Source of the DNA: Myxococcales bacterium
GTDB taxonomy: Bacteria > Myxococcota_A > Bradymonadia > UBA7976 > UBA1532
Direction: 5' to 3'
Length of the DNA: 64,000 bases
Assembly: GCA_002731825.1 (NCBI GenBank)
Contig: PCCS01000045.1
Location: forward strand, 1 to 64,000
The position numbers and the translations under genes were made by a program. A model generated the notes under the pieces. It worked only from the letters and a program-made list of their open reading frames with translations, was not told the origin of the DNA and did no database searches. Shown here piece by piece: positions 1 through 64,000 of this stretch. Position 1 is the stretch's first letter; every line of letters begins with the position of its first letter.

Positions 1-185
1 AGCCAGCCGCCGAAGTAGCCGCAGACGAGCCAGCAGCTGAGACAGCCGCCGAAGAGTCAGCTGCCGAAGAGCCTGCAGCTGAGGTAGCCGCAGAAGAGCC
101 AGCCGCCGAAGAGCCAGCAGCTGAGGCAGCCGTAGAAGAGCCAGCAGCAGAAGTAGCCGCAGCCGAGAAAAAAGAAGGCGAATAG
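1..185 (+). CDS. C-terminal tail of an Ala/Glu-rich protein (5' end outside window)
   Basis: The open frame begins at base 3 and ends at TAG 183-185. All 60 visible codons form a degenerate Ala-Glu-Pro-rich repeat (units like EEPAAE) ending in a short charged KKEGE tail. Such acidic, alanine-rich tails occur on several housekeeping proteins of myxobacteria-like organisms, including ribosomal proteins and translation factors, but no conserved domain is visible, so the product cannot be named. A strong intrinsic terminator follows 40 bases downstream, so this is the last gene of its transcript. Confidence 0.8.
   Translation, partial: PAAEVAADEPAAETAAEESAAEEPAAEVAAEEPAAEEPAAEAAVEEPAAEVAAAEKKEGE
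3..165 (+). repeat. In-frame degenerate Ala/Glu/Pro-coding repeat
   Basis: Short units built from gcc/gca, gaa/gag and cca codons recur with variations for the whole visible part of the gene. The repeat is in frame and codes for a low-complexity acidic tail. Units vary in length and sequence and there are no unique spacers. Confidence 0.7.
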
Positions 186-225
186 TCGCCAGCGTTCAGA
201 TGCTGTACTTGGTACAAGCCGATTT

Positions 226-260
226 ACGGGCTTCGACTTTTGGCGAAGCCCGTTTTTTTT
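226..260 (+). terminator. Rho-independent terminator
   Basis: A perfect 10-bp stem (226-235 pairing with 244-253) with an 8-nt loop is followed by an uninterrupted run of T to 260. It ends the transcript of the Ala/Glu-rich gene. On the opposite strand there is no T run, so it probably serves the plus strand only, although the stem could slow transcripts arriving from the minus-strand lipoprotein gene that ends at 288. Confidence 0.92.
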
Positions 261-287
261 GTCCGGCGTTTTCTGGCTGGAGTCCGT

Positions 288-1343
288 TTAGTTTGCCGAC
301 TCGACGTTGCAGTCGTCGACGACGATCAACCAGGTGTCAGGCGCTGGGGCGAACGCGGGGGGGTAGGGCAAGAAACTAAAGCAGGCGAAAGAGCCTGTTT
401 TGAATTCCAATGGGTCCTTAAGCCAGAGGTGCCCGTGGCTGTCATCGCAACCCATGATCGTCCTGAGCTTCGTGTCTGCGACTTGCTCACATGACGTCAG
501 AGCGCTTTCGAGTGCATTGGTTAGGTCAGCTCTATTGTCGGGTGCCATTTCACCAGAGTAGTTCAATGCCACACAGCCATTGGCTTTTTTAGCCTCAGCA
601 CTGGCTATGCAGTTCATTAGCTCCCCTGAGATCAAGTTGATGAGGCCAGCGGCGCTGGGCTCCATTCCAACATCGATCACCCGCGTGCACAGTCCATTGA
701 CTCCACAAGTTTCTGCTGAATCACACTGACCACCATTTACGCATTCTACACAGCTCGCCGATGCGTCCGCGCAGAATAGCAGGCCCGTGCATTGACACGT
801 CGTTTCACATGGGGCGGTCCATGTGCCGTAACAGCGTGCCCCAGCCTCGCAATTGTCGACGGTCGAACACTGCGCCTCGCCGAGACACTGTTCACTGTCA
901 CCACATGAATTAAGGCGAATGGCCTCGCATGTGCTGTTGAGGCAAACGGAGCTGGGTTCACAGTCAAGGTGGTCGTGACAGCCTTCATCCGATTCGTCCG
1001 CGGCGCAGACGCCATTCTGGCATGTCTCGGCTACTCCGCATTCATCGACCTGTCCGTCGCAATCGTCATCAAGACCGTTGGCACATTGGCTTTCTCTGAC
1101 ACTGCACAATGCGCCATCGACTTGCATATCCGAGCCAAAATTAGACATGTCCATCAACTGGCTATCCAAGGGACTGGCACCGCCCGTCGAATCGTTTTCT
1201 AGTGTGGCGTCTGGAGGAGCCAATTCAACTGGATCGGCGGTCTGACAGGCTATCATCAAGCCGGCTATTGCGACGGTACATATTATAGTTTTAAGGCATT
1301 GCCCTTGTCCCACAATCTGCAACAGCGTGCGTTTAGCCGCCAT
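288..1343 (-). CDS. Cys-rich secreted lipoprotein with MopE-like motif
   Basis: The 351-residue product has a lipoprotein signal with a lipobox ending at Cys33 (LMIAC), so it is probably membrane-anchored outside the cytoplasm. About residue 90 is an NGLDDDCDG motif of the MopE type, a short Asp/Cys motif linked to copper or calcium binding in MopE proteins. Residues about 100-225 hold many closely spaced Cys pairs, like the EGF- or Dickkopf-type disulfide modules common in myxobacterial surface proteins. The C-terminal third has fewer Cys and is unassigned. It starts one base after scoB ends and so is probably cotranscribed with scoAB, although nothing in it suggests a role in CoA transfer. 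Function unknown. Confidence 0.85.
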   Translation of the reverse strand: MAAKRTLLQIVGQGQCLKTIICTVAIAGLMIACQTADPVELAPPDATLENDSTGGASPLDSQLMDMSNFGSDMQVDGALCSVRESQCANGLDDDCDGQVDECGVAETCQNGVCAADESDEGCHDHLDCEPSSVCLNSTCEAIRLNSCGDSEQCLGEAQCSTVDNCEAGARCYGTWTAPCETTCQCTGLLFCADASASCVECVNGGQCDSAETCGVNGLCTRVIDVGMEPSAAGLINLISGELMNCIASAEAKKANGCVALNYSGEMAPDNRADLTNALESALTSCEQVADTKLRTIMGCDDSHGHLWLKDPLEFKTGSFACFSFLPYPPAFAPAPDTWLIVVDDCNVESAN

Positions 1344-1344
1344 C

Positions 1345-2001
1345 CTATAGATCCATTGTACTCAGCTGCGAATCAAAATGATGCCGAGCAGCACATGCAC
1401 GGCTAAAGTCGTCAGTTGAGACGCCGGGTGCCAACTCGCGGACAAGAAAGCCTTCGGTTGTCACATCCATAACAGCGAGATTGGTCACGACACGGTCCAC
1501 ACAGCTCAGACCTGTGAGGGGCAAGCTGCACGTATCGACCAGCTTAGAAACGCCTGATTTACTGGTCTGTATCATCGTGACAATGACCCGCTTTGCGCCA
1601 TTGACCAGATCCATAGCACCGCCCATGCCCTTGACCATTTTTCCTGGGATCATCCAATTTGCTAAATCGCCTCTCTGCGAGACCTGCATCGCACCTAAAA
1701 TGGCCAGGTCGATATGGCCGCCACGGATCATTGCGAAGCTTTCAGCGCTATCGAAGAAAACAGAGCCGGGTATTGTCGTCACCGTTTGCTTGCCTGCATT
1801 GATAAGGTCGGGATCTTCGTCGCCGGAATATGGAAAGGGACCAATGCCGAGAAGCCCATTTTCACTTTGAAGCACGACATCGACGCCGTCAGGGATATAA
1901 TTGGCGACGAGCGTCGGCATACCAATTCCTAGATTCACATAGTCACCGTCGTTGAGTTCTTGAGCGACGCGTTTTGCAATTTGCTCTCGTGTTAAAGACA
2001 T
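1345..2001 (-). CDS. scoB: 3-oxoacid CoA-transferase subunit B
   Basis: The 218-residue beta subunit of succinyl-CoA:3-ketoacid (acetoacetate) CoA-transferase carries the family signature [13 protein letters not shown] near the N-terminus and the QSENGLLG segment, whose Glu47 is the residue expected to form the covalent CoA thioester. With ScoA it moves CoA between succinyl-CoA and acetoacetate, feeding ketone bodies into acetyl-CoA. Length is typical for the B subunit. It begins one base after the scoA stop codon, so the two subunits are made together. Confidence 0.95.
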
Positions 2002-2002
2002 T

Positions 2003-2707
2003 TTAATTGTCCTCCCGCTGGCGAACGGTGCGTTGTTCGATCCACTTTTTGTAGTTCTGGCCTTGAATGATTCGTTGGATATAGATACCAGGAAGGTGTA
2101 TCTCGTCCGCGTCCAATTCGCCCGCTGGCACGAGTTCTTCTACTTCGGCGATGGTTATGCGAGCTGCTTTAGCGACCAGTGGATTGAAGTTTCGAGCTGT
2201 TTTTCTGAAAACAAGATTTCCATGGGTGTCGCCCTTCCACGCTTTCACGAAAGCGAAGTCGCCGCTCAACGCAGTCTCGAGAAGATACTCTCGCTCGCCA
2301 AAAAATCGGGTCTCACGGCCTTCAGCTCGCAATGTCCCTACGCCCGTAGGTGTGTAAAAAGCGGGAATTCCAGCTCCAGCCGCTCTCAGTCGCTCCGCTA
2401 GAGTGCCTTGAGGGCAGAGTTCAACGTCAAGTTCACCGCTCAGAAATTGCCGCTCAAATTCCTTGTTCTCTCCAACATATGAGCCAACCATTTTGGTGAT
2501 CTGTCGAGATTCCAGGAGAATTCCGAGGCCTCGACCATCTGTCCCCGCATTATTGCTTACCAGTGTCAGATTATTTGACCCCCGATCATGCAAAGCTGTA
2601 ATCAAATTTTCCGGATTTCCCGAAAGCCCAAATCCCCCGACGAGCAAGGTGACACCATCCGTTAAATCTTCGATTGCGTCATGAGCCGACGCCTTAACTT
2701 TATTCAT
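2003..2707 (-). CDS. scoA: 3-oxoacid CoA-transferase subunit A
   Basis: The 234-residue alpha subunit is recognised from the [13 protein letters not shown] CoA-binding signature near residue 24, the [13 protein letters not shown] segment and the [25 protein letters not shown] region. It forms the active heteromer with ScoB. It is the first gene of a minus-strand transcript scoA-scoB-lipoprotein. A GAGAGGG ribosome-binding site lies about 7 bases before the ATG. It could act in acetoacetate use or in turnover of polyhydroxybutyrate-derived ketone bodies; the sequence does not say which. Confidence 0.95.
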
Positions 2708-2848
2708 CTTCTGGCCCTCTCTGTCTGATTGAAATTAGCATATCAGAGGCGACTCTTGCTGTAAGGGGTCAAGATGCGTTAGGTCTATTTTGTCAGTTTC
2801 AAGGACTGGTTGTCCGACCACATCGGTCGATCCGAGTCCTAAAGGAAT

Positions 2849-3457
2849 ATGAACGCCGTGTTAAATCTATACTTAGCTCCTAAAAGTGGGAAGTCTCCGA
2901 TTCCATCAGATGCCGCCATCGAAGGTTGTTTAAGCTATCTAAGAGACCGCGGCATCATTGGACCCGAGATCAGTCCCTCGGAATATTCAGCCGGACCAAC
3001 GGCAGCGCGTATTTTTCATCCTGATGCTGAAAACTATTACGTTCCTGCAGAGCTTACATTTGAATCGTTGACTGTACAGACGGTCAAAAAGGTGACTTTT
3101 CTGCCAGAGGCGCAGGATCTACATGAATTTCATAGTGTGACCTGTCCAATTTGTGAAGACGACATGGATGTTTCGGCTTTTAAGGACGCCTTGAACCGGA
3201 TTGTATACTTCCCAGTTGATGCCGTTCTTTATGATTGTCCTTCGTGCCAGAGTGAGATGACCTTCCGCGAACTTTCTTTCGGTCAAAATGTTGCTTTCGC
3301 TCGTTTTTGGTTTCATCTCGAAGGGGTTGCCTTTGGGCGTTTGCAGACTCAGTTTGTCGACGCCATGGCGAAGCAACTTGGCTTTTCTTTGATCGTCGTC
3401 CCCGAAGTCATAGATGATCAAGCAGACGCTTGGGCATCGCCACCTGGATTTCGATAG
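2849..3457 (+). CDS. Uncharacterised protein with two zinc-knuckle Cys pairs
   Basis: I do not recognise this 202-residue protein. It has two Cys pairs, CPIC at 99-102 and CPSC at 130-133, spaced as in a four-Cys zinc ribbon; the rest looks like a soluble alpha/beta domain with no signal peptide. The start follows AAAGGA by 5 bases. Its stop codon overlaps the acpS start by one base (TAGTG), so it leads a coupled operon with acpS, a binding-protein-like lipoprotein and a two-component pair. A regulatory or protein-interaction role is possible but not shown. Confidence 0.75.
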   Translation: MNAVLNLYLAPKSGKSPIPSDAAIEGCLSYLRDRGIIGPEISPSEYSAGPTAARIFHPDAENYYVPAELTFESLTVQTVKKVTFLPEAQDLHEFHSVTCPICEDDMDVSAFKDALNRIVYFPVDAVLYDCPSCQSEMTFRELSFGQNVAFARFWFHLEGVAFGRLQTQFVDAMAKQLGFSLIVVPEVIDDQADAWASPPGFR

Positions 3458-3873
3458 TGGAGTTTGAACTGCACGTTTTGGGTATAGGCATCGACATTGC
3501 TGATCCAGAGCGACTGGCTCGCGTCCGCAGAAAGGGAGATGTGATGCGGCAGGTTATGGCACCTGCTGAATCCCATTTTTTGCCACTTTCCGATGCGAAT
3601 GCAGCGCGTATCTGGGCGACCAAAGAAGCCATTGCTAAATCCCTAGGCACAGGATTTTGGCAGCGGGGTATGGCCTGGACAGACATTCGATTTAAACCGG
3701 ATTGGACGGTTGAGCTTTTTGGTGCCGCGGCCGAATTGGCGGCCTCATCAGACTTCTCAATCGAGACTCGCTTTGAAGGACGGTATCTTATCGTGACCTG
3801 TCTGCGTACGAGATCGATGGCTGACCATGGACCGTTCGAGGGCAAGAACCATAATCAGAGCGCCCATGGATAA
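3457..3873 (+). CDS. acpS: Holo-[acyl-carrier-protein] synthase
   Basis: This AcpS-type 4'-phosphopantetheinyl transferase moves the phosphopantetheine arm of CoA onto the serine of acyl carrier protein. Both family motifs are present: GIGIDI with the Mg-binding Asp13, and WATKEAIAKSLGTGF (53-67) with Glu57. I prefer the GTG at 3457, which overlaps the upstream stop as TAGTG and places the first motif at the usual distance; a TTG at 3430 would add nine residues inside the previous gene. The product is 138 residues. It sits between a zinc-ribbon protein and a sensory operon rather than beside pdxJ or recO, which is unusual. Confidence 0.9.
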   Translation: MEFELHVLGIGIDIADPERLARVRRKGDVMRQVMAPAESHFLPLSDANAARIWATKEAIAKSLGTGFWQRGMAWTDIRFKPDWTVELFGAAAELAASSDFSIETRFEGRYLIVTCLRTRSMADHGPFEGKNHNQSAHG

Positions 3874-4693
3874 CCGATTTTTTCCGACTGAACGAACATA
3901 TTTATGGGTTGTGATACTCTTAATCAATGTGCTGTGTGCGGGCTGTTCGCCACCCAATGAACGAACTCAGCTAGATACACCACCCCCGCTCTCCGCTCAC
4001 AAAAGCACGGTTCGAATTGCAACTCCAAGAGCAGCATTCGGTCTGATCAAATATTTGGCTCAAAACTATATGGATGAAGGAAAAGGTCGCTCGGTCATCG
4101 TTGAAGAGCCACTGGCCGGTAATGGACCTCAATTGGCCTACGAAGCGGGTCTTGTCGACGTTGCCATCGGGATCCATTGGCGTCTTAAGAAGACGGCCAG
4201 GGAATTCGCTCGCACGGAGTTAGTTCTTGCCCTTGGACCTGGGATTTCTGACCGCCAATTATCCCTCGAACGTTTGACCCAGTTTGTCGATGGGAGCCAG
4301 GGCACGGCTGTGCCAGGTCGAGACATAAAGTATTTGTCTCGATCCGTTCACGACCCGTTGACTCAGTTGTTTGCCGATGCCTATCCGAGTTTAGCCGCAT
4401 CGGTTTTGGCCGCGGCTGCTGGGGTACGGGTTCCGGCTGATGAAGATTCGATGGCATTCCCAAGGAAGACGGCCGTCAAGCGTAACGCCTTTTGTCTGGC
4501 TTTAGAGGGCAATCTTCGAATGTATGGCATTCCAACTTGGATTGGGCGTTTGCCCATGGGGTCAAGCGAGGTATCTCTGACAGCGGATGTTTCAGAAACT
4601 CATCGGGCCGCACAGGCATTTCTTACCTATTTAGTCAGCTCTCAAGGCCAAGGTGCATTGTTGGAACTGGGGTTTCGGGGCGTGGTGGAATGA
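3866..4693 (+). CDS. Substrate-binding-protein-like lipoprotein
   Basis: The 275-residue product begins with a lipoprotein signal (lipobox LCAGC, Cys27). Its body resembles a type 2 periplasmic binding fold of the PstS/ModA kind: an early VRIATPRAAFGL strand-loop, and a C-terminal SSQGQGALLELGF helix like the end of phosphate- or molybdate-binding proteins. The ATG at 3866 overlaps the end of acpS by 8 bases, and the stop overlaps the kinase start as ATGA. No ABC permease or ATPase gene is nearby, so it more likely supplies a ligand signal to the adjacent membrane kinase than feeds a transporter. The ligand is unknown. Confidence 0.72.
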   Translation: MDNRFFPTERTYLWVVILLINVLCAGCSPPNERTQLDTPPPLSAHKSTVRIATPRAAFGLIKYLAQNYMDEGKGRSVIVEEPLAGNGPQLAYEAGLVDVAIGIHWRLKKTAREFARTELVLALGPGISDRQLSLERLTQFVDGSQGTAVPGRDIKYLSRSVHDPLTQLFADAYPSLAASVLAAAAGVRVPADEDSMAFPRKTAVKRNAFCLALEGNLRMYGIPTWIGRLPMGSSEVSLTADVSETHRAAQAFLTYLVSSQGQGALLELGFRGVVE

Positions 4694-5952
4694 GCCAAAC
4701 AGCTTTAAGCCCGAGCTTTCGAAAACGGATGCTTCCACTAGCCATACTGACAGGCTTGTTGGTTGGTGTCGGCCTGCCGACCTTGTATGGTCAGGGTTTA
4801 CAGAATGAACTCGATCGCGAAGCGCAGAGCCTCGGGGAGGAGATCTCTAGTCGACTCCAACTGGAAGCGCAGCGGCGTCCTGGTTTGTGGGTCTACGATC
4901 CTGAAACTCTCGACAGCCTAATTCTGCCCTTCGTCGAAGCGAATCCTGACCTATTCGTCGAGGTACACAGCGCATGGGAGACGGGGGTCTATTCGGCTGG
5001 ACCAGAGCGTAATCATAGGGGCCGACCGGTTGCTGTATCAGTGAAAAGCAAAGGGCGTACTGTCGCTTTAGTTACAGCGTTTTTACATGATGAAGGTGTG
5101 CGTCAATTAGCCAAAAATGCCTGGGTCTTTTCTATTGCCCTCGGTAGCATTTTAGCGCTTGCGCTTTATTTCTTACCGGTCTCAATCATCCGAAGGGGAG
5201 ATGTTAACAACACAGAATTGTGGTCTCAATTAGAGGCAGCTAACGCGCAACTCGAAGATCGAGTTCAAGTGCGCACACAAGCGCTCCAAGATACACAGGA
5301 GGAACTACGAGAATTGGGCACGCGGCTCGTCGAAGTTCAAGAATCTGAGCGGGCGCGAATCAGTCGTAATTTACATGATGATTTAGGCCAAACCCTAACG
5401 GCACTTCGGCTTCGACTCACGACAATCGACGCGTTACTGCCGTCTGGTAGCCCTGTAGACAAACATCTTAATGCAGCAATAGATGCCATAGATGAGGGCG
5501 TCGACCAGGTCCGTGCGTTGGCGCAGCAACTCAGACCACCCGCCTTAGATAAGCTCGGCTTAGGAGATGCCTTGGATGACCTTTGCGAGCAATCTGCGGC
5601 GCGTTATGATTTGAATATTGATTCGGAAATCGACACATTTGGACTCGACGCGGACCTGGCTGAGGCCTTATTTCGAACCGCACAAGAAGCGTTTACGAAC
5701 ATTGCCCGCCATGCGAATGCAAAAAGGGTAAAGGTGGCTTTGAGAAAAGAGGCTGCCCGTGTGACGCTGAGTATCGAAGACGATGGCAAAGGGACCAATT
5801 CCAACCTGAAATTAGGACTTGGCCTGATTGGGATTAGAGAACGCTTGGTAAACTGTGGAGGCCGTCTTACACTCGGGTTAGGAATGAGCCTTGGAGGACT
5901 ACAACTTATGGCAGAGATTCCGGTGGCCAGCGAGGGGGTAACCCATGGCTGA
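4690..5952 (+). CDS. Membrane sensor histidine kinase, NarX/DesK (HisKA_3) type
   Basis: The 420-residue kinase has two membrane segments (about 14-31 and 144-166) bracketing a small periplasmic sensor of about 110 residues, then a coiled-coil linker. The HisKA_3 dimerisation helix carries the phospho-accepting His229 (ARISRNLHDDLGQ), and the ATPase domain shows an N-box with Asn337 and the DDGKG and GLGLIGIRERL boxes. It should phosphorylate the regulator encoded directly downstream (8-base overlap). The ATG at 4690 overlaps the lipoprotein stop, suggesting lipoprotein, kinase and regulator form one signalling unit. A start further upstream is possible in frame but would lie inside the previous gene. 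Confidence 0.92.
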   Translation: MSQTALSPSFRKRMLPLAILTGLLVGVGLPTLYGQGLQNELDREAQSLGEEISSRLQLEAQRRPGLWVYDPETLDSLILPFVEANPDLFVEVHSAWETGVYSAGPERNHRGRPVAVSVKSKGRTVALVTAFLHDEGVRQLAKNAWVFSIALGSILALALYFLPVSIIRRGDVNNTELWSQLEAANAQLEDRVQVRTQALQDTQEELRELGTRLVEVQESERARISRNLHDDLGQTLTALRLRLTTIDALLPSGSPVDKHLNAAIDAIDEGVDQVRALAQQLRPPALDKLGLGDALDDLCEQSAARYDLNIDSEIDTFGLDADLAEALFRTAQEAFTNIARHANAKRVKVALRKEAARVTLSIEDDGKGTNSNLKLGLGLIGIRERLVNCGGRLTLGLGMSLGGLQLMAEIPVASEGVTHG

Positions 5953-6565
5953 GACAATTCGTGTCTATGTCGTCGAAGATCATACGATTGTCCGAGAGGG
6001 CATCATTGCACTCATCGAGACAACCGATGACCTCCAGGTTGTGGGTGAATCATCCGATGGTCGGACCGCTCTGGCCGGTATCAGTGAACTAAAGCCAGAT
6101 GTGGTTCTATGCGACCTCGCATTACCGGGGCTCGGTGGGTTAGAGGTCATCAAACGGGTCCTACAAACGGGCATCAACACCCGATTTGTCGTATTGACCA
6201 TGTATCATGACCATGCGTGGGTGCAACGGGCTATGGAAGCTGGGGCGGCGGGCTATGTACTTAAAGGCGCCGGTGTTCGCGATGTCGTCAATGCCGTTCG
6301 AACTGTGGCCCGGGGCGATACTTTTCTTACCCCAGGTACGCGGCTCGCCACTTCGAAGGACCCTCTGTCGTCCCGAGAAATAGAGGTTCTCACCTTGCTG
6401 GCAGAGGGCCACACCAGTCGTGAAATCGGTCAGCTTTTGGATATATCTGGCCGCACAGCGGAACATCATCGCGCAAAGATTATGAAGAAATTGGGCATCA
6501 ATGACGTTGCGGGTCTGGTTCGTTATGCAATCCGAAACGGCCTGGTAGACCAAAATCTAAAATAA
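5945..6565 (+). CDS. NarL/LuxR-family response regulator
   Basis: The 206-residue product has an N-terminal receiver domain with acidic residues near 11-12, the phospho-accepting Asp57 (VVLCDLALPG) and the Lys of YVLKGAG near 105. A LuxR-type helix-turn-helix follows at about 140-200 (LSSREIEVLTLLAEG, SGRTAEHHRAKIMKKLG). It is the output of the kinase it overlaps. Targets cannot be told from the sequence. It ends the five-gene operon. Confidence 0.95.
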   Translation: MAETIRVYVVEDHTIVREGIIALIETTDDLQVVGESSDGRTALAGISELKPDVVLCDLALPGLGGLEVIKRVLQTGINTRFVVLTMYHDHAWVQRAMEAGAAGYVLKGAGVRDVVNAVRTVARGDTFLTPGTRLATSKDPLSSREIEVLTLLAEGHTSREIGQLLDISGRTAEHHRAKIMKKLGINDVAGLVRYAIRNGLVDQNLK

Positions 6566-6593
6566 AGACGCGGCGGACGAGTCGGACAAACGA

Positions 6594-8255
6594 CTATAAG
6601 GCGAGCGCCTTGGGACCAGCCTCGACGACATGAGCTGGAATTCCTTGAAGCTGTCCGACTGCTCGACTGAAGATATCCGCCAATTTATTGGCATTGTCTC
6701 GATAAGCGCCTTGGTCATTCCATGCGTTCTTCGGGTCTAGAATCGCTGAATCTACCCCCGGTACAGTCTTTGGAACCTGCATTCTGAAAACAGGGTCGTA
6801 CCAAAAATTGTCATCATTCATATCAATCTGATTGTCGCGCACAGCGTTAATGATCGCCTTGCTGACTAAGATATCCACTCGTTTACGGCCTGGGGCATTG
6901 GCGCCAAGCCAACCTGTGTTGACCAGCCAAAGTTCTGTGCCATGGGTTTCAATCAGCTCGTTGAGTAAGTCCATGTAGTAAATTGGTTTGAGGGGCATGA
7001 AGGGTTTGCCGAAGAAGCTACTAAAGGTTGGTAATGGCTCGTTGATGCCTTTCTCTGTACCCGGCATTTTACTGGTGAAGCCGCATGCGAAATGAAACAT
7101 GCCTCCAGCTGCGCTCAATCGAGCCACTGGCGGGAGAACACCGAATCCATCAGCTGTCAGGAACGTGATATTCGATGGCGCCTGCGTGGTTCCAGTTTCT
7201 TTTGCTGTCGGAACATATTCAAGCGGGTAACCAACCCGGCCATTGGCCGTGATCGAACTGTCGGCATAGTCTACGATTCCGTCTGCGTCATGCGCGATGT
7301 TTTCGGCTGTTGTTCCATGTTTGATGGCGTCAAACGTCTCTGGTTCTTTGTCCCGTCTCAGGTTTTCTGTCTTCGCGTATTGTCCACCCTCCATGTTGCT
7401 GACAACGGCATTATGGTCGGTGGAGTGGATATCGACAACGATCTGGTCATCGGCAACAGGGAAGCCTGTATTGGATAGAGTTGTTTTTCCCGTGCCGGAT
7501 AGCCCGGCATGAATGGCTGACAAGCCACCGTTTCCTTCACTTGCGCCAGCATGCATCGTCAAAATACCGCGGAGCGGTAGCCTAAAGTTTTGGACCGAGA
7601 AAATCGACTTCTTGATTTGTCCATGGTACCGAGTGCCGCCGATAATTGTGACCCCACCACTCAAATCTGTGATGATAAAAGCATCGCCATTGGTCCCATC
7701 CGACGGCTCAGCACAGACATCCGGTGCGTGTAAAATTGTCCAGTCTGGTCGGAATCGGCCAAGCTCATCGTCTTGTAAGCGCAGGAAAATGTTGCGAGCG
7801 AATAACGCGCTGGCCGGACGTGCTGTAATCACTCGAACGCCAATGCGGCTTGTCTCTGTTCGGCCACTCCAGGCATCATTGACGTAAAGATCCCCCGCGC
7901 TAGATAGATGCTCTGTGACCCGTTGCCGCAGGCGCGTGTAGACCTCAGGAGCAATGGGGAGGTTGTCGAACTCGTTTGCGTCTGGGTTACCCCACGCCAT
8001 TAAGTCATCTAAGGATTTACCTTGGAACTGAACATTCGGGTCGTTCACGTAAAACGATGATTTTGCTGCACGTCCGAAATACGGGGTCGTGTCTTGAACT
8101 AAAGCGCCATTGTGCAGACGTTTGGCCTGGCCGGTTTGAATCGCTGCTTGATACAGCGAATTTACATCCGCATTGCGGTACACGACGCCACTCGGGCGGA
8201 TATCAAAGTCTGCGACCAGAGTGCGCCCATCCATAAAATGCCTACTTTCGGTCAT
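6594..8255 (-). CDS. pckA: Phosphoenolpyruvate carboxykinase (ATP)
   Basis: The 553-residue enzyme converts oxaloacetate and ATP to phosphoenolpyruvate, the committed step of gluconeogenesis from the TCA cycle. The kinase-1a P-loop GLSGTGKTTLS lies at 251-261, with the ATP-type features GGTRYHGQIKKS upstream and DDQIVVDIHS after it. Length fits ATP-dependent PckA. AAGGTGGGG upstream of the ATG is a good ribosome-binding site. Together with scoAB nearby it fits growth on acids or ketone bodies. It converges with the response-regulator gene, with only a short 5-bp hairpin between them. Confidence 0.96.
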   Translation of the reverse strand: MTESRHFMDGRTLVADFDIRPSGVVYRNADVNSLYQAAIQTGQAKRLHNGALVQDTTPYFGRAAKSSFYVNDPNVQFQGKSLDDLMAWGNPDANEFDNLPIAPEVYTRLRQRVTEHLSSAGDLYVNDAWSGRTETSRIGVRVITARPASALFARNIFLRLQDDELGRFRPDWTILHAPDVCAEPSDGTNGDAFIITDLSGGVTIIGGTRYHGQIKKSIFSVQNFRLPLRGILTMHAGASEGNGGLSAIHAGLSGTGKTTLSNTGFPVADDQIVVDIHSTDHNAVVSNMEGGQYAKTENLRRDKEPETFDAIKHGTTAENIAHDADGIVDYADSSITANGRVGYPLEYVPTAKETGTTQAPSNITFLTADGFGVLPPVARLSAAGGMFHFACGFTSKMPGTEKGINEPLPTFSSFFGKPFMPLKPIYYMDLLNELIETHGTELWLVNTGWLGANAPGRKRVDILVSKAIINAVRDNQIDMNDDNFWYDPVFRMQVPKTVPGVDSAILDPKNAWNDQGAYRDNANKLADIFSRAVGQLQGIPAHVVEAGPKALAL

Positions 8256-8456
8256 TATCGTACCCCACCTTTTTTAGTGGCTAAGTCCCCAAACCACAGA
8301 CGGTATATAGCGAATGGATAAGTGAATAACCATACTGAAAACGCCGTTTTTTTTAAGCACTTTTGGGGTTGATAAAAGGTGTCGATGCGTCCAGTATCAG
8401 CGAGGTTGCAGGTCTTTTTGATGACTCCATTTAGGGTTACTAAGGGCAAGGGTTTC

Positions 8457-9182
8457 ATGGTCGATGAGATACAATGTGGTCGGTTATCCGTGCCACCGAA
8501 ACACATCATCGATGCCCTTGAAAACTTGGTTTCAGCTGAACGTCGGCAGAAGATGGCGCGTGTGCTTGACGCACGTCTGGCATCTATTGCGTTGGGCGTT
8601 GAAGATTTGGCCAACTCATTTAACGGCGCCGCCTGTCTTAGAACAGCTGAGTCGCTGGGTATACAGGATGTCGTTGCAGCTGAACTCCGGCACGAGTATC
8701 CCATGCCCGAACTTCCAAAAAATCCGGTGACGTCGGGTGTGAATATGTATGCCCACCGATGGGTTGACCTCCATCGAGTTCCGAGTAGTGCAGAGCTGGT
8801 TGCCTGGGCACATAAGAGAGATATGAGCATTGTTGGCACCAGCCCACACGCTCAGAAGACCATTGCCGATATCGATGTCGAGCGGCCGCTTCTGGTGCTA
8901 TTTGGCAATGAACGTGATGGGATTCGCGACGAGACCGCAGCCGCCTGTAATGACGTCTTCCGCCTGCCTATGTACGGCTTTACAGAAAGCTTCAATGTGA
9001 CTGTCAGTGTCGCCATGACCTTGTCTAATTTGGTTGAACGGCGGCGAGAGCGATTGGCCTCTGATGATCGGACGGGGGATTTGTCGGAGGAACGGAAAAA
9101 CTATTTGCTTGCGAGGTGGTACCTAGCAACTGTGCGTCGGTCCGATTTAATCGTGGAGAGATTCGTCAATCGTGTTCGATGA
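8457..9182 (+). CDS. trmH: tRNA (guanosine-2'-O)-methyltransferase, TrmH/SpoU family
   Basis: The SPOUT fold is shown by NSFNGAACLRTAESLGI (motif 1), LLVLFGNERDGI (motif 2) and the knotted SAM site MYGFTESFNVTVSVAMTL (motif 3). The C-terminal LLARWYLATVRR segment matches the small extension found in TrmH, which methylates G18 of tRNA. I chose the ATG at 8457, with AAGGG 5 bases before it, giving 241 residues; in-frame starts at 8379 and 8421 would add leader sequence. The gene end overlaps the end of convergent ttcA by 17 bases. A related rRNA 2'-O-methyltransferase is possible. Confidence 0.87.
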   Translation: MVDEIQCGRLSVPPKHIIDALENLVSAERRQKMARVLDARLASIALGVEDLANSFNGAACLRTAESLGIQDVVAAELRHEYPMPELPKNPVTSGVNMYAHRWVDLHRVPSSAELVAWAHKRDMSIVGTSPHAQKTIADIDVERPLLVLFGNERDGIRDETAAACNDVFRLPMYGFTESFNVTVSVAMTLSNLVERRRERLASDDRTGDLSEERKNYLLARWYLATVRRSDLIVERFVNRVR

Positions 9183-9942
9183 TTTGGAGTTCATCTTTGG
9201 CTGAATCTAGCTCGCCCACCAAAAGATGACTTGTATCGATATTACCGAGAGACGCGAGTAGATTTCCTCGGATACGTGGATTGGTCACCTCAAGGGTTTT
9301 CAGGAGTCGTTTCACGTCTTGACGTTTCAAGTTTGTCTGACTACCGCATAGATTACACGGTATAATTGGAAACTCTTTTTCCATGGCATATGCACGCAGG
9401 TCGTCTTCCGCGCTCAGAGCAAGGGGGCGAATGATGGTTGCGCCGCCATTGGCCTCGACGAGTTTTGGTGCCATCGATCGGACTCGGCCGGAATAAAACT
9501 GATTGAGTAGGAGGGTCTCGATTAAGTCATCTCGATGGTGACCGAGAGCGACCTTGTTGGCGCCAAGTTCCTCAGCTTGTCGATATAGAATGCCTCGACG
9601 CATGCGTGAGCACAGAGAACAGTAGGCTTTGCCGTCCGGAGTCTTATCGATAACCACGGAGTAGGTGTCTTTGTACACAATACGATAGTCGTAGCCATGG
9701 ACGGCGTAGTAGTCCTCAAGTCGTTTGCCATCAAACCCTGGTTGACCTTGGTCGATGGTGACCGCGATGATAGAAAAGTCGAAGGGAACTTGGGTTCGAT
9801 AGACTCGGAGCAGTGACAGTAGCCCCCAGGAATCTTTACCACCGGACACAGCCACCATAACCCGGTCGTCTTGACCGATGAGATCGAAACGACGATTCGC
9901 CTGCGAGATCTGTCGAGTGAGTTTCTTTTCGATAGAATGCAT
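9166..9942 (-). CDS. ttcA: tRNA 2-thiocytidine(32) synthetase
   Basis: TtcA thiolates C32 of certain tRNAs with an iron-sulfur cluster and ATP activation. The PP-loop SGGKDS lies at 33-38, and the cluster-binding Cys pairs are seen as CSLC (108-111) and CNLC (196-199). Length (258) is close to normal. It is the last gene of a minus-strand unit that starts with a lipoprotein and a methyltransferase; the gap to the methyltransferase is 19 bases. Confidence 0.95.
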   Translation of the reverse strand: MHSIEKKLTRQISQANRRFDLIGQDDRVMVAVSGGKDSWGLLSLLRVYRTQVPFDFSIIAVTIDQGQPGFDGKRLEDYYAVHGYDYRIVYKDTYSVVIDKTPDGKAYCSLCSRMRRGILYRQAEELGANKVALGHHRDDLIETLLLNQFYSGRVRSMAPKLVEANGGATIIRPLALSAEDDLRAYAMEKEFPIIPCNLCGSQTNLKRQDVKRLLKTLEVTNPRIRGNLLASLGNIDTSHLLVGELDSAKDELQIIEHD

Positions 9943-9961
9943 GGCGCCCGATTAGCAGCGC

Positions 9962-10471
9962 TTAGCCTACTTTTTCAACAATAAAGGCCAAATCAGGGCC
10001 TAAATCTTTCCTCTCGCCAAAGGCACTAAAGATTTCGCTCACCAAAAATTCTGCTTTGGTCAAATCTTCGGTTTTTAAGATACTCAGTACCAAAACACCA
10101 CCGGGTTTAAGCACTCGATGAAACTCTTTGATAGCCACGTCAATTGGTGTTTCGTCTTTCAAAACGCTCAAGCTCAGGATGAGGTCGAAGGTGTTTTTTC
10201 CAAAGGGAAGTGCACAAATATCCGCCTGGATTCGGAGGCCATTTGCATGTTGGAGCATCCCCTGTGAGACATCCAAATTAATAAACGGATACCCAAAAAA
10301 ACGTGAGGCGATTCCTGTTCCACCTCCTGCATCAAGTGCGCGTTTTGGAGGTATTTGAGGCATATATTGTTTGATCCGTTTGAGCTTGTCGACTTGGCGC
10401 GCAACGAAGATGTCATCGTAGCGCTTTGCGAAGATATCGTAGTGCCGTCGAATGGTGTCTCTCGTCGTCAT
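9962..10471 (-). CDS. Class I SAM-dependent methyltransferase
   Basis: A short (169-residue) Rossmann methyltransferase. SAM-binding motif I is LDAGGGTGIASRFF, the acidic end of strand 2 is INLDVSQGML, and a Methyltransf_11-type post-motif is seen in FDLILSLSVLKDE and LKPGGVLVLSI. The substrate is unknown. Its ATG overlaps the upstream lipoprotein stop by four bases and it precedes ttcA, so a role in RNA or small-molecule methylation is possible, but the neighbours do not decide it. Confidence 0.85.
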   Translation of the reverse strand: MTTRDTIRRHYDIFAKRYDDIFVARQVDKLKRIKQYMPQIPPKRALDAGGGTGIASRFFGYPFINLDVSQGMLQHANGLRIQADICALPFGKNTFDLILSLSVLKDETPIDVAIKEFHRVLKPGGVLVLSILKTEDLTKAEFLVSEIFSAFGERKDLGPDLAFIVEKVG

Positions 10472-11289
10472 CGCGGTTGACCGTGATTTTTTAAGTGCCG
10501 ACTTAAAATTGCTTTGTCGGGTCCATCGAAGGCCTTGAGCAATTTGGTCGCTTGCTTGATTCGACCGATGGTAAGCAGCAATACAATCCGGTTGTAGTCA
10601 GCAGGATAGCCATCGAGAGCCTGTAGTTCTTTGAGAGCCTCAAGGCGAGTTGTCCATGGTAAGCCCACTGCCCGTTCTACCTGCCAGCGTAAGTCACAAT
10701 AGCGTTCCATGGGGTTTAAATAGTCCTGGATGGCGATTCTCATTTGTACAGGCCTCATCCAATCGCTCATGTACAGCGCTGTGAACATGCAATCGGTCAG
10801 TGCGGTCATGGGCTCTGGGACCCATCCATCGCGCAATGCGTCACGGGTAAAGGTGCCTACTTGAGACAGGAATCGTTTGTCTCGTTCGTCATCCCCATCC
10901 GCCATCATGGATATGGACAGACTCATGCGCTCTTTGATGGCCTTGATGAAACGGCGTGCCATGATTCGTCCAAGGCGCATGTATGTAGATGGGGCCGTCT
11001 CATTTAGGTAAGACCAGGCGACTTTTTCGACATCTCTTTGAGCTGATTGAAGTTGATTGATTTGCACATTGCCTTGTGCGGACACTGAGCGCAGGCTGCG
11101 GAATTTAGCCATTACGTCTTGGGCGTTCTGTCGACTCAGAAGTCGATCGTCTTGCACCGACTGAAGATAGTGATTCCAGTCCGTCTGCGCTAGTCCGGGT
11201 GACTTCATACTGATCTGCGTTGGCGCACCCCTCTTGGGTACTTTTGAACAACCGAGCCAAACAGGAATCAATATGAGCAGGTACTTCAT
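10468..11289 (-). CDS. Lipoprotein of unknown function
   Basis: The 273-residue product has a short signal peptide with a lipobox ending at Cys14 (VWLGC). The mature part is predicted to be mostly helical and shows no motif I recognise. It is first in a minus-strand unit with a methyltransferase (ATGA overlap) and ttcA, so its expression should follow theirs; a functional link is not evident. Confidence 0.75.
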   Translation of the reverse strand: MKYLLILIPVWLGCSKVPKRGAPTQISMKSPGLAQTDWNHYLQSVQDDRLLSRQNAQDVMAKFRSLRSVSAQGNVQINQLQSAQRDVEKVAWSYLNETAPSTYMRLGRIMARRFIKAIKERMSLSISMMADGDDERDKRFLSQVGTFTRDALRDGWVPEPMTALTDCMFTALYMSDWMRPVQMRIAIQDYLNPMERYCDLRWQVERAVGLPWTTRLEALKELQALDGYPADYNRIVLLLTIGRIKQATKLLKAFDGPDKAILSRHLKNHGQPR

Positions 11290-11349
11290 GTGATTAGGCT
11301 ACCTGTGTGTGTTCATGGAGTCTATCCACAGACGTTGATTTTACACGGA

Positions 11350-11378
11350 TTGACTTCCGGTCCTGCAATCGCCACTAT
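11350..11378 (+). promoter_or_regulatory. Possible sigma-70-type promoter of prfC
   Basis: A TTGACT hexamer (11350-11355) and a CACTAT hexamer (11373-11378) are 17 bases apart. Transcription would begin about two bases before the prfC ATG at 11387, giving an almost leaderless message; no purine-rich ribosome-binding site is visible before that ATG, which agrees. The -10 match is modest, so this is tentative. Confidence 0.35.
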
Positions 11379-11386
11379 GCCGGACC

Positions 11387-12964
11387 ATGAACAGACTCGA
11401 TGAAATAAAGCGGCGTCGCACATTTGCGATCATTAGTCATCCGGACGCAGGCAAGACTACAATCACCGAAAAATTGCTCTTGTTTGGAGGCGCAATTCAA
11501 ATGGCGGGTGCGGTCAAAGCACGTCGAGCGGATCGGCATGCAGCATCAGACTTTCTGAAAGTCGAGCAAGAGCGAGGTATTTCGGTCAGTACAGCGGTGA
11601 TGAGCTTCGAATATCGAAATGTGGCCGTCAATTTACTCGATACCCCTGGTCATGAAGACTTCAGCGAGGATACTTATCGCGTTTTGACGGCGGTCGATAG
11701 CGCCCTGATGGTGCTGGATAATGCGAAAGGGGTCGAAGAGCGTACGCAAGCGCTTATGGATGTCTGTCGACTGCGAGATACGCCTGTTATCACATTTGCA
11801 AATAAGCTCGACCGCGAGGGACTCGACCCGTTTGATTTAATGCAAAATGTTGAGGATCGGCTCAACCTTTCCTGTGTACCCGTCACCTGGCCCATCGGAA
11901 TGGGTAAGGAATTCGAGGGCGTCTATGACCTGGTCAATAAGCGGGTCGTGTTCTATCAGCCCTCCGAACGAGGACGCCGGAATGAGCGCATTGTCTTAGA
12001 TGATTTATCCAGTAGCGACCTCGAGAACTACCTAACAGCCGAACATGCGGACCGCTTACGTGATGATGTCGAGCTCCTCGATGCGCTCGATACCTTTGAC
12101 GTTGAAGCCTATAACGCAGGCCTTCAGACGCCTGTATTCTTCGGCAGTGCCATCAATAATTTTGGCGTAAAGGAACTCTTGGACCAGTTTGTAGATTACG
12201 CTCCATCGCCATTGCCCAGAGCCACTCTGCAACGAGTCGTAGAACCCGAGGAGAGTAAGTTCACCGGGTTCTGTTTCAAGATTCAGGCGAACTTGGATAA
12301 GGCGCATCATGATCGGATGGCCTTTGTGAGAATTACGTCCGGCGAGTACAACCGGGGGATGAAGTTATGCCACGTTCGGACCGGCAAGATGATGGCGGTC
12401 AATAATGCCACGACCTTTTTAGCGAAGGATCGTGTCGTGACCCAACAGGCATTTCCAGGCGATATTATCGGAATTCATAACCACGGCGGAATACGCATCG
12501 GAGATGCCTTCAGCCAGGGCGAAGAACTCAAATTTACGGGCATTCCAGCCTTTGCCCCAGAATTGTTCAGACGGGTACAGCTCATGGATCCTCTCAAAGC
12601 GAAGGCTCTGGTCAAGGGATTACAGGAGCTCTCAGAAGAAGGCGCCGCACAGTTTTTCAGGCCCCTAGAAGGGAGTGACTACATTATCGGAGCCCTGGGC
12701 AGCTTACAGTTCGATGTGATCGCATCTAGACTCGAGATGGAGTATCGCGTGAGAGCACGCTTCGAAGGCGTCCCATTAGCCGCTGCATGTTGGGTTGATG
12801 CCGAGGATAAAGCCGAATTAGACCGTTTCATCTCCGAAAATCGGCGCCGCATTTACAAAGACATCGCCGGTCATTACACCTTCATTGCACAGAGTGCATG
12901 GGCCATCGGATACGCCGAGGAACAATACCCAAAGGTGGCTTTCCAAAAGACGATGGAAATCTAG
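11387..12964 (+). CDS. prfC: Peptide chain release factor 3
   Basis: The 525-residue GTPase recycles release factors 1 and 2 from the ribosome after termination. G1 is SHPDAGKTT (17-25), G3 DTPGH (85-89) and G4 NKLD (139-142). The RF3-specific segment AGAVKARRADRHAASDFLKVEQERGIS separates it from EF-G and LepA. Length is typical. A small membrane-protein gene follows after two bases and may be cotranscribed. Confidence 0.97.
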   Translation: MNRLDEIKRRRTFAIISHPDAGKTTITEKLLLFGGAIQMAGAVKARRADRHAASDFLKVEQERGISVSTAVMSFEYRNVAVNLLDTPGHEDFSEDTYRVLTAVDSALMVLDNAKGVEERTQALMDVCRLRDTPVITFANKLDREGLDPFDLMQNVEDRLNLSCVPVTWPIGMGKEFEGVYDLVNKRVVFYQPSERGRRNERIVLDDLSSSDLENYLTAEHADRLRDDVELLDALDTFDVEAYNAGLQTPVFFGSAINNFGVKELLDQFVDYAPSPLPRATLQRVVEPEESKFTGFCFKIQANLDKAHHDRMAFVRITSGEYNRGMKLCHVRTGKMMAVNNATTFLAKDRVVTQQAFPGDIIGIHNHGGIRIGDAFSQGEELKFTGIPAFAPELFRRVQLMDPLKAKALVKGLQELSEEGAAQFFRPLEGSDYIIGALGSLQFDVIASRLEMEYRVRARFEGVPLAAACWVDAEDKAELDRFISENRRRIYKDIAGHYTFIAQSAWAIGYAEEQYPKVAFQKTMEI

Positions 12965-12966
12965 CG

Positions 12967-13242
12967 ATGACCGCCCATGCTGTGTTGACAGCCTTGTCAA
13001 TGACCACCCTCCTGACCGCACTATTTGCACTCAAGTTCCGTTATTGGCGTCGGCCAAAATTACTGGGTGCCTACGCCGCACTGTTCTTTAGCGCAGAGTA
13101 CTTAGGCCACGCCTATCTTATTCCAGAAGATGCATTTGGGTCTTGGATAATCATTCTTTGTTTTGGTCTTTCAGTGCCGGTCATCCTGGCGATCTATCTT
13201 CTCGACCGGCATGAGAAAAAACACGACCGCACCGAGGGATAG
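12967..13242 (+). CDS. Small three-helix membrane protein
   Basis: The 91-residue product, from the ATG at 12967 two bases after the prfC stop, has three hydrophobic stretches (about 5-22, 33-52 and 60-80) and a charged cytoplasmic-looking tail (LDRHEKKHDRTEG). I recognise no family. The tight spacing to prfC suggests shared transcription. It converges on murJ. Confidence 0.65.
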   Translation: MTAHAVLTALSMTTLLTALFALKFRYWRRPKLLGAYAALFFSAEYLGHAYLIPEDAFGSWIIILCFGLSVPVILAIYLLDRHEKKHDRTEG

Positions 13243-13264
13243 CTCCAAACACGTCCAGATTTGA

Positions 13265-14818
13265 TTAGTCTCTCCGGCGCACGCGTCCGACGACCCGTCT
13301 GGCCAAATGCGTGACGTCTGACACTCTGAGCAAAGCGGCGAAGAAAATGACCATCGCGATGCTTGCCAAGCCCAGTACGAGGCCTCGCCAGAATACGGAC
13401 ATTTCGGTCAGAATGGGGTGGCTTTTCAGACTCGATAGAAGCACCACTGAGGCCATCGTTGACAGGACCATCTTCACCAGTACAAACAGTGGGCGAGTCA
13501 AAAAGTCCATGGACGCTCTGAGGCGGCGCCTGAGCAGGACAGCCAAGGTTGCGCAGTAGATTGTGATGGCACAGGCGGAGGCAGCAGCTAGGCCCTGTGG
13601 TCCGTATTGCTGACCAAGGTATTGATACAGTGGGTAGGCACCAAGGGCGATGACGGAACCAACAATTGTGGGCGTCCAAGTATCACCTAGCGCGTAAAAA
13701 CCACGCGCCACTAAGACTTGTGCAGACCATGCCCAAAGACCCAACGACAGAATGCCTGTCAATAAACCAATCTCGGCGATTTCAGAGGCGTTGAAGCGCG
13801 TTTGCCCCCAAATGACCCCCGCCATTTCTGGTCCGACGACGGTGAGTGCGCCCTGGGCGATAAATGCAAGAACGAAGAGACCACAGAGTGCATCTGAAAT
13901 CAGGCTGCTGGCGTCCTTGATTTTAGAGTCAGCGAGTAGGCGAGATAGAGTTGGATAACTGGCAACACCCACAGCCAATCCAAAAACGCCCATAGGGACC
14001 TTCATCAAAGTTTTCGCATACTGAAGCCTTGAAATAACACCCTCCGAAATCATCGAGCCAAAGTGCTTTAGCAGCATGTCGTCGAGGACGATGATAGAAA
14101 AGCCGAGCATGACCGGCAGGCTCAGGAGAACATAGGTCTTGAGATCTTGATGACGCAGAGAAATTCGAAGTTGCCAGTTTAGCCCCGTTCTGAGTGCTCC
14201 GAACAATGGCAGGCAGAATGGACCCAGGAATGACCCAACCAAAACACCCCAGGCAAAGCCTTTAGCGCCGATCATATCCCCAAATAACAGGCCGCCTAAA
14301 ATAATACACCCCGTATAAACCAAAGGGGCAAGTGCAGGGAAAATATGTTTGTCCTGAGCTTGCAGAGTGGCGCTGAGTAGGCCACCTATCAGATGGAAAA
14401 TCTGGGCGGGCAAGATAATCCGTACCAGTTCATTTAAGAGATCCTGTTCGTCACCGGTAATCCCGGGCGCGATCAAAGGCGTTATATCAGGGACCAATAT
14501 CCATAATACGGCCGTTAGGGTCACCATGGCCAGTGTCAGCACATTCGCAATGACCGAGAAGGAGCGCCACGCATCGGTGGTCTGGCCTTTGACGAGGTAT
14601 CGTCCGAAGATTGGTATGAAGACGATGGATAGCACACCACCCGCGAGCAAATAATTTAGGAAATCCGGTAGGACAAAGGCTGTCCAATACGCGTCGGCCT
14701 CTGAGCCGCCCCCAAGTGTCCGACCAATAACCGATTCTCGGATGAGTCCGATCAGACGCGACAGCAGGATGCTCACGCCCCAAATGACAGATGCAATTCC
14801 AACTGTCTTACGTGTCAT
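13265..14818 (-). CDS. murJ: Lipid II flippase MurJ
   Basis: MurJ moves lipid-linked peptidoglycan precursor across the inner membrane. The 517-residue product has about 14 membrane segments and the family hallmark residues near the start (SRLIGLIRESVIGRTLG, EADAYWTAFVLPDFLNYLLAGG). I chose the ATG at 14818, which overlaps the stop of the upstream membrane-protein gene as ATGA and gives the expected length; the longer open frame to 14905 would run into that gene. It is essential in most Gram-negative bacteria. Confidence 0.93.
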   Translation of the reverse strand: MTRKTVGIASVIWGVSILLSRLIGLIRESVIGRTLGGGSEADAYWTAFVLPDFLNYLLAGGVLSIVFIPIFGRYLVKGQTTDAWRSFSVIANVLTLAMVTLTAVLWILVPDITPLIAPGITGDEQDLLNELVRIILPAQIFHLIGGLLSATLQAQDKHIFPALAPLVYTGCIILGGLLFGDMIGAKGFAWGVLVGSFLGPFCLPLFGALRTGLNWQLRISLRHQDLKTYVLLSLPVMLGFSIIVLDDMLLKHFGSMISEGVISRLQYAKTLMKVPMGVFGLAVGVASYPTLSRLLADSKIKDASSLISDALCGLFVLAFIAQGALTVVGPEMAGVIWGQTRFNASEIAEIGLLTGILSLGLWAWSAQVLVARGFYALGDTWTPTIVGSVIALGAYPLYQYLGQQYGPQGLAAASACAITIYCATLAVLLRRRLRASMDFLTRPLFVLVKMVLSTMASVVLLSSLKSHPILTEMSVFWRGLVLGLASIAMVIFFAALLRVSDVTHLARRVVGRVRRRD

Positions 14819-15600
14819 GGGTTGTCTTCGTCCTCGAGTTTGGGTGAGTTCAGAATGGGGAATAGGCCCAACCCTATTAATACAGCGCCTAAGCCATTGA
14901 ACCAAATCGGCTGCAAAATGACCTTCATCGGGTCCTCTATGTCAAACCCAGGTATGCCAGGGTTTATGCCGAATGCGTTGATCAACGGCAAGCTGTTTAC
15001 TGGAAGATAGCTCAGAATTGCAAGGGCAACGGATTGGGTGCGTAAGTAGAGCCAGATGGGGAGACCTAAGACAAAAATGACTTTTGGAGCAAGAGGTAAT
15101 GGAACACCAATAGATGCAATGAGTACGGTGATGCCCAGCGCACGCCAAATTTTTGGAGGCGTGTAAATCGAGTGGGCTATAATCCGACAGAAGATAATGA
15201 CGAAGCAGATTGGATAAACGAGACTGGCCAACACCGCGGCTAAGATGGGTGAGACGTCTGGAATCGTCGTCATCGCTAGAGGAATTGTCTCAGTTGCGAT
15301 ACTCAGCCCAATATTTCTCAATTCTTTGCCGATGATGCCAAAGCCGCAACCGGCGCAGAAACTCAGGGGTAACCAATAGGCTGGAATGGCTATAGATTTG
15401 TTCTGAACACCAAAAAAACGGGTGTGGACTATGAGTAGACTCACTGTGGCGAAGACAATGCCCGCTAAATATGCTTCGGTCCTATACATCCGGTCGACTG
15501 CTGAAGCGGGTAGCATAGTCAATAGACGCCAAATAAAGAGGGCGACACAGCCCCAGATCAGTTTCAACCGCCACTCCGCTGTTCTGCTTCGATTGGACAC
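14815..15600 (-). CDS. Polytopic membrane protein coupled to murJ
   Basis: A 261-residue protein starting at GTG 15600 with about seven or eight hydrophobic segments and an acidic C-terminal tail (SPKLEDEDNP). No catalytic motif is evident. Its stop overlaps the murJ ATG, so the two are translated together. It may assist envelope synthesis, but that rests only on the coupling. Confidence 0.72.
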   Translation of the reverse strand: MSNRSRTAEWRLKLIWGCVALFIWRLLTMLPASAVDRMYRTEAYLAGIVFATVSLLIVHTRFFGVQNKSIAIPAYWLPLSFCAGCGFGIIGKELRNIGLSIATETIPLAMTTIPDVSPILAAVLASLVYPICFVIIFCRIIAHSIYTPPKIWRALGITVLIASIGVPLPLAPKVIFVLGLPIWLYLRTQSVALAILSYLPVNSLPLINAFGINPGIPGFDIEDPMKVILQPIWFNGLGAVLIGLGLFPILNSPKLEDEDNP

Positions 15601-15624
15601 TACAATATAAACTGTACTGGGTCG

Positions 15625-17433
15625 ATGACCGTCTCTCTGCCTAATCCGTTGCTCTCAGCTGGGCCGCAGAAACCATCGGTTGATGATTTAATCAGGGTAT
15701 TTTCGCTTCTCTGCCCGCATCGGGGTAGTATGCTGGCTATGTCTACCATGCGAGCAGTTTACACCAACTTTCGAGCCGCCCGAACGGCGCTCAAAGATAT
15801 TTCTCGGGCCCGGGAAATCGCCGTCGTTCTGGTGCGTCATGGGTTCGGTCACTTCGTCGAGGCCTGGCAATTACAAGACAAGATCGTTTTAGCGCCGATT
15901 CTGCACAAGCGAGATGCAGAGGAGGACCCGCTCTCCCCGTATGAACGGATTGCACTTGCGCTCCAAGATCTCGGACCGACATTTGTAAAGCTCGGTCAAA
16001 TTCTCTCGACCCGGCCTGATTTGATCCCTCAAGAACTCTGCGACGAACTCAAAACTTTACAAGACCACGTCAACACAATTGACTGGAATGATGCCAAGAC
16101 GGTGGTAGAAAGTTCGCTCGGTCGAACGTTGCAGGAGGCCTTTTCAGTTTTTGAAGAATCCCCGTTGGCCAGTGCGAGTATCGCCCAGGTTCATTGTGCG
16201 ACACTCCTCGACGGCACCGAGGTAGTCGTCAAGGTTCAACGGCCCGGTATTGGCGAAAAGATTGAGGCTGATTTACACATCCTCTACTGGCTCGCAAAAA
16301 AGGTGGAGGAGACAGTTCCAGAAGCCGAGGCCTTCGATCCGGTCGCTATTGTTCGCGAATTTGAACGCGCCATCAGTAAAGAACTCGACTTTAAGTTTGA
16401 AGCACGAAATTTGACTCGATTCGCGAAGAATTTCTCCACTTGGGATCAAGTCTATATCCCCCAAGTATACGAGGAACTCAGCAGTCAAACCGTCATGGTC
16501 ATGGAGCGACTCAAGGGGCGTAAAATCACCGAGGCCGTCGGTCATGGGTACGATATGGAAGCCATTGGCAGAGACTGCGTGAGTCTTTTGTTCAAGATGG
16601 TCTTTGAAGACGGCTTTTTTCACGGTGACTTGCATCCCGGAAATCTCTGGGTTCTCGAAGATGGTCGCGTCGGACTCATTGACTTCGGTCTGGTTGGACG
16701 CATGAGTCACGCTAACAAAGATGCCATGGCTGATTTGTTTCTCAGTATTGCAACCAAAGACTGTGAGGGATTGGCCCAAACGCTCTACACCATTGGTATT
16801 AAGCGAGGAAAAACGGACTATTCCGCCTTTGAAGCCGATGTCGCTGAGCTGATGGACATTTATTTCGACAATGTGTCATTAGCCAACATTGATTTTGGAT
16901 CGTACCTACGAGAAATCATAGAAGGGGCGATCCGCCACAATTTAAGAGTCCCCTCCGACTTCACAATGTTTTTCAAGGCGATCATGACCGTCGAGGGCAT
17001 CGGTAAGCAAATCAGCCCAGACCTCGACATCGTTGCTGAATGTAAGCCTTACGTTGAGCGTCTTGTTGCCGAACGCTACTCCCCCCAGCGGGTCATCAAG
17101 AATACGGCCGATACGGTGCAGGCTTTTGCGCGATTCGGCCAAAAATTTCCCTTGGTGGCCCACCAGTTTCTGGAACATATTGATGACGGCCGACTCAATA
17201 TCGGTGTCGAATATCCAGATGCTGAAAAAATGGAGACATCACGCCGGAGACGTTGGAATCGTCTTAATTTGGTTCTGCTCACAAGCGTTTTGTTTACCGC
17301 TGGCATCGTGATGCGCAACGATTCTGTCAATACGCTCTTGGGCGTTCCATGGCCCACGACCCTGTGCTTGGTCGTCGCAAGCTTGCTCGGCATTAGACTG
17401 CTTTGGCGCATTTTGATGAGCGGTGATTGGTAG
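15625..17433 (+). CDS. UbiB/ABC1/AarF-family atypical kinase
   Basis: The protein kinase-like fold of the UbiB family is clear: LGPTFVKLGQILSTRPDLIP with the KxGQ motif, the Ala-rich nucleotide loop ASIAQVH, VVVKVQRPGI with the invariant Lys, HGDLHPGN and DFGLVG. Two hydrophobic helices end the protein (about 550-600), as in UbiB, placing it at the inner membrane. Members support ubiquinone or other isoprenoid-lipid metabolism. The frame opens at 15625 (602 residues); starts at 15730 or 15739 would give about 565 residues, closer to family length, and may be the true ones. Confidence 0.92.
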   Translation: MTVSLPNPLLSAGPQKPSVDDLIRVFSLLCPHRGSMLAMSTMRAVYTNFRAARTALKDISRAREIAVVLVRHGFGHFVEAWQLQDKIVLAPILHKRDAEEDPLSPYERIALALQDLGPTFVKLGQILSTRPDLIPQELCDELKTLQDHVNTIDWNDAKTVVESSLGRTLQEAFSVFEESPLASASIAQVHCATLLDGTEVVVKVQRPGIGEKIEADLHILYWLAKKVEETVPEAEAFDPVAIVREFERAISKELDFKFEARNLTRFAKNFSTWDQVYIPQVYEELSSQTVMVMERLKGRKITEAVGHGYDMEAIGRDCVSLLFKMVFEDGFFHGDLHPGNLWVLEDGRVGLIDFGLVGRMSHANKDAMADLFLSIATKDCEGLAQTLYTIGIKRGKTDYSAFEADVAELMDIYFDNVSLANIDFGSYLREIIEGAIRHNLRVPSDFTMFFKAIMTVEGIGKQISPDLDIVAECKPYVERLVAERYSPQRVIKNTADTVQAFARFGQKFPLVAHQFLEHIDDGRLNIGVEYPDAEKMETSRRRRWNRLNLVLLTSVLFTAGIVMRNDSVNTLLGVPWPTTLCLVVASLLGIRLLWRILMSGDW

Positions 17434-17451
17434 TCAGTCCTCCCACGTCGA

Positions 17452-18411
17452 TTAGGGAATGAATCCATATCGATGGGTGGTGTAGCTCACTCCGAGTATG
17501 AGCCCATAAAAAGGGGTATAGACCTCGTCTCCGACACTCTCTGGACGTTGGCCGCTCCCATTGAACGTCGAGTATTCCTGACTATAGAAAGGCAGGTCTG
17601 CGCAGAGTTCGATAAACCCACGGATTGTGCTGGCGCGGCCGATGCTATAGCCAATGGCAAGGCGAGTTCCGAGTCCACCGCCGGTAAAGCTCGTATCGTC
17701 GACTTCGGTGACCGAATAAGTGGCTGTCAATGCTCCAGATGCATACGCACTGTAGTTACTGGCTGGGTCGAAGAAGTATTTTCCACCGAGATGCAGAGCA
17801 ATGCGAAATGCGCTTTCACTGTCTTCTCCAGACGATTCATTATCTCCGTAGGTAAACAGTGTGTAGCCGCCATAATCGAGAGCGAACCGATCTAATTCGT
17901 GGGAGCGAGACAGCCCCAGTACAATGGGGATTTCATCTACGTCAACGCCTTGGATCAAAGCGCCACCGAGAGAGAATGAAACCAATCTGTCATCCTTGAC
18001 GCGAGCCGGGAACTGCCGGCGTGTATCCACATTTGTGCGAGTGACCGATTGCCCGGCATTATCGTCGACATCACCACCGAGCCAAATGGCCCTGACCAAT
18101 TGGTCATAGACTTCGGCCAGTTCTTCTATACTCTCCGCTTTTCGCTTTTGGGTCCCCTTTGGACCAGAGACCGTCGCGATTAAAGAGCGCCCCAGATTAC
18201 CGGCAGCAAATTTGTATTCATTGTCACAGGGCGCTGGTACGACCTTGACTTTCAGCTTGCCGAATGCGCCTTTCGCTATGAGTAAACTCGACTTTCTTTC
18301 CTGTGGCGATAAGCCATCGACCGTCTCATCAATAGAGACACAGACCTCTGATGCATGTGCATACAGGGGCAGACATAGCCCGCTTAACAAAACGATAATT
18401 CTAAAACTCAT
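17452..18411 (-). CDS. Secreted protein with C-terminal beta-barrel-like region
   Basis: A 319-residue protein with a Sec signal peptide ending near Ala20 (YAHASE). Residues about 20-130 look like a small periplasmic domain; from about 150 there are alternating hydrophobic beta strands rich in Gly, Tyr and Ser that resemble an eight-stranded outer-membrane barrel. I do not recognise the family. It is transcribed alone, converging with the UbiB-like gene. Confidence 0.72.
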   Translation of the reverse strand: MSFRIIVLLSGLCLPLYAHASEVCVSIDETVDGLSPQERKSSLLIAKGAFGKLKVKVVPAPCDNEYKFAAGNLGRSLIATVSGPKGTQKRKAESIEELAEVYDQLVRAIWLGGDVDDNAGQSVTRTNVDTRRQFPARVKDDRLVSFSLGGALIQGVDVDEIPIVLGLSRSHELDRFALDYGGYTLFTYGDNESSGEDSESAFRIALHLGGKYFFDPASNYSAYASGALTATYSVTEVDDTSFTGGGLGTRLAIGYSIGRASTIRGFIELCADLPFYSQEYSTFNGSGQRPESVGDEVYTPFYGLILGVSYTTHRYGFIP

Positions 18412-18527
18412 GACTTAATCCTGACTCGGGTCTTATTTTCAACACTCTAACGCATATAAGAACAAGAGATGTATTTCCAATCGAATTATTCAGGGGAAAG
18501 CCACCAACGTTGCCGTGGGACGCGTGT

Positions 18528-20366
18528 TTATGGGTCCAAGAAACCGTCCAAAACCGCCATCGCGACTTTGTATCGACCGAATGGAGGCATAATGTATGCC
18601 CCTTGGATCCGTGTTCGGCTTGCGTCTAAGGCGTCCCGTGCAATCGCTACACCTTCCGCCTGACCCTGCCCTTTATCCTCGGCGACCTTCATTCGTGCTA
18701 GCACATCATCAGGCACGCTCATACCCGGTACGTTCTTGTTTAGAAAAACCGCGTTTCGATAGCTCGCCAATGGGCATAGTCCCAGCATCACTGGAACATT
18801 GAATTCTTTAATGTCATTCAGGAAGCGTTCAATGACCGCCGGATCATAAACTGGTTGAGTCATGATCACGCTGGCCCCAGCACTGATTTTCATTTCGAGG
18901 CGACGCAATTCACGGTCATAATCGTGAGCGGCTGGCTCTGCTCCAGTTGCGCATACAAAAGATGTTCGGTCCGGCAATGTTTGGCCGCTGGCATCGAGTC
19001 CGTGATTAAAGCCCTGGATCAGATTCAATAGACCAATGCTGTTGACGTCATACACACCCGTCGCGTGGGGAAATGGGCCCATCTTTGGAGGATCGCCGGT
19101 AATGACGACAATATTACGAATGCCTAAGACGTGCATTCCCAGAAGGTGTGATTGCAATCCGAGATAATTACGGTCACGGCAACACACGTGGACCAGGGGA
19201 GACAGGCTGGTTTTTTGGGCAACTTCGACGGCCATCGCTACATTGCCCATGCGCAAACTGGCCCTTGGGCCATCCGCTATGTTTATGGTTGTGATGCCAA
19301 AGTCTTTCAAGGCACGGGCCGCTTCGATCCGTGAGGATAAGTCGAGTCCATTGGGCGGATTCAGTTCGACGCTGGTCACAAACTCGTTTCTGTCGAGACA
19401 AGCACCGAGATCACTTCGGTCCGCCAATGGTGTGCTGTGCCCTGAATATTCGGTGGCAGAGTCTATGTATTCTGCATCGAGAACCCCATTTGTCGCCCGC
19501 AGCATGCGGGCGGAATTTGCCATTCTTCGGACATGTTCCGGGGTTGTGCCACAGCAGCCCCCGACGACTTTCACGCCGGCTTTGAATAAGCGTCTGGCGA
19601 AGACGCCGAAATACTCGGGGTTGGCCACATAAATGGTTCTGTTCTCAACAGTCTTTGGGTTCCCGGCGTTGGCCATGGCCACCACTGGATGGCCCAGGTC
19701 GACCATTCTGGTCGTTACACCGAAAAGGTGGTCTGGGCCCCCGCCACAATTGGCACCGATAACATCTGCACCCGCATCGATTAATCGCCGGCCGACGGCC
19801 TCAGGCGTAAGCCCGCGCCTCGTCGAACCCCCTTCCGTAAACATGCAGAGGGCGACGACGGGTAAGTCGCAGTATTCCTTACTGATGCGAATGGCCATTT
19901 CAAGTTCGGAGACGACGGCGAACGTCTCAAGACATAAGAGGTCGACGCCCGCGTCGACCAGAAGGGCAATGTGTTCCCGCAGGCTCTCTTCCGCCCGTAG
20001 CCCTTCTTCACCGGCCAGGCCGGAGAGACCGACAATGCCAGATGGGCCGACGCTTCCGGCCACATACGCGCGTCCGTCGACCGCAGCTCTGGCTAATTCA
20101 ACACCGCGTCGATTAATATCTTCAAATTTGTCGCTGAGTCCCTGCTTTTCCAATTTCAGCCGACCCGAGCCAAATGTATTGGCTGTGATGACCTGTGCGC
20201 CTGCCTGCAGGTACTCTTGATGTACGCGGCTGACCAACTCCGGTTGCTCTAAATTAACTGCTTCGAAGCAGCGATTTAGAAAAATACCTCGTTGATAGAG
20301 CATGGTTCCCATCGCCCCGTCGAATAGAAGCCCACCGTTTTTGGCTAAGTCCAAAAAAGTCATCAT
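18528..20366 (-). CDS. Bifunctional homocysteine S-methyltransferase / methylenetetrahydrofolate reductase
   Basis: A 612-residue fusion of two steps of one-carbon metabolism. Residues about 1-300 are a homocysteine methyltransferase with FDGAMGTMLYQRG and the zinc ligands Cys207 (GANCGG) and Cys271-Cys272 (GGCCGTTPEH). Residues about 325-612 are a MetF-like reductase barrel (SVELNPPNG, CRDRN, VVITGDPPKMG, MTQPVYDP). The same order occurs in Bacillus YitJ. It would make 5-methyl-THF and methylate homocysteine. It is 48 bases downstream of a FadL-like gene and may be the last member of that operon. Confidence 0.93.
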   Translation of the reverse strand: MMTFLDLAKNGGLLFDGAMGTMLYQRGIFLNRCFEAVNLEQPELVSRVHQEYLQAGAQVITANTFGSGRLKLEKQGLSDKFEDINRRGVELARAAVDGRAYVAGSVGPSGIVGLSGLAGEEGLRAEESLREHIALLVDAGVDLLCLETFAVVSELEMAIRISKEYCDLPVVALCMFTEGGSTRRGLTPEAVGRRLIDAGADVIGANCGGGPDHLFGVTTRMVDLGHPVVAMANAGNPKTVENRTIYVANPEYFGVFARRLFKAGVKVVGGCCGTTPEHVRRMANSARMLRATNGVLDAEYIDSATEYSGHSTPLADRSDLGACLDRNEFVTSVELNPPNGLDLSSRIEAARALKDFGITTINIADGPRASLRMGNVAMAVEVAQKTSLSPLVHVCCRDRNYLGLQSHLLGMHVLGIRNIVVITGDPPKMGPFPHATGVYDVNSIGLLNLIQGFNHGLDASGQTLPDRTSFVCATGAEPAAHDYDRELRRLEMKISAGASVIMTQPVYDPAVIERFLNDIKEFNVPVMLGLCPLASYRNAVFLNKNVPGMSVPDDVLARMKVAEDKGQGQAEGVAIARDALDASRTRIQGAYIMPPFGRYKVAMAVLDGFLDP

Positions 20367-20414
20367 AAAAACGTCTACTCCATCTTCGCTGGCGCATAAG
20401 CGCCAAACGAAGTT

Positions 20415-21740
20415 TTAGAAGGTGTGCAACACGCTGGCGTTGATGCTGTGGACCGTTGCATTTGCTGTGAAGTCCCCGACAGGATCCAGTGGGCCTGATC
20501 GCTGCACAATATTTACCGGAGGAATTACCGTAGCTGCGTAGGCCAAGTCTAGAGAAACTGTTCGCGCTGATGGATTATCCGATTCGCTCAATTGAATGCC
20601 GATGCCCACTGACGCTCGGTGAGAACTTGGGTCAAGATAGTTGTACGCTCCAGTCGGCAACGGCGCGGGCGCCGGCCTAAAGTGATAACCCGTTCGTATG
20701 ACGAGCTGTTTTGTCAATGTTTGCTCCACGCCTATTTTGTATTGGATGATGTCTTGGAAGGCTAAATCGATTGAGGAACGGCCTTGTATGTCCAATCGAT
20801 CTTCGACACCCAACGCAGCGAGCAATGGACCGTCTGCGTTGACGTTGATACGCAGGGATGGGTCCGGCGCCTTTGACCAACGTGTCCACAGTACGTCAAG
20901 TGAGACCAAGGTTCGCCAACCGGTCGTCATGTAACTCACCCCAAGGGCGTATGTCTCAGGGCTGTATAGGACAATGCCGTCCACGTCGAACTCAAGTTCG
21001 ATTGCATCATCGACGGCAAGCATACTTGGAATCTTAAAGTCGAGCATGGTGTCTTTGCGCCAGCTTAAGCCCAATTTAAAGCCAGCAAATGGGGTTATCA
21101 AAAGACCGGCTGTCGGGGTCAGTTTGAGTGGGAAGTCCACTCGTGCCGACTGGGACACGACCCTCCGCTCACTGACTCGAAGATCTAAGCGAACTCGACC
21201 AACGAGGTCAGCCAGAAGGCTCGCGCCGACACCAATACTGAGCCAGTCAGTCACTTCAAATGCAAGGGCGGTCAAGCCGACGAAACGATCGGGCCGATTC
21301 TGATACCGATAAAATTGGGGGGCCTGAGGCGCTAAAATTTCTCCCCGTAAACTGTGTGCGAAGGGCGCGTAGATCCCGATTCCAAATGCAAACCGGTCTC
21401 CAATACCGCCTCCAAGTGGTGTGCTGAGACCCAGTGAAATGCCATGGCGTCGGCTGGGCTCGAGAGGGCTTGATGCCTTATCTTGGCCGGTTTTCTCTAA
21501 GCTTAATGAAACCTGCGGAAGGGAGCTTAATAGTCCGAATCCCGTGGTTAATTTCTTTGACTGCGTCAGTGCGCCCGGGTTGTACAAGACGGCCGTATAG
21601 TCGTTGGCACTGGCGGTCATGGCACCGCCCATGGCGCTTCCCCTCGCTTCAAATTCAAAGATCTCAAGGGGACTCGCCCAGAGACTGATGGGGACCGATA
21701 CGAAAATCAGGGTGCTGACAAAATAGACCAGATGTTTCAT
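20415..21740 (-). CDS. OmpP1/FadL-family outer-membrane channel
   Basis: The 441-residue protein has a signal peptide (cleavage near ALWAS) followed by the FadL-type N-terminal hatch ARGSAMGGAMTASANDYTAVLYNPGAL. Barrel strands end in a C-terminal Phe. Family members pass long-chain fatty acids or other hydrophobic compounds across the outer membrane. It overlaps the upstream lipoprotein gene by four bases. A paralogue lies at 47158-48489; both contain a RWS-APDP motif in one barrel strand. Confidence 0.9.
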   Translation of the reverse strand: MKHLVYFVSTLIFVSVPISLWASPLEIFEFEARGSAMGGAMTASANDYTAVLYNPGALTQSKKLTTGFGLLSSLPQVSLSLEKTGQDKASSPLEPSRRHGISLGLSTPLGGGIGDRFAFGIGIYAPFAHSLRGEILAPQAPQFYRYQNRPDRFVGLTALAFEVTDWLSIGVGASLLADLVGRVRLDLRVSERRVVSQSARVDFPLKLTPTAGLLITPFAGFKLGLSWRKDTMLDFKIPSMLAVDDAIELEFDVDGIVLYSPETYALGVSYMTTGWRTLVSLDVLWTRWSKAPDPSLRINVNADGPLLAALGVEDRLDIQGRSSIDLAFQDIIQYKIGVEQTLTKQLVIRTGYHFRPAPAPLPTGAYNYLDPSSHRASVGIGIQLSESDNPSARTVSLDLAYAATVIPPVNIVQRSGPLDPVGDFTANATVHSINASVLHTF

Positions 21741-22921
21741 GGGCTGCCGCCATCCTGGGGTGAGCAGCCTTCTGCTATGAGATCGACAACATCCAATAGC
21801 TCATCGATAAACCCAGCATTGAGCAGGTCGATGACCTCCCGTATGAGAAACTCCGCCCGGTCAGGCTCGAAGAGCGAACGAAGCACGCTGGCGAGCGCCT
21901 GTCTAACGGCGAAACGTTCGCTGATCTTGTTTAGAGCCGCAGATAGGGGACGGAGCGCGGGGGCTACGACAGGATTAGCCATGAAGAGCCTGAGTTGTTC
22001 CAGTACATTCTCTAATTCTGGCGTCGGATTGGAGAGAATGTCGTGCATGGCCCATACGAAGATGGGCGGTCGATCAATGACGGTCGTTCTTGGTCTAATT
22101 GATGCGCATTGTGGCACGTCGTACAGATTGCAGCAGACCGTATCTGCCAGCGCTGCACGAAGGGGTCGGCTGTCGCCGAGCAGGAGATCTAGATTGCGGA
22201 GAAAACTATTGAGGGGAGGCTGATCCAGGGGCAATACATCAAGGGCTGCAATGGGCTGCACAATGTCGTTGCTTACTGAGAAATCATCTTTGGTTAGATT
22301 ATTGGTCGCATTACACACCAAGGCTGTGAATCCGTCACGGCTTAAGGCGCCCTGGACATCGAGAACATTTTGAAAGCGGGCATCATTCAGCAGTGCGTTC
22401 AAATCGTTGAGTAGGTCGGGTAGTTCAGCCGAGGTTAACGTATAGTTGATGGCGGAAATAAGAGAATTTGCTTCGCAGTTGGTAATGATTCGACGGAGCG
22501 CAGTCACGATTTCTCGGCGATAGGGTAGGCGTCCATCCTCGGTCCCACCGATGAATTGAAAAACGGAAATCAGCGTTTCAGTGACCGATTGAAAATTGGT
22601 CGTGTCGGTCAGACTCGATAGGTCGTTTAACTCATCTGGTGACAGATCCCGAATTATGGTCAAAATCGCGTCTAGTAAAGCGGCAAATTGAGAATCCGTC
22701 AGACTCTCGGCAATCAAAGATTTGATGGCTGGCAGCTCTCCTCGTTGAAACATGCCATATGTTTTTGGCATTGTTTCGAGCAGCGTCGGACAGCTGATTG
22801 GAGTTGGATTGACGGGACTCTGTAGCTCGTCTGACGCCCCGCATCCAGACAAGGCAAGTACACAGACGGCAATCAAGTAACAGGGGCCGGTCTCGGATAT
22901 CTTGCGGATTTGCTCTCTCAC
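21737..22921 (-). CDS. Lipoprotein of unknown function in the cytochrome operon
   Basis: The 394-residue product has a lipobox LSGC near residue 28, after a longer than usual charged N-terminus. The mature part is mainly helical and built from Leu/Asp-rich segments such as LLDAILTIIRDL and LNDLNALLNDARF that look like diverged internal helical repeats. Cys residues are few. It sits between a multiheme cytochrome (7-base gap) and a FadL-like channel (4-base overlap). Confidence 0.78.
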   Translation of the reverse strand: MREQIRKISETGPCYLIAVCVLALSGCGASDELQSPVNPTPISCPTLLETMPKTYGMFQRGELPAIKSLIAESLTDSQFAALLDAILTIIRDLSPDELNDLSSLTDTTNFQSVTETLISVFQFIGGTEDGRLPYRREIVTALRRIITNCEANSLISAINYTLTSAELPDLLNDLNALLNDARFQNVLDVQGALSRDGFTALVCNATNNLTKDDFSVSNDIVQPIAALDVLPLDQPPLNSFLRNLDLLLGDSRPLRAALADTVCCNLYDVPQCASIRPRTTVIDRPPIFVWAMHDILSNPTPELENVLEQLRLFMANPVVAPALRPLSAALNKISERFAVRQALASVLRSLFEPDRAEFLIREVIDLLNAGFIDELLDVVDLIAEGCSPQDGGSP

Positions 22922-22928
22922 GGTCGAA

Positions 22929-24011
22929 CTAGTTCCCCAAGGCTTGGCAGCGAATTCTAAGACTCAAGATGTCAGTATGACATGTCCGGCACCCGTTCGC
23001 ACTCACTTCGAGGGCTTTACCACATCGAAAACGCCTCGGGTGCGGTGAAGCTCGGAGGCTTTGTGGAGCCCGGGTCGAATGACAGCGCACGCAATCATTG
23101 GGACTATGGCAGGTCGCACAAGAACTGAGGTCTTTCTGAGCGGCAAAGGCATGATGTTGCATCCCTCTCGCCCGGCCAGGCGTGCCTGTAAAGCCCGGTG
23201 GATGAAACGAGAGTCGACCGTTAGTTCGTCCAAATTGCTTGGGACCTGGTGCGGGGTTGAGCCCGGCCCGGCTATGGCAGTCTCGGCAGAAGGTGGCTGG
23301 TTGATGACAGCTTGAGCAGCTGGTTGGGTCATGACGCGCATCGACTGAGTGATAGCGAATGTAGTCGCCTTGGTGGACACCAATGCGAGTGTCTAACTGG
23401 TGGCACGTCGTGCATTCATCGGGGGTATGACAGCTTTGACATGCTTGTGTACGGGTTCTCGCTTGGAGCCCGTGATTGGTTTTGAATTCGGTATGGTGAA
23501 ATAGATCGGGGAGAACACGTTTAGATGGAAAAAGGTTTTTGGATCCGAATCGTATTTTTAACGCGCCACCAGCTCGTGTCTGATGGCATAAGTCGCATCG
23601 GTTGCTGACCTTTTTTCGGCTATGGCAATCCATGCATTGCTCCATGAACGGTGTTGCTAAAGTGCCATCTTTTTCAGGGGAGTGGCAGCTGGTACAGGCG
23701 ATGGTCTGAGTATGTAAGCGATGACTGAATTGAATCCCCTCAGCTTGTCTCCAGGAACTAAGTTTAGGTGAATGATGAGGCTTCACTGGAGAGGATAAAG
23801 CCTGCTTTGTCCCTAAATGGCAGCGTTCACAGCCGGAGTTATGTATCGTCGAAACAACAGCATCTTCGGAGACTTTTAATGGGTCGCACGATGCACAAAC
23901 GCGCCCAGTCGACGGTGTTGAGTCGAGACCGATAACGTCGTCGAGTGGCGGCGCCGCCAGGGCGTGCGCCACGAACAGAAGACAAAAGGCAAATCGTATG
24001 ATTAATTTCAC
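22929..24011 (-). CDS. Periplasmic multiheme c-type cytochrome (11 CxxCH motifs)
   Basis: The 360-residue protein has a Sec signal peptide (HALAAPP) and I count eleven CxxCH heme-attachment motifs (CERCH, CTSCH, CMDCH, CDLCH, CQSCH, CTTCH, CSSCH, CRDCH, CATCH, CVRCH, CRTCH), plus a CASCD near the mature N-terminus. Many other His residues could serve as distal ligands. Motifs tend to come in close pairs, as in cytochrome c3/c7-like and doubled-CXXCH proteins. It should carry electrons in the periplasm. Its ATG overlaps the stop of the beta-barrel gene upstream, which invites comparison with porin-cytochrome conduits. Confidence 0.88.
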   Translation of the reverse strand: MKLIIRFAFCLLFVAHALAAPPLDDVIGLDSTPSTGRVCASCDPLKVSEDAVVSTIHNSGCERCHLGTKQALSSPVKPHHSPKLSSWRQAEGIQFSHRLHTQTIACTSCHSPEKDGTLATPFMEQCMDCHSRKKVSNRCDLCHQTRAGGALKIRFGSKNLFPSKRVLPDLFHHTEFKTNHGLQARTRTQACQSCHTPDECTTCHQLDTRIGVHQGDYIRYHSVDARHDPTSCSSCHQPATFCRDCHSRAGLNPAPGPKQFGRTNGRLSFHPPGFTGTPGRARGMQHHAFAAQKDLSSCATCHSPNDCVRCHSTRAPQSLRASPHPRRFRCGKALEVSANGCRTCHTDILSLRIRCQALGN

Positions 24012-25372
24012 CAGAAATTCTCCATACGGACAGCCAAGAAAATACGGACATGATCTGACCCAGGCATGCCGGTAAAGCCTTCAACGGCAAGTTGGCTGAG
24101 AACACCATCATCCGGGCGCCAGTCCACGCCTGCTAGCCCCCAACTTGAAAGTCCCGACCAAGGCGATGACGATCCCTGGCTGAGTTGCGCGACTCCCAGC
24201 CGGCTGCGAATGGACACTCTTGAGAAAGACACGTTGCTTGTCAATGGAATGACCGCATGCGTCGAGAGCGCGGAGAAATCCCCACCATAGCCACGGCTGA
24301 TGTGTCCTTGAATGCCCACTAAGCCTTGTTGTGTACGACCCCCATTGAAGCGATAGTTGGCGAACAATGACCCCCTTTTTGCCGTGTTCTCCTTGGACCA
24401 GTCGGCTGTTTTGAAGGGCTCTAAGCTGGACAACTGGGTTTGGAAAAGCGTTCCATCGAGCCGTCCGCCCATTCGGAGTTGTCCAACGCGTTTCGATGCG
24501 CTCATGGAGGCGGCATGATGTGGGGCCGGTGCGAAGGCAACCCAGATACTGTCCGCATCGAATCTAGGTCTTAAATAGGCTGCTTCAACGGACACTCGGT
24601 TTTGATTCCAAGATAACCCTGTCTGGATACGCCACTCGGAGATATTTTTGAAAATTAAGTCCGTGCAGATCAAGACGGTATTGCTTGACCAGGGAGTGGG
24701 TTCGAACACGGCCGACGCTGAGATTTCCTCTCTTTGCAGTTGGTCGTTGAAGTGTCGACGATAGCCGAACTCCGTGTGAATGGCGTCCATGACGTCAAGG
24801 CGCAGGCGACCTGCGACGAGATATCCCCGTTTACGTTGCTCGCCGGCGACAGGTGATGGCAAGAGATAGCCGAAGCGAGCCGTACTCGGTCTCAGAGTTT
24901 GTCCCACGCGGCCGGTGAGATTAATTTTTGAGAACGGCGCGATGTCTAAAGACAGCCCATCGAGTGCACCTGCGCCGAAGGCATCCCAAAATAGATGCCT
25001 ACCCAGTGTTAAGCGACTGCGCGGAATCAGCTTGAGCAGGGTCACCGACCCCTGATAAATTTCCAAAGTCGTCCGGCGTCCGCTGCCCCACTGGCGGTAG
25101 TCTTCCGCGGCCGGGGCAATATCGCTCGACACCGCCATATCGACGCGTGTGATGATCGACTCATCACCGGGAGTGCCTTCGAAAACATGAAGTCGCAAGC
25201 GGTGATTGATATCCGTCGTTTCGACGGTAGATTCGTAGCCAGAATACCACCTATCCATACGTAGAACGGTGTCTAGTTTAAGGTGGTAACGTTCCGCATT
25301 CACGTCCATCACGAAACCGAAGGACATCAGAAACGCGCAAAGTCCTATTTTAAGATAGTTGCCCTTGAACAC
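24008..25372 (-). CDS. Outer-membrane beta-barrel protein
   Basis: From the GTG at 25372 the 454-residue product opens with a signal peptide (KIGLCAFLMSFGFVMDVNA) and then continuous amphipathic beta strands ending in a C-terminal aromatic residue (MENFW), the usual mark of an outer-membrane barrel. Starting at the far-upstream ATG (25549) would add a non-secretory leader. No CXXC motif near the N-terminus marks it as MtrB. It is first in the operon with an 11-heme cytochrome and could be its outer-membrane sheath, or a separate porin. Confidence 0.75.
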   Translation of the reverse strand: MFKGNYLKIGLCAFLMSFGFVMDVNAERYHLKLDTVLRMDRWYSGYESTVETTDINHRLRLHVFEGTPGDESIITRVDMAVSSDIAPAAEDYRQWGSGRRTTLEIYQGSVTLLKLIPRSRLTLGRHLFWDAFGAGALDGLSLDIAPFSKINLTGRVGQTLRPSTARFGYLLPSPVAGEQRKRGYLVAGRLRLDVMDAIHTEFGYRRHFNDQLQREEISASAVFEPTPWSSNTVLICTDLIFKNISEWRIQTGLSWNQNRVSVEAAYLRPRFDADSIWVAFAPAPHHAASMSASKRVGQLRMGGRLDGTLFQTQLSSLEPFKTADWSKENTAKRGSLFANYRFNGGRTQQGLVGIQGHISRGYGGDFSALSTHAVIPLTSNVSFSRVSIRSRLGVAQLSQGSSSPWSGLSSWGLAGVDWRPDDGVLSQLAVEGFTGMPGSDHVRIFLAVRMENFW

Positions 25373-25422
25373 AGCAGTTGGACTTTCGCGTCGATGACGC
25401 ACCAGGTTGTCGACTGGACACC

Positions 25423-25451
25423 ATGTTAGGGTCCTTGGCGCAAGTGTGCAA
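25423..25451 (-). promoter_or_regulatory. Candidate promoter of the beta-barrel/cytochrome operon
   Basis: Read on the minus strand, TTGCAC (25446-25451) and TAACAT (25423-25428) are separated by exactly 17 bases, a sigma-70-like arrangement giving a leader of about 45 bases. The -35 hexamer lies inside the first copy of an 11-bp direct repeat, so repeat binding could directly affect this promoter. Confidence 0.4.
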
Positions 25452-25470
25452 TGATTGGTCAAGTGTGCAA
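25441..25470. repeat. Two 11-bp direct repeats in the divergent pil/cytochrome control region
   Basis: CAAGTGTGCAA occurs exactly at 25441-25451 and again at 25460-25470, with starts 19 bases apart (nearly two helical turns). A related copy in the opposite orientation, TTGCACTGTTG, lies at 25544-25554. The arrangement is what a regulator binding two faces of one DNA side would need. The region separates the leftward cytochrome operon from the rightward pilin cluster. Confidence 0.55.
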
Positions 25471-25604
25471 AAAATGCATAGTTGAACAGGTCTTTTGGCA
25501 AACAAGTATGCGTCTTTAAGGGGTGGTTAATTAGGTCCGAATCTTGCACTGTTGATACGTTGACTTCGATGCACTGGAATTGAGTCGCTTAATGGGGGAG
25601 GCCG

Positions 25605-26294
25605 TTGTTGAGTAGCAGAAACGACTACAAACCAATTTATCCCGCGGGCCGGCGTGTCAAACGCGCTCGGCATACGCAGGCCGGCTTTACTATCGGAGAG
25701 CTATTGGGTGTTGTCACCATCATCATCGTGATTACGATGTTGGCCTATCCATCGATGCGGACATTTAGCGGCGGCGCCGCAGCGAGTGGGGCCGCGACTC
25801 GATTGACCCACATGTTCAACCAAGCACGGAGTCAGGCCATGCGGCGAAATCGAGCCGTTATCGTTGACTTTCTCTTGTTTCGGGCCGGTGTCCCGGGCGG
25901 TCGAGTGGACTTTTTGGAAGCGCGCACAAATGCATGTTCAACCGCGAGTCAACAAATTCTAGAAGAGGGCAATGCGGCTGCTCTATATTTGAACTCGGTG
26001 CTCGTCGGTGGAACCGCGATTCCGGGTTACAAAGGGACCAATGAAAAAAATATTGGCTTCATTGGGTGGCGGAGGGGCTCTGGCGGTGCCTTGACGGCCA
26101 ATCGGCTCCGACTGTGCTTGAGTCCTGGTGGTCAGACCTTCATCGTAGCCCCTAACTTGCAAACCCTCGACCAGTTTGTCGAAGTTCGCGTTCAACGCTA
26201 CAAGGCCCGGGGCGAGGCTTTCGACGGGGTTGGCCCCGCCAGGCGGATCATTTTTCCAGGTTTTGGAGCTGCACGAATGATGGTGAGCCAATGA
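25605..26294 (+). CDS. fimT: GspH/FimT-type minor pilin
   Basis: The 229-residue pseudopilin has a prepilin peptidase site AG|FTIGE at about residue 27-33 and the long N-terminal hydrophobic helix that packs in the pilus core, followed by a globular domain typical of FimT/GspH (TRLTHMFNQARSQAMRRNRAVIVDF). Start is TTG at 25605 or the next codon, behind GGGGAGG. It leads a coupled cluster of minor pilins; FimT homologues in other bacteria help start pili and may bind DNA. Confidence 0.85.
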   Translation: MLSSRNDYKPIYPAGRRVKRARHTQAGFTIGELLGVVTIIIVITMLAYPSMRTFSGGAAASGAATRLTHMFNQARSQAMRRNRAVIVDFLLFRAGVPGGRVDFLEARTNACSTASQQILEEGNAAALYLNSVLVGGTAIPGYKGTNEKNIGFIGWRRGSGGALTANRLRLCLSPGGQTFIVAPNLQTLDQFVEVRVQRYKARGEAFDGVGPARRIIFPGFGAARMMVSQ

Positions 26295-26842
26295 GTCGCC
26301 GTCGACAAAGAACCGCTGGATTTACCGTTGTCGAAGTTTTGATCGCGTCCGGTGTCGCCGCTGTCGGTTTTGCGGCTCTGTTCTCCCTTCAGATGGGGAC
26401 AATGCTGGCCAATATTTCGGCGCGTGACATGTCGGCGGCGATGACTCTGGCAGAGCGGCACGTCGATGTTTTACGCACAGAGAGCTTTGCATGGATTGGA
26501 GACCAGCGCCCAGGACCACATCTCAATAAAGATGTGAGGCGCTGGCATAGTTTTGGTGATTACCCCATTGACCACAATGGACTTGCCTATATCGAAGATG
26601 ACGACGAGTTCGGGAGTGCGGTCAATCGACAGCGCTTCTGTGTTCATTATTGGTTCGAGCCGTTAGACGGGCTCTATGCACAATTGCTCAATGTTCGGAT
26701 CCGCGTTGTCTGGTCAAAGAACCCGCTGGATGCAAATGAAATGAGAACGGTGTGTCCAGAGCAAGGGGCGCAAGAGTTTCGACCAAACGTGGCAAAGTAC
26801 TACTCCGTCGTCGTACCGTCGGTGATTCGGAGTGCCCAGTGA
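26291..26842 (+). CDS. pilV: PilV-type minor pilin
   Basis: The 183-residue product has a short basic leader and prepilin site AG|FTVVEVLIA near residue 10, followed by a helix and a region resembling PilV/PilI (MTLAERHVDVLRTE). It overlaps fimT by four bases and pilW by four bases (GTGA). In pili of the PilVWX type these minor pilins form the tip or priming complex with PilY1. Confidence 0.85.
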   Translation: MSRRRQRTAGFTVVEVLIASGVAAVGFAALFSLQMGTMLANISARDMSAAMTLAERHVDVLRTESFAWIGDQRPGPHLNKDVRRWHSFGDYPIDHNGLAYIEDDDEFGSAVNRQRFCVHYWFEPLDGLYAQLLNVRIRVVWSKNPLDANEMRTVCPEQGAQEFRPNVAKYYSVVVPSVIRSAQ

Positions 26843-28065
26843 GTGTCAGAATGGGCAGACAACGGATAAATATGAGATCGCAAGGCGGCTTCACTTTTGT
26901 TGAACTCTTGGTCGCGCTGTTGTTTGCAGGGATTGTTATGGTGGCAGCCTACCTGGTGTTTATAACGGCCAGTCGCCAGTATTACGCGCAAGAGCAAATC
27001 GTGCAGATGCAGGAGAGTATGCGTTTTGCCCTTGAATACGTCAAAAATGATTTGAGAAGCGTGGGTCGACTGTCCGTTGTCAATGGGATCGAACTGGGTG
27101 GTCGAGTGGATCTCGTTGGTCGAGATCCACGATTTTGCTCTACGCGTTCAGGGCATCGGGCTATCGAGCTGCTGGAACGCCCTCAGGATACGCCTGAATC
27201 TCTCATCCGCTTCGGCAATAATTTACGGCCAGACCGCCTCCGCTTACTGGTCGACCGTTCCGAAGGCGTGACGTACACAATCTCGCGGGTCAATCGGCGC
27301 CAGGTTTTATTAAATCTTACAGACCAGCGAACGCAGAAAGCCCGCGAGTCGCTCACCCGATTCATGTATTTCTCTGATCGTGCGTACGTCCACATTGTAT
27401 CCCCATCTGGTCAAAGTGATTTGGTTGTTGCTGAGGTGCGCTCACGAGGCGACGACGAGGTTGAATTACGACTCTCAGATGATCTCTGCCTCGCAGGTGA
27501 GCCAGCGCTGGCTGCGGAGTGCGCGCCTGGAGGGTGTCTCATCACACCAGTTCAGTTGGTCGAATATGCGATTCTTGAAGCGACACCTGAATTCGAATTG
27601 GCGCCTCAAACGGACGATGCAACTTTTCTGGTTCGTAGGACACTAGACCCGGTGTCGCTGGAGCCGAGCGAGGACGCGATGGTCTTGGCACCATACGCTG
27701 TTAATTTTCAGGTTTGGGCATCGTACGATACGCGCAGTTTGGCCGTTGGAGCTGACCCCAGACCCATCATCCCGCAGGACCAAGACCCGACGGATGATCG
27801 AGGTAATTGGACGACGGAACGTGAGAGCCAAATCTTAAACGAGAGACCACAGCGCATTAGAGGACTGAACGTGATGCTGGCTATCCGCACCCCACGGGAG
27901 GACGAAACCTTTCGTGTGGCTCCTGACCAAGCGATGGCTGCCGGAGATCGCATTGGTGCTGACCGAAGTTGGTTTGAGCTCAGTCAGGACGCGGGCACCG
28001 GATTGGCTCGCGTGATGACCCTGAAAACTGAGGTTGAGACACCCAATATGTACCGGGGCGAATGA
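26839..28065 (+). CDS. pilW: PilW-type minor pilin
   Basis: I choose the GTG at 26839, which overlaps the pilV stop as GTGA and puts the prepilin site (GG|FTFVELLVA) about 15 residues from the start; the longer frame would lie inside pilV. The 408-residue protein shows the PilW-like YYAQEQIVQMQESMRFALEYVKNDLRS segment after the hydrophobic helix and a large globular part. It is a minor pilin of the tip complex. Confidence 0.88.
   Translation: MSVRMGRQRINMRSQGGFTFVELLVALLFAGIVMVAAYLVFITASRQYYAQEQIVQMQESMRFALEYVKNDLRSVGRLSVVNGIELGGRVDLVGRDPRFCSTRSGHRAIELLERPQDTPESLIRFGNNLRPDRLRLLVDRSEGVTYTISRVNRRQVLLNLTDQRTQKARESLTRFMYFSDRAYVHIVSPSGQSDLVVAEVRSRGDDEVELRLSDDLCLAGEPALAAECAPGGCLITPVQLVEYAILEATPEFELAPQTDDATFLVRRTLDPVSLEPSEDAMVLAPYAVNFQVWASYDTRSLAVGADPRPIIPQDQDPTDDRGNWTTERESQILNERPQRIRGLNVMLAIRTPREDETFRVAPDQAMAAGDRIGADRSWFELSQDAGTGLARVMTLKTEVETPNMYRGE
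27106..27130 (+). other. Perfect 10-bp inverted repeat inside pilW
   Basis: GTGGATCTCG (27106-27115) is followed after a 5-base loop by its exact reverse complement (27121-27130). In RNA this would form a stable hairpin within the coding sequence. There is no T run after it. It may be chance, a pausing element or a processing site in the long pil message. Confidence 0.4.
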
Positions 28066-28742
28066 TGGGACAACGATTCACACGAAAGCGTCAGCGTGGC
28101 GGTGCGTTAATCGTCACTGTGGTCGTCCTGCTTGCTCTGCTTGCCGTGGGCATGATGGCGATGCGTTCGGCGACCCAGAATATGAGCAGTTCAGGGAATT
28201 TAAGACTCTCGATTCAAGCACGCCATGTCGCTGAGATCGGTCTTTATCATGCGGTCACTCTAATGAATCGTCAGGCCTCGGTCTTACTGCCGCTTCGTGA
28301 TGGGCCGGGCATGGAATGGTCGACTCTTAAGATTCAAAGTCCGGTGCAAGATGCGGGCGCAGCCCGCGGGCGAGTTGACGTTTATAATCGGGAGGGCAAC
28401 CGTCTTTCAGAACGCACGATGGCGGCGCCGCCCTTTTTTAGCTCTGGCCCCGCTCCACTCGGTGTAGCGGGTGAGGCGACTGGCGTTCAGCCGAGCTACA
28501 GTGTCTCTGTGACAGGATTTCAACCCTGGACGTGTCCACCGGGTCATGATGAACGGACGCTGCGTCGTAATGGACAGGGATGTTGCCTCATGCACTTTGA
28601 ATCACGCGCCGTCATTTCGGCTGATGAAGAACCCAATGCGGAGCAGCTCGATGACCGACTCGCCGCTGAGTTATTTGCAGAGCATACGATGAAAGCAGGC
28701 GTCGTGATTGGTCCAATTACGATGAGGGGATGTCGTCGATGA
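28062..28742 (+). CDS. pilX: PilX-type minor pilin
   Basis: The 226-residue product starts with the PilX_N pattern: a basic leader, RGGALIVTVVVLLALLAVGMMAMRSA helix and the polar segment AEIGLYHAVTL. As in other PilX proteins the processing site has Gly-Gly rather than a strict GF..E motif. It overlaps pilW (ATGA) and precedes the PilY1-like genes in the usual order. Confidence 0.82.
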   Translation: MMGQRFTRKRQRGGALIVTVVVLLALLAVGMMAMRSATQNMSSSGNLRLSIQARHVAEIGLYHAVTLMNRQASVLLPLRDGPGMEWSTLKIQSPVQDAGAARGRVDVYNREGNRLSERTMAAPPFFSSGPAPLGVAGEATGVQPSYSVSVTGFQPWTCPPGHDERTLRRNGQGCCLMHFESRAVISADEEPNAEQLDDRLAAELFAEHTMKAGVVIGPITMRGCRR

Positions 28743-31195
28743 AAAAATATCTCTATATCGCGTTATTTTTGGGTTGGCCAGCCGTCGCTTTTGGCCAGGA
28801 CAATTTACCGCCTGAGGTCATGTTTCTGATCGACAATTCAGCATCGATGCGTCTGTCTCCAACATCGCCTCGACCTGACAAACTGCCAGACTGCAACGAA
28901 TCATTCGAGGTGAGGGAGCGTGACGTTGACGGTGTCATCGAGCGGAGAGTCACGCTTTCTGACGAACCGCTCATCCAGACCCGTCATCTGAGCGCATTAC
29001 AAATGGTGCGGAATGTCATCGGTGGCAACCCCATCAACAATACGGGAGATCCAAATTTAATAACCTGCTTTCGAGACAGAGCCGAATTCCCCCGTAATGT
29101 AGCGCAAGCGGGCTACCTGGAGTTAGTCAACGCCGGTCGCGTTATGGGCGATGAAGCGCTGGTTATCCCAGACCCAAATGATGCGGGTGAGGCTATCTTT
29201 TATCGCAATCTTCAAGGCCAATGCTTTGACTTTGACCCTCGACAGCCTGATGCATGTCGGCCCATCAGGCTGGTGGACGAGAATACGCCCGATGTCCGTT
29301 TTGCCAATGACAGCGCTCTGGAGCGTTATGCGACCCGAGTGAAGTTTGGGATGATGACATTAGACGATGACCCAGGCGCCTCTCGAACGTGGCCCCGTCT
29401 ACTTGGCCGAAATAGTTCTTTTGGCACGGACGAAGGGGCCACTCGACAGACTGTCGCCGCCGCGAATCAACGTTTTCCCGGACTATTAGATAATGCATTT
29501 ATCGTCAATCGGTTATCAGCACCAGATGCCGTCAACGCTCCGAATTTGGGCGCTCGCGGTCCAGGTGGTGGCCAGCCCGGTGACTTAATCGCTAGCAATA
29601 CGGGTGACTTGCTCAATGGAACCCGAAGACCATTTGAACCGATTGCCGATGATGGTGTGAGCTTGGAGCGTCATACCAACTACATTAAACACCAGGTTCG
29701 GCGTTTGACATCATTCGGCTTCAGCCCACTGACGGGCCTGGTTCATGATCTAAAATACTATTACGAGACCCAGTCCGGCGCGGCGGCGAATCGCTTTGGC
29801 TTGCTCCCAGACTTAAATTACGCACGCCGAACCCACGTTGCTGTTCTCATTACCTCCGGTGACGAAACTAATTTTTACGGAAGTCGGAATTGCGTTCGAA
29901 CTGGGTTTAGATGTGAGACACCCCCATCCTTTCCTTACGAGTCAATGCAGTCGTACGTCGATACGATGCGTGAAACTGTTCCTGGTTTTCGTTTTGTGAT
30001 CATCGGAGTCGGACTAGATGATGCACGGCGAGATGATTTACGTACTTTGGTCACCAATGACGGCGATCTCTTCAATGTCACGTCGATGGACGACATGCGT
30101 AATGCCATTGAACGGGTTTTAGTCTCTCTTGACGCGGACCGTAAATCGAAAGTCATGCCCTTGGTGATTACACCTGACCGAGGCGATGATGTTGACGACC
30201 AGGTTCGGCAGCTCCGAGTTGTCGCCTATAGTACTCTGGCGAGTAGCGCGCGCTACGGTCGTATTGATGTGTCGGCCTTTGGGTGTCGAAGACAGGCTGG
30301 CCAACCCGACACCGGGCGACTGAAGCTCATCGACGGTCAGTCCGTTGATCTAGCAGTTAAACTGGCCGAACAAGACACCCGCACTGTTGTTGGCAACGTT
30401 CACAAGCGGCCAAACGGCGTTGGTGAGCCTGGGTTTACTGCCCTTGGGAACGGAAACAGCCTTTTTGCTTCAGACGGCGATTATCGAGGGGCTGCGAGCT
30501 TAAATGAAGCTGATTTTAGAGATCTCGCAGACATCGAAGAGGGGGCGCCAGGTGATAGCCTTATGGAGATTGCCTTCAAAGCATTGTCAGGCTATGTCGG
30601 CCCTGCAGCGACCCCGGAGAATCGTGGTGAGTGTACACCGGCTTGTGGACCTGACCCGGACAATGTTCGACAGCTCGGTGAGATCATTGAAGGTGATTTG
30701 ATCGCAGTGACGCCACCCCGACTCGCAGTCGACAGCCCAGGCTATCGACGCTTTGAACAAGAGCAGAGCGAACGGCCGACTCTCATCGTGAGCGGCGCCA
30801 ATGACGGGCAAGTTCATTTTTTCAGGGCCTCCGACGGACGCGAGGTTTTCTCTTTTGTTCACCGCCGGGCGATTCCGAATCTAAAACATGGTGTTGAAAA
30901 TCCTGCTCGGATGGGTGCGGACACGCGTCTTGCGAATCGAGATATGCTCCTGTGCCGAAGTGTGGATGGCGATGGCGCGGGAGATTGCCCATCGGATAGT
31001 GAAAATTTTGTTTTTCGGACCATCGTGGCTGGCGCACTTGGCGAGTCAGGTCGAAACGTATTCGCCATAGACATTACGGATGCGTTGCCCCAGACCAAGG
31101 CGAACACACAGGATCAGCCACTCGCGCACGATACCATTAAGGCCTGGGAGGCAGGACTGGGTTATCAAGGGGCTGCAGGGGGGGCAGGGCGATGA
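28739..31195 (+). CDS. PilY1-like protein, N-terminal half (von Willebrand A domain)
   Basis: The 818-residue protein begins with a signal peptide (cleavage near AVAFGQ) and a von Willebrand A domain with the MIDAS motif DNSAS (32-36) in EVMFLIDNSASM. The last 120 residues contain PilY1-type propeller strands (LIVSGANDGQVHFFRASDG, GRNVFAIDITDA), then stop. The rest of the propeller is encoded by the next gene. I chose ATG 28739, which overlaps the pilX stop and stands 9 bases after GAGGGG. PilY1 sits at the pilus tip in adhesion and surface sensing. Confidence 0.87.
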   Translation: MKKYLYIALFLGWPAVAFGQDNLPPEVMFLIDNSASMRLSPTSPRPDKLPDCNESFEVRERDVDGVIERRVTLSDEPLIQTRHLSALQMVRNVIGGNPINNTGDPNLITCFRDRAEFPRNVAQAGYLELVNAGRVMGDEALVIPDPNDAGEAIFYRNLQGQCFDFDPRQPDACRPIRLVDENTPDVRFANDSALERYATRVKFGMMTLDDDPGASRTWPRLLGRNSSFGTDEGATRQTVAAANQRFPGLLDNAFIVNRLSAPDAVNAPNLGARGPGGGQPGDLIASNTGDLLNGTRRPFEPIADDGVSLERHTNYIKHQVRRLTSFGFSPLTGLVHDLKYYYETQSGAAANRFGLLPDLNYARRTHVAVLITSGDETNFYGSRNCVRTGFRCETPPSFPYESMQSYVDTMRETVPGFRFVIIGVGLDDARRDDLRTLVTNDGDLFNVTSMDDMRNAIERVLVSLDADRKSKVMPLVITPDRGDDVDDQVRQLRVVAYSTLASSARYGRIDVSAFGCRRQAGQPDTGRLKLIDGQSVDLAVKLAEQDTRTVVGNVHKRPNGVGEPGFTALGNGNSLFASDGDYRGAASLNEADFRDLADIEEGAPGDSLMEIAFKALSGYVGPAATPENRGECTPACGPDPDNVRQLGEIIEGDLIAVTPPRLAVDSPGYRRFEQEQSERPTLIVSGANDGQVHFFRASDGREVFSFVHRRAIPNLKHGVENPARMGADTRLANRDMLLCRSVDGDGAGDCPSDSENFVFRTIVAGALGESGRNVFAIDITDALPQTKANTQDQPLAHDTIKAWEAGLGYQGAAGGAGR

Positions 31196-32526
31196 GTCGA
31201 CGGATATGGACTAAGTGTACGTGGGTCAGATCGCGGCTGCTGATGCCCGCCACCCTAGCTATTTGCTTTGCAGTCGGGACATTGAGCATCCCAATGAAAG
31301 CGACTGCACAAACTTTAGAAAGTGGATATCACGTCAGTGAAGTCCCCTTTGGAAAAACCGTTTCAAGACCGGCTCTGACCTATGTTCGAGTCGGCAATCA
31401 GGTCGTGGCCGCAATGATCGTTGGCTGCGGGGGAGGAACCCCGACGCGGGAGAGCAATGGCCAAGCACTCCAAAACAACACCGGTGGGCGCTGCGTACAA
31501 ATTAGAAAAATCTCAGATGGGAGCCTGATCCGCGCATTCTATACAGGCAATGGGCTTAAGGATGGCGATCAGATGCTGTACCCAATGATCGGGTCGCCCA
31601 GTGTGTACCCAGTCATTGGTCTTGCACCGGCCAGTCGCGCGTACTTAGGTGATGCCATGGGGCGCCTCTGGCGGATTGACCTGCGTTCCGCAAATCCAAA
31701 CCTATGGGAGATGAGTATTGCATGGCCCATTCGTGATGATGCCGAATCGGAGTTTTATCAGATCGGGCGTGAGATCACTGCAAGACCTGCGGTGTTTCAG
31801 CGTGAGAATGGACAAATTGGGATCATTTTTGGGACCGGTTATTCTTATCGTGCAGAGGCCAGCGCCCCCCATCTTTTTAGCCTTTCAGATGTCCTGGCCC
31901 TGGGTGGCAATGACCGCCTTGAGTTCCAGTCTAAACTGGTTTGGAAAATGCCTTTAAGACAAAAAGAACAGCTGAGTGGTGAGGTGTCGGTACGGAGTGG
32001 CGGTGCCTATTTTACGACGGTCGAGACAGGCCCGTTCAATGATGGAAGTACGCTTGAACGGGGCCGGCTCTATGGTGTTCATGTGGATAAGACGGCCGAT
32101 AATTATTTTACAACTGATGGGCGTGTGCAGAACGTGGTGCCGATCCTTCCGACATTGGTCACGAATGATGGCCAGAGGGTGACCGACGCCATTGCGATCC
32201 GTCTCCCGAGCGGACGTGTCGCTTTTGGAGTCGCACTCGTGGTCAGTCCATCTTGCCGAGAGGATGAAGAGCCGACAACGGAAGTCATTCTTAATTTGGC
32301 GGCCGGTCGCGGGGGAAACGGCCGCGGTGGCGGTGGTGCTCGAATCGAACGAAAAACAGGTGAACTCGTGCCAGGTAATCTGGATGATGACTTTCTATCC
32401 GATGGCAAAAATGATGTGGCTATCAAAATTGCCTCGCCGGGAGGAGAAGACACCCCTCGCGTCGGCGGGTCTGCAGCTCCCTTTCCCCGACGCGTCTTGT
32501 ACTGGGGCAGTAGCTACGTTCAGTAG
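31192..32526 (+). CDS. PilY1-like protein, C-terminal propeller half as a separate secreted protein
   Basis: The 444-residue product has its own signal peptide (about residues 15-40, cleavage near ATAQT) followed by sequence that continues a PilY1 beta-propeller: YPVIGLAPASRAYLGDAMGRLWRIDL matches the blade that normally follows the point where the upstream protein ends. It overlaps the upstream gene by four bases in another frame (ATGA). The separate signal peptide argues for a genuine two-gene design rather than a recent frameshift. Gly-rich stretch near 375-385. Confidence 0.8.
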   Translation: MSRRIWTKCTWVRSRLLMPATLAICFAVGTLSIPMKATAQTLESGYHVSEVPFGKTVSRPALTYVRVGNQVVAAMIVGCGGGTPTRESNGQALQNNTGGRCVQIRKISDGSLIRAFYTGNGLKDGDQMLYPMIGSPSVYPVIGLAPASRAYLGDAMGRLWRIDLRSANPNLWEMSIAWPIRDDAESEFYQIGREITARPAVFQRENGQIGIIFGTGYSYRAEASAPHLFSLSDVLALGGNDRLEFQSKLVWKMPLRQKEQLSGEVSVRSGGAYFTTVETGPFNDGSTLERGRLYGVHVDKTADNYFTTDGRVQNVVPILPTLVTNDGQRVTDAIAIRLPSGRVAFGVALVVSPSCREDEEPTTEVILNLAAGRGGNGRGGGGARIERKTGELVPGNLDDDFLSDGKNDVAIKIASPGGEDTPRVGGSAAPFPRRVLYWGSSYVQ

Positions 32527-32533
32527 GTCTGTT

Positions 32534-33610
32534 CTAGAAGCGAACCTCATAGATAAGGCGGTCGCCGTCAACCAGTACAGTGGTGTCGGGATTCTTTAAG
32601 TATTTGTAGAAGCCGTACGCGCCGGCGATCAATGCCACTGCGCCAAGGCCGAAACTCAGATTGGCCATGAGTTGGCTATGCTCGAAGTCCTGACGTAGCA
32701 CACCGTCGATAGACCTCTTTTCTATCGTAGGTGCTTGGGATGCGATGTTAGCCTGCATTTCCCCTTCGAGTCTTTGGTTCTCAAGCCCATAATAACTGCC
32801 AGCACCGAGACCGACAGCGCCGACCACGCTGCCTGTTATCGCTAGGATTAATGGCCAAGAGTGCGTGCCGCCAACCTGATACTCAACACCATCATCGGTC
32901 GCCTCTGGTTGAAAGATGGGTAAGCGCTCCAAGACAAAATGAATTGGCGCGTCACCGCGCGTATTCTCGATGAACTGACTCGCTGTGGCGTATCGCCCCT
33001 TTTTGATGACCAGTTGACCCCCCTCCCGATTGACCAGACTATAACTCAATGGCGTCTGCCCGATTAATTCGCCGTCAAGAAAAACATTTGCATCCGCTGG
33101 TTGACTTGTGATGGCGGTCAGGCGATGCGGTGGGCGATACTCATTGCCATCGATGAGAGATTTCACAACATCATTCATTGCTGTGGCCATGGCACGGGTC
33201 GTCTCAAATTGAACGGTGATTGAATAGCTGATTGATTCTCTATTGACGTCGAGACCGCTTAGGGAGAGGACAAAAGGGCCATAACCTCGAATACTGCCCC
33301 AAAATAGGAAAGGTGCGCGGAACATTCGGCCCGTCTCAGCCATGCAACGTGCATTTTCATCGTCGCAGTCAAAGGTGACGCGAGCCTCATCTAAACTGAA
33401 CTCAATATTGTCTCTGACTGGCTGACGCATTTGGCGGCCGATGGCGTCTCGTAGCCTCTCATTGAGTTCGCTTTTCGAATCAAGAGCGGCCTCACTCTCC
33501 AGTGGGAGAACAACGATGGACGGCTGCCCCGAGACTGGGGCTGGAGACAACATAAACAGGATGATGAAACATGGGGCTAGACCAATGCTTTTTATCGATG
33601 GCGGTCTCAT
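32534..33610 (-). CDS. Secreted PEGA-domain protein with membrane helices
   Basis: A 358-residue protein with a signal peptide (APVSGQ), an N-terminal periplasmic domain (SIVVLPLESE, DCDDENARCMAETGR) that resembles the TolB-N-like or caspase-linked sensory regions seen with PEGA domains, and a PEGA domain at about 170-235 (ITSQPADANVFLDGELIGQTPLSYSL). Two hydrophobic segments near 255-272 and 320-338 follow. PEGA domains bind envelope polysaccharides or proteins. It overlaps its upstream neighbour by four bases. Confidence 0.8.
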   Translation of the reverse strand: MRPPSIKSIGLAPCFIILFMLSPAPVSGQPSIVVLPLESEAALDSKSELNERLRDAIGRQMRQPVRDNIEFSLDEARVTFDCDDENARCMAETGRMFRAPFLFWGSIRGYGPFVLSLSGLDVNRESISYSITVQFETTRAMATAMNDVVKSLIDGNEYRPPHRLTAITSQPADANVFLDGELIGQTPLSYSLVNREGGQLVIKKGRYATASQFIENTRGDAPIHFVLERLPIFQPEATDDGVEYQVGGTHSWPLILAITGSVVGAVGLGAGSYYGLENQRLEGEMQANIASQAPTIEKRSIDGVLRQDFEHSQLMANLSFGLGAVALIAGAYGFYKYLKNPDTTVLVDGDRLIYEVRF

Positions 33611-34470
33611 TCTTCAGATACGGACGCGTTGGCCTTTTCTCGTAGTTCTTTGACGAGGTCAAGAACTGCCAAACGGCGATCAACACTCACAGTGCGAACT
33701 AATTCGCGACCGCGCCAATGCAGTTCGACCAACCGATCCCGACTCACTCGAGTAATTTGTAACTCACCGGTCGCTTCCAGCAGTGCATCGAGATTACCCC
33801 CGCTCAAGTCGAGTCGGCTTGAGAGCTGGTTGACGCTCAGCGTCGTGTCATCAAGATAATCCAACAGTCGATTGAGACGGTTTGAGGTAAACAGTTGTTT
33901 TGGGGTGAGTATAGTGCGTCGCGTGTCAACGTGCTTGGTCTTGACTGGGGCATGGTTCGCTCCCACCGATGACTCGCTGGTTTGGCTCTGTCGCTTAAGA
34001 GGTCTAGCACTTCCTCGCGTTGGCTTCGGCTCCGCTTTCTTCGCTTTGTTCGACGTCGTCTTTCTCGTGGCCGCCGCTTTTGCCTGAGCCTCGGCTTCTT
34101 TGAGCACCTGCTCTGTGGTCACGCCCGGTGTTGGCATGACTCGGCTGACCGCGCCATCATGATCGGCCAGTACCTTATCCAACTTTTCTGCGAAGTCTGT
34201 ATGTGCCTGGAGTGTCCCATCCGAGAGAGAAAGAATGCGGCGCCGGCACAAGTCTTTCTGAAGTTGTGCAATACTCAGGTCCCAGAAACGCGCTGCACCA
34301 CCACTCAATTTACTGCTTGCTCGTCGCGCGACCTCGCTGGCTATACCTGGGCCAAGTAATGCAGCCTCGACCAGTAAGATCTCGAATGATTGGGTGACCC
34401 CGACGCGCCGCCAAAGTTGGTCGTTCATTGTCTTTATGCGGACTGTATCGATCAGGTATGGCTCGGCCAT
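33607..34470 (-). CDS. Uncharacterised protein with Lys/Ala linker and possible winged-helix end
   Basis: The 287-residue protein has no signal peptide. Residues about 1-110 are helical, about 120-180 form a Lys/Ala/Thr/Ser-rich flexible linker, and about 185-265 could be a winged helix (LFTSNRLNRLLDYLDDTTLSVNQLSSRLDLS). The layout resembles DUF4388-type or other myxobacterial regulatory adaptors but I cannot assign it. It is translationally coupled to the PEGA protein and lies downstream of a Ser/Thr kinase gene. Confidence 0.7.
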   Translation of the reverse strand: MAEPYLIDTVRIKTMNDQLWRRVGVTQSFEILLVEAALLGPGIASEVARRASSKLSGGAARFWDLSIAQLQKDLCRRRILSLSDGTLQAHTDFAEKLDKVLADHDGAVSRVMPTPGVTTEQVLKEAEAQAKAAATRKTTSNKAKKAEPKPTRGSARPLKRQSQTSESSVGANHAPVKTKHVDTRRTILTPKQLFTSNRLNRLLDYLDDTTLSVNQLSSRLDLSGGNLDALLEATGELQITRVSRDRLVELHWRGRELVRTVSVDRRLAVLDLVKELREKANASVSEE

Positions 34471-34612
34471 TCGCTGTTTCCTCAGGTACCTAGGCTGCGT
34501 ATCTTGCCAGATGCAGCGTCACACAACAAGTGCCAAGCGTAACATGGGGTGTTAATCCGTGTACTCATCTCGGGGTTGTTTGCACCACACACCTGTTCGC
34601 CAGCATTTATGA

Positions 34613-37168
34613 TCAAAGTTGCAATTCGCAGACCAAGCGAAAGCCTAAGTCCATCGCGGTCGTATCGGCTAAACTGAGTTCACGTGTCCACAGGGGCTGG
34701 CCCGTTGCATCGCCCGTCTTGAACGAACCACCCCTGACCACAAACCGCCGGGAGCGTCCGAGTGCTGCTGTGCCCGTCCATTCACGAACACCGCCGACAC
34801 AGTCGCTGATGCCATAGGGGGAGGCGTCTGTTTCAAAAGCGCCGACATCGGGTGGAAGCTGATATGGCCAGCTTTCAGCACAGGCAGCAAAACCGGAATC
34901 CCAGCCATCCCCCCAGCTAAAGACACGTCCCTCGCTGCCGCGGCTTGCCTTTTCCCACTCTAACTCACTCGGCACTCTGTACGTCTGACCTGTGCGATGG
35001 GAGAGCCAGCCACAATATGCGGCAGCATCGTCGACAGAGATGCCCACGATTGGGGTTTGAGTGGTCCAGCCCAGTTCGGTTGGTAGACTGTATTGACCCG
35101 TTTCGTCTCGTCCCCAAAGCGCGGTCAAACCGTCTGCGGTTCGTGGAACTCGCATTGCCGCTTCTTCTGGTACATCGTCGGACAGGTCGTTTAAAAATTG
35201 TAGATAGTTCTCGGCTGTCACTGGATATCGAGCCATGAAATAGTCGGGCAGCGCCTGTTCTGATGGTGGTAGGTAGGGGTCGTATCGCGAGCCAGCGCGA
35301 AATGTACCCGCTGGTATATGAATAAAGCCCGCTGGTACCAAGCCTTGTGGCAGCATGCGTAAACGAAGGCGGGAGCATTTACCTGGGTCTATGACCACTG
35401 TTGTCAGTAATTGTTCATAGCCTGGCGCTGACATGCGCAGTTCATAAACACCTGCGACGAGGGGGTCTTTTCTAACCGGAGGCGCTCCGAGCTGGGTGCT
35501 GTCATATGCTGTAAATCGTCGATTCTCTTCTTTCAGTCTGACGAGCTCGATGTCGGCATTCTTTGGTTCAACATCAACGTATAAGCTGCCTTCATTTGCG
35601 ACCACAGCACCAAACCGGCCATCGTCATGTTCCATCAGCATGCGTCGATAATAAGCGGCTTGTTCCTGATTGCCAGCAAGCCGAGACCGTTCATGCCTCG
35701 AAAGATACAGATCGCAAAGGGTCCCCCTGGCATCGGTGAAATCGGGATCTTTGATGACCGTCGTCATCAGCGCATTGACGGCTTGTGCAAAGACATCTGC
35801 GATCTCGGTGTGAATTTCACCAAGGCGGCGTTCTGCATTCCAAGCGGCAATTTTGAAATCTGCTGGATCCGTGGGCTCTAGCGTGGCGCGCGCTGTTTGA
35901 AGTTCATCTGCGACTAATGCTGCATCTTCTAAAAGAGTCTGATGCCGTGCGATGGCAGCCATGCCGGTCTGAGCGAGGATATCCACATTTGAATCACTGG
36001 CTTGGGTGCCGGGATGCCCCGTCATGGTTTCAGGTGAGTCGAGATAATTTCGAATGGCTTCGGCTAAGGCCGTTGCATTCGCATAGCGGTCATTGGCGTT
36101 TCGCGAGAGGCAGCGCATGCAGATATTGTTTAATTGGGTCGCGATGGAGCGGTTGGGCGCTCGGTCCATTGGCGGGACAACATCCTCTTGAAGAACCCGA
36201 GCTACAATTTCCCGATTGTTTTTACCCACGAAGGGGGGTCGAAGCGTGAGCAGGTGATATAGAATAGCGCCGAGGCCATAGACGTCCGTCTGAGCATTAA
36301 TTTCACTGACGAGACCACCTGCTTGTTCTGGAGCCATGTACGCGGGCGTTCCGATAATCTGCCCGTGCACAGTTTTCCATCTCTCACTCGTCGATCGGGT
36401 CGACCGGGTCTCATTGCCAATGACCTTGCACAAGCCCCAATCCAAGAGAACAACTTCACCAAAGTCACCGACCATAACGTTAGATGGTTTTAGATCTCGG
36501 TGGACGACGCCGCGACTGTGTGCATAGGCAACAGCCAAGCAAAGTTGATGAAATACATTGAGTAGCCTCAGCTGGCTGAACTGGCGGCGAATCTCAGGTT
36601 TTCCGCGCCGAAGCCCAGAGACAACCGTCTTAAGGCTGCGACCTTCGATGCGCCGCATAACGAAAGCGACCTGGTCACGCAGTCGGCCGAGTTCGTAGAC
36701 CGGCATGATATTGGGATGTTGCAACTGACCCGTCACTTGGGCTTCCTCTAAAAAACGGATTTGCTCCAGGTCACGAGCACTTGCTTTCTTGAGAACTTTG
36801 ATAGCCACCGGCCGTCCTAGGTGCAGATCCCAGGCAGCCAAAATCCGCCCCATCGCACCACGAGCAATTTCGCCTTGCAGTTCGAATCGAGGGGTGATGT
36901 CGACGAGTCGGGCCACAAGGTCATCTACGCTCGGCTCGTCTCGTATGGTTGTAATACTTGTGCTGACGTCCTGAAGAGCCTTTTCTTCAGCCATGCGATC
37001 TGCGCTGAGCAGGCCATTGATCTGCTCGAGAGTCAGTCCTGCCTTCTGGAGGACTTCCTCGGGCGCGCGACGCCCATTGACGAGCGCGGATTCAACGGCG
37101 GCCATCGTGGCAGGCGGCAGCCGGACTCGAGTTCGAAGACGCCTCAATAATTCTTCAGATTCGATCAT
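34613..37168 (-). CDS. Ser/Thr protein kinase fused to SUMF1 (FGE-like) domain
   Basis: The 851-residue protein has a kinase at about 93-375: glycine loop GEIARGAMGRI, Lys124, HRDLKPSN (223-230) and DWG in place of DFG (243-245). A helical, TPR-like region follows, a PEGA-like segment near 560-610, and a SUMF1 domain from about 635 (IPAGTFRAGS, YPVTAENYLQFLN, WEKASRG, VVRGGSF, LGFRLV). The two Cys of the formylglycine-generating active site are absent, so the SUMF1 part is probably a binding module. No membrane helix is obvious. It starts 124 bases from the divergent TPR gene. Confidence 0.9.
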   Translation of the reverse strand: MIESEELLRRLRTRVRLPPATMAAVESALVNGRRAPEEVLQKAGLTLEQINGLLSADRMAEEKALQDVSTSITTIRDEPSVDDLVARLVDITPRFELQGEIARGAMGRILAAWDLHLGRPVAIKVLKKASARDLEQIRFLEEAQVTGQLQHPNIMPVYELGRLRDQVAFVMRRIEGRSLKTVVSGLRRGKPEIRRQFSQLRLLNVFHQLCLAVAYAHSRGVVHRDLKPSNVMVGDFGEVVLLDWGLCKVIGNETRSTRSTSERWKTVHGQIIGTPAYMAPEQAGGLVSEINAQTDVYGLGAILYHLLTLRPPFVGKNNREIVARVLQEDVVPPMDRAPNRSIATQLNNICMRCLSRNANDRYANATALAEAIRNYLDSPETMTGHPGTQASDSNVDILAQTGMAAIARHQTLLEDAALVADELQTARATLEPTDPADFKIAAWNAERRLGEIHTEIADVFAQAVNALMTTVIKDPDFTDARGTLCDLYLSRHERSRLAGNQEQAAYYRRMLMEHDDGRFGAVVANEGSLYVDVEPKNADIELVRLKEENRRFTAYDSTQLGAPPVRKDPLVAGVYELRMSAPGYEQLLTTVVIDPGKCSRLRLRMLPQGLVPAGFIHIPAGTFRAGSRYDPYLPPSEQALPDYFMARYPVTAENYLQFLNDLSDDVPEEAAMRVPRTADGLTALWGRDETGQYSLPTELGWTTQTPIVGISVDDAAAYCGWLSHRTGQTYRVPSELEWEKASRGSEGRVFSWGDGWDSGFAACAESWPYQLPPDVGAFETDASPYGISDCVGGVREWTGTAALGRSRRFVVRGGSFKTGDATGQPLWTRELSLADTTAMDLGFRLVCELQL

Positions 37169-37291
37169 GTTGGCAGCTTATCCTAGTGACTGCTTACTGA
37201 AAAGCATTCCGATAGATTCGCCTTCGAACTTGCGCCGAAGTAATTTTGCTAATAAGAGACAGTATCGTCTTGGCAATGCAAATCCATATCT

Positions 37292-38434
37292 ATGTTAGAG
37301 CGCTTAGCTAGAAAACATTTTGAACGAGGCTGGCAATTCGAGCTGCAGGACCGCGAGGGTGATGCCATCGAGGAGTATCGACGTGCGTGCGATCTGAAGC
37401 CGAGTTTCGCAGATCCATTTCTTGCCCTGGGCCGGTTGCGAGCCTTGGGCGGCCAGCTCCGAGACGCGGTGACGCTCCTTGATGCTGCCGTCGAACGCAG
37501 TACCGATAAGCAAATTCTACAGTGGCGTGCCTATGTTTTTGGGCGATTGAAACGATACCGCGAAGCCCTTGCTGATTACCAAGACGCTGATGATGGTGAA
37601 GAACCGAGTATCAAAGTAAACATCGGCCGTATGTATCTTGCTCTGGGCCAATTTGATGAGGCGGGGGAGGCGTTGGATGGACTCGAGGATCCGAGCGCAA
37701 TTCAACTCCGTCGGGCTTTGCCACGCTACAAAGAATTTGTCGACGAACCGAGCGATGATGATCGCGCTCTTCGCTATCTTTTTGGTGGAACTGTGGTTTT
37801 GGGTACGCTCGGAGATGGCGGGGTCCGCCTGAGGGGGGACCGATATCTCTTGCTCACACCAAAGCATATTGGCGAAACCATCCGGCGTTTCTGTAAATTT
37901 CGAGACACGTATCGATGGCATTTTGATGCGGTCGCGGGGGACGGGGCGCATCATCGTCCCTTGGCCTTAGCCATGTCTGAGATCCTTGACCTGCCATTGA
38001 TCGCCCAGCCGGATGCTGAACAGCGCATTCTTCTGTGCAGCGCGGTTCTAAAAGGGCCAGTTGAAGCGGTACGAGTCGCAAAACCCTGGCGCAAAGCCAA
38101 TGTTGACTTGATGCATTTCACACTTGGTCTTGAGCCGACGGGCGATCCGACCGACCGAGAGCCGGAACTCATAGGCAGTGTTCATCGCTGCGCTGTGCCT
38201 TGGTATCGTGTTGAGCCTTATTCGCGGCTGGAACCCGATACAGATTCGGATGACCTCGAAGAATCTCCCTGGCCAGGCTTTCGAATTGGCGCGCCCTTTG
38301 TCAATCCAAACAGTCGTCACGTCGCCGATGAAATTTTGGACGCCTATTCAGCCGCCGAGTCAGGTCCAATTGCAGAGCTCTTACTCGGCTGGTATGACCG
38401 CCATCCGGATGTGCGTGCATTCGAATGGAAATAG
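37292..38434 (+). CDS. TPR protein with unknown C-terminal domain
   Basis: The 380-residue protein has three or so tetratricopeptide-like helical pairs in residues 1-140 (DAIEEYRRACDLKPSFADPFLALGRL, REALADYQDADDGEE) and an unassigned C-terminal domain rich in Arg, Asp and Trp. No signal peptide. The end overlaps the next gene by ten bases, tying it to the membrane-bound phosphatase-superfamily enzyme. Confidence 0.78.
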   Translation: MLERLARKHFERGWQFELQDREGDAIEEYRRACDLKPSFADPFLALGRLRALGGQLRDAVTLLDAAVERSTDKQILQWRAYVFGRLKRYREALADYQDADDGEEPSIKVNIGRMYLALGQFDEAGEALDGLEDPSAIQLRRALPRYKEFVDEPSDDDRALRYLFGGTVVLGTLGDGGVRLRGDRYLLLTPKHIGETIRRFCKFRDTYRWHFDAVAGDGAHHRPLALAMSEILDLPLIAQPDAEQRILLCSAVLKGPVEAVRVAKPWRKANVDLMHFTLGLEPTGDPTDREPELIGSVHRCAVPWYRVEPYSRLEPDTDSDDLEESPWPGFRIGAPFVNPNSRHVADEILDAYSAAESGPIAELLLGWYDRHPDVRAFEWK

Positions 38435-40689
38435 CCGAGACCACGCAGCGCAGTAAGAGCCTACTGTTTCGGCATCTCATCTGGCTTTCCGCCATCAGTT
38501 CACTCGTGCTGCCCTTATTTGAATGGGCTCGATTACTCTTAAATGACCTGGGGGCAGTCGCTGGTTTTAGCGAATGGCTTCTTTTGCTACTCAACATGAT
38601 TGGGGTTGTGGGACTGCCGGCCTTTTTGGTCGCCTTTACGGTCTTGGTCTGTCTGCGGATTCTCATGTTGGGCTGGATCTCCAATGACGGGAAGGCAGAG
38701 GCAACTCGGATGCTTCTCACAGTCGTCTACGGTTCCTTCGGAGTGGTCACCATTGGGCTCGTCAGTCATCGAGTGACCCTCTTTGCAGCCAATCATTTTA
38801 AGACAGCAACCTATGTTGGCCTGGCAGCGTCTCTGGCATCGGCCCTGATGGCGGTGGTGGTCTTGCTGTTCTCAGCACCCGCAATCAAGTCCTTAAGAGC
38901 GCTTTTATTGTTCGTGCTGGGAACCAAAGCGAAGCCTTTTGACGATTTTTTGAAAGCGCGAGGCGTCCTGCTTTTCGGTCTTGTTTTAATCCTATTGGTC
39001 TTTTCTTTACCTGTGCTCATCCGACCGCTGCACTCCGTGGACGTCCGCGGTCTTCAATGGGGTGTTTTGTGGCTTTTTTTCACGGCTGTCCTGTCCTTCA
39101 AGTCCACACCGCGCCGGTCCGCATACAGAACTGGCTTTTGCGCTTTTTCCCTCGCGCTGTCGCTGGCCAGTTTCACCTATACAGCCCAACATCTCCGAGA
39201 CGATCCAAACCAGGTCCTTACGGTACAACGGGATACGTTGACCTGCGGCCCGTTGGCGAAGGCACTGTCCAAATTAGGTGATTCGGATAAAGACGGAATG
39301 TCCCGCTTATTTTTTGGTGGAGATTGCGATGATACAAATGCAGCGATTCGACCCGGTCTGTACGATATTGCCGACGATGGAATTGACCAAAACTGTGTCG
39401 GGGGCGATCTCAAACTCGGTCAGCCGCTCATCAAGAAACCGGTTCGCCGAAAGCCGCTGCCCTTGGATAAGAAACATGTGATCTTACTGACAGTGGATGC
39501 GCTTAGAAATGACACCATGCGTCAGCATATGCCAAAGCTCATGGAGCTTGCCAAAGAGTCGATTGATTTTACCAATGCATATGCCCATGGTGCAGCCACC
39601 TACTGGAGTTTAGCTTCATTGGTCACAAGTAAACTGCCGTCTCGCCTCAAACTCGGCCGAGATCAGACTCCAATTCCGAGCGAGACATTGCTCACCGAGG
39701 TTTTTCGAGACGCAGGTTGGCACACAGCCTTGTTCGCCAATGTCACCGTTTTCTTTGTCCGTGGCCTGAGACAAGGCACTCATGTGGCCAATTATGACAC
39801 CAGCCATTTCACAGTTCATGGCGCGAAGCCAGGCTCTAGCCACCTAACGGATTCATTGCTCAAGCATGTGGACCGCTGGCGAGATGGGATGCTCAAGCCA
39901 AAGACCGATTCATTCTTCATTTGGGGGCATTATTACGACCCCCATGATCCCTACTTTGAAGTGCCAGGATTTGAGGCGGCAAGTTCATCAGACCAACATC
40001 GCTATGAAGCGATTGCACGATATACTGACACGCATATAGGTCGACTGATAGATGGACTGAAAGCCCGCAAATTGTGGCAGGATACGGTCTTGATTATTAC
40101 AGCAGACCATGGTGATGAATTCTTAGACCATGGGCACCGGTTCCACGGAAAAACCTTATACGAGGAGATGACTCATGTACCGCTCCTGCTTCGGGTGCCA
40201 GGACTTTCGGCCCAACGCATCGACGAACCTGTCGGTCAAATCCAACTGGCTCCAACTCTCTTAGACCTATTGGGATTGCGTATCCCGTCGGCGTATGAGG
40301 GTGAAAGCCGTGCGTCTGAATTACGCACGGGGCGAATGAAACCATCAGCACCCGTCTTTTTTGAGGTTTTGCCGGATTCGAACTACCAAGCCCATCAGGT
40401 CGGTATGAGAGCCGGACGTTTTAAGCTGATCTACAGAGTCCGAGACCACTTTTTTGAACTCTATGATTTAGAGGTTGATCCGCGGGAGACGCAGAATATC
40501 GTACATCGGTCACCGAACGCGAAGGCCCTCAAAGAGACATTGGGCCGTTATGTGGACCGCCACTTATTTTCCCTCGCCCATGGCCGTTCAGGCGCGACTC
40601 GACCAGCAGGGGTTCCGCCCCGCAAAAAGCATAAGAAACGTCGCGATAGAAAAAGACCGCGCAAGTCGAGTCTAAAGGTTAAGAAGTAG
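38425..40689 (+). CDS. Membrane-anchored alkaline-phosphatase-superfamily (sulfatase-like) enzyme
   Basis: The 754-residue protein has about six membrane helices (residues 20-255), a MopE-like Asp/Cys motif (286-328, with GDCDDTNAAI and DGIDQNC), then a catalytic domain from about 350. Metal-site motifs are LTVDALRND (Asp358), DPHDPY and ADHGDEFLDHG. At the nucleophile position, where sulfatases have CxPSR, this protein has Thr392 (AATYWSLASL), as in LtaS and EptA-type transferases, so a phospho-group transferase is more likely than a formylglycine sulfatase. A basic Lys/Arg tail ends the protein. Confidence 0.87.
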   Translation: MEIAETTQRSKSLLFRHLIWLSAISSLVLPLFEWARLLLNDLGAVAGFSEWLLLLLNMIGVVGLPAFLVAFTVLVCLRILMLGWISNDGKAEATRMLLTVVYGSFGVVTIGLVSHRVTLFAANHFKTATYVGLAASLASALMAVVVLLFSAPAIKSLRALLLFVLGTKAKPFDDFLKARGVLLFGLVLILLVFSLPVLIRPLHSVDVRGLQWGVLWLFFTAVLSFKSTPRRSAYRTGFCAFSLALSLASFTYTAQHLRDDPNQVLTVQRDTLTCGPLAKALSKLGDSDKDGMSRLFFGGDCDDTNAAIRPGLYDIADDGIDQNCVGGDLKLGQPLIKKPVRRKPLPLDKKHVILLTVDALRNDTMRQHMPKLMELAKESIDFTNAYAHGAATYWSLASLVTSKLPSRLKLGRDQTPIPSETLLTEVFRDAGWHTALFANVTVFFVRGLRQGTHVANYDTSHFTVHGAKPGSSHLTDSLLKHVDRWRDGMLKPKTDSFFIWGHYYDPHDPYFEVPGFEAASSSDQHRYEAIARYTDTHIGRLIDGLKARKLWQDTVLIITADHGDEFLDHGHRFHGKTLYEEMTHVPLLLRVPGLSAQRIDEPVGQIQLAPTLLDLLGLRIPSAYEGESRASELRTGRMKPSAPVFFEVLPDSNYQAHQVGMRAGRFKLIYRVRDHFFELYDLEVDPRETQNIVHRSPNAKALKETLGRYVDRHLFSLAHGRSGATRPAGVPPRKKHKKRRDRKRPRKSSLKVKK

Positions 40690-40705
40690 GTTGCCTGCCC
40701 GAGTC

Positions 40706-42355
40706 TTACCAGGCCTTGCGCAGCTCGCTGCCTGGATAATAATGCTTTAGAATTTCACTGACGCTGCGCCCTGATGTGGCCATGCCCATTGCACCGTGTT
40801 GGCACATGCCGACGCCGTGGCCAAAGCCTCCGCCTGTAAAGACCCAATGAATGGGGGCAGTGGTTTCAGTACCGCCAATTTTTTTCACAAGCCACATGCC
40901 ACTTCGTAGACCACCCAATAATTTTCTATTGTTGTAACTTCCCCGAACGATATGTGTGCCCCTCTGCCCGTGATACTTCACGGCAAGCGCTCGACCACTA
41001 TGACCTCGTTTGAGAACTTCGATGCGATGGACGTTGCCAATCTTTGCTCGCTTGCTAAGGGCCTTGTTCACTGCCTCACCACCCCGCTTTACAGTCCAAC
41101 GAAAAACGCGTGATCCCCTCCGCGCCTGGCCACAGAATGAAGCCGGCGGTGAGGCGAGGAACGTTTTAAGCTGATCGTCCAAAATTGGCTTTTGTGATGC
41201 GGCATCATTATCGACTATGCCCATTGAATACGGTTTCGGTGCGCCCCCCCACATTTGATGGAATGCCTCGCTGTGACCACCGCAACTCGAACTGTATGTT
41301 GTGTCCACCAAGCCTGTCTTGTAGAAGAGCAATTTACCCCGCGTCTGCTTAACGGCTTTGGATGTCTTTGGGTGTGTTTTTGCTGTACCCGAATAGACCT
41401 GGCAGTGGGTTTCTGCGCAGAGAAGGTAGGGGTCGCTCCGATGTCGAGTCCCGACTTTAGCCAAGAGTTGGCCGCGGGCTGCAACCGCCTGGGCCTTCAG
41501 TGCCTCCAACGGAGCACTTGTATATAGTTCTGATGGGACGACACCTTCAAGTAACCTTTCGGCACTCAATACATTAACGACAGCGAGCTTACCGTCGCTG
41601 CCGACAGCGATATAAATGTCACCTGCATACGATCTGTCGACTCGTCCGCGCTTGGGCGTTCCGTGCCCCCATTCTAGATTTCTGAAACGGGTGGTCCCAT
41701 CGTTCGACGGCGTGAGCCACAGAAGGTCACGACTTTTTATCTCGATTCCGGTTTTTCGCTCCCGGGCGTAAAGCCAACCGGACGGCCGGTCTTTAGGCTC
41801 CGATATAACGGCATTTTTAAGTGTGAGCTGGTCGGATAATTTGGCCGCGAGTTTCTCCGCGGCATGCTGAGACGACTGCGGCTCAATCCCGATGGTAATA
41901 CTGCGTGTATCAAGGGTTTGGCCAGACAGTCCCAGCAGGGCTCCTGCTTCAAAAATACGGACCTTGAACCCTTTAGCTTTCCAGGCCTTACGTCGAGATG
42001 CAACAGCACTTACATCGGATGCAGATACCCGTTCGGCCGCAACCCACCACTCGCTCTGCCCGGGTTTTCCGTGCTCCAGTCTGACCGTCCATTCCGTCTT
42101 GGGCGGTGAGATCACCAGGGACCCTTCATCTCCACCTGGCATCAGTACAAGTCGGCCACTGCTACTAAATTGAACAGTATTCTGGCCTTCCGTAATTCGC
42201 ACGCTCACGAGGGGCTCACCACGTTTGTCGAAAACCACCTGGTTTGAATACAAAATCGCAAGACGATCCCGGCGGGTCATGTCATAAGCGCCCGCCATTG
42301 TGGGCCAAATGAAGAGATTGAGTAGCAGGAGCGGTTTCAGCATAGCGGGTAGCAT
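40706..42355 (-). CDS. SpoIID/LytB-domain secreted protein
   Basis: The 549-residue protein has a signal peptide (PTMAGAYD) and a SpoIID domain at about 265-540: NVLSAERLLEGVVPSE, LKAQAVAARGQLLAK, CAETHCQVYSG, TYSSSCGGHSE, and the C-terminal GGGFGHGVGMCQHGAMGMA. SpoIID is a lytic transglycosylase acting on denuded glycan strands; the catalytic Glu of family members lies in the VVPSE motif, which is present here. In non-sporulating bacteria this family is probably used in cell-wall remodelling. A start at 42343 is also possible. Confidence 0.9.
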   Translation of the reverse strand: MLPAMLKPLLLLNLFIWPTMAGAYDMTRRDRLAILYSNQVVFDKRGEPLVSVRITEGQNTVQFSSSGRLVLMPGGDEGSLVISPPKTEWTVRLEHGKPGQSEWWVAAERVSASDVSAVASRRKAWKAKGFKVRIFEAGALLGLSGQTLDTRSITIGIEPQSSQHAAEKLAAKLSDQLTLKNAVISEPKDRPSGWLYARERKTGIEIKSRDLLWLTPSNDGTTRFRNLEWGHGTPKRGRVDRSYAGDIYIAVGSDGKLAVVNVLSAERLLEGVVPSELYTSAPLEALKAQAVAARGQLLAKVGTRHRSDPYLLCAETHCQVYSGTAKTHPKTSKAVKQTRGKLLFYKTGLVDTTYSSSCGGHSEAFHQMWGGAPKPYSMGIVDNDAASQKPILDDQLKTFLASPPASFCGQARRGSRVFRWTVKRGGEAVNKALSKRAKIGNVHRIEVLKRGHSGRALAVKYHGQRGTHIVRGSYNNRKLLGGLRSGMWLVKKIGGTETTAPIHWVFTGGGFGHGVGMCQHGAMGMATSGRSVSEILKHYYPGSELRKAW

Positions 42356-42470
42356 ACTGTCTCAAACGTGATTAGCAAGGTTCATGATCACTCAAGCAAA
42401 AGGCATGTTTTTTTAATCTTAAGCTGACTAGGGCTTGCCGAGGGGTAGTTGCCAGCGTACCGTTCTGAGT

Positions 42471-43166
42471 ATGTCTAAACGAAAACCACCATTGGACGCT
42501 CAGGTCACGACCCTTTGGGATTATCCGTCACAGCACTACGGGCAGGGTATGCAAGGGAGCGCTCGCTATCGGGGGGCGACACCGTCCTACGTTATTTGGA
42601 ATCTTTTGTCGCGCTATACGCGCGCCGGAGACATCGTCGTTGACCCCATGTGCGGGTCAGGCACGACTCTGGACGTTGCAGCGGACCTAGACCGCAAAGC
42701 GTATGGATTCGACCTCCAGCCTCAGCGGAAAGAGATTAAATTAGCCGATGCTCGACAGATGCCAATGGAAGATGATTTCGCAGATTTTATTTTCATCGAT
42801 CCGCCCTATTCGACAAATTTAAAATACAGTGATGATGCCCGCTGTATTGGTAAGCTCAGTGCGGCGGGGTCCGATTATTTTGAGGCCATGGCGGAGGTCT
42901 ATGAAGAGTCCTATCGGGTTCTGAAAGACCGCCGTTATATCGCCATCTACATCTGTGATGTTTGGAATAAGAAGGATGGCTTTTTGCCCCTCGGTGCATC
43001 GACCATGATGCAGTTGTCTCAATACTTTCGATTGGTCGACCATGTCAGCGTCGTCAGACATAATAAAAACCTTAAAATGAGTAACCATCGGAAAGCAGCG
43101 CAAGAGGGCAACTTTTTTCTCCGGGGCTTCAATCACCTTATCATTGCGAAGAAGCAGGACGACTGA
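42471..43166 (+). CDS. DNA methyltransferase (N4/N6 amino type), orphan
   Basis: The 231-residue enzyme shows SAM motif I as DPMCGSGTTLDVA and the catalytic motif IV as DPPYS (IFIDPPYS), in the order I then IV, of the N4-cytosine/N6-adenine methylase class (PF01555-like). No restriction endonuclease, specificity subunit or BREX-type gene is next to it, so it looks like an orphan. The ATG at 42471 matches the conserved start YPSQHYG; a longer frame to 42435 begins with TTG. The modified base and sequence cannot be inferred. Confidence 0.82.
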   Translation: MSKRKPPLDAQVTTLWDYPSQHYGQGMQGSARYRGATPSYVIWNLLSRYTRAGDIVVDPMCGSGTTLDVAADLDRKAYGFDLQPQRKEIKLADARQMPMEDDFADFIFIDPPYSTNLKYSDDARCIGKLSAAGSDYFEAMAEVYEESYRVLKDRRYIAIYICDVWNKKDGFLPLGASTMMQLSQYFRLVDHVSVVRHNKNLKMSNHRKAAQEGNFFLRGFNHLIIAKKQDD

Positions 43167-43276
43167 TTCAGACGTGTAGCGCACACACAGAGTCTTCAGA
43201 AAACGACGTCTATCGAACGAACAGTACGGTCTTTTGGAATCGGTGGTATCAAGAGGGCGAGCCCTGCGGCCCGCAG

Positions 43277-44212
43277 TTAGTCGCTCAGCATATTGGCTAT
43301 CAGACGCGCCGTGTCAAACGTATCGCCCAAGGTCTTTGCCACGCCTCTTGGGCTTCCACCGATGGTCTCACGTCCACCCCAACCGCGACCTAACTCGCGC
43401 CAGACATGCTCGAGGCCGCCTGGTCCAAACAAGGCTTCAGCCGTGGCGCGATCTGGACAGCCCACAGTCACCTTTTTAATCCGAGACGCGTAGCTGACTA
43501 CGATTGGGGCCGCACGATACCAAACATCGAACCCCCAGACGCTGCTGTTCACGACAGCGATTCGGGCCGCTTCATCTAAGACGGCAGCACCGCGACACAC
43601 GGCTCGTGTCTCAAGGCCGTCAGGGATTGGTAACTCCTGTCCTGATCGATCCAATCGTTGCAGTATACCCTCCATTGCCACTCGCTTGCGGCCACGATCA
43701 GATTTGATCACCGTCTTGATTTCATCTGTGCCCAGTCCAGTGGTCAGGAGCCGTTGCATGGCTTCGACTGCACGCCTGAAGCCCCGCTCGCTCTGTGACA
43801 GCTTTGGGAGCTGATTAAACCAGGCCAATAAAACACCCCGATCGGTGGCGAGTAAATCGATCCCTATGGGGTCCGTATCATGGGCATTGACTAGCTCGTA
43901 GAATCGACCGTCTAAAGCGTCTTTAGGAACGAGTCCCGCCAGCGCGATGATGGCTAGAACGGCGTCTGCATCGGGTGTCCCCGTCACAACAAACTTTGGT
44001 TCACCGGCGAGCACACCATAGTGATCTCGACACGCCCTTAAGGCCACGCCATCCCGATGGCTTTCCGTCCCATGGTGGTCCATTGCCAATGGGCCCATTA
44101 CGGACCCATACTGACCAAAGGCGCACTCGATGGGTTCGAATCCAGCATCGCGAAAAGTGCAGGCCTCGTCATAGTTATTCGTGAACTTGATCTCAAGTTT
44201 AGGGGAGGTCAT
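43277..44212 (-). CDS. Uncharacterised protein with DHH-like motif
   Basis: From ATG 44212, overlapping the plsY stop as ATGA, the product is 311 residues. It contains MDHHGTESHRDG (45-56) and TPDADAV (80-84). The first resembles the DHH metal site of DHH-family phosphoesterases, the second an Asp pair that could provide further ligands, but the order differs from RecJ-type proteins, and I cannot place it in a named family. No signal peptide. An upstream in-frame start (44326) would run inside plsY. Confidence 0.72.
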   Translation of the reverse strand: MTSPKLEIKFTNNYDEACTFRDAGFEPIECAFGQYGSVMGPLAMDHHGTESHRDGVALRACRDHYGVLAGEPKFVVTGTPDADAVLAIIALAGLVPKDALDGRFYELVNAHDTDPIGIDLLATDRGVLLAWFNQLPKLSQSERGFRRAVEAMQRLLTTGLGTDEIKTVIKSDRGRKRVAMEGILQRLDRSGQELPIPDGLETRAVCRGAAVLDEAARIAVVNSSVWGFDVWYRAAPIVVSYASRIKKVTVGCPDRATAEALFGPGGLEHVWRELGRGWGGRETIGGSPRGVAKTLGDTFDTARLIANMLSD

Positions 44213-44817
44213 TTGCGTCGCCTCCGACGACTGGTCTTCTGATTTGGTGCGTACCGGCGACGCAGAGTTCTGATATTGCCTATGTGGCGGATGATGATCA
44301 GCAAAGCGAGAGTTAAGGTGAAGCAATGGACTTCGAACGGGGTGTTCTCAAGCTGGGGTAAGCCGACAAAAAGGCCGGCTGACAGAAGACTCCCGATGGC
44401 TGGAGTCCGGGTAAAGTAAAGCGTTGTCACCCAGGCCAAAGTCGAAATGATTCCGACGATAGGCAGCACCACGAACATGGTACCGAAGGCGGTCGCGACG
44501 CCTTTTCCACCGCGAAATCCAAGCCAAATTGGAAAGCAATGACCGATGACAGCAGCCACACCGCACATGAGATAAACAAGGTCGCCACCGAATTTAAGTC
44601 CGATGGCGGTTGCAATGGCCCCCTTCGAAATATCGACAAAAAGGGTGATGAAGCCTGCACGTTTTCCCAGTAGACGCGCTACATTCGACGCGCCAATATT
44701 TCCACTGCCTTGCTGTCGCGGATCCTGTCCATAAATGCGACCCAAGATGACCCCAGTGGGTATGGAGCCGATAAAATAAGCCGACAGCACATAAGCGAGT
44801 GTGGTTATGTCCATCAT
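44209..44817 (-). CDS. plsY: Glycerol-3-phosphate acyltransferase PlsY
   Basis: PlsY makes lysophosphatidic acid from acyl-phosphate and glycerol-3-phosphate, the first step of phospholipid synthesis. The 202-residue protein has about five membrane segments and the three family motifs: GSIPTG near residue 17, GSGNIGASNVAR near 37, and GFRGGKGVATAFG near 100. Its ATG overlaps the end of the upstream metalloprotease gene and its stop overlaps the next gene, so three genes are coupled. Confidence 0.95.
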   Translation of the reverse strand: MMDITTLAYVLSAYFIGSIPTGVILGRIYGQDPRQQGSGNIGASNVARLLGKRAGFITLFVDISKGAIATAIGLKFGGDLVYLMCGVAAVIGHCFPIWLGFRGGKGVATAFGTMFVVLPIVGIISTLAWVTTLYFTRTPAIGSLLSAGLFVGLPQLENTPFEVHCFTLTLALLIIIRHIGNIRTLRRRYAPNQKTSRRRRRK

Positions 44818-46049
44818 CGACGCTCAACCTTTGCTGTCTTGAGGGCCAACTTAACAGCCTTCCGACTGAGTTCGCCGTCTTTCGAAAAAGCATAAACGAC
44901 AATGTCATTGGTCTGCTGAAGATGGGAATGAACAGCGGCTCCCGACCGACTCTTTTTAGCGCCTTGGACGACCTGTCTTAACTTCTTTGCGAAGTCGCGA
45001 GCATCATCGACCGAGTCCCAGACCGAGTAGGTTAAAGATACATGGCGGGCCCCATCAGACAGCACCACGGTCTGGTCACCATCCCAACCTTCAGCACCTG
45101 AAATCGCGTCTGTTGTTGGTAGTTTTTGCAAAAGCAATTGTCGTGCATGAAATTCACCGGTTGCGCCAGACCACCGAACTTTGAATCCCGGTATCAAATT
45201 GTCCGGTAATTCAACCGATGATGGATGATCCCGGTTCGAATAATATTTCTTTGGATGGAGAATTTGTTCCGTCGATCGCGGGGGATCCTTATAGACCTCT
45301 CTGATTTTGGTCCAGCTCAGCCCCGATTGGCGCAGTGCTGATACAAATAAGAGCCCTTGTTGATATGGAAAAATGAGCGATTGTTTTAAATAAAGCGGTG
45401 CTTTTGCCATCGTTGGGAATTGATTGCTCGACATCTGCATAGGTAGACTCGCTGCCACCATATTGATGGTCATTGCAGACGTACTCATGTCGGCTCCGCT
45501 CGAATAATTCAACATGACGATAGTTGCATCTCCCTCGAGTAAGGCAGCATGTGCCAGGATCTGATCGTGGTTGAATCGTTTCGAGTCTAAAAGCCGGCCA
45601 CCGCCCCATTCTTGATCTTGGATCGCGTGAAAGATTTCATGAGCCATAACCGGCTCTTGAACGGCGGCCCCAAGCCAATCGGCTATGTGTAACTCTTGAC
45701 GCGTATGATCATAAAAACCGGCGATTTGCTCTGAGAGAAGCTCGCTGACCAGCTGCCCATAGTCAATGTCATGAGATAGAAAGCCTTGGTCTTTTAAAAG
45801 CCAGCCTTCTGCTTTCACTTTCTCAGGCCCGTATTCCTGGGAGAGCCGTGACGTCACAAAGGTCAAAATTTCAGCTCGGCTCTTAACACCCATCTTGAGT
45901 GGGGCCGACAACACTTGACCGCGCATGCGCTCGACCTTTTTGAGCGCGGTTTGCGCGAGTGTTTGCAAACTGTTTTTGTCGACAGCAGGTGTTCCGCCCA
46001 GTTGCAATAGCAAGACCCATGCGGTCAGCCAATGAATCATCAAAAACAC
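44814..46049 (-). CDS. Secreted gluzincin-like metalloprotease
   Basis: The 411-residue protein has a signal-like hydrophobic N-terminus and a zinc site HEIFH (137-141) followed by LEGDA with Glu172 as the probable third ligand (HExxH...E, gluzincin type). The family is not one I can name, but similar secreted proteins with MAHEIFHAIQDQ occur in myxobacteria-like genomes. It is first of three coupled genes with plsY, so it may act in envelope quality control, though that is inferred. Confidence 0.8.
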   Translation of the reverse strand: MFLMIHWLTAWVLLLQLGGTPAVDKNSLQTLAQTALKKVERMRGQVLSAPLKMGVKSRAEILTFVTSRLSQEYGPEKVKAEGWLLKDQGFLSHDIDYGQLVSELLSEQIAGFYDHTRQELHIADWLGAAVQEPVMAHEIFHAIQDQEWGGGRLLDSKRFNHDQILAHAALLEGDATIVMLNYSSGADMSTSAMTINMVAASLPMQMSSNQFPTMAKAPLYLKQSLIFPYQQGLLFVSALRQSGLSWTKIREVYKDPPRSTEQILHPKKYYSNRDHPSSVELPDNLIPGFKVRWSGATGEFHARQLLLQKLPTTDAISGAEGWDGDQTVVLSDGARHVSLTYSVWDSVDDARDFAKKLRQVVQGAKKSRSGAAVHSHLQQTNDIVVYAFSKDGELSRKAVKLALKTAKVERR

Positions 46050-46295
46050 TCCTCAATTTGGTTGCCGTACCCTGTGCGGTGGCATATCGCATGAAACGCT
46101 CATGGATGCGATTCAATTCCATTCTTGGATACGGGGATGTCCTTTGCTATGGCGTCATGGGCAACACCGATCCGCAAGCCCGTCAAACCACTCTGTGGAT
46201 AGCGACGTACGCCACCCTCCACTTCATTGGTCATTGCGACACAGATGAGAATCGTGTTGGATGAGTCAACTCAGCGAGCCTTTACTTAGGGAAAG

Positions 46296-47165
46296 ATGGT
46301 TCACATGACTCAATCAATCCGATTTACGCCCTCACCGCACCTCGATACCTTGATCGATATTGCGCTCTCCGAGGACATTGGCTGTGGTGATGCAACCACG
46401 GATGCTCTGATTCCATTGGGTCAGCAAGGGACCATGGCCATCGTTGCGAGGGAGGCGTTGATTATGTGTGGTCAGCCTGTTGCGGAGCGACTCATCAATC
46501 GTTTCGGTGTCTCTTATGCGACTCTCTCCTGGTCAGTAGCAGAAGGCAATCGAGTCGCTGCAGGCACTGAGCTGGGGCAATTTTCTGGTTTGCTTTCGGA
46601 ACTCCTTATTTTAGAGAGAACGATACTGAACTTTTTGCAGCGTCTATCGGGGGTGGCGACGCATACGAATCGATTTGTCCAGCAACTTGATGGCTGCTCT
46701 AGCCGGCTCGTTGATACACGAAAAACACTACCCGGATATCGCAGCCTAGATAAGTATGCGACCCGCGTCGGCGGGGCCGTTAATCATAGGGCGTCTCTCG
46801 ATGGCGGTGTTTTGATCAAAGATAATCATTTACGAGCCGCCGGTGGTATCGGTCCAGCCATTCAAAAGGCGCGTAAACATGCCTCGCATTCCCTTCGAAT
46901 CGAAGTTGAAGTTGAAGATGAGGCGGGGCTGCACGCTGCATTGGCTGCGGGGGCCGATGTGATTATGCTCGACAACTTTTCACCTGAGATGGTGTTCGCT
47001 GCAGTCAAATTAAACGCAGGCCGCGCGATTTTAGAGGCCAGTGGTGGAATCACCCTGGACAATATCCATGACTATGGTGAAACAGGCGTCAATTTGATCG
47101 CCGTTGGATCTTTGACTCACTCTGCACAAGCTGTCGATATTGCGGCTGAGGTCCTGAATGATTAG
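46296..47165 (+). CDS. nadC: Nicotinate-nucleotide pyrophosphorylase (carboxylating)
   Basis: NadC turns quinolinate and PRPP into nicotinic acid mononucleotide in de novo NAD synthesis. Family motifs are EDIGCGDATTDAL near the N-terminus, LNFLQRLSGVATHT, DTRKTLPGYRSLDKYATRVGG, NHRASLDGGVLIKDNH and the C-terminal barrel strand ASGGI. Length 289 is typical. The ATG at 46296 is 4 bases after AGGGAAAG; the ATG at 46305 would drop three residues. nadA and nadB are not in the window. Its stop codon overlaps the start of a FadL-like gene by 8 bases. Confidence 0.96.
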   Translation: MVHMTQSIRFTPSPHLDTLIDIALSEDIGCGDATTDALIPLGQQGTMAIVAREALIMCGQPVAERLINRFGVSYATLSWSVAEGNRVAAGTELGQFSGLLSELLILERTILNFLQRLSGVATHTNRFVQQLDGCSSRLVDTRKTLPGYRSLDKYATRVGGAVNHRASLDGGVLIKDNHLRAAGGIGPAIQKARKHASHSLRIEVEVEDEAGLHAALAAGADVIMLDNFSPEMVFAAVKLNAGRAILEASGGITLDNIHDYGETGVNLIAVGSLTHSAQAVDIAAEVLND

Positions 47166-48489
47166 CACGCGCTTCAAATTTAGATGTGCGACTGTTGTTT
47201 TAGGTTTATTTTACGGCATTCTTCTCTGGCCAGACGTTGGGCAGGGGAGTTTATTTGACACCCATGGTTATGGTGCTCGTGCAGTTGCATTAGGTAACGC
47301 CATGGTGTCGCAGCGTGGCGATTACACGGGTGTTTACTATAATCCGGCTACTCTGACAGGTCAGCCATCTGTTCAAGTCGCACTCGGGTTCGACGTGATT
47401 CTACCCAAACTCAAGATCACCTTTGATGAGCCGCTTTCCAGTGACGTGGCGGGTGAGGTTTTGCCGAGCAACAATGCCGGCGCTCACCTGGGAGCGATTT
47501 TCCCAATCGGGGAATTCTGGGGTCGCCAACTTGTCCTTGGTGCCGGTTTTTTTGCACCAATTCTACAACCCACTCGGGTCGAAGCTCTAGACAAAACTCA
47601 AGCTCATTTCTATCGATTCCAGGCGCAATCAGATGCATTGACACTGGGCTTTGCCGCGGCCTTCGAACTGACGGATTGGATATCGCTGGGTGCGGGACTC
47701 CATGTCATAGGAGGACTCAAGGGTGGATCAAATCTCGAGATAGACCTGTTTTCCCGACGTATTTTGAGTGAGCGCAAAGTGGCCCAGGTGGATCCAGGAC
47801 GAGCGGCTGTCTTTGGACTCACTCTCACACCCATTGAGAGGCTGGTGGTGGGCGCAAGCTTTAGACAGGAGATCGATTTGCCCTACGAGATGACCATCGA
47901 TGCCAACCTGACCGGCATAGGGCGCGTGCTCACAACCGTCTACGGGCGGACACTATACCGGCCGGCGAAGTGGCTTCTGGGTGCGCAATACGCCATTACT
48001 GATGCGCTCAACCTACTTGTACAAATCGACTATGAACGATGGAGCCAAGCACCTGATCCGGCGGCTCGCTATCGAGGCAGCGTTGATGGTCGAGCACTTA
48101 ATTTCGAAATCCAGGAGTTTGATTATGTGCCATTGGACCTTGGGGCAGTCGATACCTTGACGCCCCGGTTCGCCCTTGAATATCGCTCATCTAAAGAATG
48201 GAGTTGGTTTGCAGGCTACGCGTTTCTCCCGACGCCACTGCCAGCTCAAACAGATATCACTAACTATGTAGATTCCGACACGCATCAGTTAGGGCTCGGT
48301 TTTGCGTACAGCGTCTCAAACCCTTGGGCGACCAATCAGGCCCCACTGACCATTGAGTTTGCCCTCCAATGTCTGCAAATGGAGACGCGGGACATGCGCA
48401 AGGCTAGCGCCGATGCCCAGCTACCAGATTATCGAGCTAGCGGCCGCATTTGGAACAGCAGTTTCAGTCTGAGACATACGTTTAATTAG
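47158..48489 (+). CDS. OmpP1/FadL-family outer-membrane channel (second copy)
   Basis: The 443-residue protein has a signal peptide and the FadL hatch region YGARAVALGNAMVSQRGDYTGVYYNPATL, then barrel strands ending in a Phe-Asn C-terminus. It resembles the copy at 20415-21740, including the DYERWSQAPDP strand. Overlap with nadC suggests it is made with NAD-synthesis enzymes; uptake of a hydrophobic compound is the family role, the substrate is unknown. Confidence 0.88.
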   Translation: MISTRFKFRCATVVLGLFYGILLWPDVGQGSLFDTHGYGARAVALGNAMVSQRGDYTGVYYNPATLTGQPSVQVALGFDVILPKLKITFDEPLSSDVAGEVLPSNNAGAHLGAIFPIGEFWGRQLVLGAGFFAPILQPTRVEALDKTQAHFYRFQAQSDALTLGFAAAFELTDWISLGAGLHVIGGLKGGSNLEIDLFSRRILSERKVAQVDPGRAAVFGLTLTPIERLVVGASFRQEIDLPYEMTIDANLTGIGRVLTTVYGRTLYRPAKWLLGAQYAITDALNLLVQIDYERWSQAPDPAARYRGSVDGRALNFEIQEFDYVPLDLGAVDTLTPRFALEYRSSKEWSWFAGYAFLPTPLPAQTDITNYVDSDTHQLGLGFAYSVSNPWATNQAPLTIEFALQCLQMETRDMRKASADAQLPDYRASGRIWNSSFSLRHTFN

Positions 48490-48517
48490 GGTAGGGGCGT
48501 TGGACTGAGTGAGTCAT

Positions 48518-49342
48518 TTATCCCTCGATTCCAACAAGAATATTCGCCGAACCCGAGCGATAGCCTTCCAGATCGATGGTCACAAATTTAAAGCCAACTG
48601 ACTTGCACGCGTTCGTGATGTGAGCTCGAAGCGCACTGTCCTCGAATACGCGAGCCAATTCATCTGATGCGAACTCAATACGGACTAGATGCTCATGATA
48701 TCGTGCGCGGAAGTCGCGAAAGCCCAAAGCGCGAAGCGCGGACTCACAGGCCTCTACTTGCTGCAATTTAGCTGGGGTAATTTGGATCCCGTAGGGGAAT
48801 CGACTCGCCAAGCAGGCGCTTGCTGGTTTATTCCAGGTTGGCAAGCCGGCACGCCGAGACAATTCCCTAATGTCTAGTTTTGTCAGGCCAGCTTCCACGA
48901 GTGGCGCTCGGATAGCCCATTCATCTGCCGCGACCATGCCCGGACGGTGATCACCTAGATCATCAGGTATCGCTCCGTAGCAGAGTTGGCCTAGATTCAA
49001 TGAGAGTGCTTTTTCCGCAGCCAAACTAAACAGCTCTGATTTACAGAAATAACATCGGTCGCCGGCATTTTGTCGATACTCATCGCGGCTGACCTCATCG
49101 GTTTTAATCTCGATGAGTTTAGCCCCGATGGTCTCAGCCAATGCGCGCGCCTCGTCTCGTTCCCATTCAGGATAGCTTTCCGAAATCGCCGTGACTGCGA
49201 CGGCATTACCGCCAAGTGTGTCGATGGCCACCTTCAATAGATAAGCACTGTCGACTCCACCGGAATATGCGATGACAGCCTTTTCCATCTTTTGAAAAAT
49301 GACTTGAAGCTGGTCCAACTTCAAATTCAAAGTGTCACTCAT
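48518..49342 (-). CDS. larE: LarE-type ATP-dependent sacrificial sulfur transferase
   Basis: The 274-residue PP-loop enzyme has SGGVDS (27-32), RCYFCK (97-101) and NKPASACLASRFPYG with Cys177 at the place of the sacrificial Cys176 of Lactobacillus LarE, which is converted to dehydroalanine while donating sulfur to the nickel-pincer cofactor of lactate racemase. LarB and LarC are not in this window, so either they are elsewhere or the protein supplies sulfur to something else. It overlaps a JAMM peptidase gene by 8 bases. Confidence 0.9.
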   Translation of the reverse strand: MSDTLNLKLDQLQVIFQKMEKAVIAYSGGVDSAYLLKVAIDTLGGNAVAVTAISESYPEWERDEARALAETIGAKLIEIKTDEVSRDEYRQNAGDRCYFCKSELFSLAAEKALSLNLGQLCYGAIPDDLGDHRPGMVAADEWAIRAPLVEAGLTKLDIRELSRRAGLPTWNKPASACLASRFPYGIQITPAKLQQVEACESALRALGFRDFRARYHEHLVRIEFASDELARVFEDSALRAHITNACKSVGFKFVTIDLEGYRSGSANILVGIEG

Positions 49343-49748
49343 CGATTAAGACCGCCACGGACAAAAACTCACGTCGATCCGAATTCCACATGTACGCGCA
49401 CATGTCAACGCATCTGCCGTTTATTACTGATAAAACGAGCCATGTAAGACCGGGCCATGATGGGCGTCCTCCGATCCGCATCGAACGAGTGTCTTGTACA
49501 CTCAAGGCTGTCGTTCCATCGGGGTGGGAATGGTAGAACCCCACGATATCCCCACTCTCACTAGCCGTGATGATCGTCGCCGCTTTCAGATGGAATTGTG
49601 TTGGGTCTTGCTGAGTGACTTCCGGTATCAAAGCCGGGCCATTTTCACCCCTGACTAAGACGCCCGCAGCCTCCATCGGGTAACACGTCTCCGCGTGTTT
49701 AATCATCCCGTCGATAAGGTTTGATTCGAAACTGAACACTGATTCCAT
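49335..49748 (-). CDS. JAMM/MPN-family metallopeptidase (M67)
   Basis: A 137-residue single-domain JAMM protein: Glu26 (MEAAGVL), His73 and His75 (FYHSHPDG) and Asp86 (SVQD) match the zinc-binding EX(n)HSH...SxxD signature. In bacteria such proteins cleave the C-terminal extension or cargo from ubiquitin-like sulfur carriers (the Mec/CysO system is known). The adjacent LarE and the Rrf2 regulator place it in a sulfur context. No ThiS/MoaD-like carrier gene is in the window. Confidence 0.88.
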   Translation of the reverse strand: MESVFSFESNLIDGMIKHAETCYPMEAAGVLVRGENGPALIPEVTQQDPTQFHLKAATIITASESGDIVGFYHSHPDGTTALSVQDTRSMRIGGRPSWPGLTWLVLSVINGRCVDMCAYMWNSDRREFLSVAVLIDE

Positions 49749-49757
49749 TGAACTATC

Positions 49758-50225
49758 TTAAATGAAGTACATGTAGCCAGGGGTCGTTCGGGATAAGCCG
49801 GCTTGTTCTGCTTTCTCGACAAGGTCTGCGAGACTAATCGTCGCGTAGATATCTGAAATCTGTTGACCCACTTCATCCCAGGCCATCAAAAGAATATGAC
49901 CGCTCTCAAGGGGCGTTGTTCCTGCCATGGCTTGAGACTCTTGTTTTGGGTCTTGTCCGAGTTCGATCAACCCCTCCGTCGCATGAATGACATCCAGAAG
50001 GGTAATCTCAGACGGTGGACGATGGAGAAAGTACCCCCCGTTTCGGCCTCGTTTACCATCGACCAATTCTGCGCGTCGCAAATCTTGGAAAATTTGTTCA
50101 AGAAATCGCCCTGGGATGTTCTGCCTTTTCGCGATTTGTTTAACTTGAGTCGGTTGTCCATCATTGTGGAAAGCGATATCGAATAAAGCCAGGGCTGCAT
50201 AACGACAGCGGCTAGAAATTTTCAT
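49758..50225 (-). CDS. Rrf2-family transcriptional regulator
   Basis: The 155-residue product has the Rrf2 helix-turn-helix at the N-terminus (RYAALALFDIAFH, IPGRFLEQIFQDLRRAELV, RGRNGGYFLHRP). The three Cys that hold the iron-sulfur cluster in IscR are absent; the only Cys is residue 7. The TPGYMYFI C-terminus and lack of cluster Cys resemble CymR-type regulators of cysteine metabolism, which sense cysteine synthase or thiol status. It likely controls the jamm-larE genes just downstream. Confidence 0.9.
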   Translation of the reverse strand: MKISSRCRYAALALFDIAFHNDGQPTQVKQIAKRQNIPGRFLEQIFQDLRRAELVDGKRGRNGGYFLHRPPSEITLLDVIHATEGLIELGQDPKQESQAMAGTTPLESGHILLMAWDEVGQQISDIYATISLADLVEKAEQAGLSRTTPGYMYFI

Positions 50226-50255
50226 GCTGAACCCACCTTCAGTCTATCGATCGTC

Positions 50256-51950
50256 TCATGGAGTATTGTTGAGCCGCTCGAATTCGATGCGCATGATGCG
50301 GAGATTTTCTTCGGCAAGTCGCCGCGCGTGATCGGCTTCGTCTTTTGCGTCTTGAGCCTCTTCAATGGCGTCGGTCATCAGTTGCTGGACCTGATCATGG
50401 GTGAGTAGCATCGCTTCAAATTCATCCAGCCGTTTAGTTCTTTCCAGTAACTCAGCTTGAGCTTGTGAGACTCTTTCCTCGGCGATTAGGCGAGCCAGTT
50501 GAGCACTGTGCAATGATTGATTCTGCTGATTGATTTCCGTTAGCAGGCGGGTTCGGTCTGTCAGCGCAAATTCCGTCGACCGTCGGACGTCGGCGACGAT
50601 CCGCTCTGCAATTTCTCTGCGTTTTCGTTCCGCTTCAAGGGCATCGCCCAGTGCGGCCAGTTGCTCGCTCAGCGCATCATCAACCACCAAAGGCTCAGGC
50701 GGAATTGCTTTCGGCATATCCGTTACACGTTCAGCGGGCTTTGAGGCCGAACTTCTGAGGATGGTCGCTGTCTTCTGGAGTCGTTTCAGCTTATCTTTTG
50801 CCGATCGAAGTGCTTTCGCTTGTTCTTCCCGTCTGACGTAGGCTTGTTCTGCGCGCCGACCTGCTGTCGCTAGCCAAGCGTCTATGAGTTTTATCTGAGC
50901 CCCTGTAACGCCCGGACGGGGCGTCGCAGGCAATGCTTGGCCAGGGATCAATCGCTTAAAGATTTGTCCCGTTGTCGTCAGGGTCTTCTCGTAGCTTGTG
51001 AGCAAGCTCGCTCTTTCGTTATCGATTTGCTCAAACTCTGCCAGAGGCCCATCGACGTTGAGGAGCTTACGCTGGAGTAGTTCGACCTCAGCATTCATCT
51101 GCTTTCGGATTTTGTTGACTCTGTCATTCGCTCCGGCCAAGCGCCTGCACTCAATCCGTGTTTCGGCTAATTCGCTCCGAACTGATTCGTACTCATTCTC
51201 TAGCTCTCCGTGCTCTTTGAGCAGGGCATCATGCGTCGCCTTTATGTTTTGGGATTGATCCGTAGCAAGCCTATGCTCACGCTCTTTGTCTTCAACGCGT
51301 TTTCTGAGGTCCTTAAGCTCGGCCTCTAATCGTTCTGTTTCGCTCTGTAGTTGTCCAACCGTCGTTTTCATGTCGCCCAACTGGGCGTGCGCGAGGGCGA
51401 GTTGCTTGTTGTTGGCCTCGAGGGCGGATGAGTCGGTCGCCGGTCCACGCACAGAAAATGCGGGGATGTCCATTTTTTCGCGAGAGAATCCGTAGATGGT
51501 GGGTCCGGAGACTGGTTCCGTAGTATCGCTCAGCCCTGGGAGCGTCGTCGGTTTTCCATAGCTAAACAAGCCGGTTAAATCAGTCGTGACTGCTTGTTCA
51601 AATTCGAGTGCTTTTGGTCGTTTGCGTCTGTCCTGTGAGAGGAACAGCCCAGCTTTCTTCAAAATACGCTCAATTTCATCTTTCTTAGCTTTGTTATCGG
51701 TGTCGACGATTAAGTCCTTGGACCGTGGACGTTCCTTCCAGTCCGCGCGAATTCGCAAAGGGGCCCCGCCAGGGGTTTCTCCTGGGGCCGCATCTGGGTC
51801 GGCATCCTTGCTGATAATGACCAGCTCCGATACGGGTTTCATCGCCATGCGGCTGAGAAATTCGAACGAGGGTTCTATCAGTAGAACCCGTCGAGAGTCT
51901 GCCATAGCCAAAGCCAGCTCTTCTATTAACGCGGTCTTAATCCGTTCCAC
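50256..51950 (-). CDS. Large coiled-coil protein
   Basis: The 564-residue protein starts at GTG 51950. Residues about 1-150 form a globular part (LLIEPSFEFLSRMAMKPV resembles the start of a small receiver-like or PilZ-like domain but no catalytic site is seen), and residues about 180-310, 375-405 and 425-555 are heptad-rich coiled coils with almost no Cys. No signal peptide. It ends 30 bases upstream of the Rrf2 gene, so it may be cotranscribed with rrf2-jamm-larE. Function unknown; structural or scaffold role inferred. Confidence 0.82.
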   Translation of the reverse strand: MERIKTALIEELALAMADSRRVLLIEPSFEFLSRMAMKPVSELVIISKDADPDAAPGETPGGAPLRIRADWKERPRSKDLIVDTDNKAKKDEIERILKKAGLFLSQDRRKRPKALEFEQAVTTDLTGLFSYGKPTTLPGLSDTTEPVSGPTIYGFSREKMDIPAFSVRGPATDSSALEANNKQLALAHAQLGDMKTTVGQLQSETERLEAELKDLRKRVEDKEREHRLATDQSQNIKATHDALLKEHGELENEYESVRSELAETRIECRRLAGANDRVNKIRKQMNAEVELLQRKLLNVDGPLAEFEQIDNERASLLTSYEKTLTTTGQIFKRLIPGQALPATPRPGVTGAQIKLIDAWLATAGRRAEQAYVRREEQAKALRSAKDKLKRLQKTATILRSSASKPAERVTDMPKAIPPEPLVVDDALSEQLAALGDALEAERKRREIAERIVADVRRSTEFALTDRTRLLTEINQQNQSLHSAQLARLIAEERVSQAQAELLERTKRLDEFEAMLLTHDQVQQLMTDAIEEAQDAKDEADHARRLAEENLRIMRIEFERLNNTP

Positions 51951-52014
51951 TTTATGCTCTGCTCTTGTCGTGGTCGGCGTCTTGGCCCATTAAGTTGAGA
52001 CGCCAGAATGCTAC

Positions 52015-52043
52015 TTTATAGCCGCCCGCGGTGTACGAGTCCA
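52015..52043 (-). promoter_or_regulatory. Candidate promoter of the coiled-coil gene
   Basis: On the minus strand TGGACT (52038-52043) and TATAAA (52015-52020) are 17 bases apart and match four and five of six consensus positions. The start of transcription would fall near 52008, about 58 bases before the GTG of the coiled-coil gene. Confidence 0.45.
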
Positions 52044-52101
52044 GAGTCCTGATGACGGGATGGTTAGAACGCCCCTAGGTCGATGCTGACTCGTCTGTCG
52101 A

Positions 52102-52674
52102 TCAGTCAGAACCAGCCCCGATGGCCGCATTGATCTGGTGTAAGAACTGCGTCAAAGTCGGTGAGCTAGAAGCATTGATTGTGCGCCGTCTGAGATCGAC
52201 GATTTGGGGTTGAGTCGGGTGTTTAATTGTTTTCAGATGAGTCTGTTTCTGCTGAACACGCGGCGGCTGTTGACTGCGATCGATACTGAACTTGCCTTGG
52301 GCCATTCCCATCACGACCATAACATTCGCTGTGGGATGCTTTTCTAAGAAGACCAGAACCTCTTCGCCCCGATTGAACTCTGCGTTGCCGGATACGTGTT
52401 GGACCAGTCCGTCGACTTCGCCTCCGATTTGTCGAATGACTACTTTCGACTGTTGCGGAAACTTCGATTTAATAAGTTGGGATACGTCCAGTGTGGTGTG
52501 TGTATAGATACGGGTCCGCTTTTCATTCCAGGCGCTCTCTTTTGCGGTCACGACACCGCGAACAATGAGGTCTGATTCGTGAGCAAGTTGGTCGACGGAT
52601 AACTTGATTACCGTGGTTGCAAACGACGCATTTAAGCCGACTAGAAAAACCAATAAAAATGAGAAAAACTTCAT
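52102..52674 (-). CDS. Small secreted protein downstream of matrixin
   Basis: The 190-residue protein has a signal peptide (cleavage near ASFAT) and a beta-rich domain with DLIVRGVVTAKESAWNEKRTRIYTHTTLDVS and GEEVLVFLEKHP. I do not know the family name. It is made from a start 46 bases after the matrixin gene, and pairs of this kind appear in myxobacteria-like genomes, so it may be an inhibitor, chaperone or partner of the protease; that is inference. Confidence 0.75.
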   Translation of the reverse strand: MKFFSFLLVFLVGLNASFATTVIKLSVDQLAHESDLIVRGVVTAKESAWNEKRTRIYTHTTLDVSQLIKSKFPQQSKVVIRQIGGEVDGLVQHVSGNAEFNRGEEVLVFLEKHPTANVMVVMGMAQGKFSIDRSQQPPRVQQKQTHLKTIKHPTQPQIVDLRRRTINASSSPTLTQFLHQINAAIGAGSD

Positions 52675-52720
52675 GGCGTACTCCTTTTAATCAGGCTCGA
52701 CGTGCGTCGACGGCCAGCAT

Positions 52721-54751
52721 TCAAAGCCTTTTCTTTCGGATGACAAGCATCCCCAGAAGAAGAATTAGGTATGACAGGGGCCGATCCGACGAGCCACTGC
52801 TGGTCGTACATGATGCTTGCTCGGAAGGCTTTCGGATCACAAAGTAGCCGCCCTGGCCGGCATCTATGGGGGCTGGACCATTTGGTCTGAAGCCCGAGTC
52901 CAGCTGTTGAGTATCCGTGCCACCCGTTTGTCCACCCGAGCCGTTCACTCCAAAATCGACCGCTTGCATAGGCATCGCATCAGGCCTGGATGGGTCCGGG
53001 GGTTGACCGCCGTTGCCCGCGCCACCGCCCGAGCCTCCAGTCCCACCGCTTCCGCTCCCAGAATTGTCCCGGAAACAGGCGCGGCGGTTATTTCCGTACA
53101 CTTGACAACTCCATCTAACCGGACAGCTGCCGGCGGCCTCGACACATGCCCGACTGCATACGTTTCCAGTGTTAGACCACACACAGTGTCCCTCCGCACA
53201 ATCGCCATCGCTGCTGCACGCATCGCCAAAGGCAGACATGCCGAATGGGCAAGCTCCGAAGACTAAGCCGTAGTCGATACAGGTCGCGCCACCGCATTGC
53301 CCGACTGAGTTCAGATCACACATGGTCGCGCATAGCTCGCCTCCAGCCCGGCCGATGGGTGCGCATATAAGTCCTGGGCTACATCGTCGTCCGCCACTAC
53401 AGTCCTGGCCAGCTGTTGGACCTTGATTGGGCAGGCATGCCCAGGTGGTATCCGTCACGGCCGCACAGCCTGAACCCGCTGGGCATTGACCAAATGGTTC
53501 GCACTCAAGCTGGCACGTGCTCCCTTGCTGGCCTTGTACGCAGATATACCCATCAATACAGCGGTCTTCGATGCCTCCGCAGGCTTGTCCAGGACCAACG
53601 CCTCCAGGGGGTAAACAAATGCCCCGCTCTCCATCGCGGCCCACGCTCAGGCAGTCACCCAAGGGACAATTTCCACCGTTGGGATCGCATGGGCCAGCGC
53701 AGACCGAAGCACCGTTTCGACCGGATAGACAGGCCAAGGATTGGCAATCGAAATCAGACTCACAGGCTACATTATAGCCAGCAGGACCCGGATCCATACA
53801 TACGCCGGTCGTCCCGGGTTCATTGCCTCCGATGCAGAGACCATCACCACAATTGTCGATACCCTGCCTGCAATTTCGTGCGCATCGTGCGGTGTTTGTT
53901 AAAACAAGGCACGTCATATTTGGTCCGCATTGGTCGGATCCAAAGCAATAGTCACCGTCTTCAAAGCCACCGAATGATTCGTCTGAGCAGCCGCCGGCGG
54001 TGGGCGCACAGGTTGTCCCCCCATTATTGAGTTCGAAGCAGTCCCCGTTTTCGGGGCATCCATTGGCACATGGCGTTGTACAGAAACTGCGGTTGTTCTC
54101 AAGTTGCAGACAATAGCCTCCGGCGACACAATCGTTAGAATCGCCGCAATGGTCACACATTTCACCTTCGCGACCGTTGGCTTGGCCGTAGAGAAATCTC
54201 ATACCGCGTTGGTCATCGGGCGATAAATTCCTCAGCCGCGCACTTGTATCAGACCAGTACATTGTTGCGGAGCGATAGAAACTGTGACCAAACCCGAGAG
54301 CATGACCCACTTCGTGAGTGAGCACCCCCTGCACGTCGGAGTTGTCACTGGCCGGGTCTGTACTCCAGGCGAAGTTTTCTTCATTGATAGAGATTCGGGC
54401 ACTTGTGATTCGCCCGAAACGTCGACTCGTTACGGTGACGCCCGCTGCATACCGCCCAAATTCAGCCGGCCACTGATTAAGAAAATCGACAGTGATGTCA
54501 CCGTTGGCATTGACCTCGGCGATATTTAGGTCGATGCCTGGGACATTTCGCCACGATGCAAAACTGGCTCTGATCGCCACCAATTGGTCGGCGAACGGCA
54601 GCTCACCAGACAGGCGGCCAATGGAAAAGTCAGGGGCGTCTCTCCAGCGTGTTGAGTCTCCATCTAAAGTGTCAAATGCCGCAGCAGGCACTGACATGAA
54701 TGCTGTACACACAAAAGCCGAGACAATAACTTTTTTACATGATTCGAACAA
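52721..54751 (-). CDS. Secreted matrixin-type metalloprotease with Cys-rich repeats and MYXO-CTERM-like tail
   Basis: The 676-residue protein has a signal peptide (VPAAAF), then a metzincin domain with HEVGHALGFGH (146-156) and a Met-turn SATM (161-164). From about residue 195 there is a long array of disulfide-type repeats with many Cys pairs (CGD-CVAGGYC and like units). A Gly/Ser-rich spacer leads to a C-terminal Cys-Ser-helix-Arg/Lys tail (SCTTSS, LILLLGMLVIRKKRL) resembling MYXO-CTERM sorting signals. It is probably displayed on or released from the cell surface. Confidence 0.9.
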   Translation of the reverse strand: MFESCKKVIVSAFVCTAFMSVPAAAFDTLDGDSTRWRDAPDFSIGRLSGELPFADQLVAIRASFASWRNVPGIDLNIAEVNANGDITVDFLNQWPAEFGRYAAGVTVTSRRFGRITSARISINEENFAWSTDPASDNSDVQGVLTHEVGHALGFGHSFYRSATMYWSDTSARLRNLSPDDQRGMRFLYGQANGREGEMCDHCGDSNDCVAGGYCLQLENNRSFCTTPCANGCPENGDCFELNNGGTTCAPTAGGCSDESFGGFEDGDYCFGSDQCGPNMTCLVLTNTARCARNCRQGIDNCGDGLCIGGNEPGTTGVCMDPGPAGYNVACESDFDCQSLACLSGRNGASVCAGPCDPNGGNCPLGDCLSVGRDGERGICLPPGGVGPGQACGGIEDRCIDGYICVQGQQGSTCQLECEPFGQCPAGSGCAAVTDTTWACLPNQGPTAGQDCSGGRRCSPGLICAPIGRAGGELCATMCDLNSVGQCGGATCIDYGLVFGACPFGMSAFGDACSSDGDCAEGHCVWSNTGNVCSRACVEAAGSCPVRWSCQVYGNNRRACFRDNSGSGSGGTGGSGGGAGNGGQPPDPSRPDAMPMQAVDFGVNGSGGQTGGTDTQQLDSGFRPNGPAPIDAGQGGYFVIRKPSEQASCTTSSGSSDRPLSYLILLLGMLVIRKKRL

Positions 54752-54919
54752 AGCGACTCATTTTCGTTTAAACATTGAGACCATGACAAGATGACGTTCC
54801 AGGTCAAGCTAGACCATAACCTATCGCGTCCTTTGGGACTACGGTGCTGGAAATTAAAGGACATACAGGTGTTGCAGACCAGCTTGCAAGTTAGACTGGA
54901 ATGGTGGTAGGAGCGGGGC

Positions 54920-55723
54920 ATGTTTAGGTTAATGTGCGCGCTCGTATTTTTATTCTCGGTGGTCGCCTGCGGTGGTGGTCCAAAACCATCGACGTATGCC
55001 GATCACGCGAAGTACACATACGAGCAAGGCGTTGATGCCTTAAACGACGCAAATTACATCGAAGCAACAGAGTTTTTTTCATCGGTTAAAACCAAATATC
55101 CATACAGCCAGTACGCAGCTCTCGCCGAAGTTCGAATTGGTGATACGTATTTCGAGCAAGACCAATATGTTGAAGCCATAGGCGCTTATCGAACGTTTAT
55201 TCGGCGGCGGCCGAATCACGGTGAGGTCGGGTATGCTATGTGGCGTATTGGTCAGGCGTTCTTCGAGCAGCGTCCCAGCGATTTTTTCCTATTACCGCCT
55301 GGTTACGAGCGCGACCGAAGTACAACCAAAGATGCTGTCAGAGCCTATCGGGCTTTTTTACTGAAATTTCCGAAACACAAGTTTGCAGCCGCTGCGGCCA
55401 AGAAACTCAAGACATGCAGAGAGAATTTAGCGGATTTTGAGCTCTATGTGGCCGGCTTCTATTTACGAAATGATCGGGTCCGATCCGCACTCGGACGGCT
55501 TGAAGATGTGGTTTTGAATTTTGATGATGTGCCGAGTCGCTGGCGCAAGGCCAGTCGTTTACTGCTTGATGCCTATCTGACGCTCGGCCAACCTGGTCAG
55601 GACGGCACGATCGACTTGGAAGATGGTCAAATCAAAGCCAAGGCGTTAGTGGAGCGTATCTCTAAAAAGTTCCCCAGCAGTCAACTGAGCCGCGATGCGA
55701 AGAAACGTTTATCACGGCCCTGA
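54920..55723 (+). CDS. bamD: Outer-membrane assembly lipoprotein BamD
   Basis: The 267-residue lipoprotein has a lipobox VVAC (Cys17) and the BamD TPR array: YEQGVDALNDANYIEATEFFSSVKTKYPYSQYAALAEVRIGDTYFEQDQY, PNHGEVGYAMWRIGQAFFEQ, then further helical pairs. BamD is the essential lipoprotein of the BAM complex that inserts beta-barrels. TAGGAG precedes the ATG. The gene end overlaps the end of the convergent PpiC-like gene by 12 bases. Confidence 0.9.
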   Translation: MFRLMCALVFLFSVVACGGGPKPSTYADHAKYTYEQGVDALNDANYIEATEFFSSVKTKYPYSQYAALAEVRIGDTYFEQDQYVEAIGAYRTFIRRRPNHGEVGYAMWRIGQAFFEQRPSDFFLLPPGYERDRSTTKDAVRAYRAFLLKFPKHKFAAAAAKKLKTCRENLADFELYVAGFYLRNDRVRSALGRLEDVVLNFDDVPSRWRKASRLLLDAYLTLGQPGQDGTIDLEDGQIKAKALVERISKKFPSSQLSRDAKKRLSRP

Positions 55724-57286
55724 AATCGTACTTGGCATCCACTTTAGGGCATCGGTTTTCAAGGCCTTTACTGCCTTTGAATCTAGCCGCGGGCGGTGTT
55801 GCCGTGAGTAGTTGTGGAGCCACTTCCTGACAATGCTCGGCGCCTCTCTCTGTCGCCACTGGGCTGTGTAAGCTGCTTTTTCCTCCTCCCAGAGGGGTGT
55901 CGTAGGCACCTCTTTGAAGAGCAGTTTTGCCACAACTAGATCTTGTCTGACCCTTGCGGGGTTACTCACGGGTTGTTCCATCGTCAAATCGAAGATGATT
56001 GGCACAAGGTCTGGTGCCAAGCCGATTGATGGAACATGTTTTTTTGATGTTTTACAGAAACGGCCTGTCGTGCTTTTCCGGATTCGATGTTTTTTTAAGA
56101 ATGCATCGTCGACCCGTGCTGTTTTTTCGAGACCGCGAAGTCGATAAGCAAGAAGTCCTGCCATCCTCTTCGCTGTTGGTAATAAGTTTTCTTTTCGAAG
56201 AACGGCAGCGGCGAGTTCCCGTTGCACACGGCTGTCGTTGAATGTCCGGTTGACCGCTTCACCATGTCCTTCAATCCTATAGAAAACCCAACCATTGGGA
56301 TGCTGTTCGATCGCCGTGACACTGCCTTTGCTCAAAGCGTGCAAATCCGGACGCTTGCTCATCGATACCGACTTGCGTCCGCCTGAGCGCCGGTCGCGTG
56401 GCAATCCATGTTCGGTCACCAGGTCCTTCATGTTGCCTCCATCGATCACCTTTTTTCGGAGGCCCTCTAAGCGTCTCTTTGTGACCGCATCCTTGCTGGC
56501 ATCGGTATTTGCCAGCAACAATCGCCGAATGAATGTGCGGGCAGGCGTCTTAAAAAGCCTCGGATTCGACTCGTAATAGGTTTTCATTGGGGTCTGAAGT
56601 TCTTTTACAGCCTTGTCTATTTCGGGCGCAGTCGGAACTCTCGGGATCCGATAGAGAACAGCATTCAGGCATGTTTTTTCGTCGGTCCAGGCCGTTTTTG
56701 GTCCAACGGCGATGGCCTGGTCGAGTAAGACGTCGGCGAATACCCTGTGTTCGACTAAGTCCGCGGCGACTCGCTTAATATGCTTAAAAGGTGCATTGAA
56801 GCGAGCAACCGCTTGCGCCTCTAGTTTTTCAAGGTCTGCGATGGCGCTCGCCCGAGCCGCTTCGCTCAAGTGCTGGTCTGGTCTTAGACCCAGAGCGGCT
56901 TTTGCCAGGAGGTCTTCCATCATCATGGCCGGCCGGGTCAGCGCTCGTTTATTAAATTGCATCCGAATAACTCGAGTTTCCAGGGCTCGCAGTAGGACTT
57001 TATGTCGTAAGGGAAGACTCTTAAGTGCTGCGAGTGGTGCGGGGTTTCCGGTTTGCCATAACCTCAAAATCATCGTCTCTGATATCGCGGCTTGGTAGTC
57101 TGTTAAGTGCATCGCTACATCACCAAGGCGACCAATCGGCGCACTGGCTTCCGGACTCTTTGGAGCGGCGTGTGTGTCGACGCGTTCGGTCTTGCTGCTT
57201 TGAGTCTCGGTATCAGCTCTACAGCCCATAGCGAGAAAGAGCATCAATAGTAGGACAGCTTTCAATTTGATCGTATGTGCAGACAT
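55712..57286 (-). CDS. PpiC/SurA-like periplasmic peptidyl-prolyl isomerase lipoprotein
   Basis: The 524-residue protein has a lipobox AMGC (Cys22) and a long SurA-like helical N-terminus. A parvulin-like stretch lies near 250-350 (ARTFIRRLLLANTD, GLPRDRRSGGRKSVSMSKR, SKGSVTAIEQHPNGWVFYRIEG), where DRRSGGR recalls the GG...LG loop of rotamases; a second, degenerate copy may follow. It probably acts as an outer-membrane protein chaperone. Convergent with bamD. Confidence 0.82.
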   Translation of the reverse strand: MSAHTIKLKAVLLLMLFLAMGCRADTETQSSKTERVDTHAAPKSPEASAPIGRLGDVAMHLTDYQAAISETMILRLWQTGNPAPLAALKSLPLRHKVLLRALETRVIRMQFNKRALTRPAMMMEDLLAKAALGLRPDQHLSEAARASAIADLEKLEAQAVARFNAPFKHIKRVAADLVEHRVFADVLLDQAIAVGPKTAWTDEKTCLNAVLYRIPRVPTAPEIDKAVKELQTPMKTYYESNPRLFKTPARTFIRRLLLANTDASKDAVTKRRLEGLRKKVIDGGNMKDLVTEHGLPRDRRSGGRKSVSMSKRPDLHALSKGSVTAIEQHPNGWVFYRIEGHGEAVNRTFNDSRVQRELAAAVLRKENLLPTAKRMAGLLAYRLRGLEKTARVDDAFLKKHRIRKSTTGRFCKTSKKHVPSIGLAPDLVPIIFDLTMEQPVSNPARVRQDLVVAKLLFKEVPTTPLWEEEKAAYTAQWRQREAPSIVRKWLHNYSRQHRPRLDSKAVKALKTDALKWMPSTISGP

Positions 57287-57371
57287 GAAATTACTTGTTA
57301 GGCCTTCGGGTCTATGTTATTTCGCCGCCCCCGTCAAACGGGAATGACAACAATACAAAGTGAGAAAAGTT

Positions 57372-57695
57372 ATGGCTACACCTCTGCATACCGTCAAGGA
57401 ACAATTCGGAAGCAAAGAGGCATTGGTTGCCAAACTCGTACCCATCGTGGAGCGAGGAGAGGCTGAATCCGATGCGGACCTATCAGAACGACTGCTTCGA
57501 GTGAGCAATCGGAAACTACTGCGACTCTGGGCGCGCCAAGAAAAGCTATTGGCCGGAGCCGGTTCACGCGACGCGCTGGTCGATAAGGTCGTGTCGGCCA
57601 AATTAGGCCGTGCGGATGCCGACCTCAAAGCCAAGCTACTCGGATACTCAACTGGTCGCCTACTCTCCATGGAATGGGGCCTGGACCGGAAATAA
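57372..57695 (+). CDS. Small helical protein of unknown function
   Basis: From ATG 57372, with GAGAAA seven bases before it, the product is 107 residues of mostly helix with a repeated pattern: GSKEALVAKLVPIVERGEAESDADL and GSRDALVDKVVSAKLGRADADL look like two copies of a roughly 50-residue unit. No signal peptide or Cys. I recognise no family. An in-frame GTG at 57360 is a weaker start. Confidence 0.72.
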   Translation: MATPLHTVKEQFGSKEALVAKLVPIVERGEAESDADLSERLLRVSNRKLLRLWARQEKLLAGAGSRDALVDKVVSAKLGRADADLKAKLLGYSTGRLLSMEWGLDRK

Positions 57696-57778
57696 GGTCC
57701 GATCGTTAAGCGTGCGGCCTGCAGCTGCCGCAGCACACACTTTCTTCGGCTCACAAAATAGCCAGTTAAAATCGAAGT

Positions 57779-57813
57779 AAGACCCTGTCAAATTGTGTAT
57801 TCACAGGGTCTTT
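57779..57813 (+). other. Inverted repeat upstream of carD
   Basis: A perfect 10-bp stem (57779-57788 with 57803-57812) encloses a 14-base loop and is followed by only three T. It could be a weak terminator for the small gene ending at 57695 or a regulatory hairpin ahead of carD. The T tract is too short to be certain. Confidence 0.5.
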
Positions 57814-57980
57814 CCGCAGTTCAACACGGACTTTGCGTACCGTAAGAAGCCGGCAGAGTTTCTGCAGATCCCTTGTCTACATGAAATAAGTCTTCATATC
57901 TGGAATGAAACGGCGTAGGATAGCCGTTCATCTGAGACACGCAGAGCCTAAATAGCTCAACTGCGAAAAAACATCGCGAG

Positions 57981-58475
57981 GTGACTGTGACTACGACTTT
58001 TAACGTCGGTGATATGGCTGTTTATCCCGTTCAAGGGGTAACCGAAATTCTGGGTATTGAAACAATCGAAATCGCCGGAATGAGCAGCCGCTTCTACGTA
58101 CTGCGACGTTTAGACTCGGATGATACGATCAGAGTCCCCGTTTCCAACGTCGAGAGAGTTGGTCTCCGCCGCCTGGTCACAGACGAGGAAATTGCGGAGG
58201 TCATGGATGTTCTCACCGCGGACAAAATCGCGATCGAAGAACCAAATTGGAATCGTAGATACCGCCGCTACGTTGAGAAGATCCAGAGCGGAAGCCTGGC
58301 CGATGTATCACAGGTTCTTCGAGACCTTCATTTGACGCGGTCGGACAAGCAATTGTCCTACGGCGAAAGGCGAGTCTACGAAATGGCGATGGAACTCCTG
58401 GTCCAGGAAGTGTCTGTCGCCCAGAGCAAAACGGCCGATGAAGTTCGAGACTCTGTCGAGCAAATTCTCGGATAG
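57981..58475 (+). CDS. CarD/CdnL-family transcription regulator
   Basis: The 164-residue protein has the N-terminal RNA polymerase-interacting Tudor-like domain (FNVGDMAVYPVQGVTEILG, FYVLRRLDSDDTIRVPVSNVERVGLRRL) and a helical C-terminal domain (NRRYRRYVEKIQSGSLADVSQVLRDLH, LSYGERRVYEMAMELL). CdnL of Myxococcus has the same length. Members bind the polymerase beta subunit and stabilise open promoters, mainly of rRNA and housekeeping genes. Start at 57981 follows GAGGTGA. Confidence 0.95.
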   Translation: MTVTTTFNVGDMAVYPVQGVTEILGIETIEIAGMSSRFYVLRRLDSDDTIRVPVSNVERVGLRRLVTDEEIAEVMDVLTADKIAIEEPNWNRRYRRYVEKIQSGSLADVSQVLRDLHLTRSDKQLSYGERRVYEMAMELLVQEVSVAQSKTADEVRDSVEQILG

Positions 58476-58687
58476 CGCGGCGCAGTCCTAGCCTCAGGCG
58501 CTTGATTCTTACCACGCTCCACACACGCGAGAGATTGAGGCTCTTCTAATGCGTCAATTGATAGCGGTGCAACGCACTCTGTGGTAAATACATTCAGAAT
58601 GTTAAGTGAAGCGGTTCCTGACTTGACACCTCGGGTGAGGGTCATTAAATCGGAAACCCTCGAAAATGTGCCTGAGAGTGGCGATCC

Positions 58688-59035
58688 ATGCGTAGTTTAT
58701 CAGTCCTAACTGTTGTTTTACTTCTGCTCACCAGCATCGGCTGCGGACCGATCACGTCTCAGGGCGTGATTAAGGAAGCACGTCTCGCCATCGATAAGGC
58801 GGAAAAAGAAGGTGCGAAGTTGGGGGCGCCCTATGAGTATTTCGGGGCCCTCGAACGCTATCGAAAGGCGAGAGAAGAACAAGGCTACTCTGATTATCAA
58901 GCAGCCTTCGACCTGGCAAAAGAAGCACTGGCCCTGGCAGAAACAGCCTACGCCAAATCTGTCAATGGTGGTGACCCATTGCAACGAATCGATCCCGAAA
59001 GACGGAAAGCAATCAAGAAAAGGATGGGCAGATGA
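58688..59035 (+). CDS. DUF4398-like lipoprotein
   Basis: A 115-residue lipoprotein with lipobox SIGC (Cys19) and a helical domain of repeated Ala, Glu and Lys (AIDKAEKEGAKLGAPYEYFGALERYRKAREEQGYSDYQAAFDLAKEAL) of the DUF4398 kind. Such proteins often sit beside OmpA-type lipoproteins. The stop overlaps the OmpA gene start as ATGA. Confidence 0.85.
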   Translation: MRSLSVLTVVLLLLTSIGCGPITSQGVIKEARLAIDKAEKEGAKLGAPYEYFGALERYRKAREEQGYSDYQAAFDLAKEALALAETAYAKSVNGGDPLQRIDPERRKAIKKRMGR

Positions 59036-60111
59036 ACGTGGGCGTTTCACACATGTTTAAGCTCTTTGTCCTATCGGCTTTAATCGGGCTGAGTGGTTGC
59101 GTAAAGGGTCAGGTCCTGAGGGCCAAAGTTAAAGATATTGAGGCTAAGCTGGTCGTCGCTAAGAAACCCGCATTGAGATGCGCAGCACGTGATTTTGCGA
59201 AGGCGCGGGCCCATTTAACCTTTACACTGCTGGAGCTGGAGCAGGGGGCTTTGCTTCGGGCCAATGAGCATATGACCATCGCCGAGAAGTCAGCGAAGGT
59301 TGCTCAGGGGATGGCCGGTCGACCGGAATGCGAAGAAGATAAGGATGGTGATGGGATCATCGATACCAAGGACCAGTGTCCTGAGAAGCCGGAAGATTAT
59401 GATGGATTTCAAGATGGCGATGGCTGTCCGGAGGACCAAGATACCGATGGCGATGGCATTCTCGACAGTTTAGACCGATGTCCAAAGGAACCAGAGGACA
59501 AAGACGGCGTCGAAGACGAAGATGGGTGTCCTGACTTGACGAAGGATCGTGACGGCGATGGTCTTTTGGACGAAGTCGATGGGTGTCCAGAGAAACCTGA
59601 AGACAAGGACGGATTTGAGGATGCTGACGGCTGTCCAGACGTCGATAATGACCGGGATAAGATTCCAGACACATTGGACCGTTGCCCTGATGAACCTGAA
59701 GATTACGATAACGATGCCGATGAAGACGGTTGTCCAGACATTTACAAGACGATTGTTATTCGGGAAGATCGAATTGAGCTAAAGCAAAAGATCTTCTTTG
59801 CAACGAATGATGCCAAGATTCTAAGCAAATCATTCGGTTTGCTAGATGAAGTTGCCCAGGCGCTGAAAAGTCGGGCGAAACTGCGAGTCCGGATTGAAGG
59901 ACACACGGACAGTCGGGGCTCTGATCAGTACAATAAATCCCTATCTGAGCGAAGAGCAGCTTCGGTCAAGAGCTATCTGGAAGGCAAGGGGATAGCATCG
60001 GATCGACTGGACGCCGAAGGCTGGGGTGAGGAACGCCCGATCGGTGATAATCGGCATGCTGAAGGTCGCGAGATGAATCGGCGCGTAGAATTCCATATAG
60101 TAGGAAAGTAG
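59032..60111 (+). CDS. OmpA-family lipoprotein with thrombospondin type 3 repeats
   Basis: The 359-residue protein has a lipobox LSGC (Cys23), a DUF4398-like helical segment, then about five TSP3 calcium-binding repeats (102-236: DKDGDGIIDTKDQCP, DGFQDGDGCP, and so on), and an OmpA peptidoglycan-binding domain (243-359) with GHTDSRGSDQYNKSLSERRA. It probably bridges the outer membrane or surface to the cell wall. It is coupled to the upstream lipoprotein. Confidence 0.93.
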   Translation: MNVGVSHMFKLFVLSALIGLSGCVKGQVLRAKVKDIEAKLVVAKKPALRCAARDFAKARAHLTFTLLELEQGALLRANEHMTIAEKSAKVAQGMAGRPECEEDKDGDGIIDTKDQCPEKPEDYDGFQDGDGCPEDQDTDGDGILDSLDRCPKEPEDKDGVEDEDGCPDLTKDRDGDGLLDEVDGCPEKPEDKDGFEDADGCPDVDNDRDKIPDTLDRCPDEPEDYDNDADEDGCPDIYKTIVIREDRIELKQKIFFATNDAKILSKSFGLLDEVAQALKSRAKLRVRIEGHTDSRGSDQYNKSLSERRAASVKSYLEGKGIASDRLDAEGWGEERPIGDNRHAEGREMNRRVEFHIVGK

Positions 60112-60132
60112 TAATTGCTTGGATTCGTGACA

Positions 60133-61767
60133 ATGCGCCGATTCGTAGCCACGGCCTGCTTTGTTCTGACTGCACTTTTGTTGCAGCCGGCCTTTGGGCA
60201 GCGAAATGCTTTCGAAGCTGAATCAGAAATTCAGCGAAAGTTGAGATCTGCACAGCGCGCGTATGACAACCTCGAACTCGAGCGTGCTGAGCGGGCTATT
60301 GATGATGCAGTACGACTCATCGACCGATTTGGTATTGAATCTAGAACAGGCCGTCAGTTGGCGGCACAAGTCTACATGCAGCGCGGTATTCTGGCTTTTG
60401 TTAAGAATCAGGACAGGCGCGCTGCGAAACAAGATTTCCAAAGAGCTCTCGAATATGATGAAAGGGCTCGCCTTGATGAGATGGTGGAGACGCCCAGCCT
60501 AAGGCGGGTTTTTGAGGATGCCCGTCAGGCTAGCAGTGGCCGTTCGCGCGGCCAACAACGGGACCAATACGACAGCGGTCGCGACAATGGAGGCAGTTAT
60601 GGCGCGGCTGCAGCAGGTGCTGCAGGCGCAGCCGCGGGTCAATACCGCAATGACTATGGATCGTCTGGACGTCGGGAGCAGGATCGGACTGACTATAGAC
60701 GAGACGAGCGGAGAGGCGGCCAAGAGAGGCAGCGGCGCGCCCGTTCAGACGACAGGGATTATGACCGGAATGACCGTCGAACAAATGAGTATCGGCCTAG
60801 AGAGGCCCGTGCCGGTCGCCCAGATGCGAGTCGCCGAGATACAGCTGGGGGACGATTTCGAAACGATCGAAGCCGGTCTCGAGCGAGACAGGACAAGCTC
60901 TCCCACCAGGCGCCGAGAAAAGCTGCTAGCGGCGTCGCATTGAAACTGACCGTCAATGTCAGCGATGAAATCTACCGAGATGTTGGTGTTGTTTTCGTTT
61001 ATTTCAACACGGCTCGGACCGACGTACGTCAGAAACTTGAGATGCGACCGGGTCGGGGAAACACTTTTGAGGCGCGGATTCCAAGACATTATATGATCGG
61101 CAGCCAAGTTCGTTACTACTTTCAGGCTGAAGACCGAAGAGATAACCCAATGGCATCTCTCGGCAGTGCCAGCCGACCTTTTCTATTGGAAATTTCAGGG
61201 GATACCTTGGGGGCTTCAGAGTTTGCTTCCGGTTCGAGTTTAGATGGCGATTCTGATGGGGTGAGCGGCGGTGGACGGACGTATTTTAGTTTATCTGCCA
61301 ATATGGGGGCTGGCGTTGGTTGGGTTAAAGAGTTTGCCCAGCCCGTCACACAGAAAGGCGCAAGACTCAAAAAACCAGGCCTCGCACCGACGCCTTTTCA
61401 TACTCTTGTTTCAGCTGACTTTTGGGTATCGAGAAAGATCTCGGTTGGCGGTTTCGCGCGGATACAAATCATCGAGTTTGCTTTTCTCGGTGGTGGCCGC
61501 TTGCAATATAAGCTGAGTCGATCTGGACCCCATGAAACTCGCCTGCGCTTAGGCGGTGGTGTAGGGCATGTGCGTCATTTGGTCAAGCTGGGTAATCGAC
61601 TAGATACAACCCTTGAAGGAATTGGACACATTGCCCTGGGAATGACTTATAGTTACAAGTTCAATGACAGTTTGGGGTTTGTTCTTACTCCTGACTACTT
61701 ACACATGTTTGGTGCATCGCCGAGCTACCACTTAGATGTTAGTTTTGGGCTCGAACTCCTTTTCTAG
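60133..61767 (+). CDS. Secreted protein with helical, low-complexity and beta-barrel regions
   Basis: From ATG 60133 the 544-residue product has a signal peptide (LLQPAFGQ). Residues about 25-125 are TPR-like helices (YDNLELERAERAIDDAV, AKQDFQRALEYDERARL), 135-262 form an Arg/Asp/Gly/Tyr-rich disordered stretch, 265-355 are a beta-sandwich-like segment (LKLTVNVSDEIYRDVGVVFVYFNT) and 365-544 are amphipathic strands ending in Phe, like an outer-membrane barrel. A start at TTG 60115 would add six residues. Function unknown; probably an envelope complex with the two lipoproteins upstream. Confidence 0.8.
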   Translation: MRRFVATACFVLTALLLQPAFGQRNAFEAESEIQRKLRSAQRAYDNLELERAERAIDDAVRLIDRFGIESRTGRQLAAQVYMQRGILAFVKNQDRRAAKQDFQRALEYDERARLDEMVETPSLRRVFEDARQASSGRSRGQQRDQYDSGRDNGGSYGAAAAGAAGAAAGQYRNDYGSSGRREQDRTDYRRDERRGGQERQRRARSDDRDYDRNDRRTNEYRPREARAGRPDASRRDTAGGRFRNDRSRSRARQDKLSHQAPRKAASGVALKLTVNVSDEIYRDVGVVFVYFNTARTDVRQKLEMRPGRGNTFEARIPRHYMIGSQVRYYFQAEDRRDNPMASLGSASRPFLLEISGDTLGASEFASGSSLDGDSDGVSGGGRTYFSLSANMGAGVGWVKEFAQPVTQKGARLKKPGLAPTPFHTLVSADFWVSRKISVGGFARIQIIEFAFLGGGRLQYKLSRSGPHETRLRLGGGVGHVRHLVKLGNRLDTTLEGIGHIALGMTYSYKFNDSLGFVLTPDYLHMFGASPSYHLDVSFGLELLF

Positions 61768-62570
61768 TCAGTGGCATTATCGGTCCGACTGACCGGCAAG
61801 TTTACACCTTCAAAATTTGCGTACAGTCTATCCAAGCAGAGCCCATGTGCTGGCGCGGTCGGGCCAGCTGTTTGCCGATCTCTCGCATCGAGTATGTTGG
61901 CGATCTCGTCTGCAGTGAGCCGACCCCGACCTACGTCCACCAGGGTGCCGATCATGATTCGAACCATGTTTTTCATAAATGCCGTGCCGGTAATGCTAAA
62001 TTGTAAGGACCCATCTTTCGATGTCTCGACCTGTATCTGAGTTAGGGTCCGCACAGTGCTTTTATGACTACCATCTGTGGCTGCAAAGCTCGTAAAATCA
62101 TGTGTTCCGACGAGGATATCTGATGCTGCGAGAATTCGATTGGTATCGAGCGGCCACGGTAATCTCCATGCCCACCGGTCTTGCAGTGGACGCCGTTGGT
62201 GACTCTGATAGACCCTGTAGAGATAGGTTTTTCCTTGGTTTTCGAATCTGGGATTGTAGTTAGTTGTTACCTCGCGCGGCGCGCGAACAGAGATCGCTGC
62301 TGGAAGCCGTACATTGACGGCCTTTATGAATCCATCCAATGATGCGGGGTGATCGATGGTTACAGCAGCAAGCTGATCGCGGGCATGAACGCCTGCATCC
62401 GTTCTGCTTGCGCCTTGGACCGGGCACGCGCATCCCACGAAATCGCTGACGGCGATCTCAAGTTGGTTTTGGATGGTTAAAGGTACGTTTGGCTGACTTT
62501 GCCATCCGCTGTAACCTGTTCCATCATATTCGACCCGAAACGCAACTCGCCTCGCTGCACCAGACGGCAT
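61764..62570 (-). CDS. truA: tRNA pseudouridine(38-40) synthase
   Basis: TruA makes pseudouridine in the anticodon arm of tRNA. The 268-residue product has VEYDGTGYSGWQSQP at the start, the catalytic Asp58 in GASRTDAGVHA, and YLYRVYQS and NMVRIMIGTLVDVGRG further on. I chose the ATG at 62570, five bases from the stop of the upstream barrel gene; the longer frame to 62648 lies inside that gene. It overlaps the end of the convergent gene by four bases. Confidence 0.95.
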   Translation of the reverse strand: MPSGAARRVAFRVEYDGTGYSGWQSQPNVPLTIQNQLEIAVSDFVGCACPVQGASRTDAGVHARDQLAAVTIDHPASLDGFIKAVNVRLPAAISVRAPREVTTNYNPRFENQGKTYLYRVYQSHQRRPLQDRWAWRLPWPLDTNRILAASDILVGTHDFTSFAATDGSHKSTVRTLTQIQVETSKDGSLQFSITGTAFMKNMVRIMIGTLVDVGRGRLTADEIANILDARDRQTAGPTAPAHGLCLDRLYANFEGVNLPVSRTDNATD

Positions 62571-62574
62571 GGGA

Positions 62575-63285
62575 TTAGATATCCAGCGCCAGACCGAACA
62601 TGAGAACTTCATCTCCCAAACGGAACGATTCAGCCGAACCAAAATCATCTACTCTGGAATATTGGTATTCAATTGTGAAATACGTATTCATCAGGCCAGC
62701 ATCCCGCTCAAAATCAATGGCCGCCTCCGGATCCAATGCGTCAAGCAAAAGATGAATGCCCACAGCCGCATGCCAGCCAAGTGTGCCACCCGTTGCTTTT
62801 TGGCCAGGTGCAAATTCTGCAACGCTATCCGAACCATCATAGATGCGCCAATAAGAATAGCTCAAGCCGACTCGAGCTATGGGCGCTAGGGGCACGTAGT
62901 CTAACCAACGGTCGACTCGATATGAGGCTTGTAATTGGAAAGGGTAGATTATCATTTCAGTAGTGTCGCTGGCGTCCGAGCCTGTCGGCGCGATGGCCTT
63001 ACCTTCTTTACACCAATAGCCGGCGGAGACGCCGATGCCGGTTGTTCCGATGGGCGTAGCGATATTGCGTTGCATGCTGATTTTAAACAAGAGCGATGGG
63101 TCACCACTGAACGCACTTTCATATGGGGGTAACACAGAGCCAGCGGACCGTTCAAACTGGGAGTCAATGTTCGGCGTATAACTCCCTAGCTGAATATCCA
63201 GTGTGTACTTGGGAGGGGCTTCGTCGGCTGTTGCGACACTGACAAGGGACGATAGGAGAAGCGTCGTATACAGTATGCGAATCAT
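62575..63285 (-). CDS. Outer-membrane beta-barrel protein, MXAN_2562-like
   Basis: The 236-residue product has a signal peptide (SVATADE) and amphipathic strands typical of a small outer-membrane barrel, with a conserved-looking start (LDIQLGSYTPNID) and the pattern YWCKEGKAI and LAPIARVGLSYSYWRIYDG. The pairing with a MYXO-CTERM-like protein directly upstream resembles what is known as the MXAN_2561/2562 pair in myxobacteria; I assign it by resemblance only. It overlaps its upstream neighbour by four bases (ATGA) and lies four bases before truA. Confidence 0.75.
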   Translation of the reverse strand: MIRILYTTLLLSSLVSVATADEAPPKYTLDIQLGSYTPNIDSQFERSAGSVLPPYESAFSGDPSLLFKISMQRNIATPIGTTGIGVSAGYWCKEGKAIAPTGSDASDTTEMIIYPFQLQASYRVDRWLDYVPLAPIARVGLSYSYWRIYDGSDSVAEFAPGQKATGGTLGWHAAVGIHLLLDALDPEAAIDFERDAGLMNTYFTIEYQYSRVDDFGSAESFRLGDEVLMFGLALDI

Positions 63286-64000
63286 TGTCGACTCCTCCTC
63301 ATGACCAAAGTGAATCCAAAGAGGAGCCCAAAAACGGCCAGCGGTCCTGTATTGTTTGCCGGTATGCTTGCACAGCCACCTGTTTCACCGGCAGCACCAC
63401 CAAGCCTCGCGGTGTAGAGTTCTGCGAAATCCAGCAGTGCTGAGGGCGCGGCCGTCTCCGCTTCACTATTGGCACTTCGATTACCCGCCTGGTCAAAAGC
63501 TGCAACAACCACCGTATATTCGATGTCATTCGTCAGACCTTCATACCTGTATTCAGCGCCTGAATTGAGTTGTGACGTCATTTTGCAACTGGTAGCGGCA
63601 AAACCACCCCGCAGTTCCTCCAACGTGAGCGGCTCACCATCGCCTGTCGACGGCTGGTTTTGCTCGCTTGTATTCGACGCTGCCTGAACGCAGACCTCAT
63701 GACTGTCAACGTCATCATTGTTGCGATCAGCCGCATCCAGGGTGACGACCAGGGCGCCTTCTGCGGCGCGCACTGTCGGAGCCGCCGAGGGCGCTTGTGG
63801 CGCTGTCACATCGATGGTCAACGTGATGGCGTCTGAGCTGGTGTTCTCTGCCGCCACATCGAGGCTACCGTCCTCGGGCTCAACTCCGATGAGATCGGTC
63901 CGAAACCTGATTTCGCGATCAGCTTCGCAAAGAAATCCTACGAGGTCGTTGACGCCACCAGTTCCCGTCGGATTTAGACCCGCTACCCCACCATTCAAGG
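63282..64000 (-). CDS. MYXO-CTERM-like surface protein with fibronectin-III-like domain (5' end outside window)
   Basis: The frame is open to the right edge, so the N-terminus is not seen. The visible 239 residues include a fibronectin type III-like stretch (APSAAPTVRAAEGALVVTLDAADRN, YRYEGLTNDIEYTVVVAAFDQAGNRS) and a C-terminal tail GCASIP, then a hydrophobic helix and Arg/Ser/Arg-Gln end (FTLVMRRSRQ), as in MYXO-CTERM signals. It is upstream of, and coupled to, the MXAN_2562-like barrel. Probably surface-anchored. Confidence 0.75.
   Translation of the reverse strand, partial: LNGGVAGLNPTGTGGVNDLVGFLCEADREIRFRTDLIGVEPEDGSLDVAAENTSSDAITLTIDVTAPQAPSAAPTVRAAEGALVVTLDAADRNNDDVDSHEVCVQAASNTSEQNQPSTGDGEPLTLEELRGGFAATSCKMTSQLNSGAEYRYEGLTNDIEYTVVVAAFDQAGNRSANSEAETAAPSALLDFAELYTARLGGAAGETGGCASIPANNTGPLAVFGLLFGFTLVMRRSRQ

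What the first reader, a model, noticed from the sequence alone, without database searches (positions are those of the whole stretch)
28739..32526. PilY1-like adhesin encoded as two secreted proteins
The usual PilY1 has a von Willebrand A domain and a C-terminal beta-propeller in one chain. Here the chain stops inside the propeller and the next gene, overlapping by four bases in another frame, has its own signal peptide before continuing propeller sequence (YLGDAMGRLWRIDL). A frameshift would not supply a signal peptide. The two halves may reassemble outside the membrane, allowing tip swapping or regulated assembly.
Basis: partly seen in the sequence, partly recalled or inferred. Interest (0 to 1): 0.72.

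Follow-up and report, generated by a model that had tools for sequence, protein, structure and literature searches.

The report
Type IV pilus tip adhesin split in two
In one genus of uncultured Myxococcota, the adhesin at the tip of the type IV pilus (PilY1) is made as two separately exported proteins instead of one, cut between two blades of its propeller domain, so a force-bearing adhesin probably has to be reassembled outside the inner membrane.

Summary
PilY1-A (28739-31195) and PilY1-B (31192-32526) overlap by ATGA, and B has its own Sec-type signal peptide. The break lies in the loop between two blades of the PF05567 propeller. It is not an error: the only other genome held for this genus, an independent metagenome assembly only 43-47% identical over the shared parts, has the same break, the same overlap and its own signal peptide. 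The other genera of the family, the sister family and the rest of the surveyed Myxococcota carry one fused chain. Every other short frame checked ran off a contig, held an N gap or had an in-frame stop with no signal peptide. The tree nests the split pair among fused relatives (100/100; sister to a fused pair 100/99), so this is a derived gene fission. Both parts keep the family's invariant residues. Best explanation: A (vWA-like tip plus about two blades) and B (remaining blades plus the C-terminal strand expected to dock on PilX) are exported separately and join non-covalently into one propeller at the pilus tip. Assembly, stoichiometry and function are inferred. 'Tip swapping' has no support: one copy of each part was found. 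I found no earlier description of a conserved, signal-peptide-bearing PilY1 split.

The parts
28739..31195 (+). PilY1-A: signal peptide, vWA-like N-terminal region with DxSxS motif, then the first part of the PilY1 beta-propeller (about two blades)
   Evidence: (PF05567 profile 2-151); 27-35% identical over the shared propeller part to fused orthologues of the family
31192..32526 (+). PilY1-B: own signal peptide (about residues 1-39), then the rest of the propeller and the C-terminal region ending PFPRRVLYWGSSYVQ
   Evidence: model best PDB match 3hx6 PilY1 E=2.5e-9
31192..31308 (+). segment coding the signal peptide of PilY1-B, absent from all fused relatives (where a short variable loop lies here)
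   Evidence: analogous segment in the congener L062:3697-3593(-)
31192..31195 (+). ATGA overlap: stop of A and start of B (translational coupling)
   Evidence: same overlap in the congener
30632..30646 (+). CTPAC (Cys632/Cys636 of A): cysteine pair present only in the two split species, at the start of the propeller
28062..28742 (+). PilX minor pilin, directly upstream, ATGA overlap with PilY1-A
   Evidence: (PF14341 E=1e-7)
26752..28065 (+). PilW-like minor pilin (longest ORF shown; the N-methylation motif lies at 26872-26952, so the real start is nearer 26851)
26291..26842 (+). PilV-like minor pilin
   Evidence: (N_methyl)
25605..26294 (+). FimU/GspH-like minor pilin
   Evidence: PF12019

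Best explanation
In the ancestor of this genus the single pilY1 gene of the minor-pilin operon was divided by gene fission at a variable interblade loop, and the downstream half acquired its own Sec signal peptide. Shown: the two ORFs, the coupled start, the signal-peptide-like N-terminus, the conservation of all this in a diverged congener, the derived state relative to fused relatives, and the retained conservation of both halves. Inferred: A and B are exported separately by Sec; in the periplasm A (vWA-like distal tip plus about two blades) and B (the remaining blades plus the C-terminal strand that pairs with PilX) associate into one closed propeller; the heterodimer sits on the PilX-PilV-PilW-FimU tip complex and does what PilY1 does (priming and adhesion). 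The load from an attached tip would then cross a non-covalent A-B interface.
For: Same split, ATGA overlap and a different but equivalent signal peptide in the other genome of the genus, 43% (A part) and 47% (B) identical. Fused single ORFs of 1144-1489 aa, at the same locus next to the same minor pilins, in all family and order members with a complete frame. The split pair is a 100/100 clade nested beside the fused G012/G009 (100/99). The break lies between the W(D/E) end of one blade and the LGxxVSRP start of the next; the signal peptide is an insertion there. Of residues invariant in all fused relatives, A keeps 18 and 19 of 19 and B keeps 38 and 36 of 41. The B model's best PDB match is PilY1 3hx6, E=2.5e-9. 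PilB-, PilT- and pilin-like genes exist elsewhere in the genome. In M. xanthus models PilY1's extreme C-terminal strand pairs with PilX and the N-terminal domain is the distal tip (PMC11046646); here those ends fall on B and A respectively.
Against: No complex was predicted. The fused-propeller model was poor over the A part (mean pLDDT 50), so blade counts are approximate. Only two genomes support the genus-level claim, both metagenome-assembled, and the congener's contig ends inside A, so its A N-terminus is unseen. No conserved interchain cysteine pairing is evident: the congener's mature B has an even number of cysteines. Two MIDAS positions are substituted by Ser in this A, so the adhesive role of A is weaker by sequence than in relatives.
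Confidence: 0.72

Rival explanations
1. The halves have parted ways functionally: B alone caps and primes the pilus on PilX, while A is a detachable, optional or separately acting secreted adhesin that is not permanently in the same particle.
For: The fission separates the expected pilus-docking end (B) from the expected distal adhesive end (A); the fission point is a loop between blades, so each piece may fold in part on its own.
Against: The two genes are translationally coupled and adjacent in both species; half-propellers are not expected to be stable unpaired (general knowledge); the propeller residues stay conserved in both halves.
Confidence: 0.13
2. Degrading pseudogene: the gene was broken and the second half is translated by accident or not at all.
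For: Only one MAG per species; breaks in large adhesin genes are common; in another Myxococcota genome a lone in-frame TAG interrupts pilY1 (G201).
Against: Two diverged species share the same break and both pieces keep the invariant residues; a new signal peptide and coupled start are not decay; the G201 break lacks a signal peptide.
Confidence: 0.04
3. Sequencing, assembly or gene-calling artefact, as a 2026 survey concluded for split pilY1 entries in M. macrosporus HW-1 and S. cellulosum So ce56.
For: A run of seven G lies just before the break in this genome; MAGs carry homopolymer errors; precedent in PMC13190605.
Against: The congener's independent assembly has the same arrangement without a G run; joining the frames would leave a signal-peptide-like hydrophobic stretch inside the chain that no fused relative has.
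Confidence: 0.03
4. Frame switching: slippage at the G7 tract (replicative phase variation or ribosomal) joins A to B in some cells, so that both a fused and a split form exist.
For: G7 tract upstream of the break; neisserial PilC is known to phase-vary through a G tract (own knowledge); B's frame is open for 17 codons upstream of its start.
Against: No such tract in the congener; a joined product would hold an internal signal peptide.
Confidence: 0.05

Closest known systems
PilY1 / PilC type IV pilus tip adhesins (PF05567; P. aeruginosa PilY1, structure 3HX6; M. xanthus PilY1.1-1.3)
   Same: Same propeller family by sequence and by structure match, vWA-like N-terminal region, place after fimU-pilV-pilW-pilX
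   Different: Two polypeptides, each with its own signal peptide; no Dx(D/N)xDGxxD calcium loop in either part, nor in the fused relatives tested
Split pilY1 annotations in M. macrosporus HW-1 (LILAB_RS06745/50) and S. cellulosum So ce56 (SCE_RS10345/50)
   Same: Two adjacent ORFs covering one PilY1
   Different: Judged annotation errors in PMC13190605. In HW-1 the pieces divide the DUF4114 domain from the propeller; here the break is inside the propeller, B has a signal peptide and the split is shared by two species. Those entries were not re-examined here
Geobacter split pilin (GSU1496/GSU1497, PilA-N/PilA-C)
   Same: A type IV pilus component divided into two neighbouring genes, inferred to be gene fission from a full-length ancestor (PMC5174107)
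   Different: A different component: the major pilin, not the tip adhesin
Open or split beta-propellers completed by a partner chain (e.g. Sec13-Sec31; own knowledge, not tested)
   Same: A propeller closed by blades from another chain
   Different: Eukaryotic coat and pore scaffolds; cytosolic, not exported adhesins

Membership tests
PilY1 (PF05567) | Sequence match to the PilY1 beta-propeller | tested here: met
   Weak by Pfam alone (A E=5e-4, B E=0.044, below cut-off) but firm through orthologues: 29-51% identity to relatives, of which fused ones score up to 61 bits against PF05567; 3hx6 by profile and by fold of B
PilY1 (PF05567) | Propeller in a single polypeptide | tested here: not met
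   Divided between A and B at an interblade loop
PilY1 (PF05567) | Operon with minor pilins FimU, PilV, PilW, PilX | tested here: met
PilY1 (PF05567) | Sec signal peptide at the N-terminus | tested here: met
   A by inspection, B by inspection and heuristic; no dedicated signal-peptide predictor was available
PilY1 with vWA domain | vWA fold with MIDAS (DxSxS...T...D) | tested here: inconclusive
   DxSxS at A32 and vWA-like alignment; the T and the TDG aspartate are both Ser here; no Pfam or PDB sequence hit
PilY1 calcium-binding class | Dx(D/N)xDGxxD loop in the propeller | tested here: not met
   absent from A, B, the congener and the fused relatives tested
PilY1 (PF05567) | Located at the pilus tip; needed for pilus priming and adhesion | not testable with these tools
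   needs experiment
Gene fission pair | Derived from a fused ancestor, both parts kept | tested here: met
   tree, fused outgroups, invariant-residue retention

The most novel reading that the evidence does not exclude
A two-piece type IV pilus tip in which B is a permanent cap docked on PilX and A is an exchangeable or force-releasable adhesive head held through an inter-subunit propeller interface, so that detachment happens by subunit separation rather than by unbinding of a ligand.
Probability: 0.12. Interest if true: 0.8.

Novelty: new variant of a known kind. Interest (0 to 1): 0.5.

Why it matters
PilY1 sits where retraction force passes from the pilus to the surface. A natural, conserved break inside its propeller suggests that the covalent connection between the adhesive head and the pilus-docking end can be dispensed with. 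That makes the mechanics of the tip testable with natural parts: does the A-B interface bear load, release, or exchange? It also warns that split pilY1 annotations should not be dismissed by default as gene-calling errors.

Tried and rejected
Simple frameshift or assembly error: rejected, because the congener has the same break and its own signal peptide. Independent splits elsewhere: two Myxococcota surveys of 379 and 374 overlapping genomes gave matches in 221 and 270. Sixteen short frames were checked: 15 run off a contig at the N-terminal side and one at the C-terminal side. G372 is short because of an N gap, G201 has an in-frame TAG without a signal peptide, and G182 and G304 run into contig ends. 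Interchain disulfide: this A and its mature B each have an odd cysteine count and a CX3C pair is exclusive to the split species, but the congener's mature B is even, so no conserved bridge is supported. Calcium loop: absent. Fused-propeller structure prediction failed over the A part with only 8 sequences. The first genome-contig scan with P0002 found nothing. Apart from PMC13190605, no paper describing a split PilY1 was found.

Full report
**Observation.** PilY1-A (28739-31195) and PilY1-B (31192-32526) are as described, overlapping by ATGA. They close an operon fimU/gspH-pilV-pilW-pilX-A-B. The fimU/pilV, pilW/pilX, pilX/A and A/B junctions all have 4-base ATGA overlaps, so the new junction is of the same translationally coupled type as the old ones. 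B begins with a typical-looking signal peptide. With a crude heuristic, 5% of start codons in the window followed by at least 100 open codons pass; B passes in this genome and in its congener. No dedicated signal-peptide program was available.

**Relatives.** The window's genome is an 82%-complete MAG. Named records of the same family are deposited as uncultured Myxococcales / Myxococcota bacteria. The only other genome held for the genus, G001 (CALELH010000831.1, from ERR598995), carries the same two genes: A ends ...SWDLITRGDGLGGR*, B starts with an ATG overlapping the stop, and B has its own signal peptide MMVQLISRFRLRDRTASLALIAMIILMVFPEAALS. The shared part of A is 43% and B 47% identical between the two, so this is an old, maintained arrangement. 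Its contig ends within A.

**Ancestral state.** In every other genus of the family, and in the sister family of the order, pilY1 at the same locus is one frame of 1144-1489 aa (G006 is cut by a contig end). The tree puts the split pair together at 100/100, beside the fused G012/G009 at 100/99, inside the fused family. Fission is therefore derived. Two surveys of Myxococcota turned up no other split. Short frames were checked one by one: 15 of 16 end at a contig edge on the N-terminal side and one on the C-terminal side. The others are an N gap, a single in-frame TAG without a signal peptide (G201), and two contig-end cases. The printed tables were truncated, so rare splits among weak matches are not excluded.

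**Where the break lies.** Aligned to the fused chains, A stops just after the conserved Trp that ends a blade and B resumes at LGxxVSRP, the first strand of the next blade. The signal peptide is an insertion in a loop that varies in length among relatives. PF05567 is divided between profile positions 151 and 266 of 411, while the fused G009 matches in one stretch. The 3HX6 propeller of P. aeruginosa PilY1 aligns on both sides, and the B model finds 3HX6 first at E=2.5e-9. From strand counts, B holds about four blades plus a C-terminal part and A about two. This is approximate: the fused model was poor over A.

**Constraint.** Of residues invariant in all fused relatives, A keeps 18 and 19 of 19 and B keeps 38 and 36 of 41 in the two split species. 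Fused members left out one at a time keep 41 of 41-48 in B. Neither half looks abandoned.

**Mechanism (inferred).** Published M. xanthus models place the PilY1 N-terminal domain at the extreme tip and attach the extreme C-terminal strand to PilX by strand addition (PMC11046646; also PMC13190605). In this genus those ends lie on different chains: A has the vWA-like region with DxSxS, and B ends PFPRRVLYWGSSYVQ, a segment conserved in the family and predicted as a strand at the end of the B model, in a low-confidence stretch. The simplest reading is separate Sec export, then joining of the blades in the periplasm into one propeller on top of PilX. Pulling force would then cross a non-covalent interface. 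A CX3C pair (A632/A636) unique to the split species sits at the start of the propeller. Whether it matters is unknown, and no conserved interchain disulfide is implied.

One A and one B were found in the genome, so nothing supports tip swapping. Translational coupling argues for joint production. The vWA assignment is plausible by alignment but not detected by Pfam or PDB searches, and two MIDAS positions are substituted.

**Precedent.** A 2026 survey of Myxococcota PilY1 treats two split entries as annotation errors (PMC13190605). Gene fission of a type IV pilus component has been proposed for the Geobacter pilin (PMC5174107). I found no report of a conserved two-protein PilY1 in the papers held.

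Noticed in passing
22929-25549 (-): A multihaem cytochrome c gene (11 CXXCH motifs in 360 aa; Cytochrome_C7 hit) and a second, possibly outer-membrane, protein gene stand divergently beside the minor-pilin operon. Relatives of both genes keep this place next to fimU in several genera of the family. It may be a porin-cytochrome electron conduit, or a functional link to the pilus as with the cytochrome TfcP and PilY1.1 in M. xanthus.
   Followed up: partly
32534-33610 (-): The PEGA-domain gene next to pilY1 faces the operon in both split species (this window and L062), whereas in most fused relatives it lies downstream on the same strand as pilY1; a rearrangement coincides with the fission in this genus.
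   Followed up: partly
L103 (G201:C154:57000-63000): pilY1 interrupted by a single in-frame TAG inside the propeller with no signal peptide after it: a contrast case that looks like decay, error or readthrough.
   Followed up: partly
29852-29860 (A residues 372-374): The MIDAS-like TDG motif of fused relatives reads TSG here, so metal binding by the vWA-like region may be altered or lost.
   Followed up: no
31178-31184: Run of seven G just before the stop of PilY1-A; absent in the congener.
   Followed up: no
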